Positions 1-64,000 of a stretch of DNA of 64,000 bases are shown piece after piece. The notes beneath the pieces are model-generated. The model saw only the letters and a program-made list of their open reading frames with translations. It did no database searches and was not told the origin of the DNA. This DNA is from a bacterium. GTDB taxonomy: Bacteria > Electryoneota > RPQS01. How positions within the stretch are numbered: position 1 is the stretch's first letter; each line of letters starts with the position of its first letter. The stretch covers positions 248,001 to 312,000 of the forward strand of contig DASXUQ010000010.1 in the NCBI GenBank assembly GCA_036504735.1, read 5' to 3'. A program made the position numbers and the translations under genes.

Positions 1-8
1 GCGGAAGG

Positions 9-38
9 CTGCGCTCTCTTCGCCCGCTCAGAGCGCAG
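9..38. repeat. short inverted repeat at window edge
   Basis: A 9-bp perfect stem (CTGCGCTCT at 9-17, AGAGCGCAG at 30-38) encloses a 12-base loop. It lies in the roughly 280 bases downstream of the first minus-strand gene, so it could help end that transcript. There is no clear U-tract, so the function is unknown. No gene is supported in bases 1-280. Confidence 0.4.
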
Positions 39-194
39 TCCGTTATTGTATGGTGATTCAGTAAAAAATTCCAATTTCCCTTTTTCCCAAAGGGGAAGGG
101 CCAAAGACCGTACCCTTCGCGGCAGCCGTAACCTTCGCGGCGGCAGGGCTCTTGGGTATTGCCCTGCCCCGCTTGGCCATATGTTTGAAGATTT

Positions 195-231
195 GAAGAG
201 CCGGGCACCATCCTGCCTTAGCCGGGCATGC
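195..231 (-). repeat. dispersed intergenic repeat R1, copy 1
   Basis: Read on the minus strand, this stretch matches 2566-2602 (plus) with only a few mismatches over about 37 bases. Both copies start GCATGCCCGGC and share the blocks GCAGGATG and GGCTCTTC. Both are intergenic and lie in opposite orientation. Confidence 0.55.
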
Positions 232-280
232 AAAATCCCAAGACGCATGCCGCGGCGAAGCGTAGGACGGCATCTGCGCC

Positions 281-1282
281 TTACTCTCCCGCCAAATCCG
301 GGCCGGATTCAATTTCGCTGGAATCGCCGAGGTTGTAGCGTTGAAAATAGCCGGTAATGGTGGAATTGTTGCCGACGAGCGATCCCGAGACCAGCGCGCT
401 TTCGACGTGCGCGCCTTCTCCTAAGATGCTGTCCCGCACCATGGCGTCGCGCACAACCGCGCCGTGGCCGATGGTGGCATACGGGCCGATGATGGCGTTA
501 TCGAGGACGGCGGAGGGGTGAATGTAGACCGGCGGGACAATCAGCGCGCCCGGGTGCTCGCCCGAAGCGCCGTTGTGCTCTCGATCCAGCAGGTGGCGGT
601 TGGTCGCCAGCAGCGTCTCCGGCTTGCCGCAGTCGAACCACTCGCTGACCGGGAAGGTGGAAACCTGCTCGCCCTGTTCGATCATCAACTGCAACGCGTC
701 CGTAAGCTGGTACTCCCCGCGAGTGGTAAGCTGGCGTTCGAACAGCGTGTTGATACTCTGTCGCAGCAGCGGAGCGTTGCGAATCAGGTAGATACCGACC
801 AGCACCAGATTGGATTTCGGATACTCGGGCTTTTCCACGAGGCGCTCCACGCGGCCTTCGGGAGTGAGTTCCACCACGCCGAAACGGCGCGCGTCCAGCA
901 CGGTCTTGACGCCGAGACTGGTCGTTTTTTCGTTGGCAATCATCCCCTTCAGATCGGTCTCGAAGATCGTGTCGCCGAGGATGACCAGCACTTCTTCGTC
1001 CTGCTCGTCGAGTCCGAGGGAGACGGCGTCAGCCAGACCGCGCGGCTCCGCCTGCACGGCAAATTCGGCGGGCAACGCATGATTCTGCCGCACGTAGGTC
1101 TCAATCAGGTCGCCCATCTGCCCGACGACCAGGCTGACCTTCGTCACACCGGAATCGGCCAGTGTGTCGAGAATATGGCCGAGAATCGGCTTTCCGGCGA
1201 CGTTCAACAGGACTTTCGGCTTGGTGAAGGTATGGGGCCGAAGACGTGAACCGAGTCCGGCGACTGGGATGATTGCTTTCAC
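281..1282 (-). CDS. Sugar-phosphate nucleotidyltransferase with C-terminal left-handed beta-helix
   Basis: This probably transfers a nucleotidyl group from an NTP to a sugar 1-phosphate to make an activated sugar. The 333-residue protein opens with the family signature around residues 9-23 (GLGSRLRPHTFTKPK), which binds the nucleotide triphosphate. The last ~80 residues have the hexapeptide pattern of a left-handed beta-helix (isoleucine/valine every sixth residue), as in long RmlA/GlmU-like enzymes. The start is a GTG at 1282 that begins exactly at the family N-terminus (MKAIIPVAG). It follows the phosphoglucose/phosphomannose isomerase by 77 bases on the same strand, which fits a joint role in hexose-phosphate activation. 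NTP and sugar specificity (glucose versus mannose) cannot be read from the sequence. Confidence 0.9.
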   Translation of the reverse strand: MKAIIPVAGLGSRLRPHTFTKPKVLLNVAGKPILGHILDTLADSGVTKVSLVVGQMGDLIETYVRQNHALPAEFAVQAEPRGLADAVSLGLDEQDEEVLVILGDTIFETDLKGMIANEKTTSLGVKTVLDARRFGVVELTPEGRVERLVEKPEYPKSNLVLVGIYLIRNAPLLRQSINTLFERQLTTRGEYQLTDALQLMIEQGEQVSTFPVSEWFDCGKPETLLATNRHLLDREHNGASGEHPGALIVPPVYIHPSAVLDNAIIGPYATIGHGAVVRDAMVRDSILGEGAHVESALVSGSLVGNNSTITGYFQRYNLGDSSEIESGPDLAGE

Positions 1283-1359
1283 GGGGTGGTGGTGTTACTC
1301 GGAAGAAGAGGGATAATCCGGTGCCGATGACGCCAACGCAGGTAAAATCCTGGTGCGAT

Positions 1360-2430
1360 TCAGGCGACCGGCTGGTAATTCTTGAGCTTGGTGATGATAG
1401 GAATGTCCATAGGGTCCTGCGCCCGCAGGACGGCAAGGTAAACCGTGGCCGCATCCAGCAGCAGCAACATGCGCAAACCGGTTTCCAGACGCGACATTTC
1501 CCGCCCCCATAGTTCGGCGGGATCCAGTGTGAGGTGCGAAATGCGGTAGGAATCCAGCAGGCTCTTCATGCCCAGCCGGGGGTCGGTGAAGGTTTTCCCG
1601 AAGTACCATTCGCCGAGGAAGATCACCAGCGGCGGCGGGAGCACCTGGCCGAGGAATTCAAAGGCTTCAACTTCATTGTGCGCCATCTCCGGCAGGGGAG
1701 ATGCGTGTGACCAGACCTTGCTGTTTTCGGAGAGCTGCGCGCGGAAACGGAACGCCTGCGCGGGCATGCCCAGCCCGTCTACGGTGTAGATGACCGGAAC
1801 CTTGTCGATCAATTTGGCTGCCAGCGCCAGAGCGGGATTACTTTCCAGACTCAGTACCCGGTACTCTTCGGCAACACGGCTCAACGTCTCGCAGATGGCA
1901 CGGCATTTCGGTGCCACCTGAAACCCATAGAGCGCGTCGAAGATTGCGATCATGGCGCCCAAACCGAAGCCCACGGCCGCGCGCGGAGGGTAACCGCCGG
2001 GCAGCTTTAGATGGGCTACGCCGGCTTTCTGCGACAGTTCCTGCAAGCGTCCGCCGCTGCTCATCGTAAACCAGATCCGGGACGGCGGCGTCGCTTCAAA
2101 GGCATGCACGCTCTCCACGGTATTTCCCGAGTAGCTGCTCACCAGCCGCATGTCCGCAGACTCGCGCGGGTAACGCTGCACGGCAATCCGCAGGGGAAGA
2201 ACCGGCGGCTCCAGACCGAACCCTTGCAGCAGGTCTGCCGCCACTGCGCTGCCACCCAGCCCGAACCAGTCAAGGGCCTCAGGCTTGCACAGCCTATGGG
2301 CGCGCACAAAATCCCGCCCCAGATCCAGTCCGGCGAGAATCTGTTGCGGAAGTTCAAGTGTCTTGCCCAGCATGCCGCTCTTGTCAAGCGTGGCCAGGCG
2401 GTCTTCCGAGAGATTTATTTTGAGAGCCAT
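1360..2430 (-). CDS. Bifunctional phosphoglucose/phosphomannose isomerase (SIS domains)
   Basis: A 356-residue cytosolic sugar isomerase of the bacterial/archaeal PGI/PMI family. It should interconvert glucose-6-P or mannose-6-P with fructose-6-P. The two SIS-domain signatures are visible: FGLGGSAVAADLL near residue 55 and SSYSGNTVES near residue 99. I place the start at the ATG at 2430, because GGAG lies 5 bases upstream and the family N-terminus (MALKINL) follows. An in-frame start at 2517 would add 29 low-quality residues that run into repeat sequence. Together with the next gene it links glycolytic intermediates to activated sugars. Confidence 0.85.
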   Translation of the reverse strand: MALKINLSEDRLATLDKSGMLGKTLELPQQILAGLDLGRDFVRAHRLCKPEALDWFGLGGSAVAADLLQGFGLEPPVLPLRIAVQRYPRESADMRLVSSYSGNTVESVHAFEATPPSRIWFTMSSGGRLQELSQKAGVAHLKLPGGYPPRAAVGFGLGAMIAIFDALYGFQVAPKCRAICETLSRVAEEYRVLSLESNPALALAAKLIDKVPVIYTVDGLGMPAQAFRFRAQLSENSKVWSHASPLPEMAHNEVEAFEFLGQVLPPPLVIFLGEWYFGKTFTDPRLGMKSLLDSYRISHLTLDPAELWGREMSRLETGLRMLLLLDAATVYLAVLRAQDPMDIPIITKLKNYQPVA

Positions 2431-2888
2431 CGAATCTCCATTTCGAAAAGTTGATGGTTCGACAGAAAGCACGCGAGCCGCATTTCTGATTCCTCCCCGC
2501 ACCGCGGCCTGCATCATGGTCTTTCTCCTTCCCCTACTTTAGTGGGGGAAGGCTGGGATGGGGGTGCATGCCCGGCCACAGCAGGATGATGCTTGGCTCT
2601 TCTGCTCCCCCTTTCCCTATTTCATGGGGAAAGTCCTTAGACCTCGACGAAGGCGGGGGGGCCGGGGGGATGGGGGTCTGCAGGCAATCACTAGGCGCCA
2701 CGCTCCGTCGTGCCGGATTCCCGGTGCGTGCTGCCCTCCAGGCTGACGGTCCGCCAAAGGCGAGATCTCGGCTTCGCCGGACCAGAGGCCGCCGCTAGGG
2801 ATACGTCTTGGGACCGCGCGGTCTTCCGCGCTGTCCCCCGGCGAAGCCGGCCCCGGGTGCAGGCGTCACGCCTGCGGCTTAGCCCTTG
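2431..2888. other. 458-base gene-free gap made of palindromic repeats
   Basis: This gap between the isomerase and EI contains no credible gene. It is a mosaic of intergenic repeats. A hairpin lies at 2527-2552 (CCTTCCCC / GGGGAAGG), followed by repeat R1 at 2566-2602, a similar CTTTCCC/GGGGAAAG hairpin near 2612, and the long repeat R2 from 2691 to 2889. Several short frames cross it but none has coding character. Confidence 0.6.
2566..2602 (+). repeat. dispersed intergenic repeat R1, copy 2
   Basis: Second copy of the element at 195-231, in the opposite orientation. The shared blocks GCATGCCCGGC, GCAGGATG and GGCTCTTC are in the same order and spacing. The poly-palindromic surroundings suggest REP-like DNA rather than a gene remnant. 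Confidence 0.55.
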
Positions 2889-2889
2889 T
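2691..2889 (-). repeat. long mosaic intergenic repeat R2, copy A
   Basis: Read on the minus strand this shares several blocks, in the same order, with 41489-41658 (plus): CAAGGGCT, ACCCGGGGCCG, GGGGGACAGCGCGG, ACCGCGCGGTCCC and AATCCGGCACGACGGAGCGTG. Copy A carries a longer middle (about 60 bases, including GGCGAGATCTCGGCTTCG) than copy B. The end touches the EI stop codon. No transposase or target-site duplication is visible. Confidence 0.65.
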
Positions 2890-4691
2890 CATGAGAACCA
2901 AATCGGCAAATCCGCCAATCGTGATTTCAGTTCGCCGGTCAGGTAACTGGTGACTTCGGCAGCCGTGGCGAATTTCAGCGCGCGGATGGCGATCTTTTTG
3001 CAGTCGGCATAGGACAGAGTGCGCACCACCTTCTTAATCTCCAGAATCGAAGTCGAGTTGGTGGAGATTTCGTCGATGTCCAGCCCCACCAGCAGCGGTG
3101 TGGCGACGGGATTCGCGCCCAGTTCGCCGCAGATCGCCACCGGCTTGCGATGGCGGTGCGCGCCCTTGACGGTGGTCTGAATCATCCGCAGCACCGCCGG
3201 ATGGAAACTGCGGTAATAGCTGGCGACCATTTCATTCCCGCGGTCGGCGGCAACGGCATACTGAATCAAGTCGTTGGTGCCGATGGAAAAGAAATCACAT
3301 TCTTCGGCCAGACGGTCGGCCATGGCTACGGCGGACGGCAGTTCCACCATAATGCCCACCTGAATGCGCGGATCGTGGGGGATGCGCTCGGCGGTGAGTT
3401 CAATCGCGGCTTCCCGCAGCACCGCTTTGGCTTCCCGCAACTCTTCCAGGCCGGAGATGAAGGGAAACATAATGCGCACGTTGCCGCGCTTGGACGCCCG
3501 CAGAATGGCGCGAAGCTGGGCGCGGAACAGATCGCGGCGCGAGAGCGACACGCGAATCGCACGGTAGCCGAGGAACGGATTCTTCTCCTGCCGCAGATTG
3601 ATCGAACCGTGCAGCTTGTCCCCGCCCAGATCGAACGTGCGGATCACCACCGGGCGCGGCGCCATGATGTCGGCTACGCGGTCATAAGTATCCGCCTGCT
3701 CGGCTTCGGAGGGCACCGTGTCGCGCGTTAAAAACAGAAATTCGCTGCGGAACAATCCGATGCCTGTGCCACCGTGGTTCAGCACCGATTCGGCCTCGAA
3801 CGGCAGTTCGATGTTGCCCCACAGATTTACATGGTGATCGTCCGTGGTCGTGGCCGGCTGATCTTTGAGATTCTGCAGCACCGACTGGAAGGACCAGTAC
3901 CGTTCCTGCTTCGCCTGATACTCTTCAATGGTCTCGGAGGAGGGATGAATAATCACCTTGCCCGAGTTGCCGTTGAGAATAATCGGATCGCCGTTCTTCA
4001 CGGTCAGCGACAAATTACCCAGCCCCACGACCGCGGGAATATCCAGCGAGCGCGCCAGAATCGCGGTGTGCGAGGTCAGCCCGCCGAGATCCGCCGCCAG
4101 TCCGTGAATATGCTCCCGGTCGATGTGCAGCGTGTCGGTTGGGGAGAGATCCGCGGCCACCAGAACCACCGGCGCATCAAAACTCTGCGGGATGATGTCT
4201 CCCTGTCCGGTCAGAAAACGCAGCAGGCGGTTGCTGACGTCGCGGATGTCGGCGGCGCGCTCACGGAACGTCTCGCCATGCTGCTTCTGCATCATGTCGA
4301 TGTGATAGTTGAGCACGTCGCTGACGATATAATCGACCGAAAACTGTTCGAGCGCGACGCGCGACCGCACCTGCTCATGGAAAGAAATATCTTCGAGAAT
4401 CAACAGATGGGCGTCGAAAATTTTGCTGACGGCGATTCCGGCGACCGCAAGCGCGCGGTCGCGGGAACGTTCGATCGCGGCACGCGTCTCTTCCAGGGCG
4501 CGCTCGAACTTCTCGAGTTCTTCCCTGACCTCGCCCGGCGCAATCTTGCGCGGCGTGACGGTGGGCAATTCCGGAATCAGCAAATGCACTCCACCGATGG
4601 AGATTCCCGGCGATGCGGGAATGCCGCGCAGAATTATTTCCTGCGCCGGAGCCAGAGGAGGAGCGCCGATCTCGGCCGTCTCATTCTTCAT
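2889..4691 (-). CDS. ptsI: PTS enzyme I (phosphoenolpyruvate-protein phosphotransferase)
   Basis: Enzyme I takes phosphate from PEP and passes it to HPr in the cytosol, the first step of the phosphotransferase system. At 600 residues it is slightly longer than the usual 570-590. The active-site histidine sits near residue 208 in GGLTSHTAILARSLD. The PEP-binding barrel carries GTNDLIQYAVAADRG, and the catalytic cysteine is present in ICGELGANP. It overlaps the end of the HPr gene by 11 bases, so the two are almost certainly translationally coupled. It is the last gene of the operon polyprenyl synthetase-IIC-IID-HPr-EI. Confidence 0.95.
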   Translation of the reverse strand: MKNETAEIGAPPLAPAQEIILRGIPASPGISIGGVHLLIPELPTVTPRKIAPGEVREELEKFERALEETRAAIERSRDRALAVAGIAVSKIFDAHLLILEDISFHEQVRSRVALEQFSVDYIVSDVLNYHIDMMQKQHGETFRERAADIRDVSNRLLRFLTGQGDIIPQSFDAPVVLVAADLSPTDTLHIDREHIHGLAADLGGLTSHTAILARSLDIPAVVGLGNLSLTVKNGDPIILNGNSGKVIIHPSSETIEEYQAKQERYWSFQSVLQNLKDQPATTTDDHHVNLWGNIELPFEAESVLNHGGTGIGLFRSEFLFLTRDTVPSEAEQADTYDRVADIMAPRPVVIRTFDLGGDKLHGSINLRQEKNPFLGYRAIRVSLSRRDLFRAQLRAILRASKRGNVRIMFPFISGLEELREAKAVLREAAIELTAERIPHDPRIQVGIMVELPSAVAMADRLAEECDFFSIGTNDLIQYAVAADRGNEMVASYYRSFHPAVLRMIQTTVKGAHRHRKPVAICGELGANPVATPLLVGLDIDEISTNSTSILEIKKVVRTLSYADCKKIAIRALKFATAAEVTSYLTGELKSRLADLPIWFS

Positions 4692-4947
4692 TAAACTTAT
4701 TCTCGATTAAGATCATCAGTTCCGCTGCCAGCGCCTCTTCATCCTCGCCGATGCACTCCAGGGTAAGCTTGGTTCCCTGACCGGCGGCCAGCATCATCAC
4801 TCCCATGATGCTCTTGGCGTTGACCCGCATGCGGTCGCGCACCAAAAACACATCGGACTTGTATTTCGAAGCAATCTTGGTAAACAGCGCGGCGGGCCGG
4901 ATATGCAGACCCAACCGGTTTTGGAGGACGAATTCTTTCTGGATCAC
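4681..4947 (-). CDS. ptsH: HPr phosphocarrier protein
   Basis: An 88-residue HPr, the usual family length. The phosphorylated histidine is exactly at position 15 (NRLGLHIRPAA). The regulatory serine is exactly at position 46 (NAKSIMG), the residue used by HPr kinase/phosphorylase in many bacteria. Regulation by HPr kinase is therefore possible but not shown. The start is GTG at 4947. HPr follows the IID gene by 62 bases and overlaps EI by 11. Confidence 0.95.
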   Translation of the reverse strand: MIQKEFVLQNRLGLHIRPAALFTKIASKYKSDVFLVRDRMRVNAKSIMGVMMLAAGQGTKLTLECIGEDEEALAAELMILIENKFNEE

Positions 4948-5009
4948 GGCATTCTGGGACTAAATCATAGGATTAATACATCGAGGTTCGTAGGAGGCGG
5001 AGGGACTGC

Positions 5010-5759
5010 TCAGTGCAGCGCCCGCACAAACTGCGGCAGCAGGAACACCGCCAGCAGCGCAAACAACACAGACCAGGTAATGAGCCACTGCCGGCGCGTG
5101 AGCAGCAGCACCACGCTGAACGCCAGCAGAAACTGGCCGCAGTAAAACATGGAGTCGGAAAGTGTGCGGTCGAAGGCCACGGCAAACAGCAATCCCGCCA
5201 GCACCGCGCCGGTTACGCCCAGCACTCTGCGGGCGCGGGCAATGGCCGAACGGTTCAGCACACTCAGCACATCGGTGCCCAGCCGGTAGCCTTCTTCCAC
5301 GCCCCAAACCCGCAGATAGAACAGCGGCAGATTGTAGAGCAGCAGACTGCTTGCCGCTACCGCCATCCACACATGCAGCGTGGGGAAACACAACATCACC
5401 AGCACGGCCAGCGAAAACAGCAGCGGCTTCCAGCGGTCCCAGATCAGCGAATCGCCCACCATCCCGAGCGGTCCGCAGAGTTCCGTCTGCCACTCGGCAA
5501 AGGCTTGCGGGTCTTTTTCCAGATCGCCTTCTTCCAGCCGCCTGCGCAACGCTCCCACTGCAAACGCGGCGAGAACCGGATGCGCATTCAAATAGTCCGC
5601 GGAAACTTTTACCCGCTGGGGGCTCTGTCCGGTCTGCCGCAGCCACGGCCAGAGCGCAAACAGATAGCCGCCGCCCTGCATGGTGTGATAGTTGAGCAGC
5701 ACCTGCAGGAACAGGGAGCGGACCGCCAGCCGCCGGGCTTCACCGCGCGCTAAAGCCAT
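5010..5759 (-). CDS. PTS mannose/fructose/sorbose family IID membrane component
   Basis: A 249-residue IID subunit of a mannose-family PTS permease, which works with IIC in the inner membrane. The family features are a long soluble N-terminal half (MQGGGYLFALWPWL early, then EFFNAHP-like SADYLNAHPVLAAF and FAEWQTELCGPLGMVGDSLIWDR) and several C-terminal membrane segments. The chosen ATG at 5759 gives the family N-terminus and overlaps the IIC stop by 10 bases. GGGAG lies about 10 bases upstream. A longer in-frame reading to 6365 exists but its N-terminal part is only the other frame of IIC. Confidence 0.88.
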   Translation of the reverse strand: MALARGEARRLAVRSLFLQVLLNYHTMQGGGYLFALWPWLRQTGQSPQRVKVSADYLNAHPVLAAFAVGALRRRLEEGDLEKDPQAFAEWQTELCGPLGMVGDSLIWDRWKPLLFSLAVLVMLCFPTLHVWMAVAASSLLLYNLPLFYLRVWGVEEGYRLGTDVLSVLNRSAIARARRVLGVTGAVLAGLLFAVAFDRTLSDSMFYCGQFLLAFSVVLLLTRRQWLITWSVLFALLAVFLLPQFVRALH

Positions 5760-6469
5760 AGCCAGCTCACTCCCAAGCCGATCACCGCCGACACCGCAAA
5801 CCAGCCAAAGGTGCGGCGATGCACAAACCGCGCGGCAATCACCGCCACGCCTGCGCCGAGCAGCCCCGGCCACAGTCCGGAAAGCAGCCGGTCGGTCTCC
5901 GCAATCAGCCCTGCGCTCACACCGAAGGTCGAGAACTTTCCGAGATACAGCGCCATTACCCACTTGCCGCCGAGAAACGCGGCCAGTGTCAGCAGAAAAC
6001 CCGCCAGCAGGTGAAGGCCGATCGCGCCGAGAAACAACAGGGAGAACCGTGCGCGCCGTCCGGCCTGCGCGGCCAGCACCACGTAATCCGAATAGCGAAT
6101 CAGAACCGTGCGCACCAGCGGCGTCACTTGCGCGCCGAGCTGAGATACCAGAAGTCCCACCACCGCCGCAATGGTCAGCGTGATCCACGCCGGATTTCCT
6201 TCCGGAGTGGGAGGAACGCGGCAGGCTAACGCGGTGGCAATCAGCGCGCCCACATTGCCTTCGGGAATTTTCGCCGCGCCGATGGGCAGGCTGCCCAGCC
6301 AGATCAGTTGAAAGGCGACGCCAAAGAACAGGCCTACTTCGGGCCGGCCCACCAGCAAACCCCATAGCGGGCAGGCGATCAGCGGCTGGGAGATCATGAA
6401 CTGGGCAACGGCGGTGGTGTCCAAATAGACAAACGCGCCTGCCAGTGCAACCCAGACCGCCTCGAGCAT
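5750..6469 (-). CDS. PTS mannose/fructose/sorbose family IIC membrane component
   Basis: A 239-residue, very hydrophobic protein with multiple membrane segments. The N-terminal block (VYLDTTAVAQFMISQPL, then GLFFGVAFQLIWLGSLPIGAAKIPEGNVG) is typical of IIC subunits that form the sugar channel with IID. The start at 6469 has GGGAG 5 bases upstream. It overlaps the polyprenyl synthetase stop in TGATG, which implies coupling. No IIA or IIB gene accompanies it in this operon or elsewhere in the window. Confidence 0.88.
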   Translation of the reverse strand: MLEAVWVALAGAFVYLDTTAVAQFMISQPLIACPLWGLLVGRPEVGLFFGVAFQLIWLGSLPIGAAKIPEGNVGALIATALACRVPPTPEGNPAWITLTIAAVVGLLVSQLGAQVTPLVRTVLIRYSDYVVLAAQAGRRARFSLLFLGAIGLHLLAGFLLTLAAFLGGKWVMALYLGKFSTFGVSAGLIAETDRLLSGLWPGLLGAGVAVIAARFVHRRTFGWFAVSAVIGLGVSWLWL

Positions 6470-7557
6470 CAGAACTCCCGTTCGATCATAAGACGCGCCC
6501 AGTCTTCCAGAAGATCACGGTAGAAGGATGGAGGAACATCCGTCAGGTAGGTCAGCGCCTTGTCCACTCTCTGCCGCGCAAGTTCCGCCGTGTGGGACAG
6601 GCTGCCCAAATCGTGAAACAAGGTCTTGACGTCCGCCACCTGCTCCGCGCTGGCGTGGGCATTGCCCAGCGTCTCCAGCAGCAGTTTCTTCTGTGCCGGC
6701 GATGCCTTGGTGAAGGCATGCTGCACGATCAATGTGCGCTTGCCTTCGCGTATGTCGCTGCCCACGGGTTTGCCGAGCATTTTTTCATTGCCGACAATCC
6801 CCAGAATATCGTCCTGCAACTGAAAGGCGGTGCCGCAGGCGCTGCAAAACCGTCCCAGCGCCAAAGGCAGCGGATGTTTCAGATCGGGAATATTCAACCC
6901 AATCGCCGCACCCGCCTCGCCGCAAAATTCATACAGTGCGCCGGTCTTCTTCCAGAGCATGTGCTCGATCTGCTGGGCGGTAAGCTGCTCGATGGGAATC
7001 CTCGAATACTGCACGTCCAGCATTTCGCCGTCCACAAGGGTGCAGAGCACGCGCGTGTCCAGCGTGTTGATCAGCATTAGCGTGACCATCGGATCGAGCC
7101 CGTACTTGGACGTCAGTTCGGTCATCAGACTGATGCCCCAGCCGTGCTGCACGTCGCCTGCCAGCACCGCCACGGAGACACCGTAGTGCCGCGCTTCGTC
7201 CTCGTCGTGGTCATAGAGCGCGCGGGTGGAAGGCTTGATGCGGAACCGCTCGTGCACGGTGGGAGCGCCACGGCGGATCGGGTCGCGGTCGATAATATCA
7301 TCGTGAACAAGTGTCCACGTATGGAAAATTTCGGTAGCTGCCGCCGCGCACAGGGCTTTGCTCTCGTCGCCGCCTACCGCGCCTACGGAAAACAGCAATA
7401 CGGCGGGTCTCAAACGCTTGCCGCCGGACTCAAAATAACAGGTCACAGCCTCCCGCATATCCTCGGGAGCGAAGCGGTTCAAATACTCCGGCTGTAGCAC
7501 ATAGTCCTGCACCCGGACCACCCGCGTCTCAATCTCTTCAAGAAGTGTCTGTATCAA
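6469..7557 (-). CDS. Polyprenyl diphosphate synthase (trans-isoprenyl diphosphate synthase)
   Basis: A cytosolic prenyltransferase that extends allylic diphosphates with IPP, for quinone side chains or other isoprenoids. The 362-residue protein has the first Asp-rich motif DDIIDRDPIRRG near residue 90. The second is DDILGIVG, with Gly where Asp is common, and GKPVGSDIREGKRT follows. Chain-length specificity cannot be judged safely. It is the first gene of the operon that continues into the PTS genes, an unusual partnership. Its likely promoter lies at 7621-7649, about 60 bases upstream of the start. Confidence 0.9.
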   Translation of the reverse strand: MIQTLLEEIETRVVRVQDYVLQPEYLNRFAPEDMREAVTCYFESGGKRLRPAVLLFSVGAVGGDESKALCAAAATEIFHTWTLVHDDIIDRDPIRRGAPTVHERFRIKPSTRALYDHDEDEARHYGVSVAVLAGDVQHGWGISLMTELTSKYGLDPMVTLMLINTLDTRVLCTLVDGEMLDVQYSRIPIEQLTAQQIEHMLWKKTGALYEFCGEAGAAIGLNIPDLKHPLPLALGRFCSACGTAFQLQDDILGIVGNEKMLGKPVGSDIREGKRTLIVQHAFTKASPAQKKLLLETLGNAHASAEQVADVKTLFHDLGSLSHTAELARQRVDKALTYLTDVPPSFYRDLLEDWARLMIEREF

Positions 7558-7620
7558 AAGAATTTAGGTTAGTGAAATCCGACCCTTCGGAGCCTCCCTC
7601 CGCTTCGCTATAAGCTTTAT

Positions 7621-7649
7621 ATAATACAGCATTTGTCCGTGAATAGCAA
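7621..7649 (-). promoter_or_regulatory. Sigma-70-type promoter for polyprenyl synthetase-PTS operon
   Basis: On the minus strand, -35 TTGCTA (7649-7644) and -10 TATTAT (7626-7621) are separated by 17 bp. Transcription would start near 7614, leaving a leader of roughly 57 bases before the ATG at 7557. Confidence 0.5.
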
Positions 7650-7800
7650 GGGCGTTCTCAAATCCCGTTTTAGCAGGCCCTCCATAGCCGGAGTGGCCCA
7701 GTGTCGCCGCTTTGTACCCTTCCGCCACTCGGTCAGTGTCATGCAGGCTCTTGAAAACTCTACCGCAACATCAACATTTCCTGCCAATGCAACAAATGTC

Positions 7801-7829
7801 TTGACTATTCAAGCGGGATAGGCTATATT
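7801..7829 (+). promoter_or_regulatory. Sigma-70-type promoter for the T9SS protein pair
   Basis: -35 TTGACT (7801-7806), a 17-bp spacer, then -10 TATATT (7824-7829). It faces the two secreted-protein genes, with a predicted start near 7836. That gives a leader of about 120 bases before the first ATG at 7959. Confidence 0.7.
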
Positions 7830-7877
7830 GAACCGATCATATCTTCGTGCCGTGCAACTCAGGATGGGAGGCAATGT

Positions 7878-7941
7878 GGCCAAAATCCAACAATCCAAGC
7901 GAACTCATTCCGCATCCGGAACGTTCGCTTTTTTGTTGGCC
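7878..7941 (+). promoter_or_regulatory. Terminator/attenuator-like leader structure upstream of T9SS gene
   Basis: A hairpin pairs AAGCGAAC (7897-7904) with GTTCGCTT (7923-7930), with an inner stem TTCCG/CGGAA, and runs straight into a T-tract (7929-7934). This is the look of an intrinsic terminator, yet it lies between a good promoter and the start codon. Competing pairings exist: CCAACAA (7887-7893) with TTGTTGG (7933-7939), or GGCCAA (7878-7883) with TTGGCC (7936-7941). GGAG at 7944-7947 may be the ribosome site. No ligand or leader peptide was recognised. Confidence 0.5.
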
Positions 7942-7958
7942 TTTGGAGACCTATAGCT

Positions 7959-9200
7959 ATGAAAACTCTGATTTGGCTTGCCTTGATGGCTTTGGGCCTC
8001 TTCTTGGGTGAGGTTCGCGCTTGCGAAGGTCCGTGGCGGTTTCTGGGGCGGCCTTGGTGGGATGCGTCGGCGTTCGGGGACGCTATGCCGGACCCGGAGG
8101 ACCGGAGCCGAGTTCTGATCGGGACCTTGGCGGCGTGGTCCATTCCCGGCACGGGTGGGGTCTACACCTGCTCGGAAGAGGACACCGCATGGCAGTATGG
8201 GGGATTGGCAAATTGCGCGGTGCGGAAGCTGTCTTACTATCCGTACTGCCGCCCAAATGTGTTTGCATCCACCGACAACGGGCTATACATGCGAATTGCT
8301 GATACCACGTGGATTGCCCTTACGAGCGGCGGTGGAATCTTCCAGAATTGGGGGTTCACAATTTGCCCTCACGACACATCGGTGTGGCTGCGAGTACTGC
8401 GTGACGACATGAATGAAGGCCGAATGATGATCTCGCGTAATAGCGGGCAAAGCTGGACGGTGTTTTATGAGGCTCCAGGATTCGGGGTACCGCTGTGGTC
8501 CCGCACTTACGAGCAAGTCAGCTACTTTATGCAGGGACATATGCTGGCGCGGCTGAGCATCGCGGACAGCACCGTTAACATGGTGTTGTCGCTCAACGCA
8601 TCCCCCAGTCTTGCCTATCATTCACAACAGCCTTGGATCTACGCTGGAGGATTTGACTCGCTTGGCCGATATGATGAAATCACCGGCGATACACTGAAAG
8701 TGCCGGTGCCCCCCGAAGCTATGTCTGTCGTTAGCTTGGCCTACACGGAGGAAGGTTTGCTGGTCAGCACCTCACATGGTTTCTTCCATGTTTCGGATGA
8801 CCTGACGGTTTGGGAGGCACTTCACGATACGGTCAACACCAGTGTCTGGATACTCCTTTACACCTCCTCGGATCAATGCCTTGCCTTGGGCTTTGACGGA
8901 CTTCATAAGGCCAGTGCTCCCAACATTCTCTCTCCGCAGCGCTCAACTCTGGGTATACGTGCGCTTGCTGTCTACCCGAATCCCAGCAACGGCGGCTTTG
9001 TGGTCACCTATGACCGGCCTGCTCTGCTCCAGATGTATGATGTGTTGGGGCAGGCGGTCTATGCGCAGCGCGTCCAGAGTTCGGGCTCAATCTGGCTGGA
9101 TCTGCCGGGTCTTTCTTCCGGCACCTATTTTCTGAAAGCCACAAACACAACAGACGGCCGGGAGCAAAGCCCGGCGGTCAAAATAACCTTGGTCAAATAA
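7959..9200 (+). CDS. Secreted beta-propeller-like protein with T9SS type A sorting domain
   Basis: A 413-residue exported protein of unknown function. It begins with a signal peptide (about 20 residues, ending near VRACEG). The middle resembles a propeller of Asp-box-like repeats, for example ISRNSGQSWTVFYE and STDNGLYMR. The final ~75 residues, from YPNPSNGG (about residue 338), are a T9SS type A sorting domain ending in TLVK. That implies export through the outer membrane and possible surface attachment. It is a paralogue of the next gene, 15 bases downstream, sharing the CEGPW/CDGPW start, GLYMRLADTTW-like strands and the ISRNSGQ block. GGAG lies 11 bases before the ATG. The substrate or partner is unknown. 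Confidence 0.85.
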   Translation: MKTLIWLALMALGLFLGEVRACEGPWRFLGRPWWDASAFGDAMPDPEDRSRVLIGTLAAWSIPGTGGVYTCSEEDTAWQYGGLANCAVRKLSYYPYCRPNVFASTDNGLYMRIADTTWIALTSGGGIFQNWGFTICPHDTSVWLRVLRDDMNEGRMMISRNSGQSWTVFYEAPGFGVPLWSRTYEQVSYFMQGHMLARLSIADSTVNMVLSLNASPSLAYHSQQPWIYAGGFDSLGRYDEITGDTLKVPVPPEAMSVVSLAYTEEGLLVSTSHGFFHVSDDLTVWEALHDTVNTSVWILLYTSSDQCLALGFDGLHKASAPNILSPQRSTLGIRALAVYPNPSNGGFVVTYDRPALLQMYDVLGQAVYAQRVQSSGSIWLDLPGLSSGTYFLKATNTTDGREQSPAVKITLVK

Positions 9201-9215
9201 ACGGGGAGGGACTCC

Positions 9216-10460
9216 GTGATGGGACTGCTGATCGGAATCATGCTTGTGTGCGGCATCTTCGGCACACGGACACTGGCGTGTGACGGGCCGTGGCGGAACC
9301 TCGGGCAACCGGCAGGATCTGTCACGAGTGCCACAATCAACCCAGCGGATGGTTCGGTGTGGGCAACAGGATCCAACGGCATCTATACGTGTGCGGATGG
9401 GGACACCGTTTGGCACTTTGCGGGACTCGCGACGCAATCGGTGTTCAAGCTGACCTGCTTTCCGTACTATGGTCCTAATGTATTCGCGGTTACTTGGGGT
9501 GGATTGTACATGCGGCTTGCCGATACCACATGGGTGCACCTTTCGGCCCCCGGCGGAGGATACTATCAACAACGGGATTACAGCATTTGCCCCTATGATA
9601 CATCCCTGCGTGTCTGCTCAAACTTCAGCACAGACTTTGGCAGCATGATTTATGTCTCGCGCAACAGCGGTCAGGATTGGACAAATATTTACGAGGAAGA
9701 GGGTGCGACCGCACTCTTCACGAATCTGACTTGGTCACGCACCTTGGAGAATGTCTTCTACTTCATCGGTGGGGCAGGGGTCCATCAGACCAACCTCGCC
9801 GATAGCACCACCCGTACTCTGTTACCCTTCAGCACATTTTTGCCTCTTGCCGTCGCCAGCCATCCGCAGCAGCCCTGGGTCTATGCCGCCGCGGGAACGC
9901 ACATTGGCCGCTATGACGAGGCCGCCGATGATACGATGATGGCTCCCCTGCCGCCGGGTGTCACGAACATCATGAATATCGCTTATACCGAGGAGGGCCT
10001 GCTGGCGAACACCGATCAGGGCTTCTTCCATGTGTCCGATGACCTTGCCACTTGGCAACCTGACAGCATCAACACGGTACAGGCTTATCTGGTGTACACC
10101 TCCGCTGACCGCTGTCTGGGCGTAACCTATGCCGCAGGCCGTGCAGGGGTTTATGTTTCCAGCCGCCCTAATGCCGTACATGCGCAGCAAAATGTTCCGG
10201 CATCCGCGCAGTTGGGCGTGTACCCTAATCCCTTCAATCCCACCACAGAAATCCGGTTCGATCTTCCGCAAGCCGCCCGCGTGGAACTGAAGGTTTACAA
10301 CTCCCTCGGTCAACTTGTGAGCACACTGCTCGATGAGACCCGCGCGGCAGGATCTTACAGCATCCCCTGGAACGGTCAGAATCATGCCACCGGTCTCTAT
10401 TTCTGCCAAATCAAAGCCGGTCCCTTCACCGCCACCCGCAAAATGCTGCTGCTGAAGTAG
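9216..10460 (+). CDS. Secreted beta-propeller-like protein with T9SS/FlgD-type sorting domain (paralogue)
   Basis: A 414-residue paralogue of the preceding gene. The signal peptide (first ~22 residues) is followed by the same domain order: CDGPWRNLG, GIYTCADGDTVWHFAG, GLYMRLADTTW and VSRNSGQDWTNIYE. The C-terminus from YPNPFNPTTEIRFDL (about residue 335) to RKMLLLK is a FlgD-Ig-like T9SS sorting domain of a slightly different subtype from its neighbour. The pair is co-transcribed and ends at a strong hairpin at 10469-10500. The reader should treat them as exported, function unknown. Confidence 0.87.
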   Translation: MMGLLIGIMLVCGIFGTRTLACDGPWRNLGQPAGSVTSATINPADGSVWATGSNGIYTCADGDTVWHFAGLATQSVFKLTCFPYYGPNVFAVTWGGLYMRLADTTWVHLSAPGGGYYQQRDYSICPYDTSLRVCSNFSTDFGSMIYVSRNSGQDWTNIYEEEGATALFTNLTWSRTLENVFYFIGGAGVHQTNLADSTTRTLLPFSTFLPLAVASHPQQPWVYAAAGTHIGRYDEAADDTMMAPLPPGVTNIMNIAYTEEGLLANTDQGFFHVSDDLATWQPDSINTVQAYLVYTSADRCLGVTYAAGRAGVYVSSRPNAVHAQQNVPASAQLGVYPNPFNPTTEIRFDLPQAARVELKVYNSLGQLVSTLLDETRAAGSYSIPWNGQNHATGLYFCQIKAGPFTATRKMLLLK

Positions 10461-10468
10461 CCTTTATC

Positions 10469-10500
10469 TTGGCCGCCGCGCTATTCAGCGCGGCGGCCAA
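10469..10500 (+). terminator. Strong hairpin after the T9SS pair
   Basis: A perfect 14-bp stem (TTGGCCGCCGCGCT / AGCGCGGCGGCCAA) with loop ATTC begins 9 bases after the stop codon. It lacks a U-tract on the plus strand, so it may stop transcription inefficiently or protect the 3' end. Confidence 0.6.
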
Positions 10501-10630
10501 GCCTCCCGCCTGCACCATTTCCCCACAAATTCCCCATCCTTTTCCTCCCGCAAAAACAGCATTTCCGCCACTCCCGATCCAAATCCAAGCCCGCCTGCAC
10601 TCGGTACTTGCGCATTAGTTCAAAATTTGC

Positions 10631-10660
10631 TTGTGAGCCCCCATCATCCCGGCGTATATT
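10631..10660 (+). promoter_or_regulatory. Possible promoter in front of the long hairpin
   Basis: TTGTGA followed after 18 bp by TATATT resembles the window's other promoters but is weaker at -35. It would start transcription just before the hairpin at 10675-10749. There is no protein gene downstream on this strand, so it is either a spurious match or the promoter of a small RNA. Confidence 0.25.
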
Positions 10661-10674
10661 AGGGATCGATCCGA

Positions 10675-10749
10675 GAAGAGCGCAGCAAGCTGCGCAACTA
10701 CTCCGGCACAGAATCGGGCCGTAGTTGCACAGCTTGCTGTGCCTTCTTC
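10675..10749. repeat. Long near-perfect hairpin (27-bp stem)
   Basis: The arm at 10675-10701 pairs with 10721-10749 with one 2-base bulge, one wobble and one mismatch. The core is CAGCAAGCT. The loop is 19 bases. It is too long for an ordinary terminator and looks like a REP/MITE-like palindrome or a structured RNA. Strand of action is unknown. Confidence 0.6.
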
Positions 10750-10840
10750 CGGAGCGGTGAATGGGCCGGCCATATGAAGAGAAAAGACTCATGTCGCAAC
10801 GGTATTTACGGTGTTTTCGCCCTTTTTTCAGCCTTTCAGT

Positions 10841-10875
10841 CCGCCCTTCGGGCGAGATCTCGCTCTGCGGACCCT
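10841..10875. repeat. Fragment related to repeat R2
   Basis: GTCCGCC, then GGCGAGATCTCG, then GCGGACC appear in the order found inside copy A of R2 (2748-2790). The palindromic layout (GTCCGC...GCGGAC) is kept while the loop differs, which suggests compensating changes in a conserved hairpin. Confidence 0.4.
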
Positions 10876-10947
10876 TCAGAATTTCAGCATTTTCTTCAAG
10901 TTCGCCAGTTCATTTGGTACAAAATAATTTTCCTGTTAAGACATCAC

Positions 10948-10980
10948 AAAAAAACCGCGCGGGCACTGTGTCCCGCGCGG
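10948..10980 (-). terminator. Intrinsic terminator of the TolC-like gene
   Basis: On the minus strand a 9-bp GC stem (CCGCGCGGG / CCCGCGCGG, arms 10972-10980 and 10955-10963) is followed by a run of seven T. It lies 27 bases after the stop codon at 11008, a textbook rho-independent terminator. Confidence 0.85.
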
Positions 10981-11007
10981 CGAAAAAACCATCTATGAAC
11001 CGAAGGA

Positions 11008-12462
11008 TTATCTCAGCGGTTTGCCGACGGCAAGTTCGAGAGCAATCAGCGACGACTGATACGCCAGCGTTGTCTGCAAATTGCTGGTCTCGGCCTGGGC
11101 ATAGGTAACTTCGGCATCGCGCAAATCGAGCTGTGATGCGGCGCCAAGGCGATACCGCTCGCGTTCGAGATTCAGACGGCGCTCCGCCAGATCGCGGTTG
11201 CGGCCCGTAAGCTGAAGCTGACCGAAGGTGTTCACCAGGTTGAAATAGGAATCGTGCACCGCCTTGACCACGCTGAGCTGCAACTGCTTCTCACCCTCCA
11301 CGGCCTGTGCGCGTGACACGCGGGCCGATTCAAGATTGTACTCCCGCGTGAAACCGTCGAAGATATTCCAGTTGAGATTCAGCGAATAGCGGTTGCTGAT
11401 GTTGCGCGGGTTCAGAGTGAACGGCACATTCTTTCCGGAATTCTCACTGCGGCCGAACTGCGCTCCCACCGATGCCGTCGGCAGATAGTTCGAGTAGTTC
11501 ATGTTGACATTCTGCGTGGCCCGCTGCACCGTCAGCCGCGCAATGCGCAGATCGCTGCGGGAGCCGTACGCCACGTTCACCAGACTGTCCACATTGAACT
11601 GATACGGCGTAACCCCAATTCCCTCTTCCAGCGGATACGTGCTGTTCAGGTTGATGCCGATGATCTGGTTCAGAGCCTCGCGGTCCGACTCGAGCGTGCG
11701 TCCCGCCGTGGACAGATCATTCTCGGCGGTGTTCAGATCGATCTCCGCCTGCATCACGTCCAACTCGGTAACGGCACCCACCTCAAAGCGCGCACGGGCC
11801 AGATCCAGAGCGTCCTTGCGCTGATCACGCAGACGCTTGTCCAGATCCACCAACCGCTCCTGAGTGAGCACCACCATCACCTGCTCGGCAATCTGCGCCG
11901 CCAGATTCTTCTTGACATTGTCCACGGACTCATTATTGATCTTCTCCTGCACCTTGGCTAACCGGTACAGGAAAAAACGCCGCCCGCCTTCAAACAGTGA
12001 CTCATTGAGGGAGATGAACATCGAGGAGGAGCGGCTGTCCCCTTCGGGAACAGTCACGGCAGGGATCGTGTCGTTAAGAAATGCCAGTTGCGGATTGTGA
12101 GGCACGCCGCCGCTGGTATCCCAGTTCACGACGTAAGTCCGGAAGACCTCGGCGGGCCGCGCGTTGATGACTCCAACGCTGCCGTTCGGATTCACAAACG
12201 TCGGGCTGCGGTAGTGAGTCTGGGAGAAGGATAGCCCCAGAGAGACCGTCGGCAGGAACTGACCAACCGCATTGATCTTGCCGATGGTATTCAGGCGCGT
12301 GGTCAGCGTAGTTTGCCGAAGCACGGGGCTATATCGGAATCCGAGGGCAATCAGGGAATCCAATGACAGGGGTGTGCTGCTATTGATGACCGGGAATTCG
12401 GGCTCTGCCAGAGCGACCGTGGTCAGCAGCAGCAGTCCCATCGTCAGGAGACGAATTTTCAT
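11008..12462 (-). CDS. TolC-family outer membrane efflux protein
   Basis: A 484-residue protein with a signal peptide (about 19 residues, ending TVALAEP) and two outer-membrane-efflux (OEP) repeats. These are long amphipathic helices rich in Ala, Gln, Arg and Asn, seen in ARFEVGAVTELDVMQAEIDLNTAE and again in ERYRLGAASQLDLRDAEVTYAQAE. It should form the trimeric outer-membrane channel of an efflux pump or type I secretion system. No inner-membrane pump or adaptor gene lies beside it, so its partner is encoded elsewhere. Its first 83 bases overlap the end of the CCA-adding enzyme gene, an unusually long overlap that implies coupled expression. Confidence 0.92.
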   Translation of the reverse strand: MKIRLLTMGLLLLTTVALAEPEFPVINSSTPLSLDSLIALGFRYSPVLRQTTLTTRLNTIGKINAVGQFLPTVSLGLSFSQTHYRSPTFVNPNGSVGVINARPAEVFRTYVVNWDTSGGVPHNPQLAFLNDTIPAVTVPEGDSRSSSMFISLNESLFEGGRRFFLYRLAKVQEKINNESVDNVKKNLAAQIAEQVMVVLTQERLVDLDKRLRDQRKDALDLARARFEVGAVTELDVMQAEIDLNTAENDLSTAGRTLESDREALNQIIGINLNSTYPLEEGIGVTPYQFNVDSLVNVAYGSRSDLRIARLTVQRATQNVNMNYSNYLPTASVGAQFGRSENSGKNVPFTLNPRNISNRYSLNLNWNIFDGFTREYNLESARVSRAQAVEGEKQLQLSVVKAVHDSYFNLVNTFGQLQLTGRNRDLAERRLNLERERYRLGAASQLDLRDAEVTYAQAETSNLQTTLAYQSSLIALELAVGKPLR

Positions 12463-13900
12463 GCTGAGTGTCAGTTTCTATGAATTGAGACTTGATTTGA
12501 TGCAGATAGTCGAGCACCGCATCGTGCTCATTGGGAACGCGGCCATCCAGAATGGCCTCTTCGAGGGCATCCTTAATCTTTCCGACTAAGGGACCAGGCT
12601 TAATGTTGCAAGCCGCCATGATTTCGTCACCCCGCACCGGACTCTGAAACGCCCGCAGGTTATCCTTTTCGATGACATCCTGAATCCGCTCCCGGAGTTG
12701 GCCGAACTGCTCGAGATATCTCTTGACTTTATTGGGCTTGGACGAGGTAATGTCTGCCCGGCAAAGTGTCAGCAGGTCTTCCAGGTCTTCGCCGGCATCG
12801 ACAATCAGCCGCCGTACCGCGCTGTCCGTGACGCTTTCCCGCGTCAAGTTGATGGGCCGCATATGCAGGGCGACGATCTTGGAAAGCTTGCCGGTGACAT
12901 TCTCGGGGAGCTTCATCCGGCGCCCGATGGACCTAACCATGCGCGAGCCGAGGTCCTCGTGGCCGTGGAAGGTCCAGCCGGACTGCGGGACAAACCGCTT
13001 GGTGCGGGGCTTGGCAATATCATGCACCAGAGCCGCCAGCCGCATAATGGGATCTTCAGTGGCCTCTGCAATCTGATCCACCACCAGTAGCGTGTGCTCG
13101 AAGACGTCCTTGTGATGGTGAGGGCCGATTTGTTCCACTCCGGCAAGCTGGCTGATCTCGGGGAAGATGACGTCCATGGCGCCGGTCAGAAACAGCAGGC
13201 GGATGCCGATGGACGGTTTGCGCGCCGAAAGGAGTTTGATAAACTCCTCGGTGATCCGCTCCTGGCTGATAATCTTCAGCCGGCTGACCATGCGCTGCAA
13301 AGCGTCGAGGGTGATGCGGTCAATGCTGAACTCGAGCTGCGCGGCGAAGCGGATCGCGCGCATGATGCGCAACGGATCTTCGGAAAAGGTGCGCTCAGGC
13401 TCAAGGGGTGTACGCAGGATACCCGCTTGCAGATCCAGCACGCCTTCAAAAAGATCAATCAGGCGGCCAAACTCATCCTCGTTCAGGCTGGCGGCCATGG
13501 CATTGATCGTAAAATCGCGGCGCTGCAGATCGGCTTCAAGTCCGGCGGAGAGTACGTGCGGCTTGCGGGAATCGGCGTCGTAGGATTCTTCCCGTGCCGA
13601 GACGAAATCGAGATGGTAGCCGTGATAGGGCACCATGGCGGTGCCGAACCGCTCGAAGATCACGGGTGCGCGCACGCCCAGGTGCTCGGAGAGTTTCCTT
13701 GCGAAGGCGACGGCATCTCCGATGACGGTGAAGTCGATCTCTTTTTTGTGAGCCCGGCCCATGAGCTTGTCACGGACATAACCGCCTACGACATAGAGCG
13801 CGACGTGCTGCTCGTCGGCGAAGCGGCCAAGGCGGTCGAGAATCCGGGAGTCCTTGCGGACAAACACGCGCTCGGAATGGGAAACGGATTTGATGGTCAA
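12380..13900 (-). CDS. cca: CCA-adding enzyme / poly(A) polymerase family nucleotidyltransferase with HD domain
   Basis: A class II tRNA nucleotidyltransferase that adds or repairs the 3' CCA of tRNAs. YVVGGYVRDKL begins the catalytic head, followed by the metal-binding EIDFTVIGD and the RRDFTINAMA block. An HD domain follows (HHHKDVFEHTL ... LAALVHDIAKP). No ATG fits the N-terminus: the frame upstream overlaps the preceding gene. I place a TTG start at 13900 (506 residues), with a GTG at 13867 as the alternative. The C-terminal ~28 residues are encoded inside the start of the TolC-like gene and have no family similarity. Confidence 0.88.
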   Translation of the reverse strand: MTIKSVSHSERVFVRKDSRILDRLGRFADEQHVALYVVGGYVRDKLMGRAHKKEIDFTVIGDAVAFARKLSEHLGVRAPVIFERFGTAMVPYHGYHLDFVSAREESYDADSRKPHVLSAGLEADLQRRDFTINAMAASLNEDEFGRLIDLFEGVLDLQAGILRTPLEPERTFSEDPLRIMRAIRFAAQLEFSIDRITLDALQRMVSRLKIISQERITEEFIKLLSARKPSIGIRLLFLTGAMDVIFPEISQLAGVEQIGPHHHKDVFEHTLLVVDQIAEATEDPIMRLAALVHDIAKPRTKRFVPQSGWTFHGHEDLGSRMVRSIGRRMKLPENVTGKLSKIVALHMRPINLTRESVTDSAVRRLIVDAGEDLEDLLTLCRADITSSKPNKVKRYLEQFGQLRERIQDVIEKDNLRAFQSPVRGDEIMAACNIKPGPLVGKIKDALEEAILDGRVPNEHDAVLDYLHQIKSQFIETDTQHENSSPDDGTAAADHGRSGRARIPGHQ

Positions 13901-13916
13901 AGTGGTGTCAGCCGCA

Positions 13917-14957
13917 TCAGGGTTTAGAGAGCCGGGCTTGCAGATCGCGCAGTCTTCCCGCGCGTCGCTCGGCAACATCGGGGGTGCGATAGGTGTCCAG
14001 TCCGGCGCGGGCAAAGGCCAGTGCATCATTGGGCCGGCCCAGCGCATCGGCACAGGTCATCATCCGCCAGTAGAGTCCAATCGGCTCATAGCCGTTATTC
14101 TCCGGCAGAGCCAGATACTGATCGAGGAGCAGGTTGGCGGTCTGTTCGGCTTCGGCCCAGCGCTCTTGCCGTTCATAAAATGAAAGCTTCGGCCAGAGAA
14201 AATTGCGGCAGCCGGGAAACCGCTGCAACTGGCTTTGAATGATGCTGTCGGCGGTGGTGAAGTCTCCCTCATCCATCGTATGCCAGACAATGGATGTCAA
14301 CGCCGTGGAGCGGGAAAAGGCGGCATATCGGGCGGCGGTCCACAGATCCTGCCAGCCGCTGGACTTTTTCGGAATCAGTGGCAGCCAGCGCAGCAAAGAC
14401 GCGTGCGTCGCCACCGCATAACGATACGCGCCGCGCCCAAGATAGGCGTCATAGAACTGCGGATCGGCATCGATAGCATCTTCGAACGCGTTCTTCGCCT
14501 TGATCAGCGCCTTTAACGCAGGCAGCGTCTTGCCTTCATGGTTGAGCAGCAAGCCGCGTGCACCGAGGGCGCTGCCTCGCAGATATGAGAGCACGGCCCG
14601 GCTTTCATTTCCAGCATTGCGCATCGCGTCGCAGGCGTCGATGCAGGAATCGCACAGCTCCATAAACTCGGCACGTCCCACGGTGTCTTCAAGATCTACC
14701 ATGTGGGCATAGCTGATGGCGATTCGGCCATAGAGACCGGCGGGGTGAGCGGGAAAGGCACGCTCCAGATCGTCGCAAATGGCACGGGCGGCCTGATAGT
14801 GGCCGCCCACAAGTGTATCCATCAATGCGGGGTAATACGAGAGAGGTGTGGCCGTCTGTGCAGCGAGGGGGATGGAGCCCAAGGGGAGCAGGCTAATCCC
14901 TGCTATAAGACAGACGAACCATCCGCGATGTTTAAGCACTTTCAACTGTAAACGCAT
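13917..14957 (-). CDS. Exported TPR-like helical repeat protein, function unknown
   Basis: About 346 residues starting at the ATG at 14957. An in-frame ATG at 14996 would add 13 basic residues. A signal peptide is clear (positively charged start, then a hydrophobic stretch, ending near LAAQTATP). The rest is helical with tetratricopeptide-like spacing, for example YQAARAICDDLERAFPAHPAGLYGR and FEDAIDADPQFYDAYLGRGAYRYAV. It is likely a periplasmic or outer-membrane-associated scaffold. It is the first gene of a compact minus-strand group with cca and the TolC-like gene. No enzymatic motif is seen. Confidence 0.75.
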   Translation of the reverse strand: MRLQLKVLKHRGWFVCLIAGISLLPLGSIPLAAQTATPLSYYPALMDTLVGGHYQAARAICDDLERAFPAHPAGLYGRIAISYAHMVDLEDTVGRAEFMELCDSCIDACDAMRNAGNESRAVLSYLRGSALGARGLLLNHEGKTLPALKALIKAKNAFEDAIDADPQFYDAYLGRGAYRYAVATHASLLRWLPLIPKKSSGWQDLWTAARYAAFSRSTALTSIVWHTMDEGDFTTADSIIQSQLQRFPGCRNFLWPKLSFYERQERWAEAEQTANLLLDQYLALPENNGYEPIGLYWRMMTCADALGRPNDALAFARAGLDTYRTPDVAERRAGRLRDLQARLSKP

Positions 14958-15367
14958 TCTACGGGGAATTTTCCCTGACCTACGGCCTAAAAACAAGATG
15001 GCCTGAGTATTAATAATAACTTAAGTTGCATTGACACGCCGCATCGCGGGTCGTCGGGAAGGGGCTGACAGGCCACCTTTGCCACGGACTTGGCCATTGC
15101 AATCCGGCTCGCCTCTATGGGGAAGAGAGGCAACGTTGCAACGGAAGTCAAAGGCGGCCCAAAATCATGTGAGGATGGCAAGTAAGTTACGATAAAATTG
15201 CCAAAAAGCAAGGCCAGACGGCGTCCGGAAAATAACTGGGAGCAGCACAAAAAGGGTAGCGGACATGCCTGTTCTTGCGTATATTAACTACACTCACGAT
15301 GAATAGGACGCGGCAGCTACGGTGTGGCGGGGAGAGCGGAAGATCGGCTTAGGCGGTTAAGGTAGTA
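14958..15367. other. 410-base divergent intergenic region
   Basis: Lies between the divergently transcribed TPR-like gene and the first subtilisin and must hold both promoters. A TATATT at about 15282 in front of the protease could be its -10, but no good -35 lies 17 bp upstream. A 10-base palindrome GCAACGTTGC sits at 15130-15139 and another (AACTTAAGTT) near 15020. No gene or RNA is supported. Confidence 0.5.
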
Positions 15368-18300
15368 ATGAACGTCCCGTTTGTACTTCGTCGCGCGAGT
15401 TCAAAGCAGTGTCCGCGAATGGTACGTTGTTTGGCAGTGTTGATTTGTACACTGTGTTTTTGTGCATTTGGGCAATATCCGGCTGAGGTTGGTCGCCCAA
15501 GTCCCTCTATTCTGCATGCACCCCTCTTCGAGAGGAAAATTCTGGTCCTTGATGTCCAGAGTGACGTGAAAGGTGAACTCCGGGTTCTCCGGCAGAAACA
15601 TACATCGCCGCAGGCAATCCACAAAGCGGTGGTCTTGCTGCTCCAAAAGACTGCCAGTGAGAGTCAGGTGCCGGTAGTGGCAGAACTGGCGCGGATGCAG
15701 GGAGAAGGCGCGGTAAAATCCTTCCAACCGTACTTTGTGGCTAATTGCATTGTGGTGGAGGCTACCGGTGCGGCCTTTGCGGACTTGAAGACGGCACCGG
15801 GAGTGGCGGAGATTGAGCCGGACTACGGAATTGCGATGATCTCCGATCCTCCTGCGGAGCCGGATCATGCTTTTGCGACGACGCAGGCTGGACTGATTGC
15901 GATCCGTGCGCCACAGGTCTGGGCGATGGGCATTACCGGTGCGGGTGTGCTGGTTTCCCACATGGATACCGGGGTGAACGGAGCCCATCCGGCGCTGACG
16001 GGAAAATGGCGCGGGAGTTACGGGTACCCGGCTGCGGCCTGCTGGTTCGATCAGCAAGGGAGTACCACCAGCCCGGTGGACCAGGCCGGGCATGGAACGC
16101 AGACGATGGGCATCCTCTGCGGCACCGCACCGGGGGATACCATCGGTGTGGCATGGGGCGCACGGTATATCTCCTCACGGTTGAATCAGCAGAGCGGACA
16201 ATCCACAGTGACGTCGGCGCTGGCAGGCTTTCAATGGCTTTTGGACCCGGACGGAGATCCGGAAACCTTCGATGACGTGCCGCGAGTAGTTTCGAATTCC
16301 TGGGGTCTGGAAGCGGCATCGTATCCGGCCTGCTATTCGGTCTTCGACGCGGTGATCGATAACTGCGAGGCAGCAGGCATTGCGGTCTTTTTCTCGGCGG
16401 GGAATGAAGGGGATCACGGCGCGGGAACGATCCGCATTCCGGCGGCGCGCGCGGCGACGCCCACGAGTTCCTTCGCCGTAGGCGCGTATGACGTGGCGGT
16501 GGATTCGATCTGGAGCTATTCGAGCCGGGGACCTTCTCCGTGCGCGGCAAATCCGGAATTGGCAATCAAGCCGGAACTGGTCGCACCGGGACGGAGCGTG
16601 CGCAGCGCCTATCTTGGGACGTCGTACCTGACGGCGACGGGGACCTCCTTCTCGACGCCGCATGTGGCGGGAACGGCGGCGCTGATGCTGGAAGCCAACC
16701 CGGCGCTTTCGACAGATTCGCTGAAAGAGATTCTGCTGCTCACCGCCGTGGACAAGGGACCGCCGGGCAATGACAATACCTATGGCTATGGAGAACTGGA
16801 TGCGCTGTCAGCGGTGATGGGAGCGTTGGGCGGCGTGGGCTGGGTCGCGGGACATGTGACGGATGCTTATGGCGGTGCGATTGCCGGTGTGGTGACCATC
16901 GCCGGCGATCCGCATCACACACAGGCGGACGGCGCAGGGAATTTTGCGCTGGCCATGCCTGCGCAGATGGCCTTCACCCTGCGGGTCGACGCGGCGACGT
17001 TTCAATCGTATTCCCGTGCGGTGACGTTGAACGCCGGGGATACGCTGTCTCTGGAGATCGTGCTGAGTGTGGCGGCGGACTGCGGAGTGATTACGGGAAC
17101 GGTGACCAATTGCCGTGGGATACCCGGTGCGGGGGCGCGGGTGTGGGCCGCAGGGGCCAGCGTGCCGGCGACGGAGACAAATCTTGACGGCCACTTCCAT
17201 CTGGTGCTGCCACAAGGGGTGTACGGCGTGAGCGCGTCGGATGGCTGGTGCGCCGACGGAACCGTTCCGGGCGTGCAGGTGTCCGGCGGCGGAATCAGTG
17301 ACATCGAAATTGTGCTGCCTGCCAATCCGGCGTATGTGTGCAGCGACCCCGATCCGCGGGGCTACCGGGCCTGTGACAATAACGATCCCGGCGGGCCTGT
17401 CTACGATTGGACGGAGATTGCTCCGGCGCAGGGGGGACGCGGCACAGTGCACAATCTGAGCGAAGGCTCGACGGTACCGCTGGCGCTGCCTTTTTCCGTA
17501 AGCTTTTATGGGGTCAGCCGCGACAAGCTCTATTTGAATCCGAAGGGGAATGTGAGCTTTGTGCGAGGATTCACCGACCGGGTGAACACGGCACTGCCGC
17601 GCAATTACACGCCGCTGATTTTGCCGTTCTGGGATGATGTGAGCGATGCGGACGGGGGCGACGTCTGCTCGTATCACGATGCCGCGCACGGGCGTTTCAT
17701 TGTGGAATGGTCCGCAGTCCCGCACTATGGCGGCGGCAATCCCGAGAGCTTCGAACTGGTGATTTACGATCCGGCCATGCTGCCGACGAGCACGGGCGAT
17801 GCCGTGCTGGAGATGCGGTACCGGGATCTCAGCATTTCCGACGATTGCACGGTGGGGATTGACGGGAACGGCGGCGGCAATTACCTCCAGTATGTGTACA
17901 ACGGATCTTACGGCGCGCACTCTTCGGAACTGACCGGTGGCCGTGCCATACGGTTCCAGTCGGGGACGCCATCGGGAGGCGCGGGAAGTCTGGCGATTTT
18001 GAATCCGTCCCTCATGCTGAGCGTGCCTCAGGGGCAGACGGTGGACACGGCGCTGATTTTGAGCAATGCGGGAAATGCTCCTCTGGCGTATGCCGTGACG
18101 CTGGGGTACGACACCGCTTCGCGGGCCTACTCGTGGACGAGTTCACGCACCACCGGCGGTCCGGCCTACGAGTTTTTCGACATCACCTCGCTGGGGCAAC
18201 CGACGGGAGTGGCGGGCGATGACAGCACGGGTGATCCGCGCCCGATGCCGTGGTTCTTCCCGTTTTATGGACGGAGTTTCAACCGGGTTGCGATCTGTTC

Positions 18301-19168
18301 CAACGGGTGGATCTCTTTTACATCCTGTTTGAGCAGCATGTCCTGGCAGCCTGTACCGCTGAATGACGAGCACGATCCGTACTACGCCATTGCGCCGTAC
18401 TGGACGGATCTCGACCCGACGCGAGGCGGAGCGATTCTGTGCTACGATGACGCGGAGCGGGAACGGTACATCTTGCAGTGGAACCAGATCCGGCGTTACG
18501 GGTCGTCGGCGCCCAACACATTCCAGATCGTGCTCTACCGCAACGGGACGGTCGATTTTGTCTATGCGACCATGGCGAGCCCGGTCAACGCGGGGGCGGT
18601 GGGCATCAAAGGCCGCAACGGCGAGTGGCTGCAACTGGCGTACAATCAGGCGTTCGTGCAGAGCAACACGCTGGTCCGGATGTTTCAGCCGGACACCTTT
18701 GCGACGCACTGCAGCGTGCGCGATGCGGTGCAGGGGGTGATTGCGGCGGCGCAGCAGGTGAGGGTGCCGCTGCGGTTGGAAAACCACCACATGAGCTTCG
18801 GCGAGCAGTCCTGGCAGGTGAATATCGGCTCTTCCGATCCGCACGGAACGCGAGTGGCAGCAACCGTAAGCATGCTGAACATGCCCGACCCTTCCGGGCT
18901 GCACGTGGTGCTGATTCCGGCGGGGCCGGGCGGCGTGACGCTGCGCTGGAACCGGATCGTGGCGCCGCGCTATTGCATTTACAGCGGCTCGCCCCAGACA
19001 GGAGTGACCGACCATTTCGAGACGGCGGTGACGGACACGTTTGTCACGCTGCCCTATGCGCCGGACAACCGGCGGGTGTTTGATGTGCGGTTCTGTGATA
19101 CTTCAGCGGCTGCGCTGAAGCGGCAGGCGGAGGTTGCGATCACGCGAACTCAGACGTCCGGGAAATAG
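15368..19168 (+). CDS. Secreted subtilisin-family (S8) serine peptidase with nidogen-like repeats
   Basis: A 1266-residue exported endopeptidase. The signal peptide covers about residues 1-35 and is followed by an inhibitor-like propeptide to about 165. The catalytic triad is complete: Asp200 (SHMDTGV), His242 (GHGTQT) and Ser427 (GTSFSTPHVAG). Two carboxypeptidase-regulatory-like Ig domains follow (about 488-565 and 571-650). Then come two copies of a beta-rich nidogen-like module (about 657-862 and 920-1110) and a fibronectin-III-like end. No T9SS sorting domain is present at the C-terminus. It is the first of three large secreted peptidases on this strand. AAGG lies just upstream of the ATG. 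Confidence 0.9.
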   Translation: MNVPFVLRRASSKQCPRMVRCLAVLICTLCFCAFGQYPAEVGRPSPSILHAPLFERKILVLDVQSDVKGELRVLRQKHTSPQAIHKAVVLLLQKTASESQVPVVAELARMQGEGAVKSFQPYFVANCIVVEATGAAFADLKTAPGVAEIEPDYGIAMISDPPAEPDHAFATTQAGLIAIRAPQVWAMGITGAGVLVSHMDTGVNGAHPALTGKWRGSYGYPAAACWFDQQGSTTSPVDQAGHGTQTMGILCGTAPGDTIGVAWGARYISSRLNQQSGQSTVTSALAGFQWLLDPDGDPETFDDVPRVVSNSWGLEAASYPACYSVFDAVIDNCEAAGIAVFFSAGNEGDHGAGTIRIPAARAATPTSSFAVGAYDVAVDSIWSYSSRGPSPCAANPELAIKPELVAPGRSVRSAYLGTSYLTATGTSFSTPHVAGTAALMLEANPALSTDSLKEILLLTAVDKGPPGNDNTYGYGELDALSAVMGALGGVGWVAGHVTDAYGGAIAGVVTIAGDPHHTQADGAGNFALAMPAQMAFTLRVDAATFQSYSRAVTLNAGDTLSLEIVLSVAADCGVITGTVTNCRGIPGAGARVWAAGASVPATETNLDGHFHLVLPQGVYGVSASDGWCADGTVPGVQVSGGGISDIEIVLPANPAYVCSDPDPRGYRACDNNDPGGPVYDWTEIAPAQGGRGTVHNLSEGSTVPLALPFSVSFYGVSRDKLYLNPKGNVSFVRGFTDRVNTALPRNYTPLILPFWDDVSDADGGDVCSYHDAAHGRFIVEWSAVPHYGGGNPESFELVIYDPAMLPTSTGDAVLEMRYRDLSISDDCTVGIDGNGGGNYLQYVYNGSYGAHSSELTGGRAIRFQSGTPSGGAGSLAILNPSLMLSVPQGQTVDTALILSNAGNAPLAYAVTLGYDTASRAYSWTSSRTTGGPAYEFFDITSLGQPTGVAGDDSTGDPRPMPWFFPFYGRSFNRVAICSNGWISFTSCLSSMSWQPVPLNDEHDPYYAIAPYWTDLDPTRGGAILCYDDAERERYILQWNQIRRYGSSAPNTFQIVLYRNGTVDFVYATMASPVNAGAVGIKGRNGEWLQLAYNQAFVQSNTLVRMFQPDTFATHCSVRDAVQGVIAAAQQVRVPLRLENHHMSFGEQSWQVNIGSSDPHGTRVAATVSMLNMPDPSGLHVVLIPAGPGGVTLRWNRIVAPRYCIYSGSPQTGVTDHFETAVTDTFVTLPYAPDNRRVFDVRFCDTSAAALKRQAEVAITRTQTSGK

Positions 19169-19178
19169 TTACGCTACC

Positions 19179-19194
19179 GGCCGCGAAAGCGGCC
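19179..19194 (+). repeat. Short GAAA-tetraloop hairpin between the subtilisins
   Basis: GGCCGC-GAAA-GCGGCC in the 54-base gap after the first protease. It could be an RNA-stabilising or weak terminator hairpin; there is no T-run. Confidence 0.4.
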
Positions 19195-19222
19195 AAATCG
19201 GGACTACGGAAGGGAGTTTGTT

Positions 19223-21775
19223 ATGCAGCTCTGGCGTATTCCGGTTTGTATCCTCGCTGCGGCGTGTGCGCTCGCGGCGGCGACAGACATTTCCGCAGCG
19301 GAATTTTCTCCGCTGCTGGACCGCGAACTGTCGAAAGCAACTTCGGGAGATTTTGTCAGCGCGATTGTGATTTTGGAGAGCCCGATTGACATTCGTGCGC
19401 TGGATGAGCGGTTGCACGTGGAGAAGGCGAGCAAGCTGAAGCGGCACACGGACGTGCTGGCGGCGCTGCATTATAATGCCGAATCCACGCAGCCGAAGAT
19501 CCGCGCGGAGTTCGACCAGGCGATCAGCAACGGCGTCATGCAAGGCTACACCGCCTATTGGATCGAAAACTGCTTCGTGATTCACGCAGCGAAGAGCTTC
19601 ATCGAAGGTTTGCGCACCCGCGGCGACATCCGGTATGTCACGGAGAACTTCCGGGCGGAGCTGATTGAACCGGTGCGCCGGGAGCGCGCGGAACGCAATC
19701 CGCTGGACTCGCGGACCATGGCATCTGGCATTGTGGCGACGGGGGCACTGCGGGTCAATGAGGAGCTGGGGATTACCGGCAGCGGAGTGCTGATCGGCGA
19801 CTGTGACACGGGCGCGGACCGCAATCATCCGGCGCTGGGCGCGCGCTGGCGGGGGAATTTTGCGCCGTGGTGGCAGTGCTGGAAGGACAATGTCAATCAC
19901 AGCAGCCAGGCGCCTTCCGACGGCAACGGGCACGGGACGCACACGCTGGGCACGATGACGGGACGGGCGGTGAGCGGGGCGGACACGACCTGGGTCGGCT
20001 GCGCACCCAATGCCCGCTGGATTGCCAACAATGCGATTTCGATGAACGTTGGCCGGACGCTGGACAACGAGATCCTGGCAAGTTACCAGTGGTTTGTCGA
20101 TCCGGATACGGTGAACCATTCGCTGGACGCCGTGCCCGATGTGATCAACAACAGTTGGGGCACCTATGCAAATATAGGCGGCGATCCGGTCTATACTCAG
20201 TGCTACACCTTTTGGAACACGGCGATCCTGAACGCCGAAGCGGCGGGGATTGTGGTGATTTTCGCGGCGGGCAATGAGGGAGCGAGCGGTCTGCGCAGTC
20301 CGGCGATCTACTCGCTGAACGAGCTGCAGATCTTTTCGGTGGCGGCTGATTCGGTGGACGGACACACGCCGCCGTATGCGTTGGCAGGCTTCTCGAGCAC
20401 GGGGCCGACGCCATGCACGCCGGCGATTCCGAATAACATCAAGCCGGAAATCTCCGCGCCCGGGGTGCATGTCTATTCGTCGCTGCCCGGCAGCAGTTAC
20501 GGCTATCTGGATGGGACGTCAATGGCCACACCGCATGTATCGGGGATTGTGGCCCTGATGCGCGAGGCGTGTCCGAATTGCGATCCGGCGACGATTAAGC
20601 AGGCGCTGATCAACACGGCGATTCGCACGGGGTATGTGACGCCGCCGGCCACGGAGAATAACCGTTTCGGCAACGGGTTTATTGACGCGTACGCCGCGGT
20701 GGTGTCGGTGATGGGGAACATGGGACGCGTGATGGGGACCATCCGCGACGCTTCGACCAGCGCGCCTGTGCAGGCAACGGTGCAGGTGGTGGGCGGTGTC
20801 CAAAGCACTCTGTCATCGGCGGCGGGAAGCTATTCGCTGGTGCTGCCGGGAGATTCGACCTACACGCTGCGCTATTCGCTTTACGGTTATGCCACGCACG
20901 ATCTGACCGTCCATGTGGTCACCGATGACACGACGCTGCAGGATGTGAGCCTTGTGCCGCGCACCGTGGTGACGCTGTTGGCGGAAGATTTCGAAACCGG
21001 CGCGACGGGATGGACGCACACGACGCCCGGCGGGCAATGGGTAGATCAGTGGAACCTGACCACGCAGCGCGCGCACAGCGCAACCCATGCCTACAAATGC
21101 GGCGATACCGGAACGGGAAATTACGCGAATTACAACGACGCGCGCTTGACGTCGCCGGTGATCACCGGACTTCCGGCGGAAGCGCGGCTGCATTTCTGGC
21201 AGCAGATTGAGGCGGAGGTGTCGGCGGCATTTCCGGATTCGGCCTATGATGGCGGGATCCTTGAAGTGTCGGCCAATGGCGGAGCCTTCATGCAGATCAG
21301 TCCGCTTAGCCCCTATCCCAAGACGTTCCGCTGGCAGCGCGGCGGCGGCGGCCCGGCCACGGGACCGATGCTTGGCCAGCCGTGCTTTTCGGGAAGTGTG
21401 ACGGCATGGACAGAGGTGGAAGCGGATTTGTCCGCCTTTGCCGGACAGGCGATTCAACTGCGTTTCAGGTTTGGCAGTGACCAGTCCAGCGGGATGGCGG
21501 GATGGTTTGTGGATGATGTGTTGGTGACGGCCTTCGGGCCGAACAACCTGACGGCGCCGGAATCCGTGGTGATTTTTGTGGACGGGACGGATGTGATTTT
21601 GCGCTGGGCGGCGGACGGGAGTCCGGCCTACCGGGTCTACAGCGATACCGATCCGGCGGGTACTTTTGCCACGCTGGTGGGAACCACGGCGACGCCGACG
21701 CTGACCCTGACGGGCGGCGCGGCCTCCCCGGCCAAGACATTTTACATCGTGCGCGGATGGAACGGACAGCCTTGA
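19223..21775 (+). CDS. Secreted subtilisin-family (S8) serine peptidase
   Basis: An 850-residue exported endopeptidase. The signal peptide ends near ATDISAAEF, and a propeptide reaches about residue 160. The triad is Asp195 (DCDTGAD), His237 (GHGTHTLG) and Ser433 (GTSMATPHVSG). After the catalytic domain come a carboxypeptidase-regulatory-like domain (about 499-575) and a MAM/jelly-roll-like domain (about 585-770, FETGATGWTH ... RLTSPVI). A fibronectin-III-like module with the block YRVYSDTDPAGTF ends the protein. That last module is closely related to the end of the M14 peptidase next door, so the cluster shares accessory parts. The start is the ATG at 19223 with GGGAG upstream. Confidence 0.9.
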   Translation: MQLWRIPVCILAAACALAAATDISAAEFSPLLDRELSKATSGDFVSAIVILESPIDIRALDERLHVEKASKLKRHTDVLAALHYNAESTQPKIRAEFDQAISNGVMQGYTAYWIENCFVIHAAKSFIEGLRTRGDIRYVTENFRAELIEPVRRERAERNPLDSRTMASGIVATGALRVNEELGITGSGVLIGDCDTGADRNHPALGARWRGNFAPWWQCWKDNVNHSSQAPSDGNGHGTHTLGTMTGRAVSGADTTWVGCAPNARWIANNAISMNVGRTLDNEILASYQWFVDPDTVNHSLDAVPDVINNSWGTYANIGGDPVYTQCYTFWNTAILNAEAAGIVVIFAAGNEGASGLRSPAIYSLNELQIFSVAADSVDGHTPPYALAGFSSTGPTPCTPAIPNNIKPEISAPGVHVYSSLPGSSYGYLDGTSMATPHVSGIVALMREACPNCDPATIKQALINTAIRTGYVTPPATENNRFGNGFIDAYAAVVSVMGNMGRVMGTIRDASTSAPVQATVQVVGGVQSTLSSAAGSYSLVLPGDSTYTLRYSLYGYATHDLTVHVVTDDTTLQDVSLVPRTVVTLLAEDFETGATGWTHTTPGGQWVDQWNLTTQRAHSATHAYKCGDTGTGNYANYNDARLTSPVITGLPAEARLHFWQQIEAEVSAAFPDSAYDGGILEVSANGGAFMQISPLSPYPKTFRWQRGGGGPATGPMLGQPCFSGSVTAWTEVEADLSAFAGQAIQLRFRFGSDQSSGMAGWFVDDVLVTAFGPNNLTAPESVVIFVDGTDVILRWAADGSPAYRVYSDTDPAGTFATLVGTTATPTLTLTGGAASPAKTFYIVRGWNGQP

Positions 21776-21842
21776 GCGCGTGCCGCGCAGGATGAGGACC
21801 TTATTTGAAGAGAAGACGTTATCAGCTAATGCAGAGGTGACA

Positions 21843-24800
21843 ATGCGCACGTGGGATAGAATCGTACTCTTACTCGCGATCCTGGTGCTGGCTTCAGCGG
21901 TACAGGCACAGGATGTATACCGCTCACATATGATGGTCAAGGTGTTTCCGGAAAACAAGGCCCGGCTGGCGGAATTGTACCGCTACTCGAATCTCGACGT
22001 GGTGCCAGGCGAACAGCCGGACCAGCCGGATGTGATCGGGCTGCCGGAGGATCTCGAGTTTCTGACCGCCCACGGCTACCGATATGCGATGATCCATCAG
22101 AATCTCGAACAGTTCTATGCGAGCCGGTTGGAAGGTCCGGCGACGTTGATGGGCGGATACAAGACGTATGTCGAGATTCAGGCGGCGATGGATTCGATCC
22201 ACAATGCGCATCCAGGCATTGCCACGGCCAAATGGAGCATCGGCGCGACGGCGGAAGGGCGGCAGCAGTGGGTAATGCTGATTACCAACCTTGCGGACTC
22301 GGCCACGGCCAAGCCGGAGTGCTTCTATAATTCGCTGATCCACGCCCGTGAACCGGCGGCGATGGAGTGCAATTTCTATTTCATGAACTGGCTGACGGAT
22401 AATTACGGCACGGATCCGCAGGCGACGTATCTGGTCAACAACCGCCGCCTGTACTTTTTACCGTGCGTAAATCCCGACGGCTATGTGTACAATCAGACGA
22501 CGAATCCGAACGGCGGCGGACAGTGGCGCAAGAACCGCCGCGTGAACGGCGACGGCTCGTACGGCGTGGATCTGAACCGGAATTTCGACGCGGCATGGGG
22601 CATCGACGATAACGGGTCTTCGCCGATTCCGTCGGATCTTACCTATCGCGGGCCGTCGGCATTTTCGGAATTGGAAACTCAGCACATCCGCGATTTCGTG
22701 AACTCGCGGCATTTCGTGACCGAACAGGATTACCATACGTTTTCGGACGATATTCTCATTCCGTGGGGAACCAGTTATTATCCGCCGCCGAGCGGCAATG
22801 GCCTGTGCGCCGATGACGCCACATTCCGGATGATCCTCGACTCGATGAATTACTTCATCCATAGCATCAACGGTGTGTGGTACCTCACGGGAACGCCGTG
22901 GGAGGTTCTGTACAACACGAACGGCGGTTCTTTCGACTGGGAATACGGCGACGCTTCACACTCCAAGATCTACGCCTTAACGACCGAAGTCGGTAACCAG
23001 TCGGACGGTTTCTGGCCGACGCCCAGCCGGATTTTACCGCTGGCGCAGGAAAACCTGCCGTCGCTGATGTTCCTCGCGCGGATCGCGGGCACGCTGGCGC
23101 CGAGGCCGTATCAGATCACGAACCTGGGGCCGTGCGAGAGCGAACTTAGCGGCAACGGGAACGGAGTGATTGAGCCCGGCGAGACGGTGAATTACCAGTT
23201 GTCCCTGATGAACAGCGGCACGAGCGCGCTGGCGAATCTTCAGGGGCAATTGTCGAGCACCGATCCGAATATCACGATTACCGGCGGCACGGCGAGTTGG
23301 GCAACGCTGAATCCGAATCAGACGGGTTCCAATAGCACGCCGTTCCATATTTCGGTGAGCGCGACCAGCCCGGCGCCGTACATGGCACCGATGAGCCTGC
23401 ATCTGACGGCAACGGGGTTGGACACGACGCTGGCGCTGAATGCGACGGTCGGGGCCTCGGCGATGTCGGACAATGTGGAAGGCGGCGTGGGCGGCTGGAC
23501 GACGGGCGGGACAAACAATCCGTGGCACATCAGTACGCGACGCGCACAGTCGGCGACCCATTCCTGGTTTGCCGGAAACGAAACCGGGAATTACGGGGAC
23601 AATATCAACGCGTATCTGCTGAGTCCTGTGATGATTCTCGGACCCGGGGCGGAGATTTCTTATGACCAGTGGTATGCCACGGAAGCCGGGTTCGATTTCT
23701 GCTATTTCGAAATGAATACGGGCACGGGCTGGACGCTGGTGGGGACAAACGTCAGCGGATCGTCGGGAGCATGGCTGCACGTCACGCGGACATTGAATAT
23801 CGCCTGCGCAGGAACGGCGGTGCAGTTCAGGTTCCGGATGACGTCGGACGCGAATACCGCAGGTGAAGGCTGGTACATCGACAACATCGCGACGAGTTGT
23901 CCGGTGCCGCCGGTGATTTCGGTGACTCCTTCCAGCGTGACGGCCCATGCATCGATGGGCGGAACGGACACACAGACGCTGCACATCTGCAATACCGGCG
24001 GCTGTTCGCTCACGTGGAGCGCGACCTATTCGCAGACCACACCGCTTTCCACCTTTGCGCATCTTCCGTCGCCCGAGGCCGGAATGCTGTTGACGGTTCC
24101 GGCGGAAGATCCTGCGGAGAATGTGACGGATAAATATGCGACGGATGCGCGGCACGGACGGAATCAACTGGACAATCAGGGCGGACCGGACGCCTTCGGT
24201 TATACCTGGAAAGACTCCAACGAACCGAACGGACCGGTGTATAACTGGGTGGAGCTTGCAGGCCTTGGAACGCGAATGAGTTTTACGGTGGATGACACGA
24301 CGATTGCGGTGACGCTGCCGTGGAACTTCCCGTTCTATGGAACCAATTACAGCACGGCGCGGATCAGCGGCAACGGCAACATCCATTTCAGCGTGGACAC
24401 ATTGGACTACGGCAACCGTTCGATTCCCAGCATCCGCCTGCCCAATGCCATGATCTGTCCGCTGTGGGATGATCTGAGTCCGCAGAATTCGGCGGGAATT
24501 TACTATTACAATGATACCGCGAACGGGCGGTTTATTGTACAGTACGACAGCGTGCCGCACTTCAACACGACGATAGGCCTTTACACCTTCGAGGCGATTC
24601 TCTACAACACCGGGCGAATTGTCTTCCAGTATCAGAGCCTGTCGGGCGCGCTGAATAGCTGCACGGTGGGAATAGAGAATGCAGCGGGCACGGTGGGATT
24701 GCAGGTGGTGAACAACGCGGCCTATCTGGCGAACAATCTGGCGATCCAGTTGCAGGTGGTTACGCCGTGGATGACCTTCGGCGGCGCGGCGAGCGGCAGT

Positions 24801-25169
24801 TTGAGTGCCAACCAGTGCGCGGATGTGACGTTGAATTTTGCGGCGGGATCTTTGCCTGTGGGAACATACACGGCTGAGATTACGGTTCAGACCAACGACA
24901 CACAGCACAATCCTGTGGTGGTGCCGGTGTCCTTTGCCGTGGGACAGTTAACGCCTCCGGCGCGGTTTGTGATCCACTGCGACCCATCCAATGCGACGCT
25001 GGTGCTCACGTGGCAATCTACCGGTGCGCCGCACTACCGGGTCTATTCGGCGACGACACTGGACGGGCCATACACGACACTGGTGGGCAACACGACGAGC
25101 CCGACGCTGACGATTCCTGTTCCGGCGGAAGCGGTGCTTTATTACCACGTGGTCTCGTCCGACCAGTAG
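21843..25169 (+). CDS. Secreted M14-family zinc carboxypeptidase, multidomain
   Basis: About 1108 residues from the ATG at 21843, which has a GAGGTG ribosome site and starts the signal peptide (ending ASAVQAQD). An ATG at 21780 would add 21 non-signal residues. The M14 site is complete: His167 and Glu170 (HAREP), Asn/Arg block GVDLNRNFDAAWG, third ligand His298 (QDYHTFSDD), and catalytic Glu382 (TTEVGNQ). Accessory parts follow: an Ig-like region, a MAM-like domain (about 540-690), a nidogen-like module (about 790-985) like those of the first subtilisin, and a C-terminal fibronectin-III-like domain. It should trim peptides released by the neighbouring endopeptidases. Confidence 0.9.
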   Translation: MRTWDRIVLLLAILVLASAVQAQDVYRSHMMVKVFPENKARLAELYRYSNLDVVPGEQPDQPDVIGLPEDLEFLTAHGYRYAMIHQNLEQFYASRLEGPATLMGGYKTYVEIQAAMDSIHNAHPGIATAKWSIGATAEGRQQWVMLITNLADSATAKPECFYNSLIHAREPAAMECNFYFMNWLTDNYGTDPQATYLVNNRRLYFLPCVNPDGYVYNQTTNPNGGGQWRKNRRVNGDGSYGVDLNRNFDAAWGIDDNGSSPIPSDLTYRGPSAFSELETQHIRDFVNSRHFVTEQDYHTFSDDILIPWGTSYYPPPSGNGLCADDATFRMILDSMNYFIHSINGVWYLTGTPWEVLYNTNGGSFDWEYGDASHSKIYALTTEVGNQSDGFWPTPSRILPLAQENLPSLMFLARIAGTLAPRPYQITNLGPCESELSGNGNGVIEPGETVNYQLSLMNSGTSALANLQGQLSSTDPNITITGGTASWATLNPNQTGSNSTPFHISVSATSPAPYMAPMSLHLTATGLDTTLALNATVGASAMSDNVEGGVGGWTTGGTNNPWHISTRRAQSATHSWFAGNETGNYGDNINAYLLSPVMILGPGAEISYDQWYATEAGFDFCYFEMNTGTGWTLVGTNVSGSSGAWLHVTRTLNIACAGTAVQFRFRMTSDANTAGEGWYIDNIATSCPVPPVISVTPSSVTAHASMGGTDTQTLHICNTGGCSLTWSATYSQTTPLSTFAHLPSPEAGMLLTVPAEDPAENVTDKYATDARHGRNQLDNQGGPDAFGYTWKDSNEPNGPVYNWVELAGLGTRMSFTVDDTTIAVTLPWNFPFYGTNYSTARISGNGNIHFSVDTLDYGNRSIPSIRLPNAMICPLWDDLSPQNSAGIYYYNDTANGRFIVQYDSVPHFNTTIGLYTFEAILYNTGRIVFQYQSLSGALNSCTVGIENAAGTVGLQVVNNAAYLANNLAIQLQVVTPWMTFGGAASGSLSANQCADVTLNFAAGSLPVGTYTAEITVQTNDTQHNPVVVPVSFAVGQLTPPARFVIHCDPSNATLVLTWQSTGAPHYRVYSATTLDGPYTTLVGNTTSPTLTIPVPAEAVLYYHVVSSDQ

Positions 25170-25193
25170 ACGTCAGGCTTATTGACCAAAGCA

Positions 25194-25221
25194 ACAGGGC
25201 GCGGTGGTTACCGCGCCCTGT
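25194..25221 (+). terminator. Terminator after the M14 peptidase
   Basis: A perfect 11-bp stem (ACAGGGCGCGG / CCGCGCCCTGT) with a 6-base loop lies 25 bases after the stop and is followed by a T-rich stretch (CTGTTATTT). Likely an intrinsic terminator. Confidence 0.75.
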
Positions 25222-25248
25222 CTGTTATTTAACGAGGAACGAAAGAGG

Positions 25249-25604
25249 TCAGCGTAGGAGGATCATCTTTTGGATGTGGGATGCATCAGCACCGGGGAGG
25301 ACGTGGCCGCGGACTTCTCTCGCCCGAGGTCCTTCACTGCGTTCAGGTCGAAGACTCCGGTGGAGTCCACGGACTCTTACGAGATGACAAAGTTGGTCGG
25401 GGGCGGTGCGGGGCTCGGGGGAATGCAGGTCCAGCGTCAGGCCGGATGAGGTGAGGAAGTAGGTGGCGCCGGGGGCGTCGTACTTGAAAGAGAACGCGCC
25501 GTCCCATTGCCTTCATTTTGGACGAAGAAAGCCGTCTGCGGCAGGGGCGTGGTAGCGGCGAGGGTCGCGGTGGCGAGCAGCAGGGTCAGGAGGATCGGGC
25601 GCAT
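25249..25604 (-). pseudogene. Decayed T9SS-type secreted protein gene (both ends, frameshift, middle missing)
   Basis: On the minus strand an ATG at 25604 starts a clean signal peptide (MRPILLTLLLATATLAAT) followed by AFFVQNEG. Restoring one base after this point gives QWDGAFSFKYDAPGA and then TYFLTSSGLTLDLHS. This is the N-terminal NEGQW...GA.YFLT block seen in many long secreted proteins of T9SS bacteria. The restored frame stays open to TGA at 25249-25251 and ends QKMILLR, the classic last residues of a T9SS sorting domain. So the start and the very end remain, joined by palindromic repeat-like DNA, with the body lost. Confidence 0.6.
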
Positions 25605-25771
25605 AGGTGTGGGCCTTGAGGTACTTTTTCTTAAGATAAGAATGAAATGGGAAATAGGAAATAGGAGGGCCGCTGGGGTGGGTTTCGGCCGGGTTGTGTG
25701 TTCGGTTCGGGGCAGGGTGCGGTGCGGCTCAACCCAGCTCGGCAAACATCTTAGGGCGGATGGGGTTTGGG

Positions 25772-25796
25772 ATTCCGTTCCGAAGCAGAACGGAAT
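25772..25796. repeat. Inverted repeat
   Basis: A 9-bp stem, ATTCCGTTC / GAACGGAAT, with a 7-base loop. It is followed by GACAAGG, a context typical of dispersed intergenic palindromes. Confidence 0.4.
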
Positions 25797-25850
25797 GACA
25801 AGGGTTGGTGGGCAGTGCCGTAGGAGTAGGAGTGATTGCTAATTGAGCTT

Positions 25851-25864
25851 AAAATAGCTATTTT
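25851..25864. promoter_or_regulatory. 14-base AT palindrome, possible operator
   Basis: AAAATAGCTATTTT is a perfect palindrome 56 bases before the gamma-glutamyltransferase start. Its position suits a regulator site, but no clear promoter can be placed around it. Confidence 0.3.
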
Positions 25865-25919
25865 CAAGGCAGGCAGCGGGAGCGGGCTTAAGGCGGCAAT
25901 TTTCTAACCGAAACTCACT

Positions 25920-27635
25920 ATGACATCCAAGATCGCATCTTCCTTGTTGATTGTTATTCTTTTGTTTGTGACTGGGGTTGCACAGGCGGCTTCGCCGAGG
26001 CCGGCGTGGGCGCAACACTGCATGGTCTCCAGCGCGGACCGGATGGCGACGGAAGTGGGAGTGGATGTGCTGAAGAGGGGCGGAAATGCCGTAGACGCGG
26101 CGGCCGCGGTGGCGCTGGCGCTGGGTGTAACGGAAAGCTTTTCCAGCGGCTTGGGCGGGGGCTGCTTTATCCTGATCCGGATGGCAGACGGGCGAACGGT
26201 GGCGATTGACGGGCGGGAGACGGCTCCGGCCAAGGCTACACGGCTGATGTATGTGCCGAAGGATACCACCAAGGCTTCGGATCTGTCCACCGCCGGGCCG
26301 CTGGCATCGGGGACGCCGGGAGAACTGGCGGCGCTGGATCTGGCGATTCGCAATTACGGCAAACTGACGCTGGCGGATGATATTTCGGGAGCGGTGGCGC
26401 TGGCCGATACCGGGTTTGTGGTCAATATGCGCTATGCGCGCGCGCTGAAGTCGGAGCAGGAGTTGCTGGGCCGCTTCCCCGGAACGAAAGCAATTTTCTT
26501 CAAGAATGATAAGCCTCTGGCCTTTGGAGAAAGGCTGGTGCAGACGGATCTGGCAAAGACGATGAAGCGGATTCAGGCAGAGGGGATCGGGGCTTTCTAT
26601 TCAGGTTCGATTCCGCAGATGGTGGAAGCCTACATGAAGGCCAACGGCGGCATTCTCAGCGCCAAGGATTTTGCCTCCTACAAGCCGCTGACGCGGGAGC
26701 CTGTGCGCGGGAGCTACAAAGGGTATGATGTGATTTCCATGCCGCCGCCGTCTTCAGGGGGAATTCACGTGGTGGAAATCCTGAATCTGCTGGAACCGTA
26801 CGATCTGAAATATCTGGGCGCGGGTTCGTCGGATGAGATCCATCTGATTTCCGAAGCGATGGGAATCGCCTTTGCCGACCGGGCACAGTATTTGGGAGAT
26901 CCGGATTTTGTGAAGGTGCCGACGGCGGGTCTGCTAAGCAAAGACTATGCGACGGAACGCCGCAGCCATATCAGCCCGCTGGCGCACGAAAAGCTGGCCG
27001 AAGGCGGTCAGCCGGGCGCGTATATGCGCAGCGACACGGCGAGCACTCCGCCGCGCAGCCACACGACGCACCTGTGTGTAGTGGATTCGATGGGGAATAT
27101 GGTCTCGATCACGGCGACGGTGAATACGCCGTTCGGCTCGGGTGTGATTGTGCCGGGCACGGGATTCTTCCTGAACAACGAGATGGACGACTTTGTCACG
27201 TGGCCGGGGAAGCCGAACTACTTTGGCTTAGTCGGAAATGCGGCCAACGAAATTGCGCCGGGCAAGAGGCCTTTGTCGTCGATGTCGCCGACCATTCTGA
27301 CCAAAAACGGAAAACCGTTTATGGTGGTGGGCAGCATGGGTGGGCCGCGGATCATTACCAGCGTGGTGCTGACGCTGCTGAACCTGATTGATCAGGGAAT
27401 GAATGTTCAAGAGGCGATGGACTTTCCGAGGTTCCACCAGCAATGGATGCCGGACCAGCTTTACGTGGAGTCGGATACGCCGATGGATGTGCAGGTCAAT
27501 TTGCGGAATAAGGGGCACAACGTCCGTCCTCAGAGCAGGTGGGCGGCAGTCACAGCGATTGTGGCGGATAGCACCTATGGTGGCTGGTGGGGTGGGGCAG
27601 ACAGCCGGGTGGACGGGCTGGCCAAGGGGTTTTGA
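25920..27635 (+). CDS. ggt: Gamma-glutamyltransferase (self-processing, exported)
   Basis: It hydrolyses or transfers the gamma-glutamyl group of glutathione and gamma-glutamyl peptides in the periplasm. The 571-residue precursor has a signal peptide (ending AQAASPRP). The autoprocessing nucleophile is Thr382 in SHTTHLCVVD, which becomes the N-terminus of the small subunit. GGNAVDAAAAVALALGV and FSSGLGGGCFILIR mark the large subunit, and PLSSMSPTIL and GSMGGPRIITSV mark the substrate pocket. No clear ribosome site precedes the ATG. Beside three exported peptidases it fits peptide scavenging. Confidence 0.93.
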   Translation: MTSKIASSLLIVILLFVTGVAQAASPRPAWAQHCMVSSADRMATEVGVDVLKRGGNAVDAAAAVALALGVTESFSSGLGGGCFILIRMADGRTVAIDGRETAPAKATRLMYVPKDTTKASDLSTAGPLASGTPGELAALDLAIRNYGKLTLADDISGAVALADTGFVVNMRYARALKSEQELLGRFPGTKAIFFKNDKPLAFGERLVQTDLAKTMKRIQAEGIGAFYSGSIPQMVEAYMKANGGILSAKDFASYKPLTREPVRGSYKGYDVISMPPPSSGGIHVVEILNLLEPYDLKYLGAGSSDEIHLISEAMGIAFADRAQYLGDPDFVKVPTAGLLSKDYATERRSHISPLAHEKLAEGGQPGAYMRSDTASTPPRSHTTHLCVVDSMGNMVSITATVNTPFGSGVIVPGTGFFLNNEMDDFVTWPGKPNYFGLVGNAANEIAPGKRPLSSMSPTILTKNGKPFMVVGSMGGPRIITSVVLTLLNLIDQGMNVQEAMDFPRFHQQWMPDQLYVESDTPMDVQVNLRNKGHNVRPQSRWAAVTAIVADSTYGGWWGGADSRVDGLAKGF

Positions 27636-27676
27636 GGCGTTTACCGCACAAAATTGCCAATCCGGGACAGAAAGAG

Positions 27677-27705
27677 TTGACAATATACGGTGCTCTCTGT
27701 ATATT
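27677..27705 (+). promoter_or_regulatory. Consensus sigma-70 promoter of the XRE regulator
   Basis: -35 TTGACA (27677-27682), a 17-bp spacer, and -10 TATATT (27700-27705). This is the best promoter in the window. Transcription should start near 27712, giving a very short leader before the ATG at 27729 or 27738. Confidence 0.8.
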
Positions 27706-27706
27706 G
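27681..27706. promoter_or_regulatory. Palindromic operator overlapping the XRE promoter
   Basis: CAATATAC (27681-27688) and GTATATTG (27699-27706) form a perfect 8-base inverted repeat, 10 bases apart. The arms cover the end of the -35 box and the whole -10 box. A dimeric repressor here would block RNA polymerase, so autoregulation by the XRE protein encoded directly downstream is the obvious inference. Confidence 0.65.
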
Positions 27707-27728
27707 CCGTTAAGCTCAATCAGTTTCA

Positions 27729-28154
27729 ATGAATGCTATGTCCAAGATTGGTACGCGGATTCGGCAGGCCCGTAAGCAGGCGGGGAGTTCACAGGAAGAC
27801 CTGGCCGAACGGATAAATGTGAACCGTTCCTATCTGTCACTGGTAGAGAACGGCAAATCTTCTCCGACGTTTGAGTTTCTGGAGAAGATTGCCACGGGCT
27901 TGAGCATAAAAGTTGAAGATTTGGTATTGGGGCAGTCCATTGCGGGACTGGTGAATCTGGATTCTGATGAAGGCCCGCTGTATGAAGGGTTGGCGGAACT
28001 TCTGCGGGACGAAGAGCAGATGCTGCTCATGAACCCTTCACCCGACGAGATGAACATTTTGAGAAATATCCGCGTGGATGCACGCTATCACCCGTCCAAG
28101 AGGTTTTTCGTCGAAGCCCTGCTGGACTATCGGAAGAACAGGTTGGCGCGGTAG
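27729..28154 (+). CDS. XRE-family transcriptional regulator
   Basis: A 141-residue DNA-binding protein. Residues about 4-68 form a Cro/CI-type helix-turn-helix (IGTRIRQARKQAGSSQEDLAER, then VNRSYLSLVENGKSSPTFEFLEKIA). The remaining ~70 residues are acidic and have no recognised domain; they may dimerise or sense. The start could be ATG at 27729 or 27738; neither has a good ribosome site, fitting a nearly leaderless mRNA. Its promoter holds a palindrome suited to autorepression. Its target beyond itself is unknown. The partner-switching genes begin 62 bases downstream. Confidence 0.85.
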   Translation: MNAMSKIGTRIRQARKQAGSSQEDLAERINVNRSYLSLVENGKSSPTFEFLEKIATGLSIKVEDLVLGQSIAGLVNLDSDEGPLYEGLAELLRDEEQMLLMNPSPDEMNILRNIRVDARYHPSKRFFVEALLDYRKNRLAR

Positions 28155-28216
28155 GTCGGCACGGATAGTTCATAAACGACTACATTCCTAAAACATTTTT
28201 AGAAAGACGCTTTGAC

Positions 28217-28555
28217 ATGAAATTCTCCAACACCGTCAGAGATGGTATTCTGGTTTTTTCGTTGAAGGGCAAGATCATGGGCGGGCCGGAGTCCGCGGCC
28301 TTTCACGAAGAGTTGCGCAAGTCCGTTGCCGGCGGGCAGCGGAAGGTCATTCTGGACCTGGGCGAAGTGGAGTGGATGAATAGCTCGGGCCTTGGGCTGC
28401 TGATTTCGGCGTTGACGACCGTTCGGGCGGGCGGCGCGGAGATGAAGCTGGCGCGGGCCACGGACAAGATCACGTCGCTGCTGGTCATCACCAAGCTGAA
28501 TTCGGTTTTCGAAGCTTATCCCGACGTTGAAGATGCCGTTGCCAGCTTCTCCTGA
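28217..28555 (+). CDS. STAS-domain anti-sigma factor antagonist
   Basis: A 112-residue SpoIIAA/RsbV-like protein. The phosphorylation motif is WMNSSGLGLLISAL, with serines 56-57. In partner-switching systems the unphosphorylated form binds the anti-sigma kinase and frees its target. It is followed at once by a PP2C phosphatase (28-base overlap) and an RsbW-like kinase, so the three genes form a complete cassette. Confidence 0.9.
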   Translation: MKFSNTVRDGILVFSLKGKIMGGPESAAFHEELRKSVAGGQRKVILDLGEVEWMNSSGLGLLISALTTVRAGGAEMKLARATDKITSLLVITKLNSVFEAYPDVEDAVASFS

Positions 28556-30065
28556 CCGTCCCCCAAAATCGCTGGTGCACGACCTCGGCCTGCCCGGTTT
28601 GCGCGCGCAGGCTGAGGATGCTCCGTTCGGCGACCGGCTGCGCGTGCTGGATGAGCGGCTGCGGGAACTCTCGGATCTGTCCGCGGAGTTGCTCGAGTCG
28701 TTGCGCAACGGCCAGCCGGATCCGGTCCTTGCCGAGCGCTTTGTCGCGGTGTGGCGGGAAGCGGTGCGCGGCGACGCGGTGCTCGAACTGTTCCGTGAAG
28801 TGGAACGCGAGCGCCAGGAGAATCAGACGCTGATGGACATCAGCATGAAGCTCTCCAGCGCGTCAGCGATTGAGGACGTGCTGCGCACGATTCTTGACCT
28901 GTTGAAGCAGGTGGTGGCATTCGACGCGGCGGGCATCTTCGTGTACAACCGCGAGATGGGGCAGATCGAAATCGACATGCTCTCAGGCTATGAGGGCGCG
29001 TCGCGCGAACTGATTCACCGCAAGTTTCAGGAAGCGGTGAAGGCCGGGCAGGGGATTGTGGGCACGGTGATTCAGACCGGGCATCCGATCTATGTGCCGG
29101 ACATCCGCGAAGATCCGCGCTACATTGCGGTGCGCGAGACGACTCTGTCGGAACTGGCGGTGCCGATTGTGCTGCGGGACGAAGTGGTGGGAGCCTTCAA
29201 CCTCGAATCGGATGAGGTGGATGCTTTCACCGAGCGGGATCTGCGCAGCCTGACGACATTTGCCAACCATGCGGGCGTGGCCATCGAGCGCGCGCGCACG
29301 GACCGGTTGCGGCAGCATTCGCGGCGGATTCAGGAAGAGATTCATCTGGCGCGGCGGATTCAGATGTCGTTTCTGCCGGGTACGCTGCCGAGTTTTGCGC
29401 CCTATGATCTGGCGGGGATGAATTTCCCGTCGAGCGAAGTGGGCGGCGACTACTTCGATTTCATCTGCATCACCGACAACGACATGGGAGTCGCGATCGG
29501 TGATGTGACGGGACATGGCGTCGGCGCGGCGCTGTTGATGGCGAATTTCCGCGCCTGTCTGCGGATCGAATCCCGCAACAATTTTGCGATCCGCACGATT
29601 CTCGGCAAGGTGAACGATTACCTGTACGAGACCAACATGCCGGATAGCTTCGTGACGGCGGTGTACGGCGTGCTGGACCGGCGGCACAACACCTTCAGCT
29701 ATTCGAACGCGGGGCACAACCCGCCGTTCCGCATGAGACGGGACGGGAGCGTCGAACAGCTCGAAGTAGGCGGCCTGATTCTCGGAGCGTTTCCCAGCGT
29801 GATCTACAAGGAGACGACGATCTCGCTGCAGCCGGGAGACCTGCTGGTGTTTTACACCGACGGCGTGACGGAAGCGCACGACGCCGACGGCAACGAATTC
29901 GGCCTGGAGCGGCTTGTGGATCTGGTGCGCGAGCACCGGGATCTGCCCGCGGCCCACATGGTTCGCCGCATCTGTGATACGGTGCATGATTATCAGTCCG
30001 CCGCTTCGACACAGGACGACCTCACACTTTCCATCATCAAGTATGTCTCAACCATTGAAGGTTGA
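28533..30065 (+). CDS. GAF-PP2C (RsbU/SpoIIE-type) serine phosphatase
   Basis: About 510 residues. An N-terminal helical segment is followed by a GAF sensor domain (about 95-250, ending in the coiled linker LRQHSRRIQEEIHLARRIQ) and a SpoIIE/PP2C phosphatase (about 300-510). Metal-binding motifs are intact: EVGGDYFDF, AIGDVTGHGVGAALLM and FYTDGVTEA. It should dephosphorylate the upstream STAS protein in response to a small-molecule or redox signal sensed by GAF. I use the ATG at 28533; a TTG at 28527 is possible. It has no membrane segment. Confidence 0.92.
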   Translation: MPLPASPDRPPKSLVHDLGLPGLRAQAEDAPFGDRLRVLDERLRELSDLSAELLESLRNGQPDPVLAERFVAVWREAVRGDAVLELFREVERERQENQTLMDISMKLSSASAIEDVLRTILDLLKQVVAFDAAGIFVYNREMGQIEIDMLSGYEGASRELIHRKFQEAVKAGQGIVGTVIQTGHPIYVPDIREDPRYIAVRETTLSELAVPIVLRDEVVGAFNLESDEVDAFTERDLRSLTTFANHAGVAIERARTDRLRQHSRRIQEEIHLARRIQMSFLPGTLPSFAPYDLAGMNFPSSEVGGDYFDFICITDNDMGVAIGDVTGHGVGAALLMANFRACLRIESRNNFAIRTILGKVNDYLYETNMPDSFVTAVYGVLDRRHNTFSYSNAGHNPPFRMRRDGSVEQLEVGGLILGAFPSVIYKETTISLQPGDLLVFYTDGVTEAHDADGNEFGLERLVDLVREHRDLPAAHMVRRICDTVHDYQSAASTQDDLTLSIIKYVSTIEG

Positions 30066-30066
30066 T

Positions 30067-30474
30067 ATGCTGCGCATCCCCTCTTCCCTTGAGGAACTTC
30101 CGCACGTTGATGCGGAGGTGGAACGTATTGCCCTTGAAATGGGCTTCAACGACGACGCGCGCGCAGATCTTGGCATCTGCGTGACTGAAGCGGCCGGCAA
30201 TGCGATCACGCACGCTCACCATGAGCGCCCGGATCTGTTTGTGGAAATCCGCTTCGAACAGTTTCCCGATTCGCTGCGCGTGGTGGTGCGGGATCACGGG
30301 CCCGGCTTCGACGTGGAGAAGGTGCCCGATCCGACGCTGCCCGAGAATCTGATGAAGGCGAGCGGGCGGGGGCTGCATGTGATCCGCATGCTGATGGACG
30401 GAGTGGAAGTCAAGCGCCTGCCCGACGGCATGTGCATTGCCATGACCAAGAAACTGAACTCCAAAGCCGCGTGA
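30067..30474 (+). CDS. RsbW-like anti-sigma / serine kinase (HATPase)
   Basis: A 135-residue GHKL ATPase. The N-box is EAAGNAITHAHHE and the G1 box is VRDHGPGFD, with SGRGLHVIRML as G2. It should bind and phosphorylate the STAS protein and sequester a regulator. The start at 30067 has AAGG upstream and sits one base beyond the phosphatase stop; an ATG at 30043 is possible. No sigma-factor gene lies nearby, so the final output target is not visible. Confidence 0.88.
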   Translation: MLRIPSSLEELPHVDAEVERIALEMGFNDDARADLGICVTEAAGNAITHAHHERPDLFVEIRFEQFPDSLRVVVRDHGPGFDVEKVPDPTLPENLMKASGRGLHVIRMLMDGVEVKRLPDGMCIAMTKKLNSKAA

Positions 30475-30959
30475 GAACTGCACTCTATCCGGGCACCTTC
30501 GATCCCATCACCTTCGGGCACATGGATGTGATCCGCCGCGCGGCGGAACTGTTTGACCGCGTGATCGTCACCCTGGCCGTCAATTCGTCGAAGACCACCC
30601 TGTTTACGGTGCAGGAGCGGCGGGCGCAGATTGAAGAGGCGGTGAAGGGAATCGCGCATACCGAAGTGGGCGAATGCCGGGGCTTGCTGGTGGACTATGC
30701 GCATCAGCAGAAGGCGGTGGCGATTGTACGCGGGGTGCGCGCGGTCTCCGATTTCGAATATGAATTTCAGATGGCGCTGACCAACCGCAAACTGGCGGAA
30801 GACATCACGACGGTATTTCTGATGCCGCACGAACGGTACACGTACCTGAACAGTTCCATCGTGCGGGAAGTCGCGCGGCTGGGCGGCCATGTAGAATGTT
30901 TTGTCCCGGGGTTTATCGCCGAAGCGATGGCCCGCAAGTTTTCTGAGGAGAAGCGGTGA
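30471..30959 (+). CDS. coaD: Phosphopantetheine adenylyltransferase
   Basis: It catalyses 4'-phosphopantetheine plus ATP to dephospho-CoA in coenzyme A synthesis. The 162-residue length is typical. The nucleotidyltransferase signature is ALYPGTFDPITFGHMDVI, with the TxGH motif as FGH. RGVRAVSDFEYEFQMALTNRKL and FLMPHERYTYLNSSIVREVA complete the family pattern. The start is a GTG at 30471 that overlaps the previous stop (GTGA), indicating coupling to the partner-switching cassette. Confidence 0.95.
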   Translation: MRTALYPGTFDPITFGHMDVIRRAAELFDRVIVTLAVNSSKTTLFTVQERRAQIEEAVKGIAHTEVGECRGLLVDYAHQQKAVAIVRGVRAVSDFEYEFQMALTNRKLAEDITTVFLMPHERYTYLNSSIVREVARLGGHVECFVPGFIAEAMARKFSEEKR

Positions 30960-31636
30960 TCCCGCGAATCGGACTGGACCTGGAGCCGGGAGTGCAGATC
31001 GCCCGCCTCATCCCGGACCTTGATCTGCTGGACGTGGCGTACGGCGCGGTGCGCGGCGGGGCTCAGATCATTCTGCTGCCCGTTTCTGTCTTTGTGACCT
31101 CCACTACCTACACGCCGGACCTGTTCAACCGGCCCGGGCTGCCGTTGTTTGCGGTGAAGACGGAAGAAGACGATCTGGACCGGGTGCCGGGATTGGGTGT
31201 GGCGCCGGACCGGGTGGTGGTAACGGGAGCGCGCGGCACGACGATTTCGGACGTGAGCCGGGTGGCGGACGTGTCGCAGCGTGTGGTGGGCACGAACCAG
31301 GAGATCGGCGTGCTGGTGGCGCCGGATCCGGTGGCGATTAAGGAACTATCCCGCGCGCGGGTGCAGTGGGCGTATTTCTCCACGGAAAATGTGTACCACG
31401 CGGCCAGCCGCGAAGAGGCGGAAGCGGAAACGGCGCGAATCGCTTCGGCGGCGCTGGCTGCCAACCGGTTGAATTTGCGGGTGGCATTGTACGGGCCGAC
31501 GGGACGGCATTTGCCGCCGAGTCTGGGCGCGATGGCGCACATTGAAGAGATTTATCCGGCTCCCGATCTGTGGGCGATGGCGCTGCGCCTCGGATGGGAA
31601 GGAGCCATTTCCGAATACCGGTTCCTGCTGCGCTGA
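30956..31636 (+). CDS. PdxJ-like TIM-barrel protein lacking the catalytic residues
   Basis: A 226-residue protein aligning end to end with pyridoxine 5'-phosphate synthase (PdxJ, about 240 residues): IGLDLEPGVQIARL at the start, LFAVKTEEDDLDRV, IGVLVAPDPVAIKEL, and EEIYPAPDLWAMALRLGWEGAI at the end. Yet the catalytic blocks are gone. The HLREDRRH stretch is replaced by LLPVSVFVTST, EIHTGCYA by YFSTENVYH, and NAGHGLTYHN by ALYGPTGRHLP. It is probably not a functional PNP synthase. The start is a GTG overlapping the coaD stop (GTGA). Its role is unknown; a moonlighting or new-substrate barrel are options. Confidence 0.7.
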   Translation: MIPRIGLDLEPGVQIARLIPDLDLLDVAYGAVRGGAQIILLPVSVFVTSTTYTPDLFNRPGLPLFAVKTEEDDLDRVPGLGVAPDRVVVTGARGTTISDVSRVADVSQRVVGTNQEIGVLVAPDPVAIKELSRARVQWAYFSTENVYHAASREEAEAETARIASAALAANRLNLRVALYGPTGRHLPPSLGAMAHIEEIYPAPDLWAMALRLGWEGAISEYRFLLR

Positions 31637-31646
31637 ATTTCCTTCT

Positions 31647-33212
31647 ATGAAGCACCGCTACTTTGCGTGGCTCCTCCTGATTGCCGGCATGGTCTGGTGC
31701 CGCGCGGGATTCGTGGAGGATGTCTTTTACAACATCGACGAGGCGGAGTACGCGGTCGCAGGCAGCGCGATGAACCACGGCTGGCTGCCCGGCGTGGATC
31801 TGCTGGGGAGCACAAAGCCGCCGGGCATCTCGGCGCTGTTCAATGTGCTCTTTCATATCTTCGGCCACAATCTTGGCGCGGTGCACGTTGTCCATGTCGT
31901 GATCATGATCGCGACGGGCATGCTGGTGATGGAACTGGCGATAGCGCTGTGGGGGATGGCGGCGGCGATACCGGCGGCGGTATTGTTCTGGATGGTGTCC
32001 AACACGTACCACATTCCCTCGGAGACGCTGGCGCTGAATGTGGAATCGCCCGAAATGCTCTTGGCCGTGGCGGCGCTGCTGCTGGCCTGGATGAAACCGC
32101 AGAAGCGGTGGGCGCTGGTGGTGGCGGGTGCGGCGCTGGGGATGGGCGCGCTGTTCCGGCAAAGCGTGGTGTTTTTCGCGCTGCCCATGGCAGCGGCGAT
32201 CTGGCGGGAACCTTCGCGGCGGCTGTATCGCATGTCGCACGTCGCGGCGGGTTTTGTGCTGGCGTGGCTGCCGTTGCTGGCGATTTATGCCGCGTCGGGA
32301 GCGCTGGGGTGGGCGTGGGATAGCTGGGTGCGGTACCCGATTGCCTATTCGGGCGACGGCGGCATGGAGATGTTCTTCGGCGCGTTGAATGATTACGGCT
32401 CGACCTTTGTAACCGAAGCGACCGTGCCACTGGCGCTGCTGATCGGCGGGATTATTCTTCAGTGGCGGGACCGCTCAACACCACGCGCAAAGTTCCTGTT
32501 GTGGATGACGGCCGCTGCGACGCTGGCGCTGTGTGCAGGGTCGCGCTTCTTCGGGCACTACTGGATACAGATTTTCCCCGTGGCAACGCTGCTGGGCGTG
32601 TCAGTGTGGCTGAAACTGGCGCAGGGCACAAAGGTCATGAAGCGGCTGCTGGGGGCGGCGGTGGTGATCGGCGGGATCATGGCGATACTGCATTTTCCCA
32701 CGTGGCGGAGTTGGGACCCGGATCCGATCCCCGCGGGCTTCGGGCACTACTCGATAGGAGCGGATCAGCTCGAAGTGACCATCGGTCACTTTGCGCGGGC
32801 CAACACCACACAGGATGAGACGATTACAGTGTGGGGATATTGCCCGCAAATCTACTATTATGCGGACCGTCTGCCGGGAACACGCGACTACCTGTGCCAT
32901 TACACCACGGGCTATTCTCCGGGGACCTTCGATCCGACGGCAGAGCGCGCGGTGCGGTCCGAAGGGCATCCCCAGGCCAAGCAGATGTTCCTTGATGATC
33001 TGGAGAAACGCAAGCCGAAATACATCATCGACTTGGTGCAGGTCAGAGCATACGCGTTTCCGTTTTACAATTATTCATTGCGGGACTATCCGGAGCTGGC
33101 ATCCTACGTGCGCCGGAACTATCTTCCCGAAGGCAAAATCGGCGAGGCGCTGATCTATCGCCGCCGCACGGCGAGCGATACGTGGCAGCCTGCCGATCAG
33201 GATGTGAAGTAG
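31647..33212 (+). CDS. GT-C membrane glycosyltransferase (PMT/ArnT-like), paralogue 1
   Basis: A 521-residue polytopic membrane protein. It begins with one membrane helix, then a periplasmic loop with the acidic motif VFYNIDEAEYAVAG (family DE motif for the lipid-linked donor). About 10-12 hydrophobic segments follow, then a soluble tail of ~130 residues (VWGYCPQIYYYADRLPGTRDYLCHY). It should transfer sugar from a polyprenyl-phosphate carrier in the periplasm. The ATG at 31647 aligns with the starts of the two paralogues. It lies 10 bases after the PdxJ-like gene. The acceptor is unknown. Confidence 0.85.
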   Translation: MKHRYFAWLLLIAGMVWCRAGFVEDVFYNIDEAEYAVAGSAMNHGWLPGVDLLGSTKPPGISALFNVLFHIFGHNLGAVHVVHVVIMIATGMLVMELAIALWGMAAAIPAAVLFWMVSNTYHIPSETLALNVESPEMLLAVAALLLAWMKPQKRWALVVAGAALGMGALFRQSVVFFALPMAAAIWREPSRRLYRMSHVAAGFVLAWLPLLAIYAASGALGWAWDSWVRYPIAYSGDGGMEMFFGALNDYGSTFVTEATVPLALLIGGIILQWRDRSTPRAKFLLWMTAAATLALCAGSRFFGHYWIQIFPVATLLGVSVWLKLAQGTKVMKRLLGAAVVIGGIMAILHFPTWRSWDPDPIPAGFGHYSIGADQLEVTIGHFARANTTQDETITVWGYCPQIYYYADRLPGTRDYLCHYTTGYSPGTFDPTAERAVRSEGHPQAKQMFLDDLEKRKPKYIIDLVQVRAYAFPFYNYSLRDYPELASYVRRNYLPEGKIGEALIYRRRTASDTWQPADQDVK

Positions 33213-33257
33213 GGAGGGGATCTTAGTCCGCAGATGATTGCAGCAGTGGACGGTCCC

Positions 33258-34835
33258 ATGAGGCAGCGGTGGATTGCCTGGCTGATACTGGCCGCGGGCA
33301 TGCTGATATGCCGCGCGGCGTTTCTCGAGAGCGTCGTTTACAACATCGACGAAGCGGAATACGGAGTGGCCGCGCGGGGTCTTGACCACGGGCTGCTGCC
33401 GGGCGTGGATTTTCTCGGGTCGAACAAGACTCCGGGGATTGTGTTTTTGTATGGCGCGCTGTTTCATCTCTTCGGCTCATCGTTGATCGTCACGCGGGTG
33501 GCGTACATTCTGATGCTGGTGGTGGAAGGCGGGCTGCTGGTGGAACTGGCTATCCGTCTGTGGGGCGCGACGGCGGCGATTCCGGCGGCGCTGCTGTTCT
33601 GGATGGTTGCCAACAGTTTCGATATTCCGCCCGACATGATTCCGCTGAACACGGAAGGCGCCGCCATGCTGGTGGCGGTGCTGGCGGTGTGGCTGGCCTG
33701 GTGGAGACCGAAGGACATCCGGGCGGTGCTGGGTTCCGGCGCGGCACTGGGACTGTCGGTGCTGTTCCGGCAGAGTTCAGTGTTCTTTATTCTTCCGGTG
33801 TTCAGCGTGCTGATGCTGGCGCCGGGACAACGCGTGAAGCGCAGCGTGATGCTTGCGACGGGAGCGCTGACGGTGTGGGCGCCCGTATTGGCGGTGTATG
33901 GGGCAAAGCACGGGCTGGGGTGGGCGTGGGATAGTTGGGTGCGGTATCCGCTGGAGTATGCGGGCGACACGGGCATCAACGGATTCGCGGCGCGGCTTGC
34001 CTACATGGCCAGTGAATTCGGATTTCAGTTGATGGTTCCTGTAGCCTTGGCGATCTATGGCGCGGTTTTGCTGATTCGCCATGGACGCAAGGAACAGTTT
34101 GTCTTGCTGGGATCGCTGCTGCTGGGTTCGTTTCTGGCGCTGTGTACGGGGTCGCGGTTCTTCGGACATTACTGGGTGCAGATGTATCCCATTGTGGTGC
34201 TGTCGGCTGTTTCAGCATGGCAGTGCATGGCACAGGGAACGAAACGGACGAAGCTGCTATTGACAAGCCTGGCACTGGTGGCGGGACTTGTGGCGCTGAC
34301 GCACTACAACACGTGGCGGACGTGGGACCGTTATGCGCCGCCTCGCGGAATCTCCTTTTTCCGCCTCGGGGTGGAAAATGACGAGGTGAAACTGGGCGCG
34401 TTTGCCAAGGAGCACACGTCACCGGACGAGAAGATTTGCGTCTGGGGCTACTGTCCACAGATTTACTGGTATGCGGAACGGTTGCCTGCCGTGCGGGATT
34501 TCATCTGCCACTATGTGGTGGGATACTCGCCGGGGGTGTCCAATCTGGTCATGGGGCAGAGTGAGCGGCGCCTGGGTCATCCACGGGCCGTGCAGATGTT
34601 CCTTGAAGACCTTGAGCGCAACAGACCGAAGTATATTTTCGATCTGACGCCGGTCAAGCGGTACACGTTTGCGTTCACATACTATCCGATGTCGAGCAGT
34701 CCGCTGGTGGCGGACTATGTGCTGGCGAACTATGTGCCGGACAGCCGGATCGGAGAAGCGGAGATTTACCGCCGCCGGACTCCCGCAGACACGTTGCAGC
34801 CGGGATCATCCGATCTGGAGCCTGCCGAAGAGTAA
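33258..34835 (+). CDS. GT-C membrane glycosyltransferase, paralogue 2
   Basis: A 525-residue paralogue of the flanking genes, with the same layout: VVYNIDEAEYGVAARG motif in the first loop, FLGSNKTPG, a block of membrane helices including LGWAWDSWVRYPLEYAGD, and a C-terminal tail with CVWGYCPQIYWYAERLP. I use the ATG at 33258, which aligns with MKHRYFAW and MKQRWLAW of the neighbours. An ATG at 33234 with AGGGAGGGG 14 bases upstream would add 8 residues. It probably glycosylates an exported polymer or lipid; the specific role is not readable. Confidence 0.85.
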   Translation: MRQRWIAWLILAAGMLICRAAFLESVVYNIDEAEYGVAARGLDHGLLPGVDFLGSNKTPGIVFLYGALFHLFGSSLIVTRVAYILMLVVEGGLLVELAIRLWGATAAIPAALLFWMVANSFDIPPDMIPLNTEGAAMLVAVLAVWLAWWRPKDIRAVLGSGAALGLSVLFRQSSVFFILPVFSVLMLAPGQRVKRSVMLATGALTVWAPVLAVYGAKHGLGWAWDSWVRYPLEYAGDTGINGFAARLAYMASEFGFQLMVPVALAIYGAVLLIRHGRKEQFVLLGSLLLGSFLALCTGSRFFGHYWVQMYPIVVLSAVSAWQCMAQGTKRTKLLLTSLALVAGLVALTHYNTWRTWDRYAPPRGISFFRLGVENDEVKLGAFAKEHTSPDEKICVWGYCPQIYWYAERLPAVRDFICHYVVGYSPGVSNLVMGQSERRLGHPRAVQMFLEDLERNRPKYIFDLTPVKRYTFAFTYYPMSSSPLVADYVLANYVPDSRIGEAEIYRRRTPADTLQPGSSDLEPAEE

Positions 34836-34876
34836 GTGTTCGGATTCGTTGCCGGTCGCCATCTGGGAGGGTTCCC

Positions 34877-36442
34877 GTGAAACAGCGGTGGTTGGCATGG
34901 CCGGTGGTGGCGCTCGGTATGGTGATTTGCCGCGCGGCATTTCTGGAAGATGTTGTCTACAACATCGATGAGACGGAGTACGCGGTGGCGGCGCACGGGC
35001 TGGATCACGGCTGGCTGCCCGGTGTGGATTTGCTGGGCACAACCAAGCCGCCCGGTGCGGCCGTGCTGTACAATGTGCTCTTTCATCTGTTTGGCCCATC
35101 GCTGACGGCGGCGCACGTCACGCAAACGGTGGTGATGATTGCGGCGGGAATTGCCGTGATCGAGTTGGCGATAGCGTTGTGGGGATTGACGGCGGCGCTG
35201 CCTGCGGCCTTCCTGTGGTGGGTGCTGTGCAACAGTTACGGCCTGCCGCCGGAGATGTTCAGCCTGAATGTGGAATCGCCCGGACTGGTTTTGCTGGCGC
35301 CCGCGCTGCTGCTGGTCTGGAAGCGGCCGCAGCGCAGGTGGTCGCTGATTGCGGCGGGAGGTGCCGTGGGGTGCGCGGCGCTTTTCCGGCAGAGTTACGC
35401 GGTGTTTCTGCTGCCGTTGATGGTGGCGGTGTGGGCGATTCGCCCGCAGCGACTGAAGCGCGCGGTGGGGACGTTGGCGGGGTTCGCGCTGCCGTGGGTG
35501 ATAACGGGCATCGTGTACGCGTCATCGGGCGGACTGGCCTGGGCGTGGGATTCGTGGGTGCGGTATCCGCTGACCTATGCCGGGGATGTGGGTGTTTCCG
35601 GGTTTATGCAGGCGCTGCTGATCAACGGAACGGAATTTTTCAAGCAGGCGATTATGCCGCTGTGCCTGGCGGTATTCGGCTGCGGATTGTTGATGCAGAG
35701 GTGGCCGTCGGCGCGGACGAAGTTCGTGGCGGCGACCGTAGTGGCGTCCTTTCTGGCGCTGTGCGCGGGCTCGCGGTTCTGGGGGCATTACTGGCTGCAG
35801 GTGTATCCGGCGCTGGCAGTGACGGGAGTGTATGCGTGGTTATGGCTGAACCGGCGGTTTGCGCGGTATCGCGTGGCGGTGAGCGGCGCGATTGTGATTG
35901 CCGGGCTGATTCTGGGGATGCGGCTGCCGACGTGGCGGACATGGGACTTTACGGCGCCACCGCGCGGCATTTCCTATTCGCGGCTGGACGATGAGCAGAC
36001 CGAGCGGGAGATCGGACGGTTTGCCATGGCGCACACGGCAAGCGATGAGACGATTGTGGTGTGGGGCTATTGTCCGCAAATCTATTATTACGCGCGACGG
36101 CTGCCGGGAGTGCGCGATTATCTTTGCCACTACATTACGGGCTATTCTCCGGGCTCATTCGATCCCTTTACGGAGCGCGCGCCGCGGGAGCAAGGGCATT
36201 CGATGGCGCAGCGGATGTTTATCGAGGATCTGGAGCAGCGGCGGCCCAAGTATGTGTTTGACCTCGTGCTGATAGACGATTACCCGTTTACATTTCTGAA
36301 TTATTCGCTGCGGGATTACCCTGACCTGGCCTCGTACATGCGCGAGACGTACCTGCCGGAGGGCCAGGTGGGGCGGGCGCTGGTATACCGCCGGCGTACG
36401 GCACAGGATACGTGGATTCCCGACGCCAAGGATGTCGAGTAG
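34877..36442 (+). CDS. GT-C membrane glycosyltransferase, paralogue 3
   Basis: A 521-residue third tandem copy. The GTG start at 34877 follows GGGAGGG by 5 bases. The DE motif is VVYNIDETEYAVAAHG, followed by LLGTTKPPG, LAWAWDSWVRYPLTYAGD and the tail VVWGYCPQIYYYARRLPGVRDYLCHY. It resembles paralogue 1 in the C-terminal tail more than paralogue 2 does (DYLCHYITGYSPGSFDP), suggesting 1 and 3 are the closer pair. The three genes sit head-to-tail in about 4.8 kb. Confidence 0.85.
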   Translation: MKQRWLAWPVVALGMVICRAAFLEDVVYNIDETEYAVAAHGLDHGWLPGVDLLGTTKPPGAAVLYNVLFHLFGPSLTAAHVTQTVVMIAAGIAVIELAIALWGLTAALPAAFLWWVLCNSYGLPPEMFSLNVESPGLVLLAPALLLVWKRPQRRWSLIAAGGAVGCAALFRQSYAVFLLPLMVAVWAIRPQRLKRAVGTLAGFALPWVITGIVYASSGGLAWAWDSWVRYPLTYAGDVGVSGFMQALLINGTEFFKQAIMPLCLAVFGCGLLMQRWPSARTKFVAATVVASFLALCAGSRFWGHYWLQVYPALAVTGVYAWLWLNRRFARYRVAVSGAIVIAGLILGMRLPTWRTWDFTAPPRGISYSRLDDEQTEREIGRFAMAHTASDETIVVWGYCPQIYYYARRLPGVRDYLCHYITGYSPGSFDPFTERAPREQGHSMAQRMFIEDLEQRRPKYVFDLVLIDDYPFTFLNYSLRDYPDLASYMRETYLPEGQVGRALVYRRRTAQDTWIPDAKDVE

Positions 36443-36464
36443 ATTACTTACCCGGAGAGCACCT

Positions 36465-37007
36465 ATGCCAGAGAGACTGATTTCTAAGTTCCCCGAGATC
36501 GCCGAGATTACCGACCTTGACCTGCGTCAGAAGACCATTGCCGTCTTTCAGGATGCTCTGACCATGGGCGGCTGGAGTGTCGATGACCTCGAGCGGATCC
36601 CGTTCACGCTGCTGATTCCCAATTGCGAGGTCAGCCTTCTGGCGCATACCCGCAGCGTGGTGCAGACGGCGCTGAAGATCGCCGAGGTGCAGGAAGCCTT
36701 CTACAACAAGTATTATCAGCTTGACCGCGACATTCTGCTGACGGGCGCTATCTTGCACGACGTGGGTAAATTGATGGAATACGCCGAGACGGAGAAGGGA
36801 TTTATCAAGAGCCCGGCGGGCAAGATCATGCGCCATCCATTTTCGGGCGCCGCTCTGGCCATGAAGCACGGGTTGCCCGTCGAAGTGCAGCACATCATCG
36901 CCGTCCATGCGCACGAAGGCGACGGCGCGTACCGTTCGCCCGCCGCCGTGATTGTTCACCATTCCGATTTCATTAACTTCGAGCCGCTGCGCGATTTGCT
37001 GAAGTGA
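36465..37007 (+). CDS. HD-domain phosphohydrolase
   Basis: A 180-residue cytosolic metal-dependent phosphohydrolase. The HD signature is visible: LLAHTRSVVQTAL (first His), AILHDVGKLMEYAE (His-Asp) and the later conserved HP/HH (MRHPFSGA, AVHAHEGD, VHHSDFINFE). Such proteins cleave phosphomonoesters or cyclic nucleotides; the substrate cannot be told. The ATG at 36465 has GGAGA 7 bases upstream and gives a better start than 36432, which overlaps the previous gene. It ends beside the tryptophanase. Confidence 0.85.
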   Translation: MPERLISKFPEIAEITDLDLRQKTIAVFQDALTMGGWSVDDLERIPFTLLIPNCEVSLLAHTRSVVQTALKIAEVQEAFYNKYYQLDRDILLTGAILHDVGKLMEYAETEKGFIKSPAGKIMRHPFSGAALAMKHGLPVEVQHIIAVHAHEGDGAYRSPAAVIVHHSDFINFEPLRDLLK

Positions 37008-37072
37008 TGATCGCGCAGGCTTACCTTTTTTTCACCCTATTTGAAAGACCGTGCACCCCGCACGCACACCGC

Positions 37073-38443
37073 ATGAAATTTCCCGTAGAACCTTTCCGCA
37101 TCAAAACTGTCGAACGTATTCGCCAGACGACGCGCGAAGAGCGCGAAGAGTATTTGAAGAAGGCCGGATTGAATATTTTTGCCGTGCCTTCGGATTCGAT
37201 TTATGTTGACCTGCTGACGGACAGCGGCACGTCCGCGATGAGCGATCAGCAGTGGGGCGGGCTGATGACGGGCGACGAAGCCTACGCCGGCTCCCGCAGT
37301 TTTTACCGCTTCGAAGCGGCGGTAAAGGACATCACCGGATTTCCGAACGTGATTCCCACGCACCAGGGACGCGTGGCCGAGAACCTGCTGTTTTCGACGA
37401 TCTGCAAGCCGGGGAAGATTGTCCCCAGCAACACGCATTTCGACACCACCCATGCCAACGTGACGGCCAACGGCGGCGACGCGCGCAACCTGCCGATCGA
37501 TGCGGCGCTGGTGCCGTCCGAGCAGCATCCCTTCAAGGGAAACATGAACCTTGAGGCTCTGGAAAAGACGCTGGCGGCGGACGCGGCGAACATTCCGATG
37601 GTGGTGATGACCGTCACCAACAATTCGGCGGGCGGACAGCCGGTGTCGATGGAGAATATCCGGGCGACGTCGGTCCTCTGCAAGAAGTACAAGGTGCCCT
37701 TCTTCCTCGACTGTGCGCGCTACGCGGAAAACTGCTGGTTCATCCACGAACGCGAAGCGGGCTACAAGAACAAAAAGGTGATCGACATTGCGCGGGAGAT
37801 GTTCAGCTACGCGGACGGCACGTGGATGTCCTCCAAAAAGGACGCGCTGGTGAATATGGGCGGCTTCATTGCAATGAAGGACTCCGCGCTGACGCAGACG
37901 ATCAAGACCAAGCTGATTCTGATCGAAGGCTTTCCGACCTACGGCGGTCTGGCGGGACGTGACCTTGAAGCCATTGCCATCGGTTTGTACGAAGCGCTGG
38001 ACGAAGAGTATTTGAACTACCGGACGTCGCAGGTGCGGTATCTGGGCGATATGCTCACCGACGGCGGCGTGCCCATCGTGCTGCCCGTGGGCGGGCATGC
38101 GGTGTTCGTGGATGCGGCGAAGTTTTGTCCGCATATTCCGCCGGAACAGTTCCCCGGAGTGTCGCTGACGGTGGCAATGTACCGCGAAGCGGGCATTCGC
38201 GGCGTGGAGATCGGTTCGCTGATGTTCGAGGAGAAGGACAAGGCGACCGGCAAGGCGATTCATCCGCCGCTGGAACTGGTGCGGCTGGCGATCCCGCGCC
38301 GCGTCTATACGATGTCGCACATGCAGTATGTGGGCGAGTCGATTCTGGAGATCTACAAAACGCGGAACACGCTGCGCGGCGTGCGGCTGACCTATGAAGC
38401 TCCGCTGCTGCGGCATTTCACGGCGCGGATGGAGGAGATCTGA
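37073..38443 (+). CDS. tnaA: Tryptophanase (beta-eliminating lyase, PLP-dependent)
   Basis: It would split tryptophan to indole, pyruvate and ammonia. The 456-residue length equals tyrosine phenol-lyase, but the specificity residues are those of tryptophanase. Asp124 (HFDTT) stands where phenol-lyase has Thr124. The block GIRGVEIGS has Ile where phenol-lyase has Arg381. LRHFTARM has His where phenol-lyase has Phe448. The PLP lysine is in SSKKDALVNMGG. I use the ATG at 37073, which starts the family N-terminus (MKFPVEPFRIK); an ATG at 37004 would add 23 odd residues. It runs into the HAD and fbp genes, consistent with growth on amino acids. Confidence 0.9.
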   Translation: MKFPVEPFRIKTVERIRQTTREEREEYLKKAGLNIFAVPSDSIYVDLLTDSGTSAMSDQQWGGLMTGDEAYAGSRSFYRFEAAVKDITGFPNVIPTHQGRVAENLLFSTICKPGKIVPSNTHFDTTHANVTANGGDARNLPIDAALVPSEQHPFKGNMNLEALEKTLAADAANIPMVVMTVTNNSAGGQPVSMENIRATSVLCKKYKVPFFLDCARYAENCWFIHEREAGYKNKKVIDIAREMFSYADGTWMSSKKDALVNMGGFIAMKDSALTQTIKTKLILIEGFPTYGGLAGRDLEAIAIGLYEALDEEYLNYRTSQVRYLGDMLTDGGVPIVLPVGGHAVFVDAAKFCPHIPPEQFPGVSLTVAMYREAGIRGVEIGSLMFEEKDKATGKAIHPPLELVRLAIPRRVYTMSHMQYVGESILEIYKTRNTLRGVRLTYEAPLLRHFTARMEEI

Positions 38444-38448
38444 GCGGC

Positions 38449-39093
38449 GTGGCAGACCACAACATCAAGGCGGTTTTTTTCGATCTGGACGGCACGCTGA
38501 TCGACTCGATGCCCGCGCACGTTACGGCGTGGCAGACGGTGCTGCGGGACGTGGGGATCGAGATGGACGAGCTGTTTATCAAACTTGCCGAAGGCGAGAA
38601 GGCGGACGATACGCTGAAGCGTTTGCGGCAGGACTACGGCCTGGCGGCAACCGACGCCGATTTGCAGGAGATGCTGAAACGCAAGCGCGCGCTGTACTGG
38701 GAGCTGGCGCCGCGCGGCATTATTCCGGAGGCGCGGCGGATGCTGGTGGACCTGTGGGATCAGGGTGTGGAATGTGACATTGTGACGGGATCCATCCGCG
38801 CCAATATGGACGGCGTGGTTCCGGAAGAAGATATCGCGCGGTTCACGCACATTATCACGCCTGAAGAATACACGCATGGAAAACCTGATCCGGACCCGTA
38901 TCTGACCGCCTTGCGGCGCAGCGGTCTGGCGGCGGATCAGTGTATGGTGCTGGAGAATGCGCCGCTGGGAATTCGATCTGCTCGGGCGGCCGGACTGTTT
39001 ACCCTGGCCATCACGACGACGCTGCCTGCGGACTATCTGACTGAAGCCAATGTTGTGATTTCGTCGTATCATGAGCTTCTAAATTATGTGTAG
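38449..39093 (+). CDS. HAD-family phosphatase (beta-phosphoglucomutase-like)
   Basis: A 214-residue HAD hydrolase. Motif I FFDLDGTLIDSMPAHV supplies the Asp nucleophile, with motif II around IVTGSIRANM and motif III/IV in KPDPDPYLTALRR ... CMVLENAPLGIRSARAAG. The helical cap places it near beta-phosphoglucomutases and sugar phosphatases. The start is GTG at 38449, 5 bases after tnaA. Its placement between tnaA and fbp suggests phosphosugar turnover; the substrate is unknown. Confidence 0.88.
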   Translation: MADHNIKAVFFDLDGTLIDSMPAHVTAWQTVLRDVGIEMDELFIKLAEGEKADDTLKRLRQDYGLAATDADLQEMLKRKRALYWELAPRGIIPEARRMLVDLWDQGVECDIVTGSIRANMDGVVPEEDIARFTHIITPEEYTHGKPDPDPYLTALRRSGLAADQCMVLENAPLGIRSARAAGLFTLAITTTLPADYLTEANVVISSYHELLNYV

Positions 39094-39107
39094 AAAGGAG
39101 TCGAGTC

Positions 39108-40124
39108 GTGCAGTTGCCGAACCTCGTCACCATTGAGCGGCACATCCTTGATCAGGAGCGACAGAACCCGGAAGCTACCGGCCAGTTGTCGCGGCTGCTC
39201 TACCAAATTGCGTTTGCGGCCAAAGTGATCAGCCGCAACGTGCGTCGGGCCGGTCTGCTGAACATTCTCGGCGGCACGGGAGACACCAACATTCAGGGCG
39301 AAGCGGTTCAGAAACTGGACGTCATTGCCGAAGAAACCATGAACGCAGCATTCGACCACACCGGAGTGCTCTGCTGCATGGCGTCGGAGGAGTCGGAAGG
39401 ATTGATTCCCATTCCTCCCCAGTTCGACCTGGGCAAGTATACGATGGCCTTCGATCCGCTGGACGGCTCGTCGAATATCGCGGCCAACGTCAACGTGGGC
39501 ACGATCTTCTCGGTGCACCGCAAGGTGACGCCGGGGCGTGAAGGCACAATGGACGACATGCTGCAATGCGGACGCAAGCAGGTGGTGGCGGGGTATGTGA
39601 TGTACGGATCGTCGACGATGATGGTGTATACGACGGGCAAGGGCGTGTACGGGTTTACACTGGAGCCGATGCTCGGCGAATTTTTGCTGTCGCACCCGAA
39701 CATTCAGGTGCCCCAGCACGGAAGCATCTTCAGCGCCAACATGGGCAACTACCACTACTGGAGCGAAGGGGTCCGCAAGTATGTGGATGACATGATGAAG
39801 CCGGATACGGAGCGCCGCCGGCCCTACAGCAACCGTTACATCGGATCGCTGGTGGCGGATGCGCACCGCACGCTGCTGTATGGCGGAATTTTCATGTATC
39901 CCATGGACTACAAGGATCCGAAGAAGCCGAAGGGCAAACTGCGGATGCTGTATGAAGCCTCGCCGATGGCGATGATCTTCGAACAGGCGGGCGGCATGGC
40001 ATCCAACGGGAATGAAAATATTCTCGATGTCCGGCCCGGTGGATTGCACGAACGCACGCCGGTGTATCTCGGCTCACGCGATGAAGTGACGGAAATCGAA
40101 ACCTATATCAAGAATTTCGGGTAA
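39108..40124 (+). CDS. fbp: Fructose-1,6-bisphosphatase, class I
   Basis: It converts fructose-1,6-bisphosphate to fructose-6-phosphate, the committing step of gluconeogenesis. The 338-residue length is typical. The metal site FDPLDGSSNI follows the acidic SEESEG; the late active-site block KLRMLYEASPMAMIFEQAGG is intact. The start is GTG at 39108 with AAAGGAG 7 bases upstream. It is the last gene of the tnaA-HAD-fbp run, followed by a terminator. It supports growth on amino acids, in line with the peptidases upstream. Confidence 0.95.
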   Translation: MQLPNLVTIERHILDQERQNPEATGQLSRLLYQIAFAAKVISRNVRRAGLLNILGGTGDTNIQGEAVQKLDVIAEETMNAAFDHTGVLCCMASEESEGLIPIPPQFDLGKYTMAFDPLDGSSNIAANVNVGTIFSVHRKVTPGREGTMDDMLQCGRKQVVAGYVMYGSSTMMVYTTGKGVYGFTLEPMLGEFLLSHPNIQVPQHGSIFSANMGNYHYWSEGVRKYVDDMMKPDTERRRPYSNRYIGSLVADAHRTLLYGGIFMYPMDYKDPKKPKGKLRMLYEASPMAMIFEQAGGMASNGNENILDVRPGGLHERTPVYLGSRDEVTEIETYIKNFG

Positions 40125-40147
40125 GCCTGTTCTGCCGGACGATACGC

Positions 40148-40174
40148 AAGAGGCGCACGATTTGTGCGCCTCTT
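40148..40174. terminator. Bidirectional terminator between fbp and the MFS gene
   Basis: An 11-bp stem (AAGAGGCGCAC / GTGCGCCTCTT) with loop GATTT sits between two convergent genes, 24 bases after the fbp stop and 26 before the MFS stop. The T-rich flank is short on either side. Confidence 0.65.
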
Positions 40175-40199
40175 CTACGTTTCCGCCAGTGAAAATGCT

Positions 40200-41411
40200 T
40201 CAGTGATGCAGCGTCGCGGCGAAGGGCCGGGCAATGACGGGGCCGAGCAGGCGGCGAAGGCGGAAGAGGCAGAGGATGCCCAGCAGACCCATCATCAAAC
40301 CGGCGGAAATGTAGGGGGCATCTGGCTCATAGGCTTGGAAGAGCCATGTTCCCCAGACCGGTCCGAGGACGCGGCCCAGTGCACCGATTCCCTGACCAAC
40401 ACCGAGCGTGTCCCCTTGCCGGTCTTCGGGAGCAGCGCGGGAAAGCAGGGAACTGATGGAGGGATTGAGCAGGGCAGAGCCGATGGCATAGAGCGGCAGG
40501 ACCATCAGCATGGTGGCTACGGAATGTACGAGCACCGTGAGCAGAAAGCCGATGGCTTCGATGATCAGACCCCAGATGGTGAGGTTAATTTCTCCGAAAC
40601 GTTTGGTGAGCTTGCCGATCATAAATCCCTGCACAATGACCGAGATGACTCCTACTTCCGCCAGCAGTCCTCCGACACCGAACGGGTGCAGGCCGATCTG
40701 GTGCTCACCGAAGAGGGCGAAGGTGGATTCCATATTGGAAAAGGCAAACACGCCGAAGAAAAAGATGATCAGCAGGAAGGCAATGCGGGGGTCACCGAAA
40801 CTCTCCTTGAGATGTGTCGGCGACATGTAGGACGGCCGCACGCGTTCAGGACGATGGTGCAGGGACTCGGGAAGGGCAAACCACGCCCAGATCAGGTTAC
40901 CTCCGGCGAGCACAGCGGCTACATAGGAGGGCGCGCTGTAGCCGTAGTGAGTCAGCAGGCCGCCCAGCGCCGGGCCGAAGATGAAACCCAGGCCGAAGGC
41001 GGCGCCGATGAGGCCCATGCCTTTGGCGCGATTTTCGGGGGTGGTACTGTCGGCAATAAATGCCTGAGCCGTGGGAAGAGAGGCACTGGAAAGCAGTCCG
41101 GCCAGCGAGCGGGCGACAAAAAGCAAGGCCAGGCTGCGGGCGAGGCCGAACAACAGAAAGGCGGCACAGGATCCGGCCAGACTGAGCAGAATAATGGGCC
41201 GGCGGCCCACCCGGTCGGAAAGCCGGCCCCACATCGGCGCAAAAATGAACTGCATCAGGCTGTAGGACATGGAAAGCAGGCCAACCGTCAGCGGGGTTGC
41301 ACCGTAGCTTTCCGCATAGAAGGGCAGAGAAGGCAGGATCAGCCCGAACCCGAGCAGATCAATAAAAATGGTGATAAATATGATGCTTAAGGGCGAGCGA
41401 GGCTTAGACAT
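40200..41411 (-). CDS. MFS transporter (TetA/drug:H+ antiporter-like)
   Basis: A 403-residue inner-membrane protein with about 12 membrane segments. The MFS motif A is GRLSDRVGRRPIILLSL between helices 2 and 3, and the motif C-like block GLIGAAFGLGFIFGPALGG lies in helix 5. It resembles proton-driven drug exporters. The substrate is unknown. It faces the fbp operon and stands alone. Confidence 0.88.
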   Translation of the reverse strand: MSKPRSPLSIIFITIFIDLLGFGLILPSLPFYAESYGATPLTVGLLSMSYSLMQFIFAPMWGRLSDRVGRRPIILLSLAGSCAAFLLFGLARSLALLFVARSLAGLLSSASLPTAQAFIADSTTPENRAKGMGLIGAAFGLGFIFGPALGGLLTHYGYSAPSYVAAVLAGGNLIWAWFALPESLHHRPERVRPSYMSPTHLKESFGDPRIAFLLIIFFFGVFAFSNMESTFALFGEHQIGLHPFGVGGLLAEVGVISVIVQGFMIGKLTKRFGEINLTIWGLIIEAIGFLLTVLVHSVATMLMVLPLYAIGSALLNPSISSLLSRAAPEDRQGDTLGVGQGIGALGRVLGPVWGTWLFQAYEPDAPYISAGLMMGLLGILCLFRLRRLLGPVIARPFAATLHH

Positions 41412-41488
41412 AAGTAGAAATGGGTCTTGAATATGTCAGGTTTCACATCAGAATGGGAGTAAAATACGAAAGTTTGCCGACGTCCGCA

Positions 41489-41658
41489 ACAAGGGCTGAG
41501 CCCTTGACCCGGGGCCGCCTTTGGCGGGGGGACAGCGCGGGAATACCGCGCGGTCCCTCTCTTGCCCGTGCTGCTCCCTCTCCAAGACTAGGCGCCACGC
41601 TCCGGCGTGGCGCGAACCGGGAACCAAGGAATCCGGCACGACGGAGCGTGTCGGCTAG
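41489..41658 (+). repeat. long mosaic intergenic repeat R2, copy B
   Basis: Shares ordered blocks with copy A at 2691-2889 (minus), about 39 kb away. It starts with the palindrome CAAGGGCTGAGCCCTTG. Its right part is itself an imperfect inverted repeat: CTAGGCGCCACGCTCCG near 41590 against CGGAGCGTG...CTAG at its end. Likely a non-autonomous dispersed element. Confidence 0.65.
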
Positions 41659-41700
41659 TTTTCGTGGGAGGGGGACGGAGAAACGCGGGGCCTGACGTAG

Positions 41701-41729
41701 TTGAAAATTGTGTTATAGATACCTATATT
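41701..41729 (+). promoter_or_regulatory. Sigma-70-type promoter for tRNA-Leu and the tig-clpP-clpX genes
   Basis: -35 TTGAAA (41701-41706), 17 bp, -10 TATATT (41724-41729). Transcription should start about 4-7 bases before the tRNA 5' end, ideal for a tRNA promoter. The tig gene is only 23 bases beyond the tRNA, so it probably shares the transcript. Confidence 0.75.
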
Positions 41730-41739
41730 AACAATTTCC

Positions 41740-41823
41740 GCGAGAGTGGCGGAACTGGCAGACGCGCCAGATTTAGGATCTGGTGCCCGAGAGGGCTTGG
41801 GGGTTCGAGTCCCCCCTTTCGCA
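41740..41823 (+). tRNA. tRNA-Leu (UAG anticodon)
   Basis: An 84-base class II tRNA. The acceptor arm GCGAGAG pairs with CTTTCGC (one G-U), and discriminator A follows. The anticodon stem is CCAGA/TCTGG with loop TTTAGGA, so the anticodon is TAG. A long variable arm is present, as in leucine tRNAs, and the T-arm is GGGGGTTCGAGTCCCCC. CCA is not fully encoded (ACCGG), so maturation needs the CCA-adding enzyme at 12380-13900. Confidence 0.95.
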
Positions 41824-41846
41824 CCGGTCAAAAACATGGAGTTTCT

Positions 41847-43184
41847 TTGGAAGTACAGGTTCAGACTGAACAAAAGAGCCCCACGGAATACGAACTGAAA
41901 GTGACTATTCCGGCGGAGGTGATGGAGCAGAAGGTCAAAGCCGCCCTCGATGAGATGGCCGGCAAGATTGTATTGCCCGGCTTCCGGCAGGGGCATATCC
42001 CGCGCAAGGTGCTGGATCAGCGCTTTGGCACTGCCGTGGCTCAGGAAGCACTGCAGGAAGTCCTGCAGGAAGGCTATCGGGATGCTTTGACCGAATCCAA
42101 GCTGGAGCCGGTATCCCCCGGCGACATGAAGGATGTACAGTACACGCCGGGCGAGCCGCTGACGTTCACGGTGGACGTGGAAGTAGCCCCGGATTTTGAA
42201 CTGCCCGTCCTCTCGGAGATCACGGTGGAAGCCCTCCAGCCGGTGGTCGAAGAGGAAGATGTGTTGAAGATGTTGGACGAGTTGCGCGAATCGCACGCGG
42301 TGGTTGCGCCGAGTGACGATCCGGTGGATCGTGACTCGATCATCACATTTGATTTGCAGGAACTCGACGAGACCGGACTGCCGATCCTGGGCCGGGAACA
42401 GAAGGACGCGGAACTTGATATGTCACGTTCACGTCTTGGCGAGGAATTTGCAATAAAAGTTATAGGCTTGATTCCCGGCGAAACGGCGGTGGTGGAATTC
42501 CCGGCGCACAGCCACGAGCACGAAGGGCAGACCCACGAGCACAAGGCGCAGCGCTACCAGATCACGATCCGCACGATCCGCCGCAAGGAATTGCCGGCGC
42601 TGGACGACGACATGGCCAAGCTGCTGAATCCGCAGATCGAGTCCCTGGATGCTCTGAAGGCCGATCTGAAGCGTTATCTGGAAGCCCGGGCCAATCATCA
42701 GGCCCACGAGCGGATGTTCCGCGCCGTGGCCGATGAGTTGTTGCGCAAGACGGACTTCACGGTGCCGCCGCGGATGCTCGACGATTATCTCGACCATATG
42801 GCCAAGGACGCCGTGAAGGGCCGCAAGGGCCGGGCGGTGGATCCCAAGGAAATCGAGCGCTTCAAAGACGAGTACCGGACGTCGGCAATCTGGAATCTGC
42901 GCTGGCACATGCTGCGCAAGAAGATCATCAGCGACCGGCAGATCGAGGTCACGGACGACGATTACAAGGGCGAAGTCGAGCGGCTGGCGAAGGTGGACGA
43001 GATGAAGAAGTCCGACTTCGAGAAGAAGCTGAACGACGAGCAGAAGGACCGGATCCGCGAAGATATCCTTGAGCGCAAGGTGCTGGCGGTGATCGAATCG
43101 GAAGTACAGACGGTGCCGCGACAGGTGACTCTGGCCGAATTCGAAGGCCGCGCGACGCCGGAGAGCGATATAGTTACGGCGTAA
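41847..43184 (+). CDS. tig: Trigger factor
   Basis: A ribosome-bound chaperone with peptidyl-prolyl isomerase activity. I place a TTG start at 41847 because GGAG lies 5 bases upstream, it begins the family N-terminus (EVQVQTEQKSPTEYEL), and any longer frame would run through the tRNA. The 445-residue protein has the ribosome-binding loop in GFRQGHIPRKVLDQRFG (about 45-60). An FKBP-like middle carries an insert rich in His/Glu (SHEHEGQTHEHKAQ), and a helical C-terminal chaperone domain follows. It precedes clpP and clpX, the widespread tig-clpP-clpX order. Confidence 0.95.
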   Translation: MEVQVQTEQKSPTEYELKVTIPAEVMEQKVKAALDEMAGKIVLPGFRQGHIPRKVLDQRFGTAVAQEALQEVLQEGYRDALTESKLEPVSPGDMKDVQYTPGEPLTFTVDVEVAPDFELPVLSEITVEALQPVVEEEDVLKMLDELRESHAVVAPSDDPVDRDSIITFDLQELDETGLPILGREQKDAELDMSRSRLGEEFAIKVIGLIPGETAVVEFPAHSHEHEGQTHEHKAQRYQITIRTIRRKELPALDDDMAKLLNPQIESLDALKADLKRYLEARANHQAHERMFRAVADELLRKTDFTVPPRMLDDYLDHMAKDAVKGRKGRAVDPKEIERFKDEYRTSAIWNLRWHMLRKKIISDRQIEVTDDDYKGEVERLAKVDEMKKSDFEKKLNDEQKDRIREDILERKVLAVIESEVQTVPRQVTLAEFEGRATPESDIVTA

Positions 43185-43214
43185 TTGAAACCCAATAGAG
43201 GAGTATATTCGCAC

Positions 43215-43814
43215 ATGACACTGGTACCGATGGTCATTGAGACAACGGGCCGCGGCGAACGGGCGTACGACATTTATTCGCGTTTGCTCCGCGAGCGGAT
43301 CGTGTTTATCGGGACTCCCATCGAAGATCACATGGCGAGCCTGATCATCGCCCAACTCATCTTCCTCGCCGCCGAAGATCCGGAGAAGGACATTTCCCTG
43401 TATATCAACAGCCCGGGCGGAGTCGTCTCCGCGGGACTGGCGATTTACGATACGATGCAGCACATCAAGCCGGACGTGGCCACGATCTGTATCGGCCAGG
43501 CGGCGTCGATGGGCGCGTTTCTGCTGGCGGCGGGAGCGGCGGGCAAGCGCAGTTCGCTTCCCAATGCACGGATTATGATCCACCAGCCGTCGGGCGGCGC
43601 GCAGGGCCAGGCATCGGACATCGATATTCAGGCCAAGGAGATCCTCAAGATCCGCAGCCGTTTGAACGACCTGCTGGCGATGCATACCGGCCAGCCGATC
43701 GAGCAGATCGAGAAGGACACGGACCGCAATAACTTCATGTCCGCGGAAGAGGCCAAAGCATTCGGCATCGTTGACGAGATCATCTACCCCCGTGACCGCA
43801 AGAAGAAAGCGTAG
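43215..43814 (+). CDS. clpP: ATP-dependent Clp protease proteolytic subunit with Asp-to-Asn change in the triad
   Basis: The 199-residue ClpP forms the tetradecameric barrel that works with ClpX. Ser98 (GQAASMGAF) and His123 (MIHQPSGG) are in place. The third triad residue, normally the Asp of ...TDRDNF..., is Asn172 here ([14 protein letters not shown]). The rest is canonical ([16 protein letters not shown]). GAGGAG lies upstream of the chosen ATG, which gives a short N-terminal segment. Position between tig and clpX supports the assignment. Asn in this position is known for ClpP1 of Listeria monocytogenes, where it affects activity, so reduced or conditional activity is possible. Confidence 0.95.
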
Positions 43815-43825
43815 CGCCGGATCCT

Positions 43826-45064
43826 TTGACTGAAAACGAACACGTCGAACAGTTCTGTTCGTTCTGCGGACGCACGGAGCGCCAGGTCAACACGCTGATC
43901 AAGCACCACGACGGCATCGCTATCTGTGACGTGTGCGTCGAGCACGCGCACCAGATCGTGGCGCTGTCGCGGGGCAGCCGGCGGGTGCTGCCGCTGGAGA
44001 AATTTCCGATCCCGATCGAGATCAAGCGCAAGCTCGACGAGTATGTGATCGGGCAGGACGACGCCAAGCGCAAGATCGCGGTGGCCGTGCACAATCACTA
44101 TAAGCGGATCAGCGCCGAGGATTTCGGCTCGGACGTCGAGCTGGAAAAGTCGAACATCATGCTGATCGGACCGACGGGCACGGGCAAGACGCTGCTGGCG
44201 CAGACGCTGGCGCGCTTCCTTCAAGTGCCGTTCGCCATTGCCGACGCGACCACGCTGACCGAAGCGGGGTACGTCGGCGAGGACGTGGAAAACGTGCTGG
44301 TGCGGCTGCTGCAGGCGGCGGACTATGATCTGGCGCGAGCCGAGATGGGCATCGTCTATATCGACGAGATCGACAAGATCGCGCGCAAGGAATCCAACGT
44401 CTCGATTACCCGCGACGTGTCGGGTGAAGGCGTGCAGCAGGCCCTGCTGAAGATTCTCGAAGGCAGCGTGGCGTCACTGCCGCCGCAGGGCGGACGCAAG
44501 CATCCCGAGCAGAAGCTGATCCAGATGAACACGAAGAATATTCTGTTCCTCTGCGGCGGCGCGTTCGAAGGTCTGGATAAAGTTGTGGCGCGGCGCGTGA
44601 ACAAGCGACGCATGGGCTTCGGTGCGGACGTGCAGACAGGCGAGGCGGCGGACCAGGTGCTGCATCAGGTGAGTTTCGAAGACCTGCACCAGTTCGGTCT
44701 CATTCCCGAGTTGATCGGACGCCTGCCGGTGGTGTCGGTGCTGGATCCGCTGTCGGATGAAGCCTTGCTGCGAATCCTGACCGAGCCGAAGAATGCCCTG
44801 GTCAAGCAGTATGCGCGGCTGTTCGAAATGGAAGGCGTAAAGCTGACCTTCGACGATCCATCGCTGAAGGCGATTGTCGCCCGGGCACAACAGCGCAAGA
44901 CCGGCGCACGTTCCCTGCGGTCGATCACGGAAGAAGCGTTGACGGACATTTTGTTCGAGATCCCCAGCGCCAAGGATATCGGCGAGGTGATTATTACCGC
45001 CGGAACCATTGAGCGCCGGGAACAGCCGAAGCTTATCCCGCTCAAGAAACGCAAGAGCGCCTGA
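43826..45064 (+). CDS. clpX: ClpX, ATPase subunit of ClpXP
   Basis: The AAA+ unfoldase that feeds substrates to ClpP. The 412-residue protein has the zinc-binding N-domain (FCSFCGRTE ... ICDVCVEHA, four Cys), Walker [13 protein letters not shown], and Walker [13 protein letters not shown]. Also visible are the pore loop [10 protein letters not shown] and the [14 protein letters not shown]-like sensor 2 region. The start is TTG at 43826, 11 bases after clpP. A palindrome-rich gap follows. Confidence 0.97.
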
Positions 45065-45081
45065 GCAGGGCTAAGCCCTGC
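45065..45081. repeat. Palindrome after clpX related to the R2 terminal block
   Basis: GCAGGGC-TAA-GCCCTGC starts directly after the clpX stop. It resembles the first palindrome of R2 copy B (CAAGGGCTGAGCCCTTG). It may serve as a weak terminator, or be an isolated repeat end. Confidence 0.4.
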
Positions 45082-45170
45082 ACCTATGTCGCCTGCTCGG
45101 CGGCAAAGGGGTTCTGCGTGGAGACTGCGTGGTTCCACGCGTGCGGAATCCGTTGTCTGTTTATGCCGCG

Positions 45171-47135
45171 ATGACATTTCGGGTGACGGCTGCCACACAG
45201 CCGTCACTTTCTCTATTCAGCCCACTCTACTCCTCACACCGCGTGTTTCGAAGCATCCTCCAGATCATCCTGTTGCCGTATTGCGCCGTTATGCTTTGTC
45301 TGCCGGCGATGGCGGCGTTGACTCCGCCGCGGGCGATAGGCATGCCGGACAGCAGCGGAGTGCAGGTAGAAAAGGGGATTGAGTTTCTGCGGATCACGGA
45401 GCGGCTGAATTCACAGGTGAAACTACCGATGCGGTTTATGGTGGATGCCAACGCGCAGTGGAAGACGGAATGGCAGACGCCGGAAGGGCAGACGGACCGC
45501 GTGCGGCAGGATGGCCGGTGGTATGCGGGGATGAGCCAGCCTGTGGTAAGCTGGGCGAGCGCGTGGCTGGCGGCATCGGGAGAACACTTAGATGACCGGC
45601 CGTACAATTTGCCGGCGCGCATTCCGACCCGCGTCGATCTGTTTCCGAGAGCCCACGACTACGCGGAGGCCGCGGTGTTTGCTCCCACGCAAAGCGCGGC
45701 TGCGGTGCGGATTCTGCGGGGCGGAATGGGTCTGTCGGCCAATCCGTGGAAACCGTTGCGGGCGGATGCCGGCATCGGCCCTGTGCAGGACCGGCGCATC
45801 GGTCAGATGAGCAGCGGTGTGGGGGTGTGGACGCATCTGGGGCTGGATCACTGGAACCTTGCGGGCTACGACCAGTCATTGTCTCTGGACTATGACCGGG
45901 AGACGCCCCGGCACCACAACAGCGAGGATGTCAAGGGCCGCTACGAAGTTTACCGCGAGTTCTTCGAAGGCAACAGCAACCGCGCGGAGTTGTCGTTTAC
46001 GTCTCTGAATCAGGACGTGTATCTGGATGCCAGCGGACGCACCGGGCGGCGGGTGGAAAAGGGCTATACTCTCAAAGACGTGCTGCGTTACAGCATCTCG
46101 CGCGGGATGAGAGTCGAAATGGGCGGGGATATCGTCCGCGAAAAGACGGACCAGAGCCAGCCCGACGCGGCAACCTCATCGCTGGAGGAGAATCAGGCGG
46201 GATTCACGTCGGCCTTGCAGGCGGAGAGCGGCATTGCATCGGGCGAATTGCAACTGGGAATGCGCACGATCACGCAGAACATCCGCGGCGACATCTTGCA
46301 GGGACACAAGAGCGATCTGGCGCTGCAGGGACAGCTTGCTCTGGCGGGACACACGACGCTGAACGCGAGAGCATCGGTATCGAAGTACTCCCTGGACACG
46401 CGCAGCACCTCCAACTACGATGACCGCGACGAGTTGCGATACAATTTGGAAGCAATGGTGTCCAGGCCGTTTCTGAAGACCTTCGTCTATGAACTGCACG
46501 GCCTGACGCAGCTCGATCATCTGGTGTACATTTTCCGGCAGAGCAGCGCCAACAATCGCTGGACGCGTCTGTTTCTGCTGGGCTCCTCCATCCGGCACAG
46601 GCCGACGCAGACGTTTGAGCAGACGGTGACGGCAAGCGTATCGGCGAACTACCAGGCCTATGACTATGATCTCGACCCGCGCACGTCGCGTTCCACGGTG
46701 CACCGCCGCGTGCTGCTGGGCGACAGCGTGGGGTTTGATCTGATGTCGCGGTTCGGTCTGAGCGGGAAGGTCCTGTGGCAGCAGGAGGAATTCGGCAGGC
46801 TCTTCTGGTCGTCCTTCACCGAAGAGCGCAGCGACCAGACACGCTCGGTGACCGCATCGCTGGAGATGATCATGAACGTCACGCGTTCGCTGCAGGCAGG
46901 CACGGGCGTGCTGTGGGACAGCCGGCGTGGCGAGCGGTTTCCGGGCACGTCTACGCGGACGGCGCAACTTGTCTTCCAGGACGTGCGAACCTATGGGCCA
47001 ATGGTCACGCTGCGCAAGACCGGCTACCGGGGACTGTTTCTGGATATGAATGCCCGCGTGCTGCGCCAGTTTCAACTCGAACACAAGACCCGCTGGGTGA
47101 CCCTCGGCGAAATGGTGGGAGGCTTTCGATGGTGA
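45171..47135 (+). CDS. Outer-membrane beta-barrel candidate, function unknown
   Basis: About 654 residues. A good signal peptide ends near LCLPAMAA. The true start may be the ATG at 45171 or, better for the signal peptide, the GTG at 45243 (MFRSILQIILL); neither has a clear ribosome site. The body alternates polar and hydrophobic residues in many strand-sized blocks (ASGELQLGMRTITQ, RASVSKYSLDTR, YELHGLTQLDHLVYIFR). The chain ends in Trp (GGFRW), the C-terminal aromatic signal for barrel assembly. No plug or known family was recognised. It overlaps rsmE by 7 bases. Confidence 0.72.
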   Translation: MTFRVTAATQPSLSLFSPLYSSHRVFRSILQIILLPYCAVMLCLPAMAALTPPRAIGMPDSSGVQVEKGIEFLRITERLNSQVKLPMRFMVDANAQWKTEWQTPEGQTDRVRQDGRWYAGMSQPVVSWASAWLAASGEHLDDRPYNLPARIPTRVDLFPRAHDYAEAAVFAPTQSAAAVRILRGGMGLSANPWKPLRADAGIGPVQDRRIGQMSSGVGVWTHLGLDHWNLAGYDQSLSLDYDRETPRHHNSEDVKGRYEVYREFFEGNSNRAELSFTSLNQDVYLDASGRTGRRVEKGYTLKDVLRYSISRGMRVEMGGDIVREKTDQSQPDAATSSLEENQAGFTSALQAESGIASGELQLGMRTITQNIRGDILQGHKSDLALQGQLALAGHTTLNARASVSKYSLDTRSTSNYDDRDELRYNLEAMVSRPFLKTFVYELHGLTQLDHLVYIFRQSSANNRWTRLFLLGSSIRHRPTQTFEQTVTASVSANYQAYDYDLDPRTSRSTVHRRVLLGDSVGFDLMSRFGLSGKVLWQQEEFGRLFWSSFTEERSDQTRSVTASLEMIMNVTRSLQAGTGVLWDSRRGERFPGTSTRTAQLVFQDVRTYGPMVTLRKTGYRGLFLDMNARVLRQFQLEHKTRWVTLGEMVGGFRW

Positions 47136-47866
47136 CGATGGAATGGGGCGAGTTTGTGTATGCACCGCCGGCGGCCCGAGTGGATGATCTGATTGTGCCT
47201 CCGGAGGATGAAGCGCACCACCTGTTCCGCGTGCGCCGGATCGCCGCCGGGGACGAAGTCTATGTCACGGACGGCGAGGGCATGGTCTATGGCTGTCTGG
47301 TGTTGCCGGATCACAGTCTGAAGATCCTCCATGAGTTGCCGTTCTTCGGCGAGCCGGTGCGGCCCATCCTTCTGTGCGCCGCGGTATTGAAAGGCGACAG
47401 CAACCGCGAAATCATCGACGCCGCGACGCAACTGGGCGCGTCCACGATCATTCTGTTTCACGGGCAGCGCAGCGAAGGGCGGCTGCGGGAGGACAAACTG
47501 GTCAAGCTGCGGAGGATCACGGTTACCGCGATCAAGCAGTGCGGGCGGGCGCGCTTGCCGCAGATTGTGCTGAAAAACAGCCTTGAGGCGGCCTTGGCAT
47601 CCATTCCGGCGGGCTGCATGAAATTTCTTGCGCATCCTTTCGAAGATATGCGGGAGATAGGAACGATGCCCGCTGCGACCGCCGCAGACAGCTCGATGGT
47701 GATCGTGGGGCCGGAAGGAGGCTTTACCGACGCCGAAGTGGACGTCGCGCTGAAGGCGGGGTGCCGGCCCTTGATTCTGGCACGGAGACGGCTGCGCGCC
47801 GAAACCGCCGTTGCCGCGGGATTGACGTTTCTGTTGACACGGCGCGGCGAGTTTCAGGCGCCGTAG
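47129..47866 (+). CDS. rsmE: 16S rRNA (uracil-1498-N3)-methyltransferase
   Basis: A SPOUT-class methyltransferase acting on the 30S decoding region. About 245 residues, as expected. The N-terminal PUA-like part contains HHLFRVRRIAAGDEVYVTDG. The SPOUT knot shows ILLCAAVLKGDSNREIIDAATQLG, then VIVGPEGGFTDAEV and RRRLRAETAVAAGLTFL, the trefoil-knot cofactor pocket. The ATG at 47129 has GGGAGG 6 bases before it. Its start lies inside the last codons of the upstream barrel gene. Confidence 0.92.
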   Translation: MVTMEWGEFVYAPPAARVDDLIVPPEDEAHHLFRVRRIAAGDEVYVTDGEGMVYGCLVLPDHSLKILHELPFFGEPVRPILLCAAVLKGDSNREIIDAATQLGASTIILFHGQRSEGRLREDKLVKLRRITVTAIKQCGRARLPQIVLKNSLEAALASIPAGCMKFLAHPFEDMREIGTMPAATAADSSMVIVGPEGGFTDAEVDVALKAGCRPLILARRRLRAETAVAAGLTFLLTRRGEFQAP

Positions 47867-47894
47867 CCCAACGTACTGTGGATTCCAAACAAAG

Positions 47895-47919
47895 CAAGCC
47901 ACCGTTAACCGGTGGCTTG
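47895..47919. terminator. Bidirectional hairpin between rsmE and the small protein gene
   Basis: A perfect 10-bp stem CAAGCCACCG / CGGTGGCTTG with loop TTAAC lies 28 bases after the rsmE stop, between convergent genes. Short T-rich flanks suggest an intrinsic terminator. Confidence 0.65.
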
Positions 47920-47944
47920 TTGTACTCAGGTGCGTGGGTATGCT

Positions 47945-48205
47945 TCAGGATTTGACGCGGCGGCTAAGTTGCTCCGCGACTTCCGTAAGAATATCCGGGC
48001 GATTGTAATACCCTTCCCGTATCCGCTTGCGGATTCCGGACATAAGTTCGATCTGCCGCATGACCTCACTGACATGCACCACGGTTCTCGCGGTGGTGGG
48101 TCCGGTGTCATAATGTAGATCGCGCTTGAGACTCATGGTTCGCCCGTTGTCCGTTCCACAGAAAATAATGTTCTCAGTTACATTATCGGCGGATACGGGG
48201 AACAC
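47945..48205 (-). CDS. Small protein with FlgM-like C-terminal segment, unsure
   Basis: An 86-residue frame; an internal ATG at 48136 would give 63 residues. The C-terminal half (ELMSGIRKRIREGYYNRPDILTEVAEQLSRR) has the helical pattern of the C-terminus of the anti-sigma factor FlgM (I/V-x2-I/L-x-G-x-Y...IAEKLL). The similarity is only a motif, and no flagellar gene is in the window. It follows the HD-GYP gene by 17 bases on the same strand, so both may act in one signalling pathway. Confidence 0.55.
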   Translation of the reverse strand: MFPVSADNVTENIIFCGTDNGRTMSLKRDLHYDTGPTTARTVVHVSEVMRQIELMSGIRKRIREGYYNRPDILTEVAEQLSRRVKS

Positions 48206-48222
48206 TTAATGGGTTTCCGGAT

Positions 48223-49236
48223 CTAAACGATGCGGGTTGCGTTTGGCCCGAGGCGATGGATCAAGAGATGCACAATCTCATCATCCAGCTCGTGCGCCAT
48301 CTTGCCGAGGATTGTTTTCAGGGCCTCGTAGCCGCTCATGGCGGGTTTGTAGACGCGATGCGACGTAAAGGCGTCGAACACGTCGGCCACGCTGCAGATG
48401 CGTGATTCGAGGGGGATCGCATGGGAGGGCAGATGGCGCGGGTAGCCGCTGCCGTCGAGGCGCTCATGGTGGTTGCGGATAATCTCAATCACTTCCGGGC
48501 GCATATTGGGGTGGCCGGCCATCAGGCTTACACCCAGCTCCGGATGCTTCTCCATCTGGCGGATTTCCCATGGCGAGAGCATGCCGGGCTTGCGCAGAAT
48601 GTCGGCGGAAACCTGGCATTTGCCGATGTCGTGAAGCAGAAACCCCATGGCGATGTCGCGGATCTCCGACTCCGTCCACGTGCCTGTTTCCAAAGCCAAA
48701 CCTGTCCCCAGCACCGAAACGTGCACCGAATGGGAATAGAGGGAATAGTCGAAGGAAAAGAGCGACACCATCGTGCGCAGCATGGCGGGATCCGCCGTGA
48801 TGGAGGCCACCGTATGGGCGACGACCTTCTTGTTGGCGGACATGATGAGCGGCGATTGCGGGCGCTCGAAGGTGGATTTGATCAGGGACTGCGACGTCTC
48901 GTAGAGCACCGCGGACTTTTCGGCGGGCGACATCTGATCGGAGGCCAGCACCTGGCCGACGGTGCGGTCTACATAGGTATAATAGTCGCTGGCGTCTTCA
49001 TCCCGCACATAGAGAGTCTTAACGCCGTTCTCGATGAGTTCGCGCCGCTTTTTGTCGGTAAACTCGAACTCGGCGGCTTTGTAGAGGAGGTAACGGATCC
49101 CGCCGCGTCCCGGCATGCCGAGATAGAGTTCGAAACTCGCGCCCATTCCGGGGCGCAATGTCGCCAGCGGAGCCGGATGAAAAATATTCTTCCGGTTCTC
49201 AATGGCGGTGGTCAGTGGGAAGTTGGCATGCATCAC
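48223..49236 (-). CDS. HD-GYP domain phosphodiesterase
   Basis: A 337-residue soluble protein. The C-terminal half is an HD-GYP domain: YSHSVHVSVLGTGL, LLHDIGKCQVSADIL, then NHHERLDGSGYPRHL. ICSVADVFDAFTSHRVYKPA completes it. HD-GYP proteins hydrolyse cyclic-di-GMP or related dinucleotides. The N-terminal ~130 residues lack a recognised sensor and may resemble a DUF3391-like module (GMGASFELYLGMPGRGGIRYLLYKA). It probably affects motility or surface behaviour via cyclic dinucleotides. Confidence 0.88.
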   Translation of the reverse strand: MMHANFPLTTAIENRKNIFHPAPLATLRPGMGASFELYLGMPGRGGIRYLLYKAAEFEFTDKKRRELIENGVKTLYVRDEDASDYYTYVDRTVGQVLASDQMSPAEKSAVLYETSQSLIKSTFERPQSPLIMSANKKVVAHTVASITADPAMLRTMVSLFSFDYSLYSHSVHVSVLGTGLALETGTWTESEIRDIAMGFLLHDIGKCQVSADILRKPGMLSPWEIRQMEKHPELGVSLMAGHPNMRPEVIEIIRNHHERLDGSGYPRHLPSHAIPLESRICSVADVFDAFTSHRVYKPAMSGYEALKTILGKMAHELDDEIVHLLIHRLGPNATRIV

Positions 49237-49274
49237 CGGAGAAAACTGGCAAAGCGCGTGCCCGCTGATGTCGT

Positions 49275-49313
49275 AAAAAAGCGACCCGTGGTAAGGGGTA
49301 CCACGGGTCGCTT
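49275..49313 (-). terminator. Intrinsic terminator after tRNA-Lys
   Basis: On the minus strand a 15-bp perfect stem (arms 49299-49313 and 49279-49293) with a 5-base loop is followed by a run of six T. It begins 6 bases after the tRNA-Lys 3' end. One of the strongest terminators in the window. Confidence 0.9.
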
Positions 49314-49318
49314 GTGTG

Positions 49319-49391
49319 TGAGAGCGGCGGGGCTCGAACCCGCGACACCCGCCTTAAAAGGGCGATGCTCTACCTACTGAGCTACGCTCTC
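49319..49391 (-). tRNA. tRNA-Lys (UUU anticodon)
   Basis: A 73-base tRNA with acceptor GAGAGCG/CGCTCTC and discriminator A. The D-arm is GCTC...GAGC, the anticodon stem TCGCC/GGCGG with loop CTTTTAA (anticodon TTT), and the T-arm GCGGG/CCCGC. CCA is not encoded. It lies downstream of purA on the same strand and could be processed from a purA read-through transcript; no promoter of its own was found. Confidence 0.95.
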
Positions 49392-49395
49392 ACGG

Positions 49396-49437
49396 AAAAC
49401 AAAAAGCGAAAAACGAAAAGCGAAAAGCGAAAAAAAA
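49396..49437. repeat. A-rich degenerate tandem repeat
   Basis: About six imperfect units related to AGCGAAA run between tRNA-Lys and the purA stop. On the minus strand this is a T-rich stretch just after purA, which may weaken elongation. It looks like slippage DNA. Confidence 0.55.
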
Positions 49438-49445
49438 GTCTGAGT

Positions 49446-50720
49446 TTACTTTGTAATGGTCTGGTTGCGGGACGGGCCGACGGAAATCATGGCGACGGGG
49501 ACTTCGGTGAATTCCTGAATGAATTCGAGGTAGTCCTTGGCGGCCTTGGGGAGGTCGGCAAAGGTGTGAATATCGCCAAGTGGTTCATCCCAACCAGGTA
49601 GCTCTTCGTAAACGGGCTTGACTTTGGACAGGATGCGCGAATCGGACGGGAAGTGGCGATAGGTGCGGGTCTCTTCGGCGTAAGCCACACATACTTTGAT
49701 GGGGTTGATACCCGTCAACACGTCGAGCTTGGTGATGGCCCACGAATCCACGCTGTTGACACGGGCGGAAAAACGGGCCACCACGCCGTCAAACCAGCCG
49801 CAGCGGCGGGGGCGTCCAGTGGTCGCGCCGTATTCATCACCGCGTTCGCGGAGATTGACGCCTTCCTCGTTGTCTGCCAACTCGGTGGGGAAGGGGCCTT
49901 CACCGACACGGGTCGTGTAGGCTTTGATGATGCCCATAACACGATCAATGTGGCGCGGACCGATTCCGAGCCCTGTGCACGCGCCTCCCGCCGTGGGATT
50001 GGACGATGTGACGAAGGGATAGGTTCCCATGTCGACGTCCAGCAACGTGCCCTGCGCGCCTTCAAGGATAATGCGCTTGCCGGCATGCCGGGCATCGGCG
50101 AGAAGGACGGACACATCCTTGACGAATGGATCGATCCGCTTGTCAAAGGCGAGGTATTCGTCGACAATGGCCTCGACATTCAGTTCCGGTTTGTCGAAGA
50201 TCTTGGCCAGCAGGCGGTTCTTTTCCTGCACATTGGACTGGATCTTGTCGCGGAGGCACTGGGGATCGAGCAGATCGACGATGCGGATGCCGACGCGAGC
50301 GTGCTTGTCCACGTAAGCGGGGCCGATGCCGCGACCGGTGGTGCCGATCTTGGTGCGGCCATTCTCGGCTTCATAAAGCTGATCGAGCAGCTTGTGGTAA
50401 GGCATAATCAGGTGGGCCTGATGGCTGACGAACAGCCGACCTGCCAGCGAGATGCCTGCCGCTTCCACCTGCGCAATTTCCGTGAGCAGCGCGACGGGGT
50501 CCACAACCACGCCGGCACCGATCAGATTGACCGTATTGGGCCACAGTACTCCGGCGGGGAGCAGGTGCAGCACGATCTTCTTTCCTTCGTGAACGACCGT
50601 GTGGCCGGCATTCGCGCCACCTTGATAGCGGGCCACCACATCGGCGTCCGCACTGAGGTAGTCTACGATCTTGCCTTTGCCTTCATCTCCCCATTGAGCG
50701 CCGAGGGCTATGGTGACCAT
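49446..50720 (-). CDS. purA: Adenylosuccinate synthetase
   Basis: It joins IMP and aspartate with GTP to form adenylosuccinate, the first committed step to AMP. The 424-residue length is normal. QWGDEGKGKIVDYLS is the P-loop with the catalytic Asp and Lys. GGANAGHTV and TTGRGIGPAYVDK, GAQGTLLDVDMGTYPFVTSSNPTAGG and the late TGRPRRCGWFD are all intact. It stands after the secF terminator. Confidence 0.97.
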   Translation of the reverse strand: MVTIALGAQWGDEGKGKIVDYLSADADVVARYQGGANAGHTVVHEGKKIVLHLLPAGVLWPNTVNLIGAGVVVDPVALLTEIAQVEAAGISLAGRLFVSHQAHLIMPYHKLLDQLYEAENGRTKIGTTGRGIGPAYVDKHARVGIRIVDLLDPQCLRDKIQSNVQEKNRLLAKIFDKPELNVEAIVDEYLAFDKRIDPFVKDVSVLLADARHAGKRIILEGAQGTLLDVDMGTYPFVTSSNPTAGGACTGLGIGPRHIDRVMGIIKAYTTRVGEGPFPTELADNEEGVNLRERGDEYGATTGRPRRCGWFDGVVARFSARVNSVDSWAITKLDVLTGINPIKVCVAYAEETRTYRHFPSDSRILSKVKPVYEELPGWDEPLGDIHTFADLPKAAKDYLEFIQEFTEVPVAMISVGPSRNQTITK

Positions 50721-50740
50721 AGGTGAGAGTCCTTAGAACA

Positions 50741-50765
50741 AAACAGCCTCGCTCTCGCGAGGCTG
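50741..50765 (-). terminator. Intrinsic terminator after secF
   Basis: On the minus strand a 9-bp stem (CAGCCTCGC / GCGAGGCTG) with a 4-base loop is followed by TTTTG, 22 bases after the secF stop and before purA. It separates the two transcription units. Confidence 0.8.
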
Positions 50766-50786
50766 CGAGGGGTTTTCAGAGCGAAC

Positions 50787-51695
50787 TTACCGTTTTTTGC
50801 CTTTAATGGCGGTTTTCTCCGCCCATTCCAGCACGATAGGCGCCGATACATAGATCGAGGAATAGGTTCCCGTGATCACACCGATAAGCATGGTGAAGCT
50901 GAAGCCGCGCAGCACCGGGCCGCCCCAGATGAACAGCACCAGCACGGTGAGGAACACGGTAAAGGAGGTGATGACGGTACGGGACAGTGTTTCGTTGATG
51001 CTGAGATCCATAATGGAGGCAAGGTTCACGCTGCGAAGCTTCTTCAGGTTCTCACGAATACGGTCATAGACCACGATGGTGTCGTTGAGCGAGTAGCCGA
51101 TGAGGGTGAGAATCGCCGCGAGTACAGAGAGCGAGAACTCATACCCGAAGAAAGAGAGGAAAGCCAAGGTCAGCATGGTGTCATGGAACAGACCCACGAC
51201 GCCGCCAACGGCAAACTTGAACTCGAATCGCCACGAGATATAGACGAGCAGCAGAACCATGGCTACGATTGCAGAGAGGAGGGCCTGTCCGCGCAGTTCG
51301 CGTCCGACCTTGGGGCCGACAACCTGAACATTACGCACCTCGACCGGATTGCCGGGGAACGCCGCCTCGAGTTTCGAACGGATCTGCTGCACGACCTGAT
51401 TGCTGTTCTCCGAGGATTTCATACGGATGGACATTTCCTCGCGCGCGCCCAGTCCGGAGATCGTCTTGACTTCGTCCACGCCCGCACCGGTCAGAGCGTC
51501 ACGGACCTGACCATCGGACACGGGTTTGTCGAACCGTACTTGAACGTCCAGACCGCCCGTGAAGTCAATGGACCAGTTCATCCCGCGAATTGCCATGGAG
51601 ACGATGCCTGCCACGATGATAATGATCGAGATCGTGATGCAGACCCAGCGGGCCTCGATGAACTTGATATTGGTTTTGGGAAACAGGTGAGGCAT
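50787..51695 (-). CDS. secF: Protein translocase subunit SecF
   Basis: An inner-membrane partner of SecD that helps the Sec translocon use the proton gradient late in export. The 302-residue protein has six membrane segments, with the family blocks GMNWSIDFTGGLDVQVRF, NTIVVYDRIRENLKK and NETLSRTVITSFTVFL. Its start codon overlaps the secD stop (TAATG), so translation is coupled. Confidence 0.95.
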   Translation of the reverse strand: MPHLFPKTNIKFIEARWVCITISIIIIVAGIVSMAIRGMNWSIDFTGGLDVQVRFDKPVSDGQVRDALTGAGVDEVKTISGLGAREEMSIRMKSSENSNQVVQQIRSKLEAAFPGNPVEVRNVQVVGPKVGRELRGQALLSAIVAMVLLLVYISWRFEFKFAVGGVVGLFHDTMLTLAFLSFFGYEFSLSVLAAILTLIGYSLNDTIVVYDRIRENLKKLRSVNLASIMDLSINETLSRTVITSFTVFLTVLVLFIWGGPVLRGFSFTMLIGVITGTYSSIYVSAPIVLEWAEKTAIKGKKR

Positions 51696-53770
51696 TAGAT
51701 ACTCAGGGTCTTGAGTTGACGTTTCTCGGTGTAGATGTCATACACCACGCGTGTGATCACGATGGCTGCGAACAGGTTGACCGTGATCCCGACGGTGAGG
51801 GTCAAGGCGAATCCCTTGATGGAACCGGATCCGTAAATCAGCAGGACGATGCCCGCGATAGCGGTCGACACGTGCGAGTCGATAATCGTCGTCCAGGCGC
51901 GGGCGAAACCGGTGTCAATCGCGGCGCGAATGGTCTTGCCCAGCCGCAACTCTTCCCGGATACGTTCGAAGATCAGTACGTTGGTATCTACGGCCATACC
52001 GATGGTCAAAATGATACCCGCAATACCCGGCATGGTGAGCGTGAACTGGAACATGGCGAGAATCGCAAGCTGCAGGAACACGTTGATCACCATCGCCAGG
52101 TCGGCAAGACCGCCGGACAGGCGATAGTACCAGCCCATAAACAGTGCGACGGAGATAAACGCGAGGAACAGACACAACTGGCCCGCCGCGATGGAGTCAC
52201 GTCCGAGAGACGGACCCACCGTGCGTTCTTCGACGACGTGGACCGGGGCAGGCAGGGCGCCGGAACGCAGCACGATGCCGATTTCCTGCGCTTCCGACAT
52301 GTCCGCCAGACCGGTAATAATGGCGCTACCGCCGGAGATCTTATCCTTGATATTGGGAGCCATGTAAACCTTGTCATCAAGGTCAATGGCCATGCGCTTG
52401 CCGACATTAGCGCCGGTGACGCGGGCGAAGATGCGGCCACCGTCACGGTTGAACTTCAGCGTGACGACGGGCTTGCCGGCCTGCTCGGGATCGTAGCCCG
52501 AACCGATGCTGGCCTGCGCGTCTTCCAGCGTCGAGCCGTTCATTTCGGCCTGCTTCTTCACCAGATACAGCACCCATTCTTCCTTACCGGACTGCCGTTC
52601 GGGCACGGCCTTGGCGGACCAGATGAACTGTACGTCGCTGGGAATCAGCTTCTGATATTCACGGCTACTGAGCAGACGCACGACGCGGCTCTTGTTTTCC
52701 GGGGGGACCACGATGTTGTTGGAGCCGCCGACGAACAGCGACAGCAGCGGATGTGCGCGGCTGGTCGTGTCGTTGGAAACTGCCGTATCGCCGGCCGTCT
52801 CACTGAAGAGCTTGCTGGCCTCGGTGGCGCCGGAATCCTTCTTGGCGGCATCGGAAGACGCAAGCTTGGATGTGTCGCCTGCGGTCTTAACGGCGGCCAG
52901 AGCGGAGGAATCTTTTTTCGCGGCAACGGTGTCCAGCGGAGCGCCGGCCTGACGGGCGGCGATCCCCTGATCAAGCTTGGTGAGGATGTCACGCGCGCGG
53001 TCGGGATCGAGAACAATCTTGAACTCCAACAATGCCGTTCGGCCGACGAGGTCGAGCGCGCGTTGCGGGTCTTTGACACCGGGGAGCTCAAGAATGATGC
53101 GGCGGTTGCCGGACTTGGCAATGGAGGGTTCGGAAACACCGAACTGGTCAATGCGATTGCGAAGGATCTGCAGCGAGCGGTCTACGGCATCTTCCGCGGC
53201 CTTGGACAAGGCGGTGATCACAGCCGCATCACTCTGACCGGGGTCGCCCCAATAGCGGTTCAGTGACGTGTGGTCGCGCGAGGCAATCTGCTTCAACACG
53301 TCGAACACGTCCACATCAGTGCCCTGGGTGCGGGACCGCAACTCCGTGAGGAGCCGGTCGTAGGCATCATCCTTACCCTTGGCGATATTGTCCAGCATCT
53401 TGACAATATCCACCTCAAGCACGAGATACATGCCGCCCTGAAGATCCAGACCGAGCTTAATGGCTCTGGGGCGGTAATCCTTGATATCCTGAGCGAATTC
53501 TCCGCGCATGAAGTCAAGCTTCTGCAGAGCCTCCGATTTCTGCTCCGGAGGAAGGCTCGAGGACTCGATCTGGGAGCGGTAGTCCACATCATCTCGATAA
53601 ATGTTCGCCGCGAGGCTATCGAGAGGTATCCCAGAGAGGTTAGAAAGTTGGACTAAGGTCTTTTGTTCCTGTTGGGACAGTTGGTGGTATTTTACCGTCG
53701 GATAGAGGTAATAGACCCCAAGTCCAATCAGGATTAGAACAAGAATCAGGCGACCGCGAATAGATTTCAT
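51695..53770 (-). CDS. secD: Protein translocase subunit SecD with low-complexity insert
   Basis: The 691-residue SecD has the usual first helix, a large periplasmic P1 region and five C-terminal helices. Family blocks are LGLDLQGGMYLVLEVD, NRIDQFGVSEPSI, GRIFARVTGANVGKRMAIDLD and ILTIGMAVDTNVLIFERIREELR. Between about residues 275 and 345 it carries a Ser/Ala/Lys/Asp-rich unstructured stretch (AAKKDSSALAAVKTAGDTSK and on) not found in typical SecD. A promoter matching the consensus lies 48-76 bases upstream. It is coupled to secF. Confidence 0.95.
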   Translation of the reverse strand: MKSIRGRLILVLILIGLGVYYLYPTVKYHQLSQQEQKTLVQLSNLSGIPLDSLAANIYRDDVDYRSQIESSSLPPEQKSEALQKLDFMRGEFAQDIKDYRPRAIKLGLDLQGGMYLVLEVDIVKMLDNIAKGKDDAYDRLLTELRSRTQGTDVDVFDVLKQIASRDHTSLNRYWGDPGQSDAAVITALSKAAEDAVDRSLQILRNRIDQFGVSEPSIAKSGNRRIILELPGVKDPQRALDLVGRTALLEFKIVLDPDRARDILTKLDQGIAARQAGAPLDTVAAKKDSSALAAVKTAGDTSKLASSDAAKKDSGATEASKLFSETAGDTAVSNDTTSRAHPLLSLFVGGSNNIVVPPENKSRVVRLLSSREYQKLIPSDVQFIWSAKAVPERQSGKEEWVLYLVKKQAEMNGSTLEDAQASIGSGYDPEQAGKPVVTLKFNRDGGRIFARVTGANVGKRMAIDLDDKVYMAPNIKDKISGGSAIITGLADMSEAQEIGIVLRSGALPAPVHVVEERTVGPSLGRDSIAAGQLCLFLAFISVALFMGWYYRLSGGLADLAMVINVFLQLAILAMFQFTLTMPGIAGIILTIGMAVDTNVLIFERIREELRLGKTIRAAIDTGFARAWTTIIDSHVSTAIAGIVLLIYGSGSIKGFALTLTVGITVNLFAAIVITRVVYDIYTEKRQLKTLSI

Positions 53771-53817
53771 GGGAAACTTTTCGAAATATGGGCCTTACAC
53801 CGCATCAAGAAACCGCT

Positions 53818-53846
53818 AATATAGTCCTTTTGTCAATCATTGTCAA
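53818..53846 (-). promoter_or_regulatory. Consensus sigma-70 promoter for secD-secF
   Basis: On the minus strand, -35 TTGACA (53846-53841), 17 bp, -10 TATATT (53823-53818). Transcription should begin near 53811, about 40 bases before the secD ATG. Its -35 lies within the last codons of the RluD-family gene. Confidence 0.8.
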
Positions 53847-54837
53847 GGTTTTTGTACGCATCTTCACGTAGTAAGTCCACGATCTTCGTGAGATTGGCGG
53901 GAGGCGGCACTGAGAATTCCAGATCCTCACCTGTAACCGGGTGAAGAAAGCCGAGGGTCTGGGCATGGAGTGCGGCTTCGTCGATATTCTCCAGCAATTC
54001 CGTGTAGAACTTCCGGCGTGCTCCGGCCATGGTGGTCAGCCGTTTATGCCGCCCGCCGTAGGTGACATCCCCGAACAGAGGATGGCCTTCGAACTCCATA
54101 TGAGCACGGATTTGATGGGTACGTCCCGTTTTCAACCGGAGAGAAAGAAGCGTGGTGTCCCTGAATGTTTCGACAACGTGGAAGGTCGTGATGGCAGTCT
54201 TGCCTCCATGCCGGGCAACCGCGATGCGTTTACGGTCGCCGGGATGCCTCGCGAGCGGGGCATCGACAATGCCGTCGGAGACTTGAAACCGCCCCCATAC
54301 GAGGGCCATGTACATTCTGCGCACCGTGCGTGCCGAAAACTGTTCGGTCAGTTTGCGATGTACATTGTCGTTCTTTGCCACAACGAGAAGGCCGGACGTG
54401 CCCTTGTCAAGACGATGGACGATTCCGGGGCGGATGGTGGGTCCGGCATCATCCATGCCGAGATGATGCATCAGGCCGTTGACTAAGGTCCCGCTGAAGT
54501 GGCCATGAGCGGGATGGGTGACCATTCCTTGCGGCTTATTCACCACCAGCAAATAGTCATCTTCGTACACAAATTCGAGCGGGAGGTCTTCAGGTCGGAC
54601 GTCGGAGGGGGGCTGATCGCGGAAAAAAATCTCGATACGTTCGTCGGGGCCAACCTTATAGGACTTCTTGGGCACTTTGCCCTGCACGAACACAAGGCCG
54701 GCGTCAATCAGTTCATGGACCTTATGCCGGGAGATCGACGGGAGTGCCTGCTGAAGGAAGCGGTCAATCCGCACCCGTTGTTGTGCCGGGGCGGTCGTCA
54801 GAAGGAAGGGAGCCGGGTTGGCTGGAGGATTGGGCAT
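53833..54837 (-). CDS. RluD-family 23S rRNA pseudouridine synthase
   Basis: It isomerises specific uridines of large-subunit rRNA. The 334-residue protein has an N-terminal S4 RNA-binding domain (RIDRFLQQALPSISRHKVHELIDAG) and a catalytic domain with IVHRLDKGTSGLLVVAKND, whose Asp is the active residue. RLKTGRTHQIRAHME and GHPLFGDVTYGG follow. The ATG at 54837 begins the family N-terminus; a longer frame upstream is the other frame of lspA. It overlaps lspA by 74 bases. Exact target sites cannot be read. Confidence 0.92.
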   Translation of the reverse strand: MPNPPANPAPFLLTTAPAQQRVRIDRFLQQALPSISRHKVHELIDAGLVFVQGKVPKKSYKVGPDERIEIFFRDQPPSDVRPEDLPLEFVYEDDYLLVVNKPQGMVTHPAHGHFSGTLVNGLMHHLGMDDAGPTIRPGIVHRLDKGTSGLLVVAKNDNVHRKLTEQFSARTVRRMYMALVWGRFQVSDGIVDAPLARHPGDRKRIAVARHGGKTAITTFHVVETFRDTTLLSLRLKTGRTHQIRAHMEFEGHPLFGDVTYGGRHKRLTTMAGARRKFYTELLENIDEAALHAQTLGFLHPVTGEDLEFSVPPPANLTKIVDLLREDAYKNLDND

Positions 54838-55471
54838 TACGTTGGGAATTACTTGTAGATTCTCCGTTACTGGAGTTGTCTGCCCAGGATGATGGCTCTT
54901 CAGCGCCGGAAAGTCCGGCGGCAGGGGTGAGGGCTGGCCGTTCCTCAACTTTGCGCTGTCCGAAAAGGACAATAATGGCCAGAATGACAATGCCAACGGT
55001 GACGCAGGAATCGGCCACGTTAAACACGGCAAACCGTTCCATGATGAAATCCGGCATGTCGACGTCCACGAAGTCTGTGACCTGACTGAACAGAAGCCGG
55101 TCGATGGAGTTGCCAATGGCTCCGGCCAGAAACAGCATGACCGGCCAGCGCAAGGCATCTTTGTGACGCGCGAGCCGGTACAGATAGACGGTCAGGATCA
55201 CCGCGGCCAGCCAGCCGAAAATCAGCAGCGAGCGAATGCCGAAGATCTCGAGACCAAAGGCTATTCCGGGGTTCAGGACATACGTGAGCCGGACGAGGCT
55301 CTCACCGATAAGTGGGACCGGGTGCCCAAGCTGCAGGTATTCCCGAACGAGAATCTTGGTTACCTGATCAAGGGTCACCAGAGCCACGACTCCGGCGAAC
55401 CACGGCCAGACTTTGGCGCGTGCGGATGTTTCCCCGGGGGTTAACAACGAATCCGAAGAGGGAGTGATCAT
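54764..55471 (-). CDS. lspA: Lipoprotein signal peptidase with long polar C-terminal tail
   Basis: It cleaves signal peptides from prolipoproteins in the inner membrane. Four membrane segments are visible. The catalytic Asp pair is in GAIGNSIDRLL and FAVFNVADSCVTVG. The family core ends near residue 172, but the protein runs to 235: the last ~60 residues are Ser/Asn/Pro-rich and unstructured. Most of that tail is encoded in DNA that also encodes the start of the RluD-family gene. The start at 55471 overlaps the DksA-like gene stop by 4 bases. Confidence 0.93.
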   Translation of the reverse strand: MITPSSDSLLTPGETSARAKVWPWFAGVVALVTLDQVTKILVREYLQLGHPVPLIGESLVRLTYVLNPGIAFGLEIFGIRSLLIFGWLAAVILTVYLYRLARHKDALRWPVMLFLAGAIGNSIDRLLFSQVTDFVDVDMPDFIMERFAVFNVADSCVTVGIVILAIIVLFGQRKVEERPALTPAAGLSGAEEPSSWADNSSNGESTSNSQRNAQSSSQPGSLPSDDRPGTTTGAD

Positions 55472-55950
55472 TCGGGCGGGGTATTGTCTTCTTCGTGCTT
55501 CTTCTTGGCCGCGATGGAGAGCCGGGCGTGGGGAATCGCCTCAAGGCGCTTGAATTCGATGGGGTCGCCGGTTTCCTGACAGTACCCGTAGGTTCCAGCC
55601 TCAATCCGTTCGATGGCCTGATCCAGAAGCCGCAGCATTTTGCCCTCACGGCTGGCGAACAGGAACGCTTTTTCCCGCTCCTGAGCGTCCGTCCCCTGGT
55701 CCGCCATGTGATAACTATAGGTGGAATTGTCGCCGGAATACTGATCAATAGTGGAGTCCATTGATGTTTCACGGAGATAATTCAGCTCGCGGAGAATATC
55801 CTTGCGCCTGCGCATGATAATATCGCGGAAGTACTCTTTCCATTCGGGAGAGTAGAACTGCGGCTTTTCTCCGGAGGGCCAGTTACCCTGCGGGGTCGGA
55901 GGCGGGCTGTTTTTTGCCGATTTGGCTTTGTTCGCGGGTTTTGCCGACAT
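55468..55950 (-). CDS. DksA/TraR-family protein with degenerate zinc finger
   Basis: A 160-residue protein with a lysine-rich N-terminus, a coiled-coil middle (WKEYFRDIIMRRRKDILRELNYLRE ... REGKMLRLLDQAIERIEAGTYGYC) and the DksA C-terminal fold (GDPIEFKRLEAIPHARLSI). Only one cysteine of the CxxC...CxxC zinc site is left (YGYCQETG), so zinc binding is unlikely. The acidic tip motif of DksA (DxxDxA) is not clear either. It probably acts at RNA polymerase or as a redox-insensitive variant; it is placed in the conserved ileS-lspA neighbourhood. Confidence 0.82.
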   Translation of the reverse strand: MSAKPANKAKSAKNSPPPTPQGNWPSGEKPQFYSPEWKEYFRDIIMRRRKDILRELNYLRETSMDSTIDQYSGDNSTYSYHMADQGTDAQEREKAFLFASREGKMLRLLDQAIERIEAGTYGYCQETGDPIEFKRLEAIPHARLSIAAKKKHEEDNTPPE

Positions 55951-55986
55951 GGCGCTTCCGTTATGGTTCGGTACCGTTTTCTGTCT

Positions 55987-58900
55987 TTAACACTCTGAAC
56001 TGCGATGGATGGAAACGGTCAAGGAATGTCCGTTCGAATCCAGTTTCACACCGTCTACAACATCTTTAAACTCAAACCGGCGGGCCAAAGTTTCGCGACA
56101 CACGTAGTCGCGATAGGCCTTCAAGGCGTCATTCAGCCGCGGAGATTCGGTCGACAGTTCCACCGTGATGCGGTCGGTGATGTCGAAGCCCGACTGCTTG
56201 CGGAGGTTCTGAATGTGGTGAACCACTTCCCGAGCCAGGCCTTCGGCTTCCAGCTCCTCGGTGACTTCCGTGTCGAGCGCGACGGTCATGTAGCCATCGG
56301 ATTTGAGGGCCAGACCGGGACGCTCGGTGCGGCGAATGAGCATGTCATCGCGCGTCAGGTCGAACTCTTCGAACTGGAACGTTCCACCCATTTCAATCGC
56401 CTGAATCTGTTCATCAGACAGGGCAGCAATTGCCTTTGCGACGTACTGCATACGACCTCCGACCCGTTTGCCGAGCACCTTGAAGTTGGCGGTGACGCTG
56501 CGAGTCACAAGGTCCCTGTCATCGTGCCGCAGTTTCACCGATTTTACATTTAATTCATCGGCGATAATCTGCAAGAACGGTGCCAGTTCTTCTTCGGTGG
56601 AGGCATCCGGGACCACCCAGACCATGCTGGCAAGTGGCTGTCGGACTTTGAGGTTACGCTCCTGGCGTAGGGCGCGGGCAAGGGTCAAGGCTTCCATCAC
56701 GCGGTCCATCTGTGTTTCGAGCGTGGTGTCCCGTTTGGTGGTATCGGAGACCGGGAAGGATGCAAGATGCACGCTCTGAGGTGCAGCGGGGTTCAGGCCG
56801 CGCACGAGATTCTGATAGATGTGCTCGCTCAGGAAGGGCAGGAAGGGGGCCAGCACATGGGTCAGCCCGGACAGGATCTCGTAGAGCGTGGCGTAGGCCG
56901 TGGCCTTGTCGGTGTCACTTTCGGACTTCCAGAAGCGGCGGCGCGAGCGGCGGATGTACCAGTTGGTCAGCAAGTCGAGGAAATGCGAAATCGCCGTGGC
57001 CGCCGTGGCGACGTCGTAGATCTCCAGCGCCGCGGTGACATCGGCCACCATGCGGTGATATTCGGAGACGATCCAGCGGTCCATCAGCGTGGGCCTGGTG
57101 CTGCCCGTGGCTCCCGGCTGATAGTTGTCGATCAGCGCATAGGTCACGAAGAACGAATAGGAATTCCAGTAGGGCAGAATGACGGCGCGGATCGCGTCGC
57201 CGATCTCCTCCTCGCCGAAGCGCTTGGCGTTCCACGGATTGCTCGAATAGAAGATCCAGCGCACGGGATCGGCGCCGAATTTATCGAACAGACCCAAGGG
57301 ATCCACGACATTGCCGACGGACTTGGACATCTTACGGCCTTCGTGGTCGAGCACCAGTTCGGTGCAGATCACGTTCTTGTAGGAGGACCAGTTGCGGGGA
57401 TCGGACCAGTAGCGTTCATCGGCGGCATTGCCGGATCTCTTTGCCTTTTCGAGCTGCGCCTTGGATATCAGGCAGGACGTGGCGAGCAGGGTGTAGAACC
57501 AGCCACGGGTCTGGTCGAGGCCTTCACAGATGAAGTCCGCCGGATATTGCGCGCGGAACTGTTCACTGCTGCCGGGCTCGGCGGGAAAACCGAACTGTCC
57601 CCAGGGCATGAGGCCGGCATTGAACCAACTGTCGAGCACGAAGTTCTCGCGGAACATGTCGCGGCCAGCGGAACTTTTCAGCACGATCTGGTCAATCTGC
57701 GGCTTGTGGGCATCGAAGTCAGGGGGCAGCGTGCCGCCGGACTTCTTGACCAGAGCTTCAAGCTCGGCCATGCTCTCGATACAGACGGATTCGCTGCCAT
57801 CCTCGGTCTGCCAGACGGGAAGCGGGCTTCCCCAGTAGCGCTCGCGGGTGACGTTCCAATCGGAAATATTTTCCAGCCAGTTGCCGAAGCGGCCATCGCG
57901 GATATGCTCCGGTTTCCAGCCGATGAGGCTGTTGGCTTCGAGCATCATGTCGCGCAGCGCGGTCATGCGGATGAACCAGGCGGGGCGGGGGAAATACATC
58001 AGCGGCATGCCCGTGCGGTAGTCGAACGGGTAGCTGTGAGTGTACTTCTCTTTGCCGATCAGCAGATTCTTTGCTTTGAGGGCCTTGAGGATGTCGACAT
58101 CAAGACCTTCCTCGCGGAACCAGCGCCCGGCGAAGGGCGTCACGAAGTCGGCGACGCGGCCATCGCTGTTGACGGCCAGCACCAGCGGCACGCCGTTCTT
58201 GCGCAGGATGCGGAAGTCATCTTCGCCATAATAGGCCAGATGGACAAGTCCCGTACCGTCTTCGGTGGTCACATACTCATCGGCGATAACGCGCATGGCG
58301 GTTTCATGATCGGCGGGCAGCCACTCCCACATGGGCTCGTAGGGCATTCCCGCAAGCTCTCGGCCCAGATGATGTCCGACCAGATGGTGCTTGCCGAGCA
58401 TCGGCGCGATGGCGTGATGCCTTGCCTGAGCGAGAATCAGTTTGTCGCCGGACCTGCCTGCTTCGCAATCTTCCAGCAGTTCTACCGTCACATACTCAAT
58501 GTCGGGGCCGACGGCGACTGCGAGATTGGATAGCAGCGTCCACGGAGTCGTGGTCCATGCGGTGAGATAGGTATTGGCTTCGCCCTTGACGCGGAATTTC
58601 ACATAGAGCGTGAGGTCGGTGACATCCTGATAGCCCTGCGCGACTTCGAAATTGGAAAGGGTTGTTCCTGTGCGCGGGGAGTAGGCCATCACGCGGTAAT
58701 CGCGATACAGGTAACGAGGAGACTGCTCCAGTTTGAGGGCGCGCTCCCGGGCTTCGCCCTGCAGCTCGAGATCCCATGCCTGCTTGAGTGTCCACCAATC
58801 GGACTGAATGTAGTACGGCTGATAGGTGGCGTAGGCGTGCTCGAGATCCACGAAGCGGCCCAGTTTGCTGATGGCCGTTTCCCAGAGTTCCTTGTAGCGG

Positions 58901-59277
58901 AAGACGGTTTTGCGGCACTCGTCGATGAAGCGCTGCTCGCCGATCTTTTCCGCAATTTCAGCCTTGGAAGAAATGCCCAATGCCTTTTCGGCGGTCATCT
59001 CCACGGGCAGGCCGTGGGTATCCCACCCGGCTTTGCGCAGCACGCGGAAGCCCTGCATGGTCTTGAAGCGCGGCCACAGATCCTTGAGGGCTGACTGCAT
59101 CATATGCCCGACGTGGGGCACGCCGTTGGTTCCGGGAGGGCCGTCGTAAAATACGAAATCTCCGAGGGGCGCGGGCTTGGCGACCGACTGCTCGAAAATG
59201 TGTTCCTGCTTCCAGAAGGCCAGCAGTTCACGGTCAATGGCCGGCAGATCTAATTTATTGGGAATCGGTTTCAGCAT
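55987..59277 (-). CDS. ileS: Isoleucyl-tRNA synthetase, eukaryote-like type 2
   Basis: It charges tRNA-Ile. The 1096-residue length and the opening KLDLPAIDRELLAFWKQ fit the type 2 (eukaryote-like) bacterial IleRS. The HIGH motif is PHVGH at residues 54-58 (FYDGPPGTNGVPHVGH), and KMSKS is at about 648 (GRKMSKSVGN). The CP1 editing domain lies between (LTAWTTTPWTLLSNLA, VTTEDGTGLVHLA). No C-terminal Cys4 zinc finger is present, as expected for this type. Type 2 enzymes are known to resist mupirocin. Confidence 0.95.
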   Translation of the reverse strand: MLKPIPNKLDLPAIDRELLAFWKQEHIFEQSVAKPAPLGDFVFYDGPPGTNGVPHVGHMMQSALKDLWPRFKTMQGFRVLRKAGWDTHGLPVEMTAEKALGISSKAEIAEKIGEQRFIDECRKTVFRYKELWETAISKLGRFVDLEHAYATYQPYYIQSDWWTLKQAWDLELQGEARERALKLEQSPRYLYRDYRVMAYSPRTGTTLSNFEVAQGYQDVTDLTLYVKFRVKGEANTYLTAWTTTPWTLLSNLAVAVGPDIEYVTVELLEDCEAGRSGDKLILAQARHHAIAPMLGKHHLVGHHLGRELAGMPYEPMWEWLPADHETAMRVIADEYVTTEDGTGLVHLAYYGEDDFRILRKNGVPLVLAVNSDGRVADFVTPFAGRWFREEGLDVDILKALKAKNLLIGKEKYTHSYPFDYRTGMPLMYFPRPAWFIRMTALRDMMLEANSLIGWKPEHIRDGRFGNWLENISDWNVTRERYWGSPLPVWQTEDGSESVCIESMAELEALVKKSGGTLPPDFDAHKPQIDQIVLKSSAGRDMFRENFVLDSWFNAGLMPWGQFGFPAEPGSSEQFRAQYPADFICEGLDQTRGWFYTLLATSCLISKAQLEKAKRSGNAADERYWSDPRNWSSYKNVICTELVLDHEGRKMSKSVGNVVDPLGLFDKFGADPVRWIFYSSNPWNAKRFGEEEIGDAIRAVILPYWNSYSFFVTYALIDNYQPGATGSTRPTLMDRWIVSEYHRMVADVTAALEIYDVATAATAISHFLDLLTNWYIRRSRRRFWKSESDTDKATAYATLYEILSGLTHVLAPFLPFLSEHIYQNLVRGLNPAAPQSVHLASFPVSDTTKRDTTLETQMDRVMEALTLARALRQERNLKVRQPLASMVWVVPDASTEEELAPFLQIIADELNVKSVKLRHDDRDLVTRSVTANFKVLGKRVGGRMQYVAKAIAALSDEQIQAIEMGGTFQFEEFDLTRDDMLIRRTERPGLALKSDGYMTVALDTEVTEELEAEGLAREVVHHIQNLRKQSGFDITDRITVELSTESPRLNDALKAYRDYVCRETLARRFEFKDVVDGVKLDSNGHSLTVSIHRSSEC

Positions 59278-59288
59278 GTATCTTCGGA

Positions 59289-60491
59289 TCAGGAAACGTT
59301 ATGGGCGTGTTCGGCCACGACGAAATTCGTGTCCGGCAGCGTCGGTCCGGTGCTGCGGCCATCGGGAAGCAAGCTGTAGCGGCGCGCGATGTCATCGCCG
59401 GCGCTGTGCTCGAGAAGAGTGAAGCCGTGTTCACGCAGGAACGGCTCGACGCGGTCCTCGGCGAGAAAGAAGAGAAACGGTTCGCCGGTATAGTGGGTTT
59501 TACGTTCTTTGGACATATAGTCGAAGCAGAGCAGACTGCCGGACGCCGAATGAGTGCCCACGAAATCGAGCGTGGCGCGGGCGGTGGCTTCGGGGAGATA
59601 ATAGGTGACGCCTTCCCAGATGAAGAGCGTGCGGGCGCGAGAGTTGAAGCCTGCGCGGCGCAGCACGTCATCGAGCGCGCCTTCTTTGAAATCGGTTTCG
59701 GCGAAGGTGACCCGCTCTGGCACCGGGATGCCGGCGAGTTCGAGTTGGCGGCGCTTGCGCTGTTGCGTGGCGGGCGCATCGAGTTCAAAGACCCGGGTTC
59801 CCCCAAGTCGGTCGCGGAAACGGTAGGCGCGGCTGTCGTAACCGGCGCCGAGGAAAACAATCTGTGAAAAGCCGTCGGTCAGTGCGCGGGTGAAGACTCC
59901 ATCCAGCCACACGGTGCGGGCATGGAGAAAGTGGTAGAGCGGCGGCGTGACCATGGTTTTGATGTGCTCGCGCGAGGCGCGGTCGATCACCGCCTTGCGC
60001 GAGTCTTCATTCAGGAAGATCTCTGCAAGGGTGTCCGGACCCCTCACATCGTCGCCGTCCTCGTGCGCGGCCATGGCGCGGCAAATGGCAACATTAAACG
60101 CGCTCTCCGAAGGCTGATTCTGCACCGACAGCTTCTGCGCATCGGCCGGGCGGGACATGAGGCCCAGCACATTGCCGAAGGGGTCGGCGACCCGGGCATG
60201 CTGCACGTCGTTGCGGGTGATAATCTCCGCGCGTGTGGTCGCGCCGAGCGCAAGGAGTCGCTGATACGCTGCTTCAATATCGTCCACTTCCCAGGAGACC
60301 ACGGCCCAATCATCCGGCTGCGGCGCGGGGCCGGCGGACGGTACAAGCATAAGCCCGCATTCGCCCACGGTAAAGATCACCGCAAACGGCGCATTGAACA
60401 CCGGTTCTCTGCCGAGCACTTGGGTATACCACTCCCGGGCCTTATTCAGGTCGGTGACATGATAGGTGACGTGCTTGAGGGAGAGGAACAT
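59289..60491 (-). CDS. Fusion of a VOC (glyoxalase-like) domain and an LCMT-type methyltransferase
   Basis: A 400-residue cytosolic protein. Residues 1-118 form a vicinal-oxygen-chelate domain (HVTYHVTDLNKAREWYTQVLGREPV ... ARVADPFGNVLGLM). Residues about 130-400 are a class I SAM methyltransferase of the leucine carboxyl methyltransferase-like family: GARDFSQ-like DGFSQIVFLGAGYDSRAYRF binds SAM, then VFELDAPATQQRKRR, FIWEGVTYYL. Such family members methylate carboxylates or small molecules. The frame is continuous, so the fusion is real. It is 11 bases upstream of ileS and 6 bases from the MNT-HEPN gene. Confidence 0.85.
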   Translation of the reverse strand: MFLSLKHVTYHVTDLNKAREWYTQVLGREPVFNAPFAVIFTVGECGLMLVPSAGPAPQPDDWAVVSWEVDDIEAAYQRLLALGATTRAEIITRNDVQHARVADPFGNVLGLMSRPADAQKLSVQNQPSESAFNVAICRAMAAHEDGDDVRGPDTLAEIFLNEDSRKAVIDRASREHIKTMVTPPLYHFLHARTVWLDGVFTRALTDGFSQIVFLGAGYDSRAYRFRDRLGGTRVFELDAPATQQRKRRQLELAGIPVPERVTFAETDFKEGALDDVLRRAGFNSRARTLFIWEGVTYYLPEATARATLDFVGTHSASGSLLCFDYMSKERKTHYTGEPFLFFLAEDRVEPFLREHGFTLLEHSAGDDIARRYSLLPDGRSTGPTLPDTNFVVAEHAHNVS

Positions 60492-60497
60492 TTACGG

Positions 60498-61151
60498 TTA
60501 GTCTTCCGGTGGGACGAGCGGCTCGATGAGATGAATCAAATTTGGGACATCGGTGGTCGAGAACACCCATGCGAAGGGCTTGTCCAAATTGAAATGCTCA
60601 TCCTGCATTCGCTCATGCAGCCCCGCAAGCTTTGTCCAGTCTATTCTTGGCTCACGCGATCGAGTTGCATCGGTCAGCGTGGCGGCCCGTCTGGAAATCT
60701 GTGACATACAGAAGGCGATGGCATCGGGCGATGGTGAATCTTCGGACTCAAAGGACTCAACGGTTGCACCCTCCGCGAATCTCCTGATGTCACGGGCGTA
60801 GAAAAGAATGTCGAGCAATCGCGCATCATCCTTCGTAAACCGCTTGTCACCTTCGAGGATAAGCTTCCGTCGGATGTAATTTGGGCTTTCTTCGACCGCC
60901 TTGCGCTCAACAATGTCTACTTTGCGACCGAATATGGCCGCAAGTTCCTCGTCCATCTGCATCAGATCGGAAAGCGTACGATGACTGTCCGGCGCATATG
61001 TCACCAGAATATCCACATCGCTGTCCGGTCGGAAGTCCTCGCGGATCACAGAGCCGAAGAACTCGTAGCTCGTGATCTTCCACTTGGCGAGGAAGGCAGA
61101 GAGGTCTATGGCGAGGACTGCGTTTGCTTGGCTTGCAACTGTGTTTGCCAT
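60498..61151 (-). CDS. MNT nucleotidyltransferase-HEPN fusion protein
   Basis: A 217-residue two-domain protein. The N-terminal part is a minimal nucleotidyltransferase: FGSVIREDFRPDSDVDILV carries the GS motif (33-34) and the DxD metal ligands Asp45 and Asp47. The C-terminal half (from about 105) is a HepT-like HEPN helical bundle, with Arg181-x4-His186 in HERMQDEHF, the HEPN RNase signature. Separate MntA and HepT proteins form a toxin-antitoxin pair in which MntA AMPylates HepT; here the two are fused. It overlaps the upstream HEPN gene by 46 bases. Confidence 0.8.
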   Translation of the reverse strand: MANTVASQANAVLAIDLSAFLAKWKITSYEFFGSVIREDFRPDSDVDILVTYAPDSHRTLSDLMQMDEELAAIFGRKVDIVERKAVEESPNYIRRKLILEGDKRFTKDDARLLDILFYARDIRRFAEGATVESFESEDSPSPDAIAFCMSQISRRAATLTDATRSREPRIDWTKLAGLHERMQDEHFNLDKPFAWVFSTTDVPNLIHLIEPLVPPED

Positions 61152-61882
61152 AACTCGTTGAACTCTGGAATGAAGAACGGGCCGAGGGCAAAGTTGGTCA
61201 ACGTACTGTGCTCAGTTCGATCGAAGTACGCCTTAAGATTCGCGAGTCCGCTGCGGCATAAACCTTGTACGAAGAGTTCCGGATATGAAAGCTCCCAAGG
61301 TCCATCCGAGCGGAGGTACCAATAGGCGGGCGAGTCGTCCTTCCAATCCACGCCCTGAAACTCGGGGCCGCGCGATCTCAGCTCATGGACTAGGTTGCAG
61401 CGCAACTCATATAGCAGGCTAACGTGCCGCATGTCGTCCAACGTTCTGCGATTGACGGTTTCTTGAAAACCGGAACAACTTATCGGCCACAATGGTGCAA
61501 GTTCGCTGCAAAGCGGATCGGCATCGAGATCCAGAGCACCTCCCGAAGGTAACCACTTTCCCAGACGTGATCTTACTTCGGAAAGCAATTTGTCAAAATT
61601 GGGAGACGGATTCGCCTCCAAGACCACCAAGAGGTGCGGCAGACTGACTCGTTCACAATCTCCCCACGCGCAATAGGTGGATACAAACCGCGTGAACCGT
61701 TTTCGGACCGACTTCTCACCAGAGAACGCAACAGCCGACAGCGTATCCAACATGCTCATCCAAATCAGCTTCTTTAGCACCGCATCGCGTCTTCCGAAGA
61801 CACAATTCGGGTCACCAACATCGATGATAAGTCCATCGAAGATGTCAAAGAACCTACTGGCCGGTATAGTTGAATTCGTCAT
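61106..61882 (-). CDS. HEPN-like protein of unknown family
   Basis: A 258-residue, mostly helical protein not recognised as a known family. Residues 161-166 read RCNLVH, the R-x4-H signature of HEPN ribonucleases, in the context LLYELRCNLVHELRSRG. A Cys-rich stretch (71-76, CAWGDC) precedes it. It overlaps the MNT-HEPN gene by 46 bases, so the two are co-translated. Composition is less GC-rich than the flanking housekeeping genes, a hint of transfer. No ribosome site is evident. It may be the toxin or a partner of the MNT-HEPN protein. Confidence 0.65.
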   Translation of the reverse strand: MTNSTIPASRFFDIFDGLIIDVGDPNCVFGRRDAVLKKLIWMSMLDTLSAVAFSGEKSVRKRFTRFVSTYCAWGDCERVSLPHLLVVLEANPSPNFDKLLSEVRSRLGKWLPSGGALDLDADPLCSELAPLWPISCSGFQETVNRRTLDDMRHVSLLYELRCNLVHELRSRGPEFQGVDWKDDSPAYWYLRSDGPWELSYPELFVQGLCRSGLANLKAYFDRTEHSTLTNFALGPFFIPEFNELWQTQLQAKQTQSSP

Positions 61883-61939
61883 TTCGTTTGCTCAAAGCAC
61901 CTGCGTCGCTTGAAGGCCGCTACTGATCTGGGTTCTTAT

Positions 61940-62761
61940 CTACATCCTCTCTATCACACCCTTCATGATGGCGGTCATCTTGGGTTCGGCTTCGGCGGCG
62001 GTTTTCAGGATGTGGTCGATATTGGCGACCTTCAGGCAGTCGGCGAAGCCTTCATCGGTGACGATGGACATGCCGAAGACTTCCATGTCCGCATGGCGGG
62101 CGACGATGCACTCGGGGACGCTGGACATGCCCACCACGTCCGCGCCGAGTGCGCGAATCATGCGGTATTCCGCGCGGGTCTCCAGATTGGGGCCGCTGAC
62201 GGCCAGATAGGTTCCGCGGCGCAGCCAGACCTTCAGATCCATCGCCACCTGCTCGGCGATGGCAATCAGCCGGCGGCTGTAGGGCTCGCTCATGTCGGGG
62301 AAACGTGGGCCCAGATCGTCATGATTGGGGCCGATGAGCGGATTGTCACCCAGCAGATTGATGTGATCGTCCATGATCATCAGATCGCCGGCGCGGTAGA
62401 GCGGATTGACGCAGCCGCAGGCATTGGAGATCAGCAGCACCTTGACGCCGAGGGCCTTCATCACGCGCACGGGATAGGTGATCTGCTGCATGGTGTAGCC
62501 TTCATAATAATGAAAGCGGCCCTGCATGGCCATCACCGATTTGCCCGCCAGTTTGCCGAAGTGCAATTTACCCGCGTGGGTCTCGACGGTGGAATGCACG
62601 AAGTTCGGGATCTGCTCGTAGGGAATGACCGCGTCGCTATTGATTTCTTTGGCCAGACCTCCCAGCCCGGTGCCGAGAATAATTCCGATTTCGGGGGGAG
62701 TCTTGATGTGCGGGGTCAGGGCGGCGACGGTTTCAGCGAGTTGCGTTTTCAATTGAGTCAT
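61940..62761 (-). CDS. Purine nucleoside phosphorylase (trimeric, PNP-I type)
   Basis: It splits guanosine or inosine with phosphate to base plus ribose-1-phosphate. The 273-residue length is typical. GIILGTGLGGLAKEI, then VMAMQGRFHYYEGYTMQQITYPVRVMK and LLISNACGCVNPLYRAGDLMIMDDHINL are the phosphate- and base-binding blocks. MSSVPECIVARHADMEVFGMSIVTDEG holds the late active-site residues. It overlaps divIVA by 29 bases and precedes the HEPN pair by 57. Confidence 0.93.
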   Translation of the reverse strand: MTQLKTQLAETVAALTPHIKTPPEIGIILGTGLGGLAKEINSDAVIPYEQIPNFVHSTVETHAGKLHFGKLAGKSVMAMQGRFHYYEGYTMQQITYPVRVMKALGVKVLLISNACGCVNPLYRAGDLMIMDDHINLLGDNPLIGPNHDDLGPRFPDMSEPYSRRLIAIAEQVAMDLKVWLRRGTYLAVSGPNLETRAEYRMIRALGADVVGMSSVPECIVARHADMEVFGMSIVTDEGFADCLKVANIDHILKTAAEAEPKMTAIMKGVIERM

Positions 62762-63224
62762 GGGGCATTTCGGGCGATTGTTCCTCGAGCAGGTCGAGCA
62801 GTTCAGTCTGAGCTTTGAGCAGGAAGCGCAGGCGCTTCACGTAGGCATCGTGATGGATCTTGAGCGCGCGCAGTTCTTCGCGCATGTGAGTAATCTCATT
62901 CTGCGTGGCAAGCTTCATCTGGTCGGAGTCGAGCTTGGCTTCGCGCAGAATCTGCTGCCGTTCGATTTCCACCTGATCGCGCGTGGACTTGAGACTTTTC
63001 TCCGTGGCGACGATGGAATCGCGCAGTCCCTGCTCCATGTCCTGATAGGCCCCGAGCTTGGCCGCGAGTACGCGGTTCTGCTCCGAAAGCGAATTGACCT
63101 GAGTCTGCAGGGCGGCGACTTCATCGGCGACGCGCTCGAGAAAGGCCTGCACGTCGTTGGGATCGTACCCTCGAAAAGAGCGTTCAAACTCGTGTTTGGA
63201 CACGTCGAGCGGGGTCAAACTCAT
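62733..63224 (-). CDS. DivIVA-domain coiled-coil protein
   Basis: A 163-residue protein with the DivIVA N-terminal domain (LTPLDVSKHEFERSFRGYDPNDVQAFLERVADEV) and two long coiled-coil segments (about 35-80 and 85-150). Such proteins mark curved membranes or septa, mainly in Gram-positives, but yggS-divIVA neighbourhoods also occur in other phyla. The start codon overlaps the end of the yggS-family gene by 4 bases, implying coupling. Confidence 0.9.
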   Translation of the reverse strand: MSLTPLDVSKHEFERSFRGYDPNDVQAFLERVADEVAALQTQVNSLSEQNRVLAAKLGAYQDMEQGLRDSIVATEKSLKSTRDQVEIERQQILREAKLDSDQMKLATQNEITHMREELRALKIHHDAYVKRLRFLLKAQTELLDLLEEQSPEMPHDSIENATR

Positions 63225-63949
63225 AAGTTCCTCCGTGGGCCGAACAAGGCGGTTCCCAAGCGGATCTCCGTGGCGCCTTCTTCAATGGCTATTTCATAGT
63301 CGCCGGACATGCCCATCGAGAGGGCGGTCCAGTTCGGCGGGTTCAGTTTTGCGCGCACGTCCTCGAAGGTGGCGCGCAGCAAGCGGAAACTGCGGCGGAT
63401 GGCCTCTCCTTCGGTAAGATTGGGTCCGATGGTCATGAGGCCAGCGATATCCAAGTGATCGAAGGGGAGCATCCGTTCAACCCGTTCGATGGCCTTTTCT
63501 GGGGAGATGCCGTACTTTTGAGGCTCGCCGCTGGTGTTGACTTCAATCAAAATCCGCAGCTTTTTGCCCATTTGTGCGGCGTCGCGCTCGATGAGTTCTG
63601 CCAGCTCCAGACTGTCCACACTGTCGATGGTTGCGGCAATCTGCACCGCTTTGCGTACCTTATTGGACTGAAGATGACCGATGAGATGAACAACCAGTGG
63701 AGGGGACTCCCGGAGGAGTTCACCATCTCCAAATTTATCAACAAGTTCCTGAACGCGATTTTCGCCAATATGTGCAAGACCTAAGGCACATGCTTTGCGT
63801 ATTGTCTCGGCAGGGAAGAACTTTGTGACGGCGATGAGAGTAATCGCAGAAGGCTCCCGGTCGGATCGATGGCACGCCGCGTCGATACGCGATTGCGCAT
63901 CGGCCAGATGGCGGGCAAGAATAGGATCGTGAATCTCCGGTGCGGTCAT
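63221..63949 (-). CDS. YggS-family PLP homeostasis protein
   Basis: A 242-residue alanine-racemase-like TIM barrel that binds PLP without known catalysis. The PLP lysine is in LIAVTKFFPAETIRK. GLAHIGENRVQELVDKF, HLIGHLQSNKVRKA, VDSLELAELI, INTSGEP-like EVNTSGEPQKYG and LSMGMSGDYEIAIEEGATEIRLGTALFG complete the family. It is the first visible gene of the long minus-strand run ending near 53.8 kb; its promoter is beyond the window edge or in the last 50 bases, where none is clear. Confidence 0.95.
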   Translation of the reverse strand: MTAPEIHDPILARHLADAQSRIDAACHRSDREPSAITLIAVTKFFPAETIRKACALGLAHIGENRVQELVDKFGDGELLRESPPLVVHLIGHLQSNKVRKAVQIAATIDSVDSLELAELIERDAAQMGKKLRILIEVNTSGEPQKYGISPEKAIERVERMLPFDHLDIAGLMTIGPNLTEGEAIRRSFRLLRATFEDVRAKLNPPNWTALSMGMSGDYEIAIEEGATEIRLGTALFGPRRNL

Positions 63950-64000
63950 AATGGGTTCCTGAACGAAGCAAGAAATATAAGACTATCCTCCCACAACTGC

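Follow-up and report, generated by a model that had tools for sequence, protein, structure and literature searches.

A PdxJ-fold protein without the pyridoxine 5'-phosphate synthase active site, retained in a phylum whose divergent pdxJ genes mostly accompany PdxS and PdxT

The window, i.e., the whole stretch of 64,000 nucleotides analysed here, contains a pdxJ-like gene whose product is predicted to keep the PdxJ barrel and has lost nearly all residues of the pyridoxine 5'-phosphate (PNP) synthase active site. Descent from pdxJ combined with loss of PNP-synthase activity is very probable, and the window protein would be unable to make PNP. With a probability of roughly 55%, we propose that PdxJ lost this activity when synthesis passed to the PdxS/PdxT (PdxST) system, and that the protein has been retained for a role independent of the former active site.

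The open reading frame is intact, starts with GTG and comprises 226 codons (226 aa). The coordinates 30956-31636 given by the first-pass annotation, made from the sequence alone, are correct, and so is the coupling to coaD that it described: the coaD frame (30471-30959) ends in a GTGA, in which the coaD stop overlaps the pdxJ-like start. The gene and its neighbours are arranged as follows.

30067..30474, + strand: RsbW-like anti-sigma kinase, GTGA-coupled to coaD (sequence and neighbour clustering; named by eye)
30471..30959, + strand: coaD, phosphopantetheine adenylyltransferase family (PF01467), overlapping the pdxJ-like start
30956..31636, + strand: pdxJ-like gene for a PdxJ-fold protein (226 aa) lacking the PNP-synthase active site (PF03740, residue table, model and fold search, orthologues)
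31647..36442, + strand: three PMT_2-type membrane glycosyltransferase-like genes (PF13231 for the first, the one tested; clustering)
36465..37007, + strand: HD-domain protein of the conserved downstream block (PF01966)
37073..38443, + strand: tryptophanase-like beta-eliminating lyase, a PLP enzyme (PF01212)
38449..39093, + strand: HAD hydrolase of the conserved downstream block (PF13419)
39108..40124, + strand: fructose-1,6-bisphosphatase (FBPase) of the conserved downstream block (PF00316/PF18913)

As a single sequence, the window protein matches the Pfam family PF03740 over residues 94-223 (29.5 bits, E 5e-7, cut-off 24.5). The best NCBIfam PNP-synthase equivalog model gives it 22.1 bits, below the cut-off of 190. 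Single-sequence searches reach mainly the C-terminal half of the protein, and profiles are needed for a full-length alignment. Such a profile was derived from ten orthologues of the same order as the window genome (families f1 and f2), all of which match PF03740 at E <= 0.1 and which share 31 invariant alignment columns. Alignment of this profile with that of canonical PdxJ spans 218 columns (98.5%, E 3e-15), and the match to the profile of the family f3 set reaches 99.3%; in the PDB every match below E 0.001 is a PdxJ, the best reaching 1.3e-13. A search of IMG/VR with the f1/f2 profile retrieved no relatives. The earlier statement that the protein aligns with PdxJ over its whole length therefore holds at the level of profiles and structures, whereas a single-sequence search covers residues 94-223 only.

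The AlphaFold2 model of the window protein comprises eight strands (pLDDT 82, pTM 0.84); of the seven sequences in the alignment behind it, five were canonical PdxJ. In VIA-align the model scores Z 23.8-26.1 to seven PdxJ entries and 18.1 to the next family. When canonical PdxJ was left out of the alignment, the model, then from two sequences, was poor (pLDDT 54.5), at residues 1-83, yet its top 16 Foldseek matches were PdxJ chains. No family better than PdxJ appears in the Foldseek or VIA match lists, which does not exclude others. Structure prediction, which the first-pass annotation had proposed, thus gives a PdxJ fold with PdxJ crystal structures as best neighbours, and by these models the PdxJ TIM barrel is retained.

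For the active site we considered 20 alignment columns, which we take to be the PdxJ active-site positions in E. coli numbering, and among them the catalytic residues His45, Glu72, Glu153 and His193. The canonical sequences aligned, representing 7 of the 21 canonical genomes in a 61-genome set, match 20/20 positions in 7/7 cases; the window protein matches 1/20 (Thr156). It carries Pro, Lys, Tyr and Gly at His45, Glu72, Glu153 and His193, respectively, and both glycines of the phosphate site are gone (Gly194 to Pro, Gly215 to Ala). The erosion extends to its relatives, with 1-4 matches out of 20 in f1/f2 (n=10), 3-5 in f3 (n=9), 3 in f4 (n=1) and 2-5 in f5 (n=7), although these residues are in part still present in f3, which keeps Gly215 in 9/9, Gly194 in 8/9 and His193 in 7/9 sequences. 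According to passages of PMC10471632, the loop closing the PdxJ active site comprises residues 95-105. This span measures 8 residues instead of 11 in the window protein, and between beta4 and alpha4 a total of 9 alignment columns of canonical PdxJ are missing.

The alignment hence upholds the reported replacement of the HLREDRRH and NAGHGLTYHN blocks, and the position-by-position check that of the catalytic His and Glu and the phosphate-binding residues. The same residues offered from shifted positions, the finding named as a refutation, were seen in neither the sequence nor the profile alignment. That the protein is still a PNP synthase, with its residues supplied from elsewhere, would be in keeping with the predicted intact fold, but all four catalytic residues are gone in the window protein, and the gene content described next makes this reading highly improbable.

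In the window genome (G000, 98% complete) a PF03740 search returns a single match, which is this gene; a search for PdxA (PF04166) gave no match, and contig 5 carries adjacent genes for PdxS and PdxT. The search for a canonical pdxJ, also proposed at the outset, accordingly found none, and a paralogue beside a canonical pdxJ is ruled out. The label "PdxJ paralogue" was wrong: the genome, with adjacent PdxS and PdxT and no PdxA, yielded no PdxJ homologue besides this protein.

The same association is found across the phylum. Among the 39 phylum genomes examined, 8 have a canonical PdxJ, 28 a divergent PdxJ and 3 no PdxJ match, so that the divergent form, whose conservation had been flagged for checking, is present in 28/39. 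The eight canonical genomes (families f6, f7 and f8; 308-329 bits) encode PdxA in 8/8 cases, PdxS in 0/8 and a strong PdxT match in 0/8; the 28 divergent ones (f1-f5; 22-155 bits) encode PdxA in 0/28, PdxS in 24/28 and a strong PdxT match in 26/28. A PNP synthase in these 28 genomes would have no PdxA to feed it. The 61-genome set gives a matching picture, with canonical PdxJ in 21 genomes, PdxA in exactly those 21 and PdxS in 0/21.

Within f1-f5 the pdxJ-like gene is kept in 28 of the 31 genomes. PdxJ matches are absent from G014 and from G005 and G007, both of the same family, and the gene is therefore dispensable in some lineages. All three encode PdxT and two encode PdxS; searching G005 and G007 at E <= 1 with the protein of G010 also gave no match. 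G014 (f4), 100% complete, has PdxT and no match to PdxS, PdxJ or PdxA; its PdxS may sit in an assembly gap. Among the divergent-PdxJ genomes, G001 (97% complete) and G003 (56%) are without both PdxS and PdxT. G001 (locus L050), a genome of the same family, retains the pdxJ-like gene without PdxS, PdxT or PdxA, and may be a vitamin B6 auxotroph or use an unknown route.

Beyond the phylum, PF03740 matches occur in 178 of 252 genomes. Ten divergent PdxJ were picked there (by a score below 220 bits or, for matches listed without bits, an E weaker than 1e-60), two of which are contig-end fragments (G069, G075) and were left out of the following counts and of the tree with 18 canonical sequences described below. 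The eight full-length proteins keep 4-12 of the 20 active-site residues, and PdxS is present in 6/8 of their genomes as compared to 0/13 canonical genomes tested outside the phylum (Fisher 5e-4). G225 and G128 combine a divergent PdxJ with the absence of PdxS, against the rule. Half-eroded proteins are found in G142 (L119; 11/20), G215 (L121; 10/20) and G225 (L122; 12/20), and may represent intermediate or earlier stages of loss.

Gene order was compared by clustering the neighbours in 31 loci, with gene names assigned by eye apart from the Pfam-tested window genes; ORF picking went wrong among overlapping ORFs at G000 (coaD), G001, G006, G013, G015 and G036, and their neighbour lists are thus partly hidden. 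The RsbW-like gene is a conserved upstream neighbour in f1/f2, and a coaD homologue is found in 7/9 of the other f1/f2 loci; in the remaining two, an overlapping ORF call masks it (G001) or it lies past the contig end (G002). The PMT_2-type cluster between the pdxJ-like and HD genes was seen in no family but f1. The three tandem copies in the window are related to each other, most other f1 loci have a single copy, and the arrangement probably reflects local amplification.

In the three f7 loci, the genes ahead of canonical pdxJ are two membrane-protein-like genes, one resembling isocitrate/isopropylmalate dehydrogenase and two for lipoproteins. HD and HAD genes follow it in the two loci with enough downstream sequence, and FBPase also in one. 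The upstream block of f7 is common to most divergent f3-f5 loci, which in f3/f5 contain a polysaccharide-deacetylase-like gene in addition, and the downstream block (HD-HAD-FBPase) is common to f7 canonical loci and f1/f2, the window included. HD homologues follow canonical pdxJ in f6/f7, and they follow the pdxJ-like gene in f1, f2, one f3 locus and, outside the phylum, G082. These shared blocks suggest that canonical and divergent pdxJ occupy one orthologous locus, the basis for f1/f2 being the downstream block alone, and the window gene looks like a descendant of the original pdxJ gene. In f3 loci, e.g., L066, the pdxJ-like gene is flanked on one side by the polysaccharide-deacetylase-like gene and on the other by three genes for lipoproteins that carry GPxGPxG-type motifs (by eye).

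Elements of these neighbourhoods recur outside the phylum. The order PdxJ-like, HD, tryptophanase, HAD of the window block is repeated in G082; near the PdxJ-like gene of G111 lie the two f7 lipoprotein genes, and near that of G091 the deacetylase-like gene. In G215 the gene immediately upstream belongs to the phosphoglucomutase family, and the second gene downstream encodes an NAD(P)H-hydrate dehydratase; G128 carries a mutase-like gene upstream, similar to G215 (by eye).

The tryptophanase-like lyase, conserved in f1/f2 and close to the pdxJ-like gene in G082, could point to a protein that binds a B6 vitamer or a phosphate sugar, for instance PLP or PNP, and aids PLP balance or regulation after the loss of PNP synthesis. 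The occurrence mostly in PdxST genomes and the phosphate-site glycines retained in f3 fit such a binder. Yet the PLP-enzyme neighbour is not seen in f3-f5 loci, and the window protein has lost both glycines, which renders this reading improbable.

Two PdxJ trees do not separate a single origin of the divergent forms from multiple ones. In one of them, a weak branch (63/77) has all 18 canonical sequences (15 of the 21 canonical genomes plus three IMG/VR sequences) on the same side; the branches of G019 and G091 are very long. G008, represented by two contig-end fragments, was left out of alignments and trees, so that 27/28 divergent phylum genomes were aligned. An alanyl-tRNA synthetase tree of 36/39 phylum genomes (without G002, G003 and G021, and with several rows being fragments) plus three others groups f5, f4, f1 and f2. 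The placement of f3, f6 and f7 in this tree is not settled, and therefore one or two switches to PdxST within the phylum are possible.

Selection on the pdxJ-like gene is clearly purifying. In 20 of the 28 f1 pairs (eight genes) dS was computable, and dN/dS ranges from 0.10 to 0.31 (Nei-Gojobori, with synonymous sites near saturation) at dN values of 0.26-0.76. A decaying relic kept by chance might be read from the absence of a match in G005, G007 and G014 and from a pace of change faster than that of neighbouring genes (38-62% identity in f1 vs 59-76% for coaD). However, none of the listed matches contains an inner stop, dN stays in the range given while synonymous sites approach saturation, 28 of 31 f1-f5 genomes keep the gene and the f1/f2 alignment retains its invariant columns; we consider this very unlikely. 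The intact frame, the modelled fold and the dN/dS values agree with the earlier view that fold and gene are intact and under selection.

The distribution of conserved residues bears on what is being maintained. The C-terminal mouth of the barrel, with a conservation of 0.83 vs 0.55 overall in canonical PdxJ, drops to 0.46 vs 0.45 overall in f1/f2 and 0.22 vs 0.30 in f5; the barrel bottom reaches 0.60 in f1/f2 and 0.43 in f5 (P 0.017 and 0.005, windows of four), both zones being defined on the model whose alignment included canonical PdxJ sequences. The raised conservation of the bottom may only reflect barrel stability. In f3 there is no shift from mouth to bottom. Mouth positions that are conserved in f1/f2, and the Gly215 and His193 kept in f3, would be compatible with a new ligand pocket.

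TIM barrels often change function by acquiring new pockets, and the divergent PdxJ could be a new enzyme, in which the retooled barrel perhaps catalyses different reactions in f1/f2, f3 and f5. Family-specific mouth residues fit this idea, namely Asp8, Glu10, Pro42 and Gly180 in f1/f2, where Asp8, Glu10 and Thr143 are each conserved in 9/10 and Gly180 in 10/10 sequences, and Gly 42, Trp 43 and 94 and Gly 202 in f3 (window numbering), as does an f3 mouth conserved slightly above average (0.52 vs 0.47, P 0.19). But a mouth no more conserved than the rest, as in f1/f2 and f5, is unusual for an enzyme, and no substrate-linked gene cluster is common to f1/f2 and f3/f5. A new enzyme is possible, though less probable than loss of catalysis with retention for another role. 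The first-pass annotation had called the protein selected for something else and neofunctionalised; purifying selection and the loss of catalytic residues are in accord with the former, and a neofunctionalised PdxJ is plausible.

The retention reading may be pictured as follows. In an ancestor of this lineage, PdxS/PdxT would have replaced the DXP-dependent route (PdxA/PdxJ) as the source of PLP; PdxA would have been lost and pdxJ would have stayed in place. The retained gene might then have shed its catalytic residues and part of the active-site loop while still being maintained, leaving a non-catalytic TIM barrel, in which the selected part would be the body and the opposite face, for partner binding or oligomer upkeep. 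The most likely candidate for the retained role would be a secondary one that PdxJ already had and for which the active site is not needed.

PdxJ itself (PF03740; PDB 1ho1, 1m5w) resembles the window protein in fold, length and profile, and the window gene apparently occupies the locus of canonical pdxJ in sister families; the window protein differs by the loss of 19/20 active-site residues, a shortened loop and a genome with PdxST and without PdxA. A further parallel is PDX1.2 of plants, a catalytically dead PdxS homologue that works together with active PDX1 paralogues. Both are relatives of vitamin B6 synthases that have been retained after catalysis was lost; yet PDX1.2 has active PDX1 partners, whereas the search of the window genome gave no active PdxJ.

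Passages of PMC9997740 treat pdxJ as the signature gene of the DXP-dependent B6 route and describe ten genomes that appeared to have both routes, with pdxJ and pdxS/pdxT, including Caldithrix abyssi and Fibrobacter succinogenes, in which the authors doubted that the DXP-dependent route is complete. The likeness lies in the presence of genes of both routes; those passages contain no analysis of the PdxJ active site. In the open-licence PMC literature no "PdxJ-like" paper was found, among papers mentioning both PdxJ and pseudoenzymes no title or abstract opening names a dead PdxJ, and none of the papers found on PdxJ, PdxS and PdxA homologues contains the word neofunctionalization, which agrees with the earlier remark that neofunctionalised PdxJ proteins are hardly described.

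Within the phylum, a gene passing PF03740 mostly marks genomes of the other B6 route, with scattered cases outside, and pathway calls from a PF03740 match alone would therefore be wrong. The protein also constitutes a natural experiment, since an enzyme relieved of its reaction and yet retained shows which part selection still maintains. More tentatively, PdxJ may have an ancient second function independent of its active site, the site eroding whenever PdxST replaces the DXP route, in several phyla independently. If this is true, the ordinary PdxJ of model bacteria would carry an undiscovered moonlighting role.
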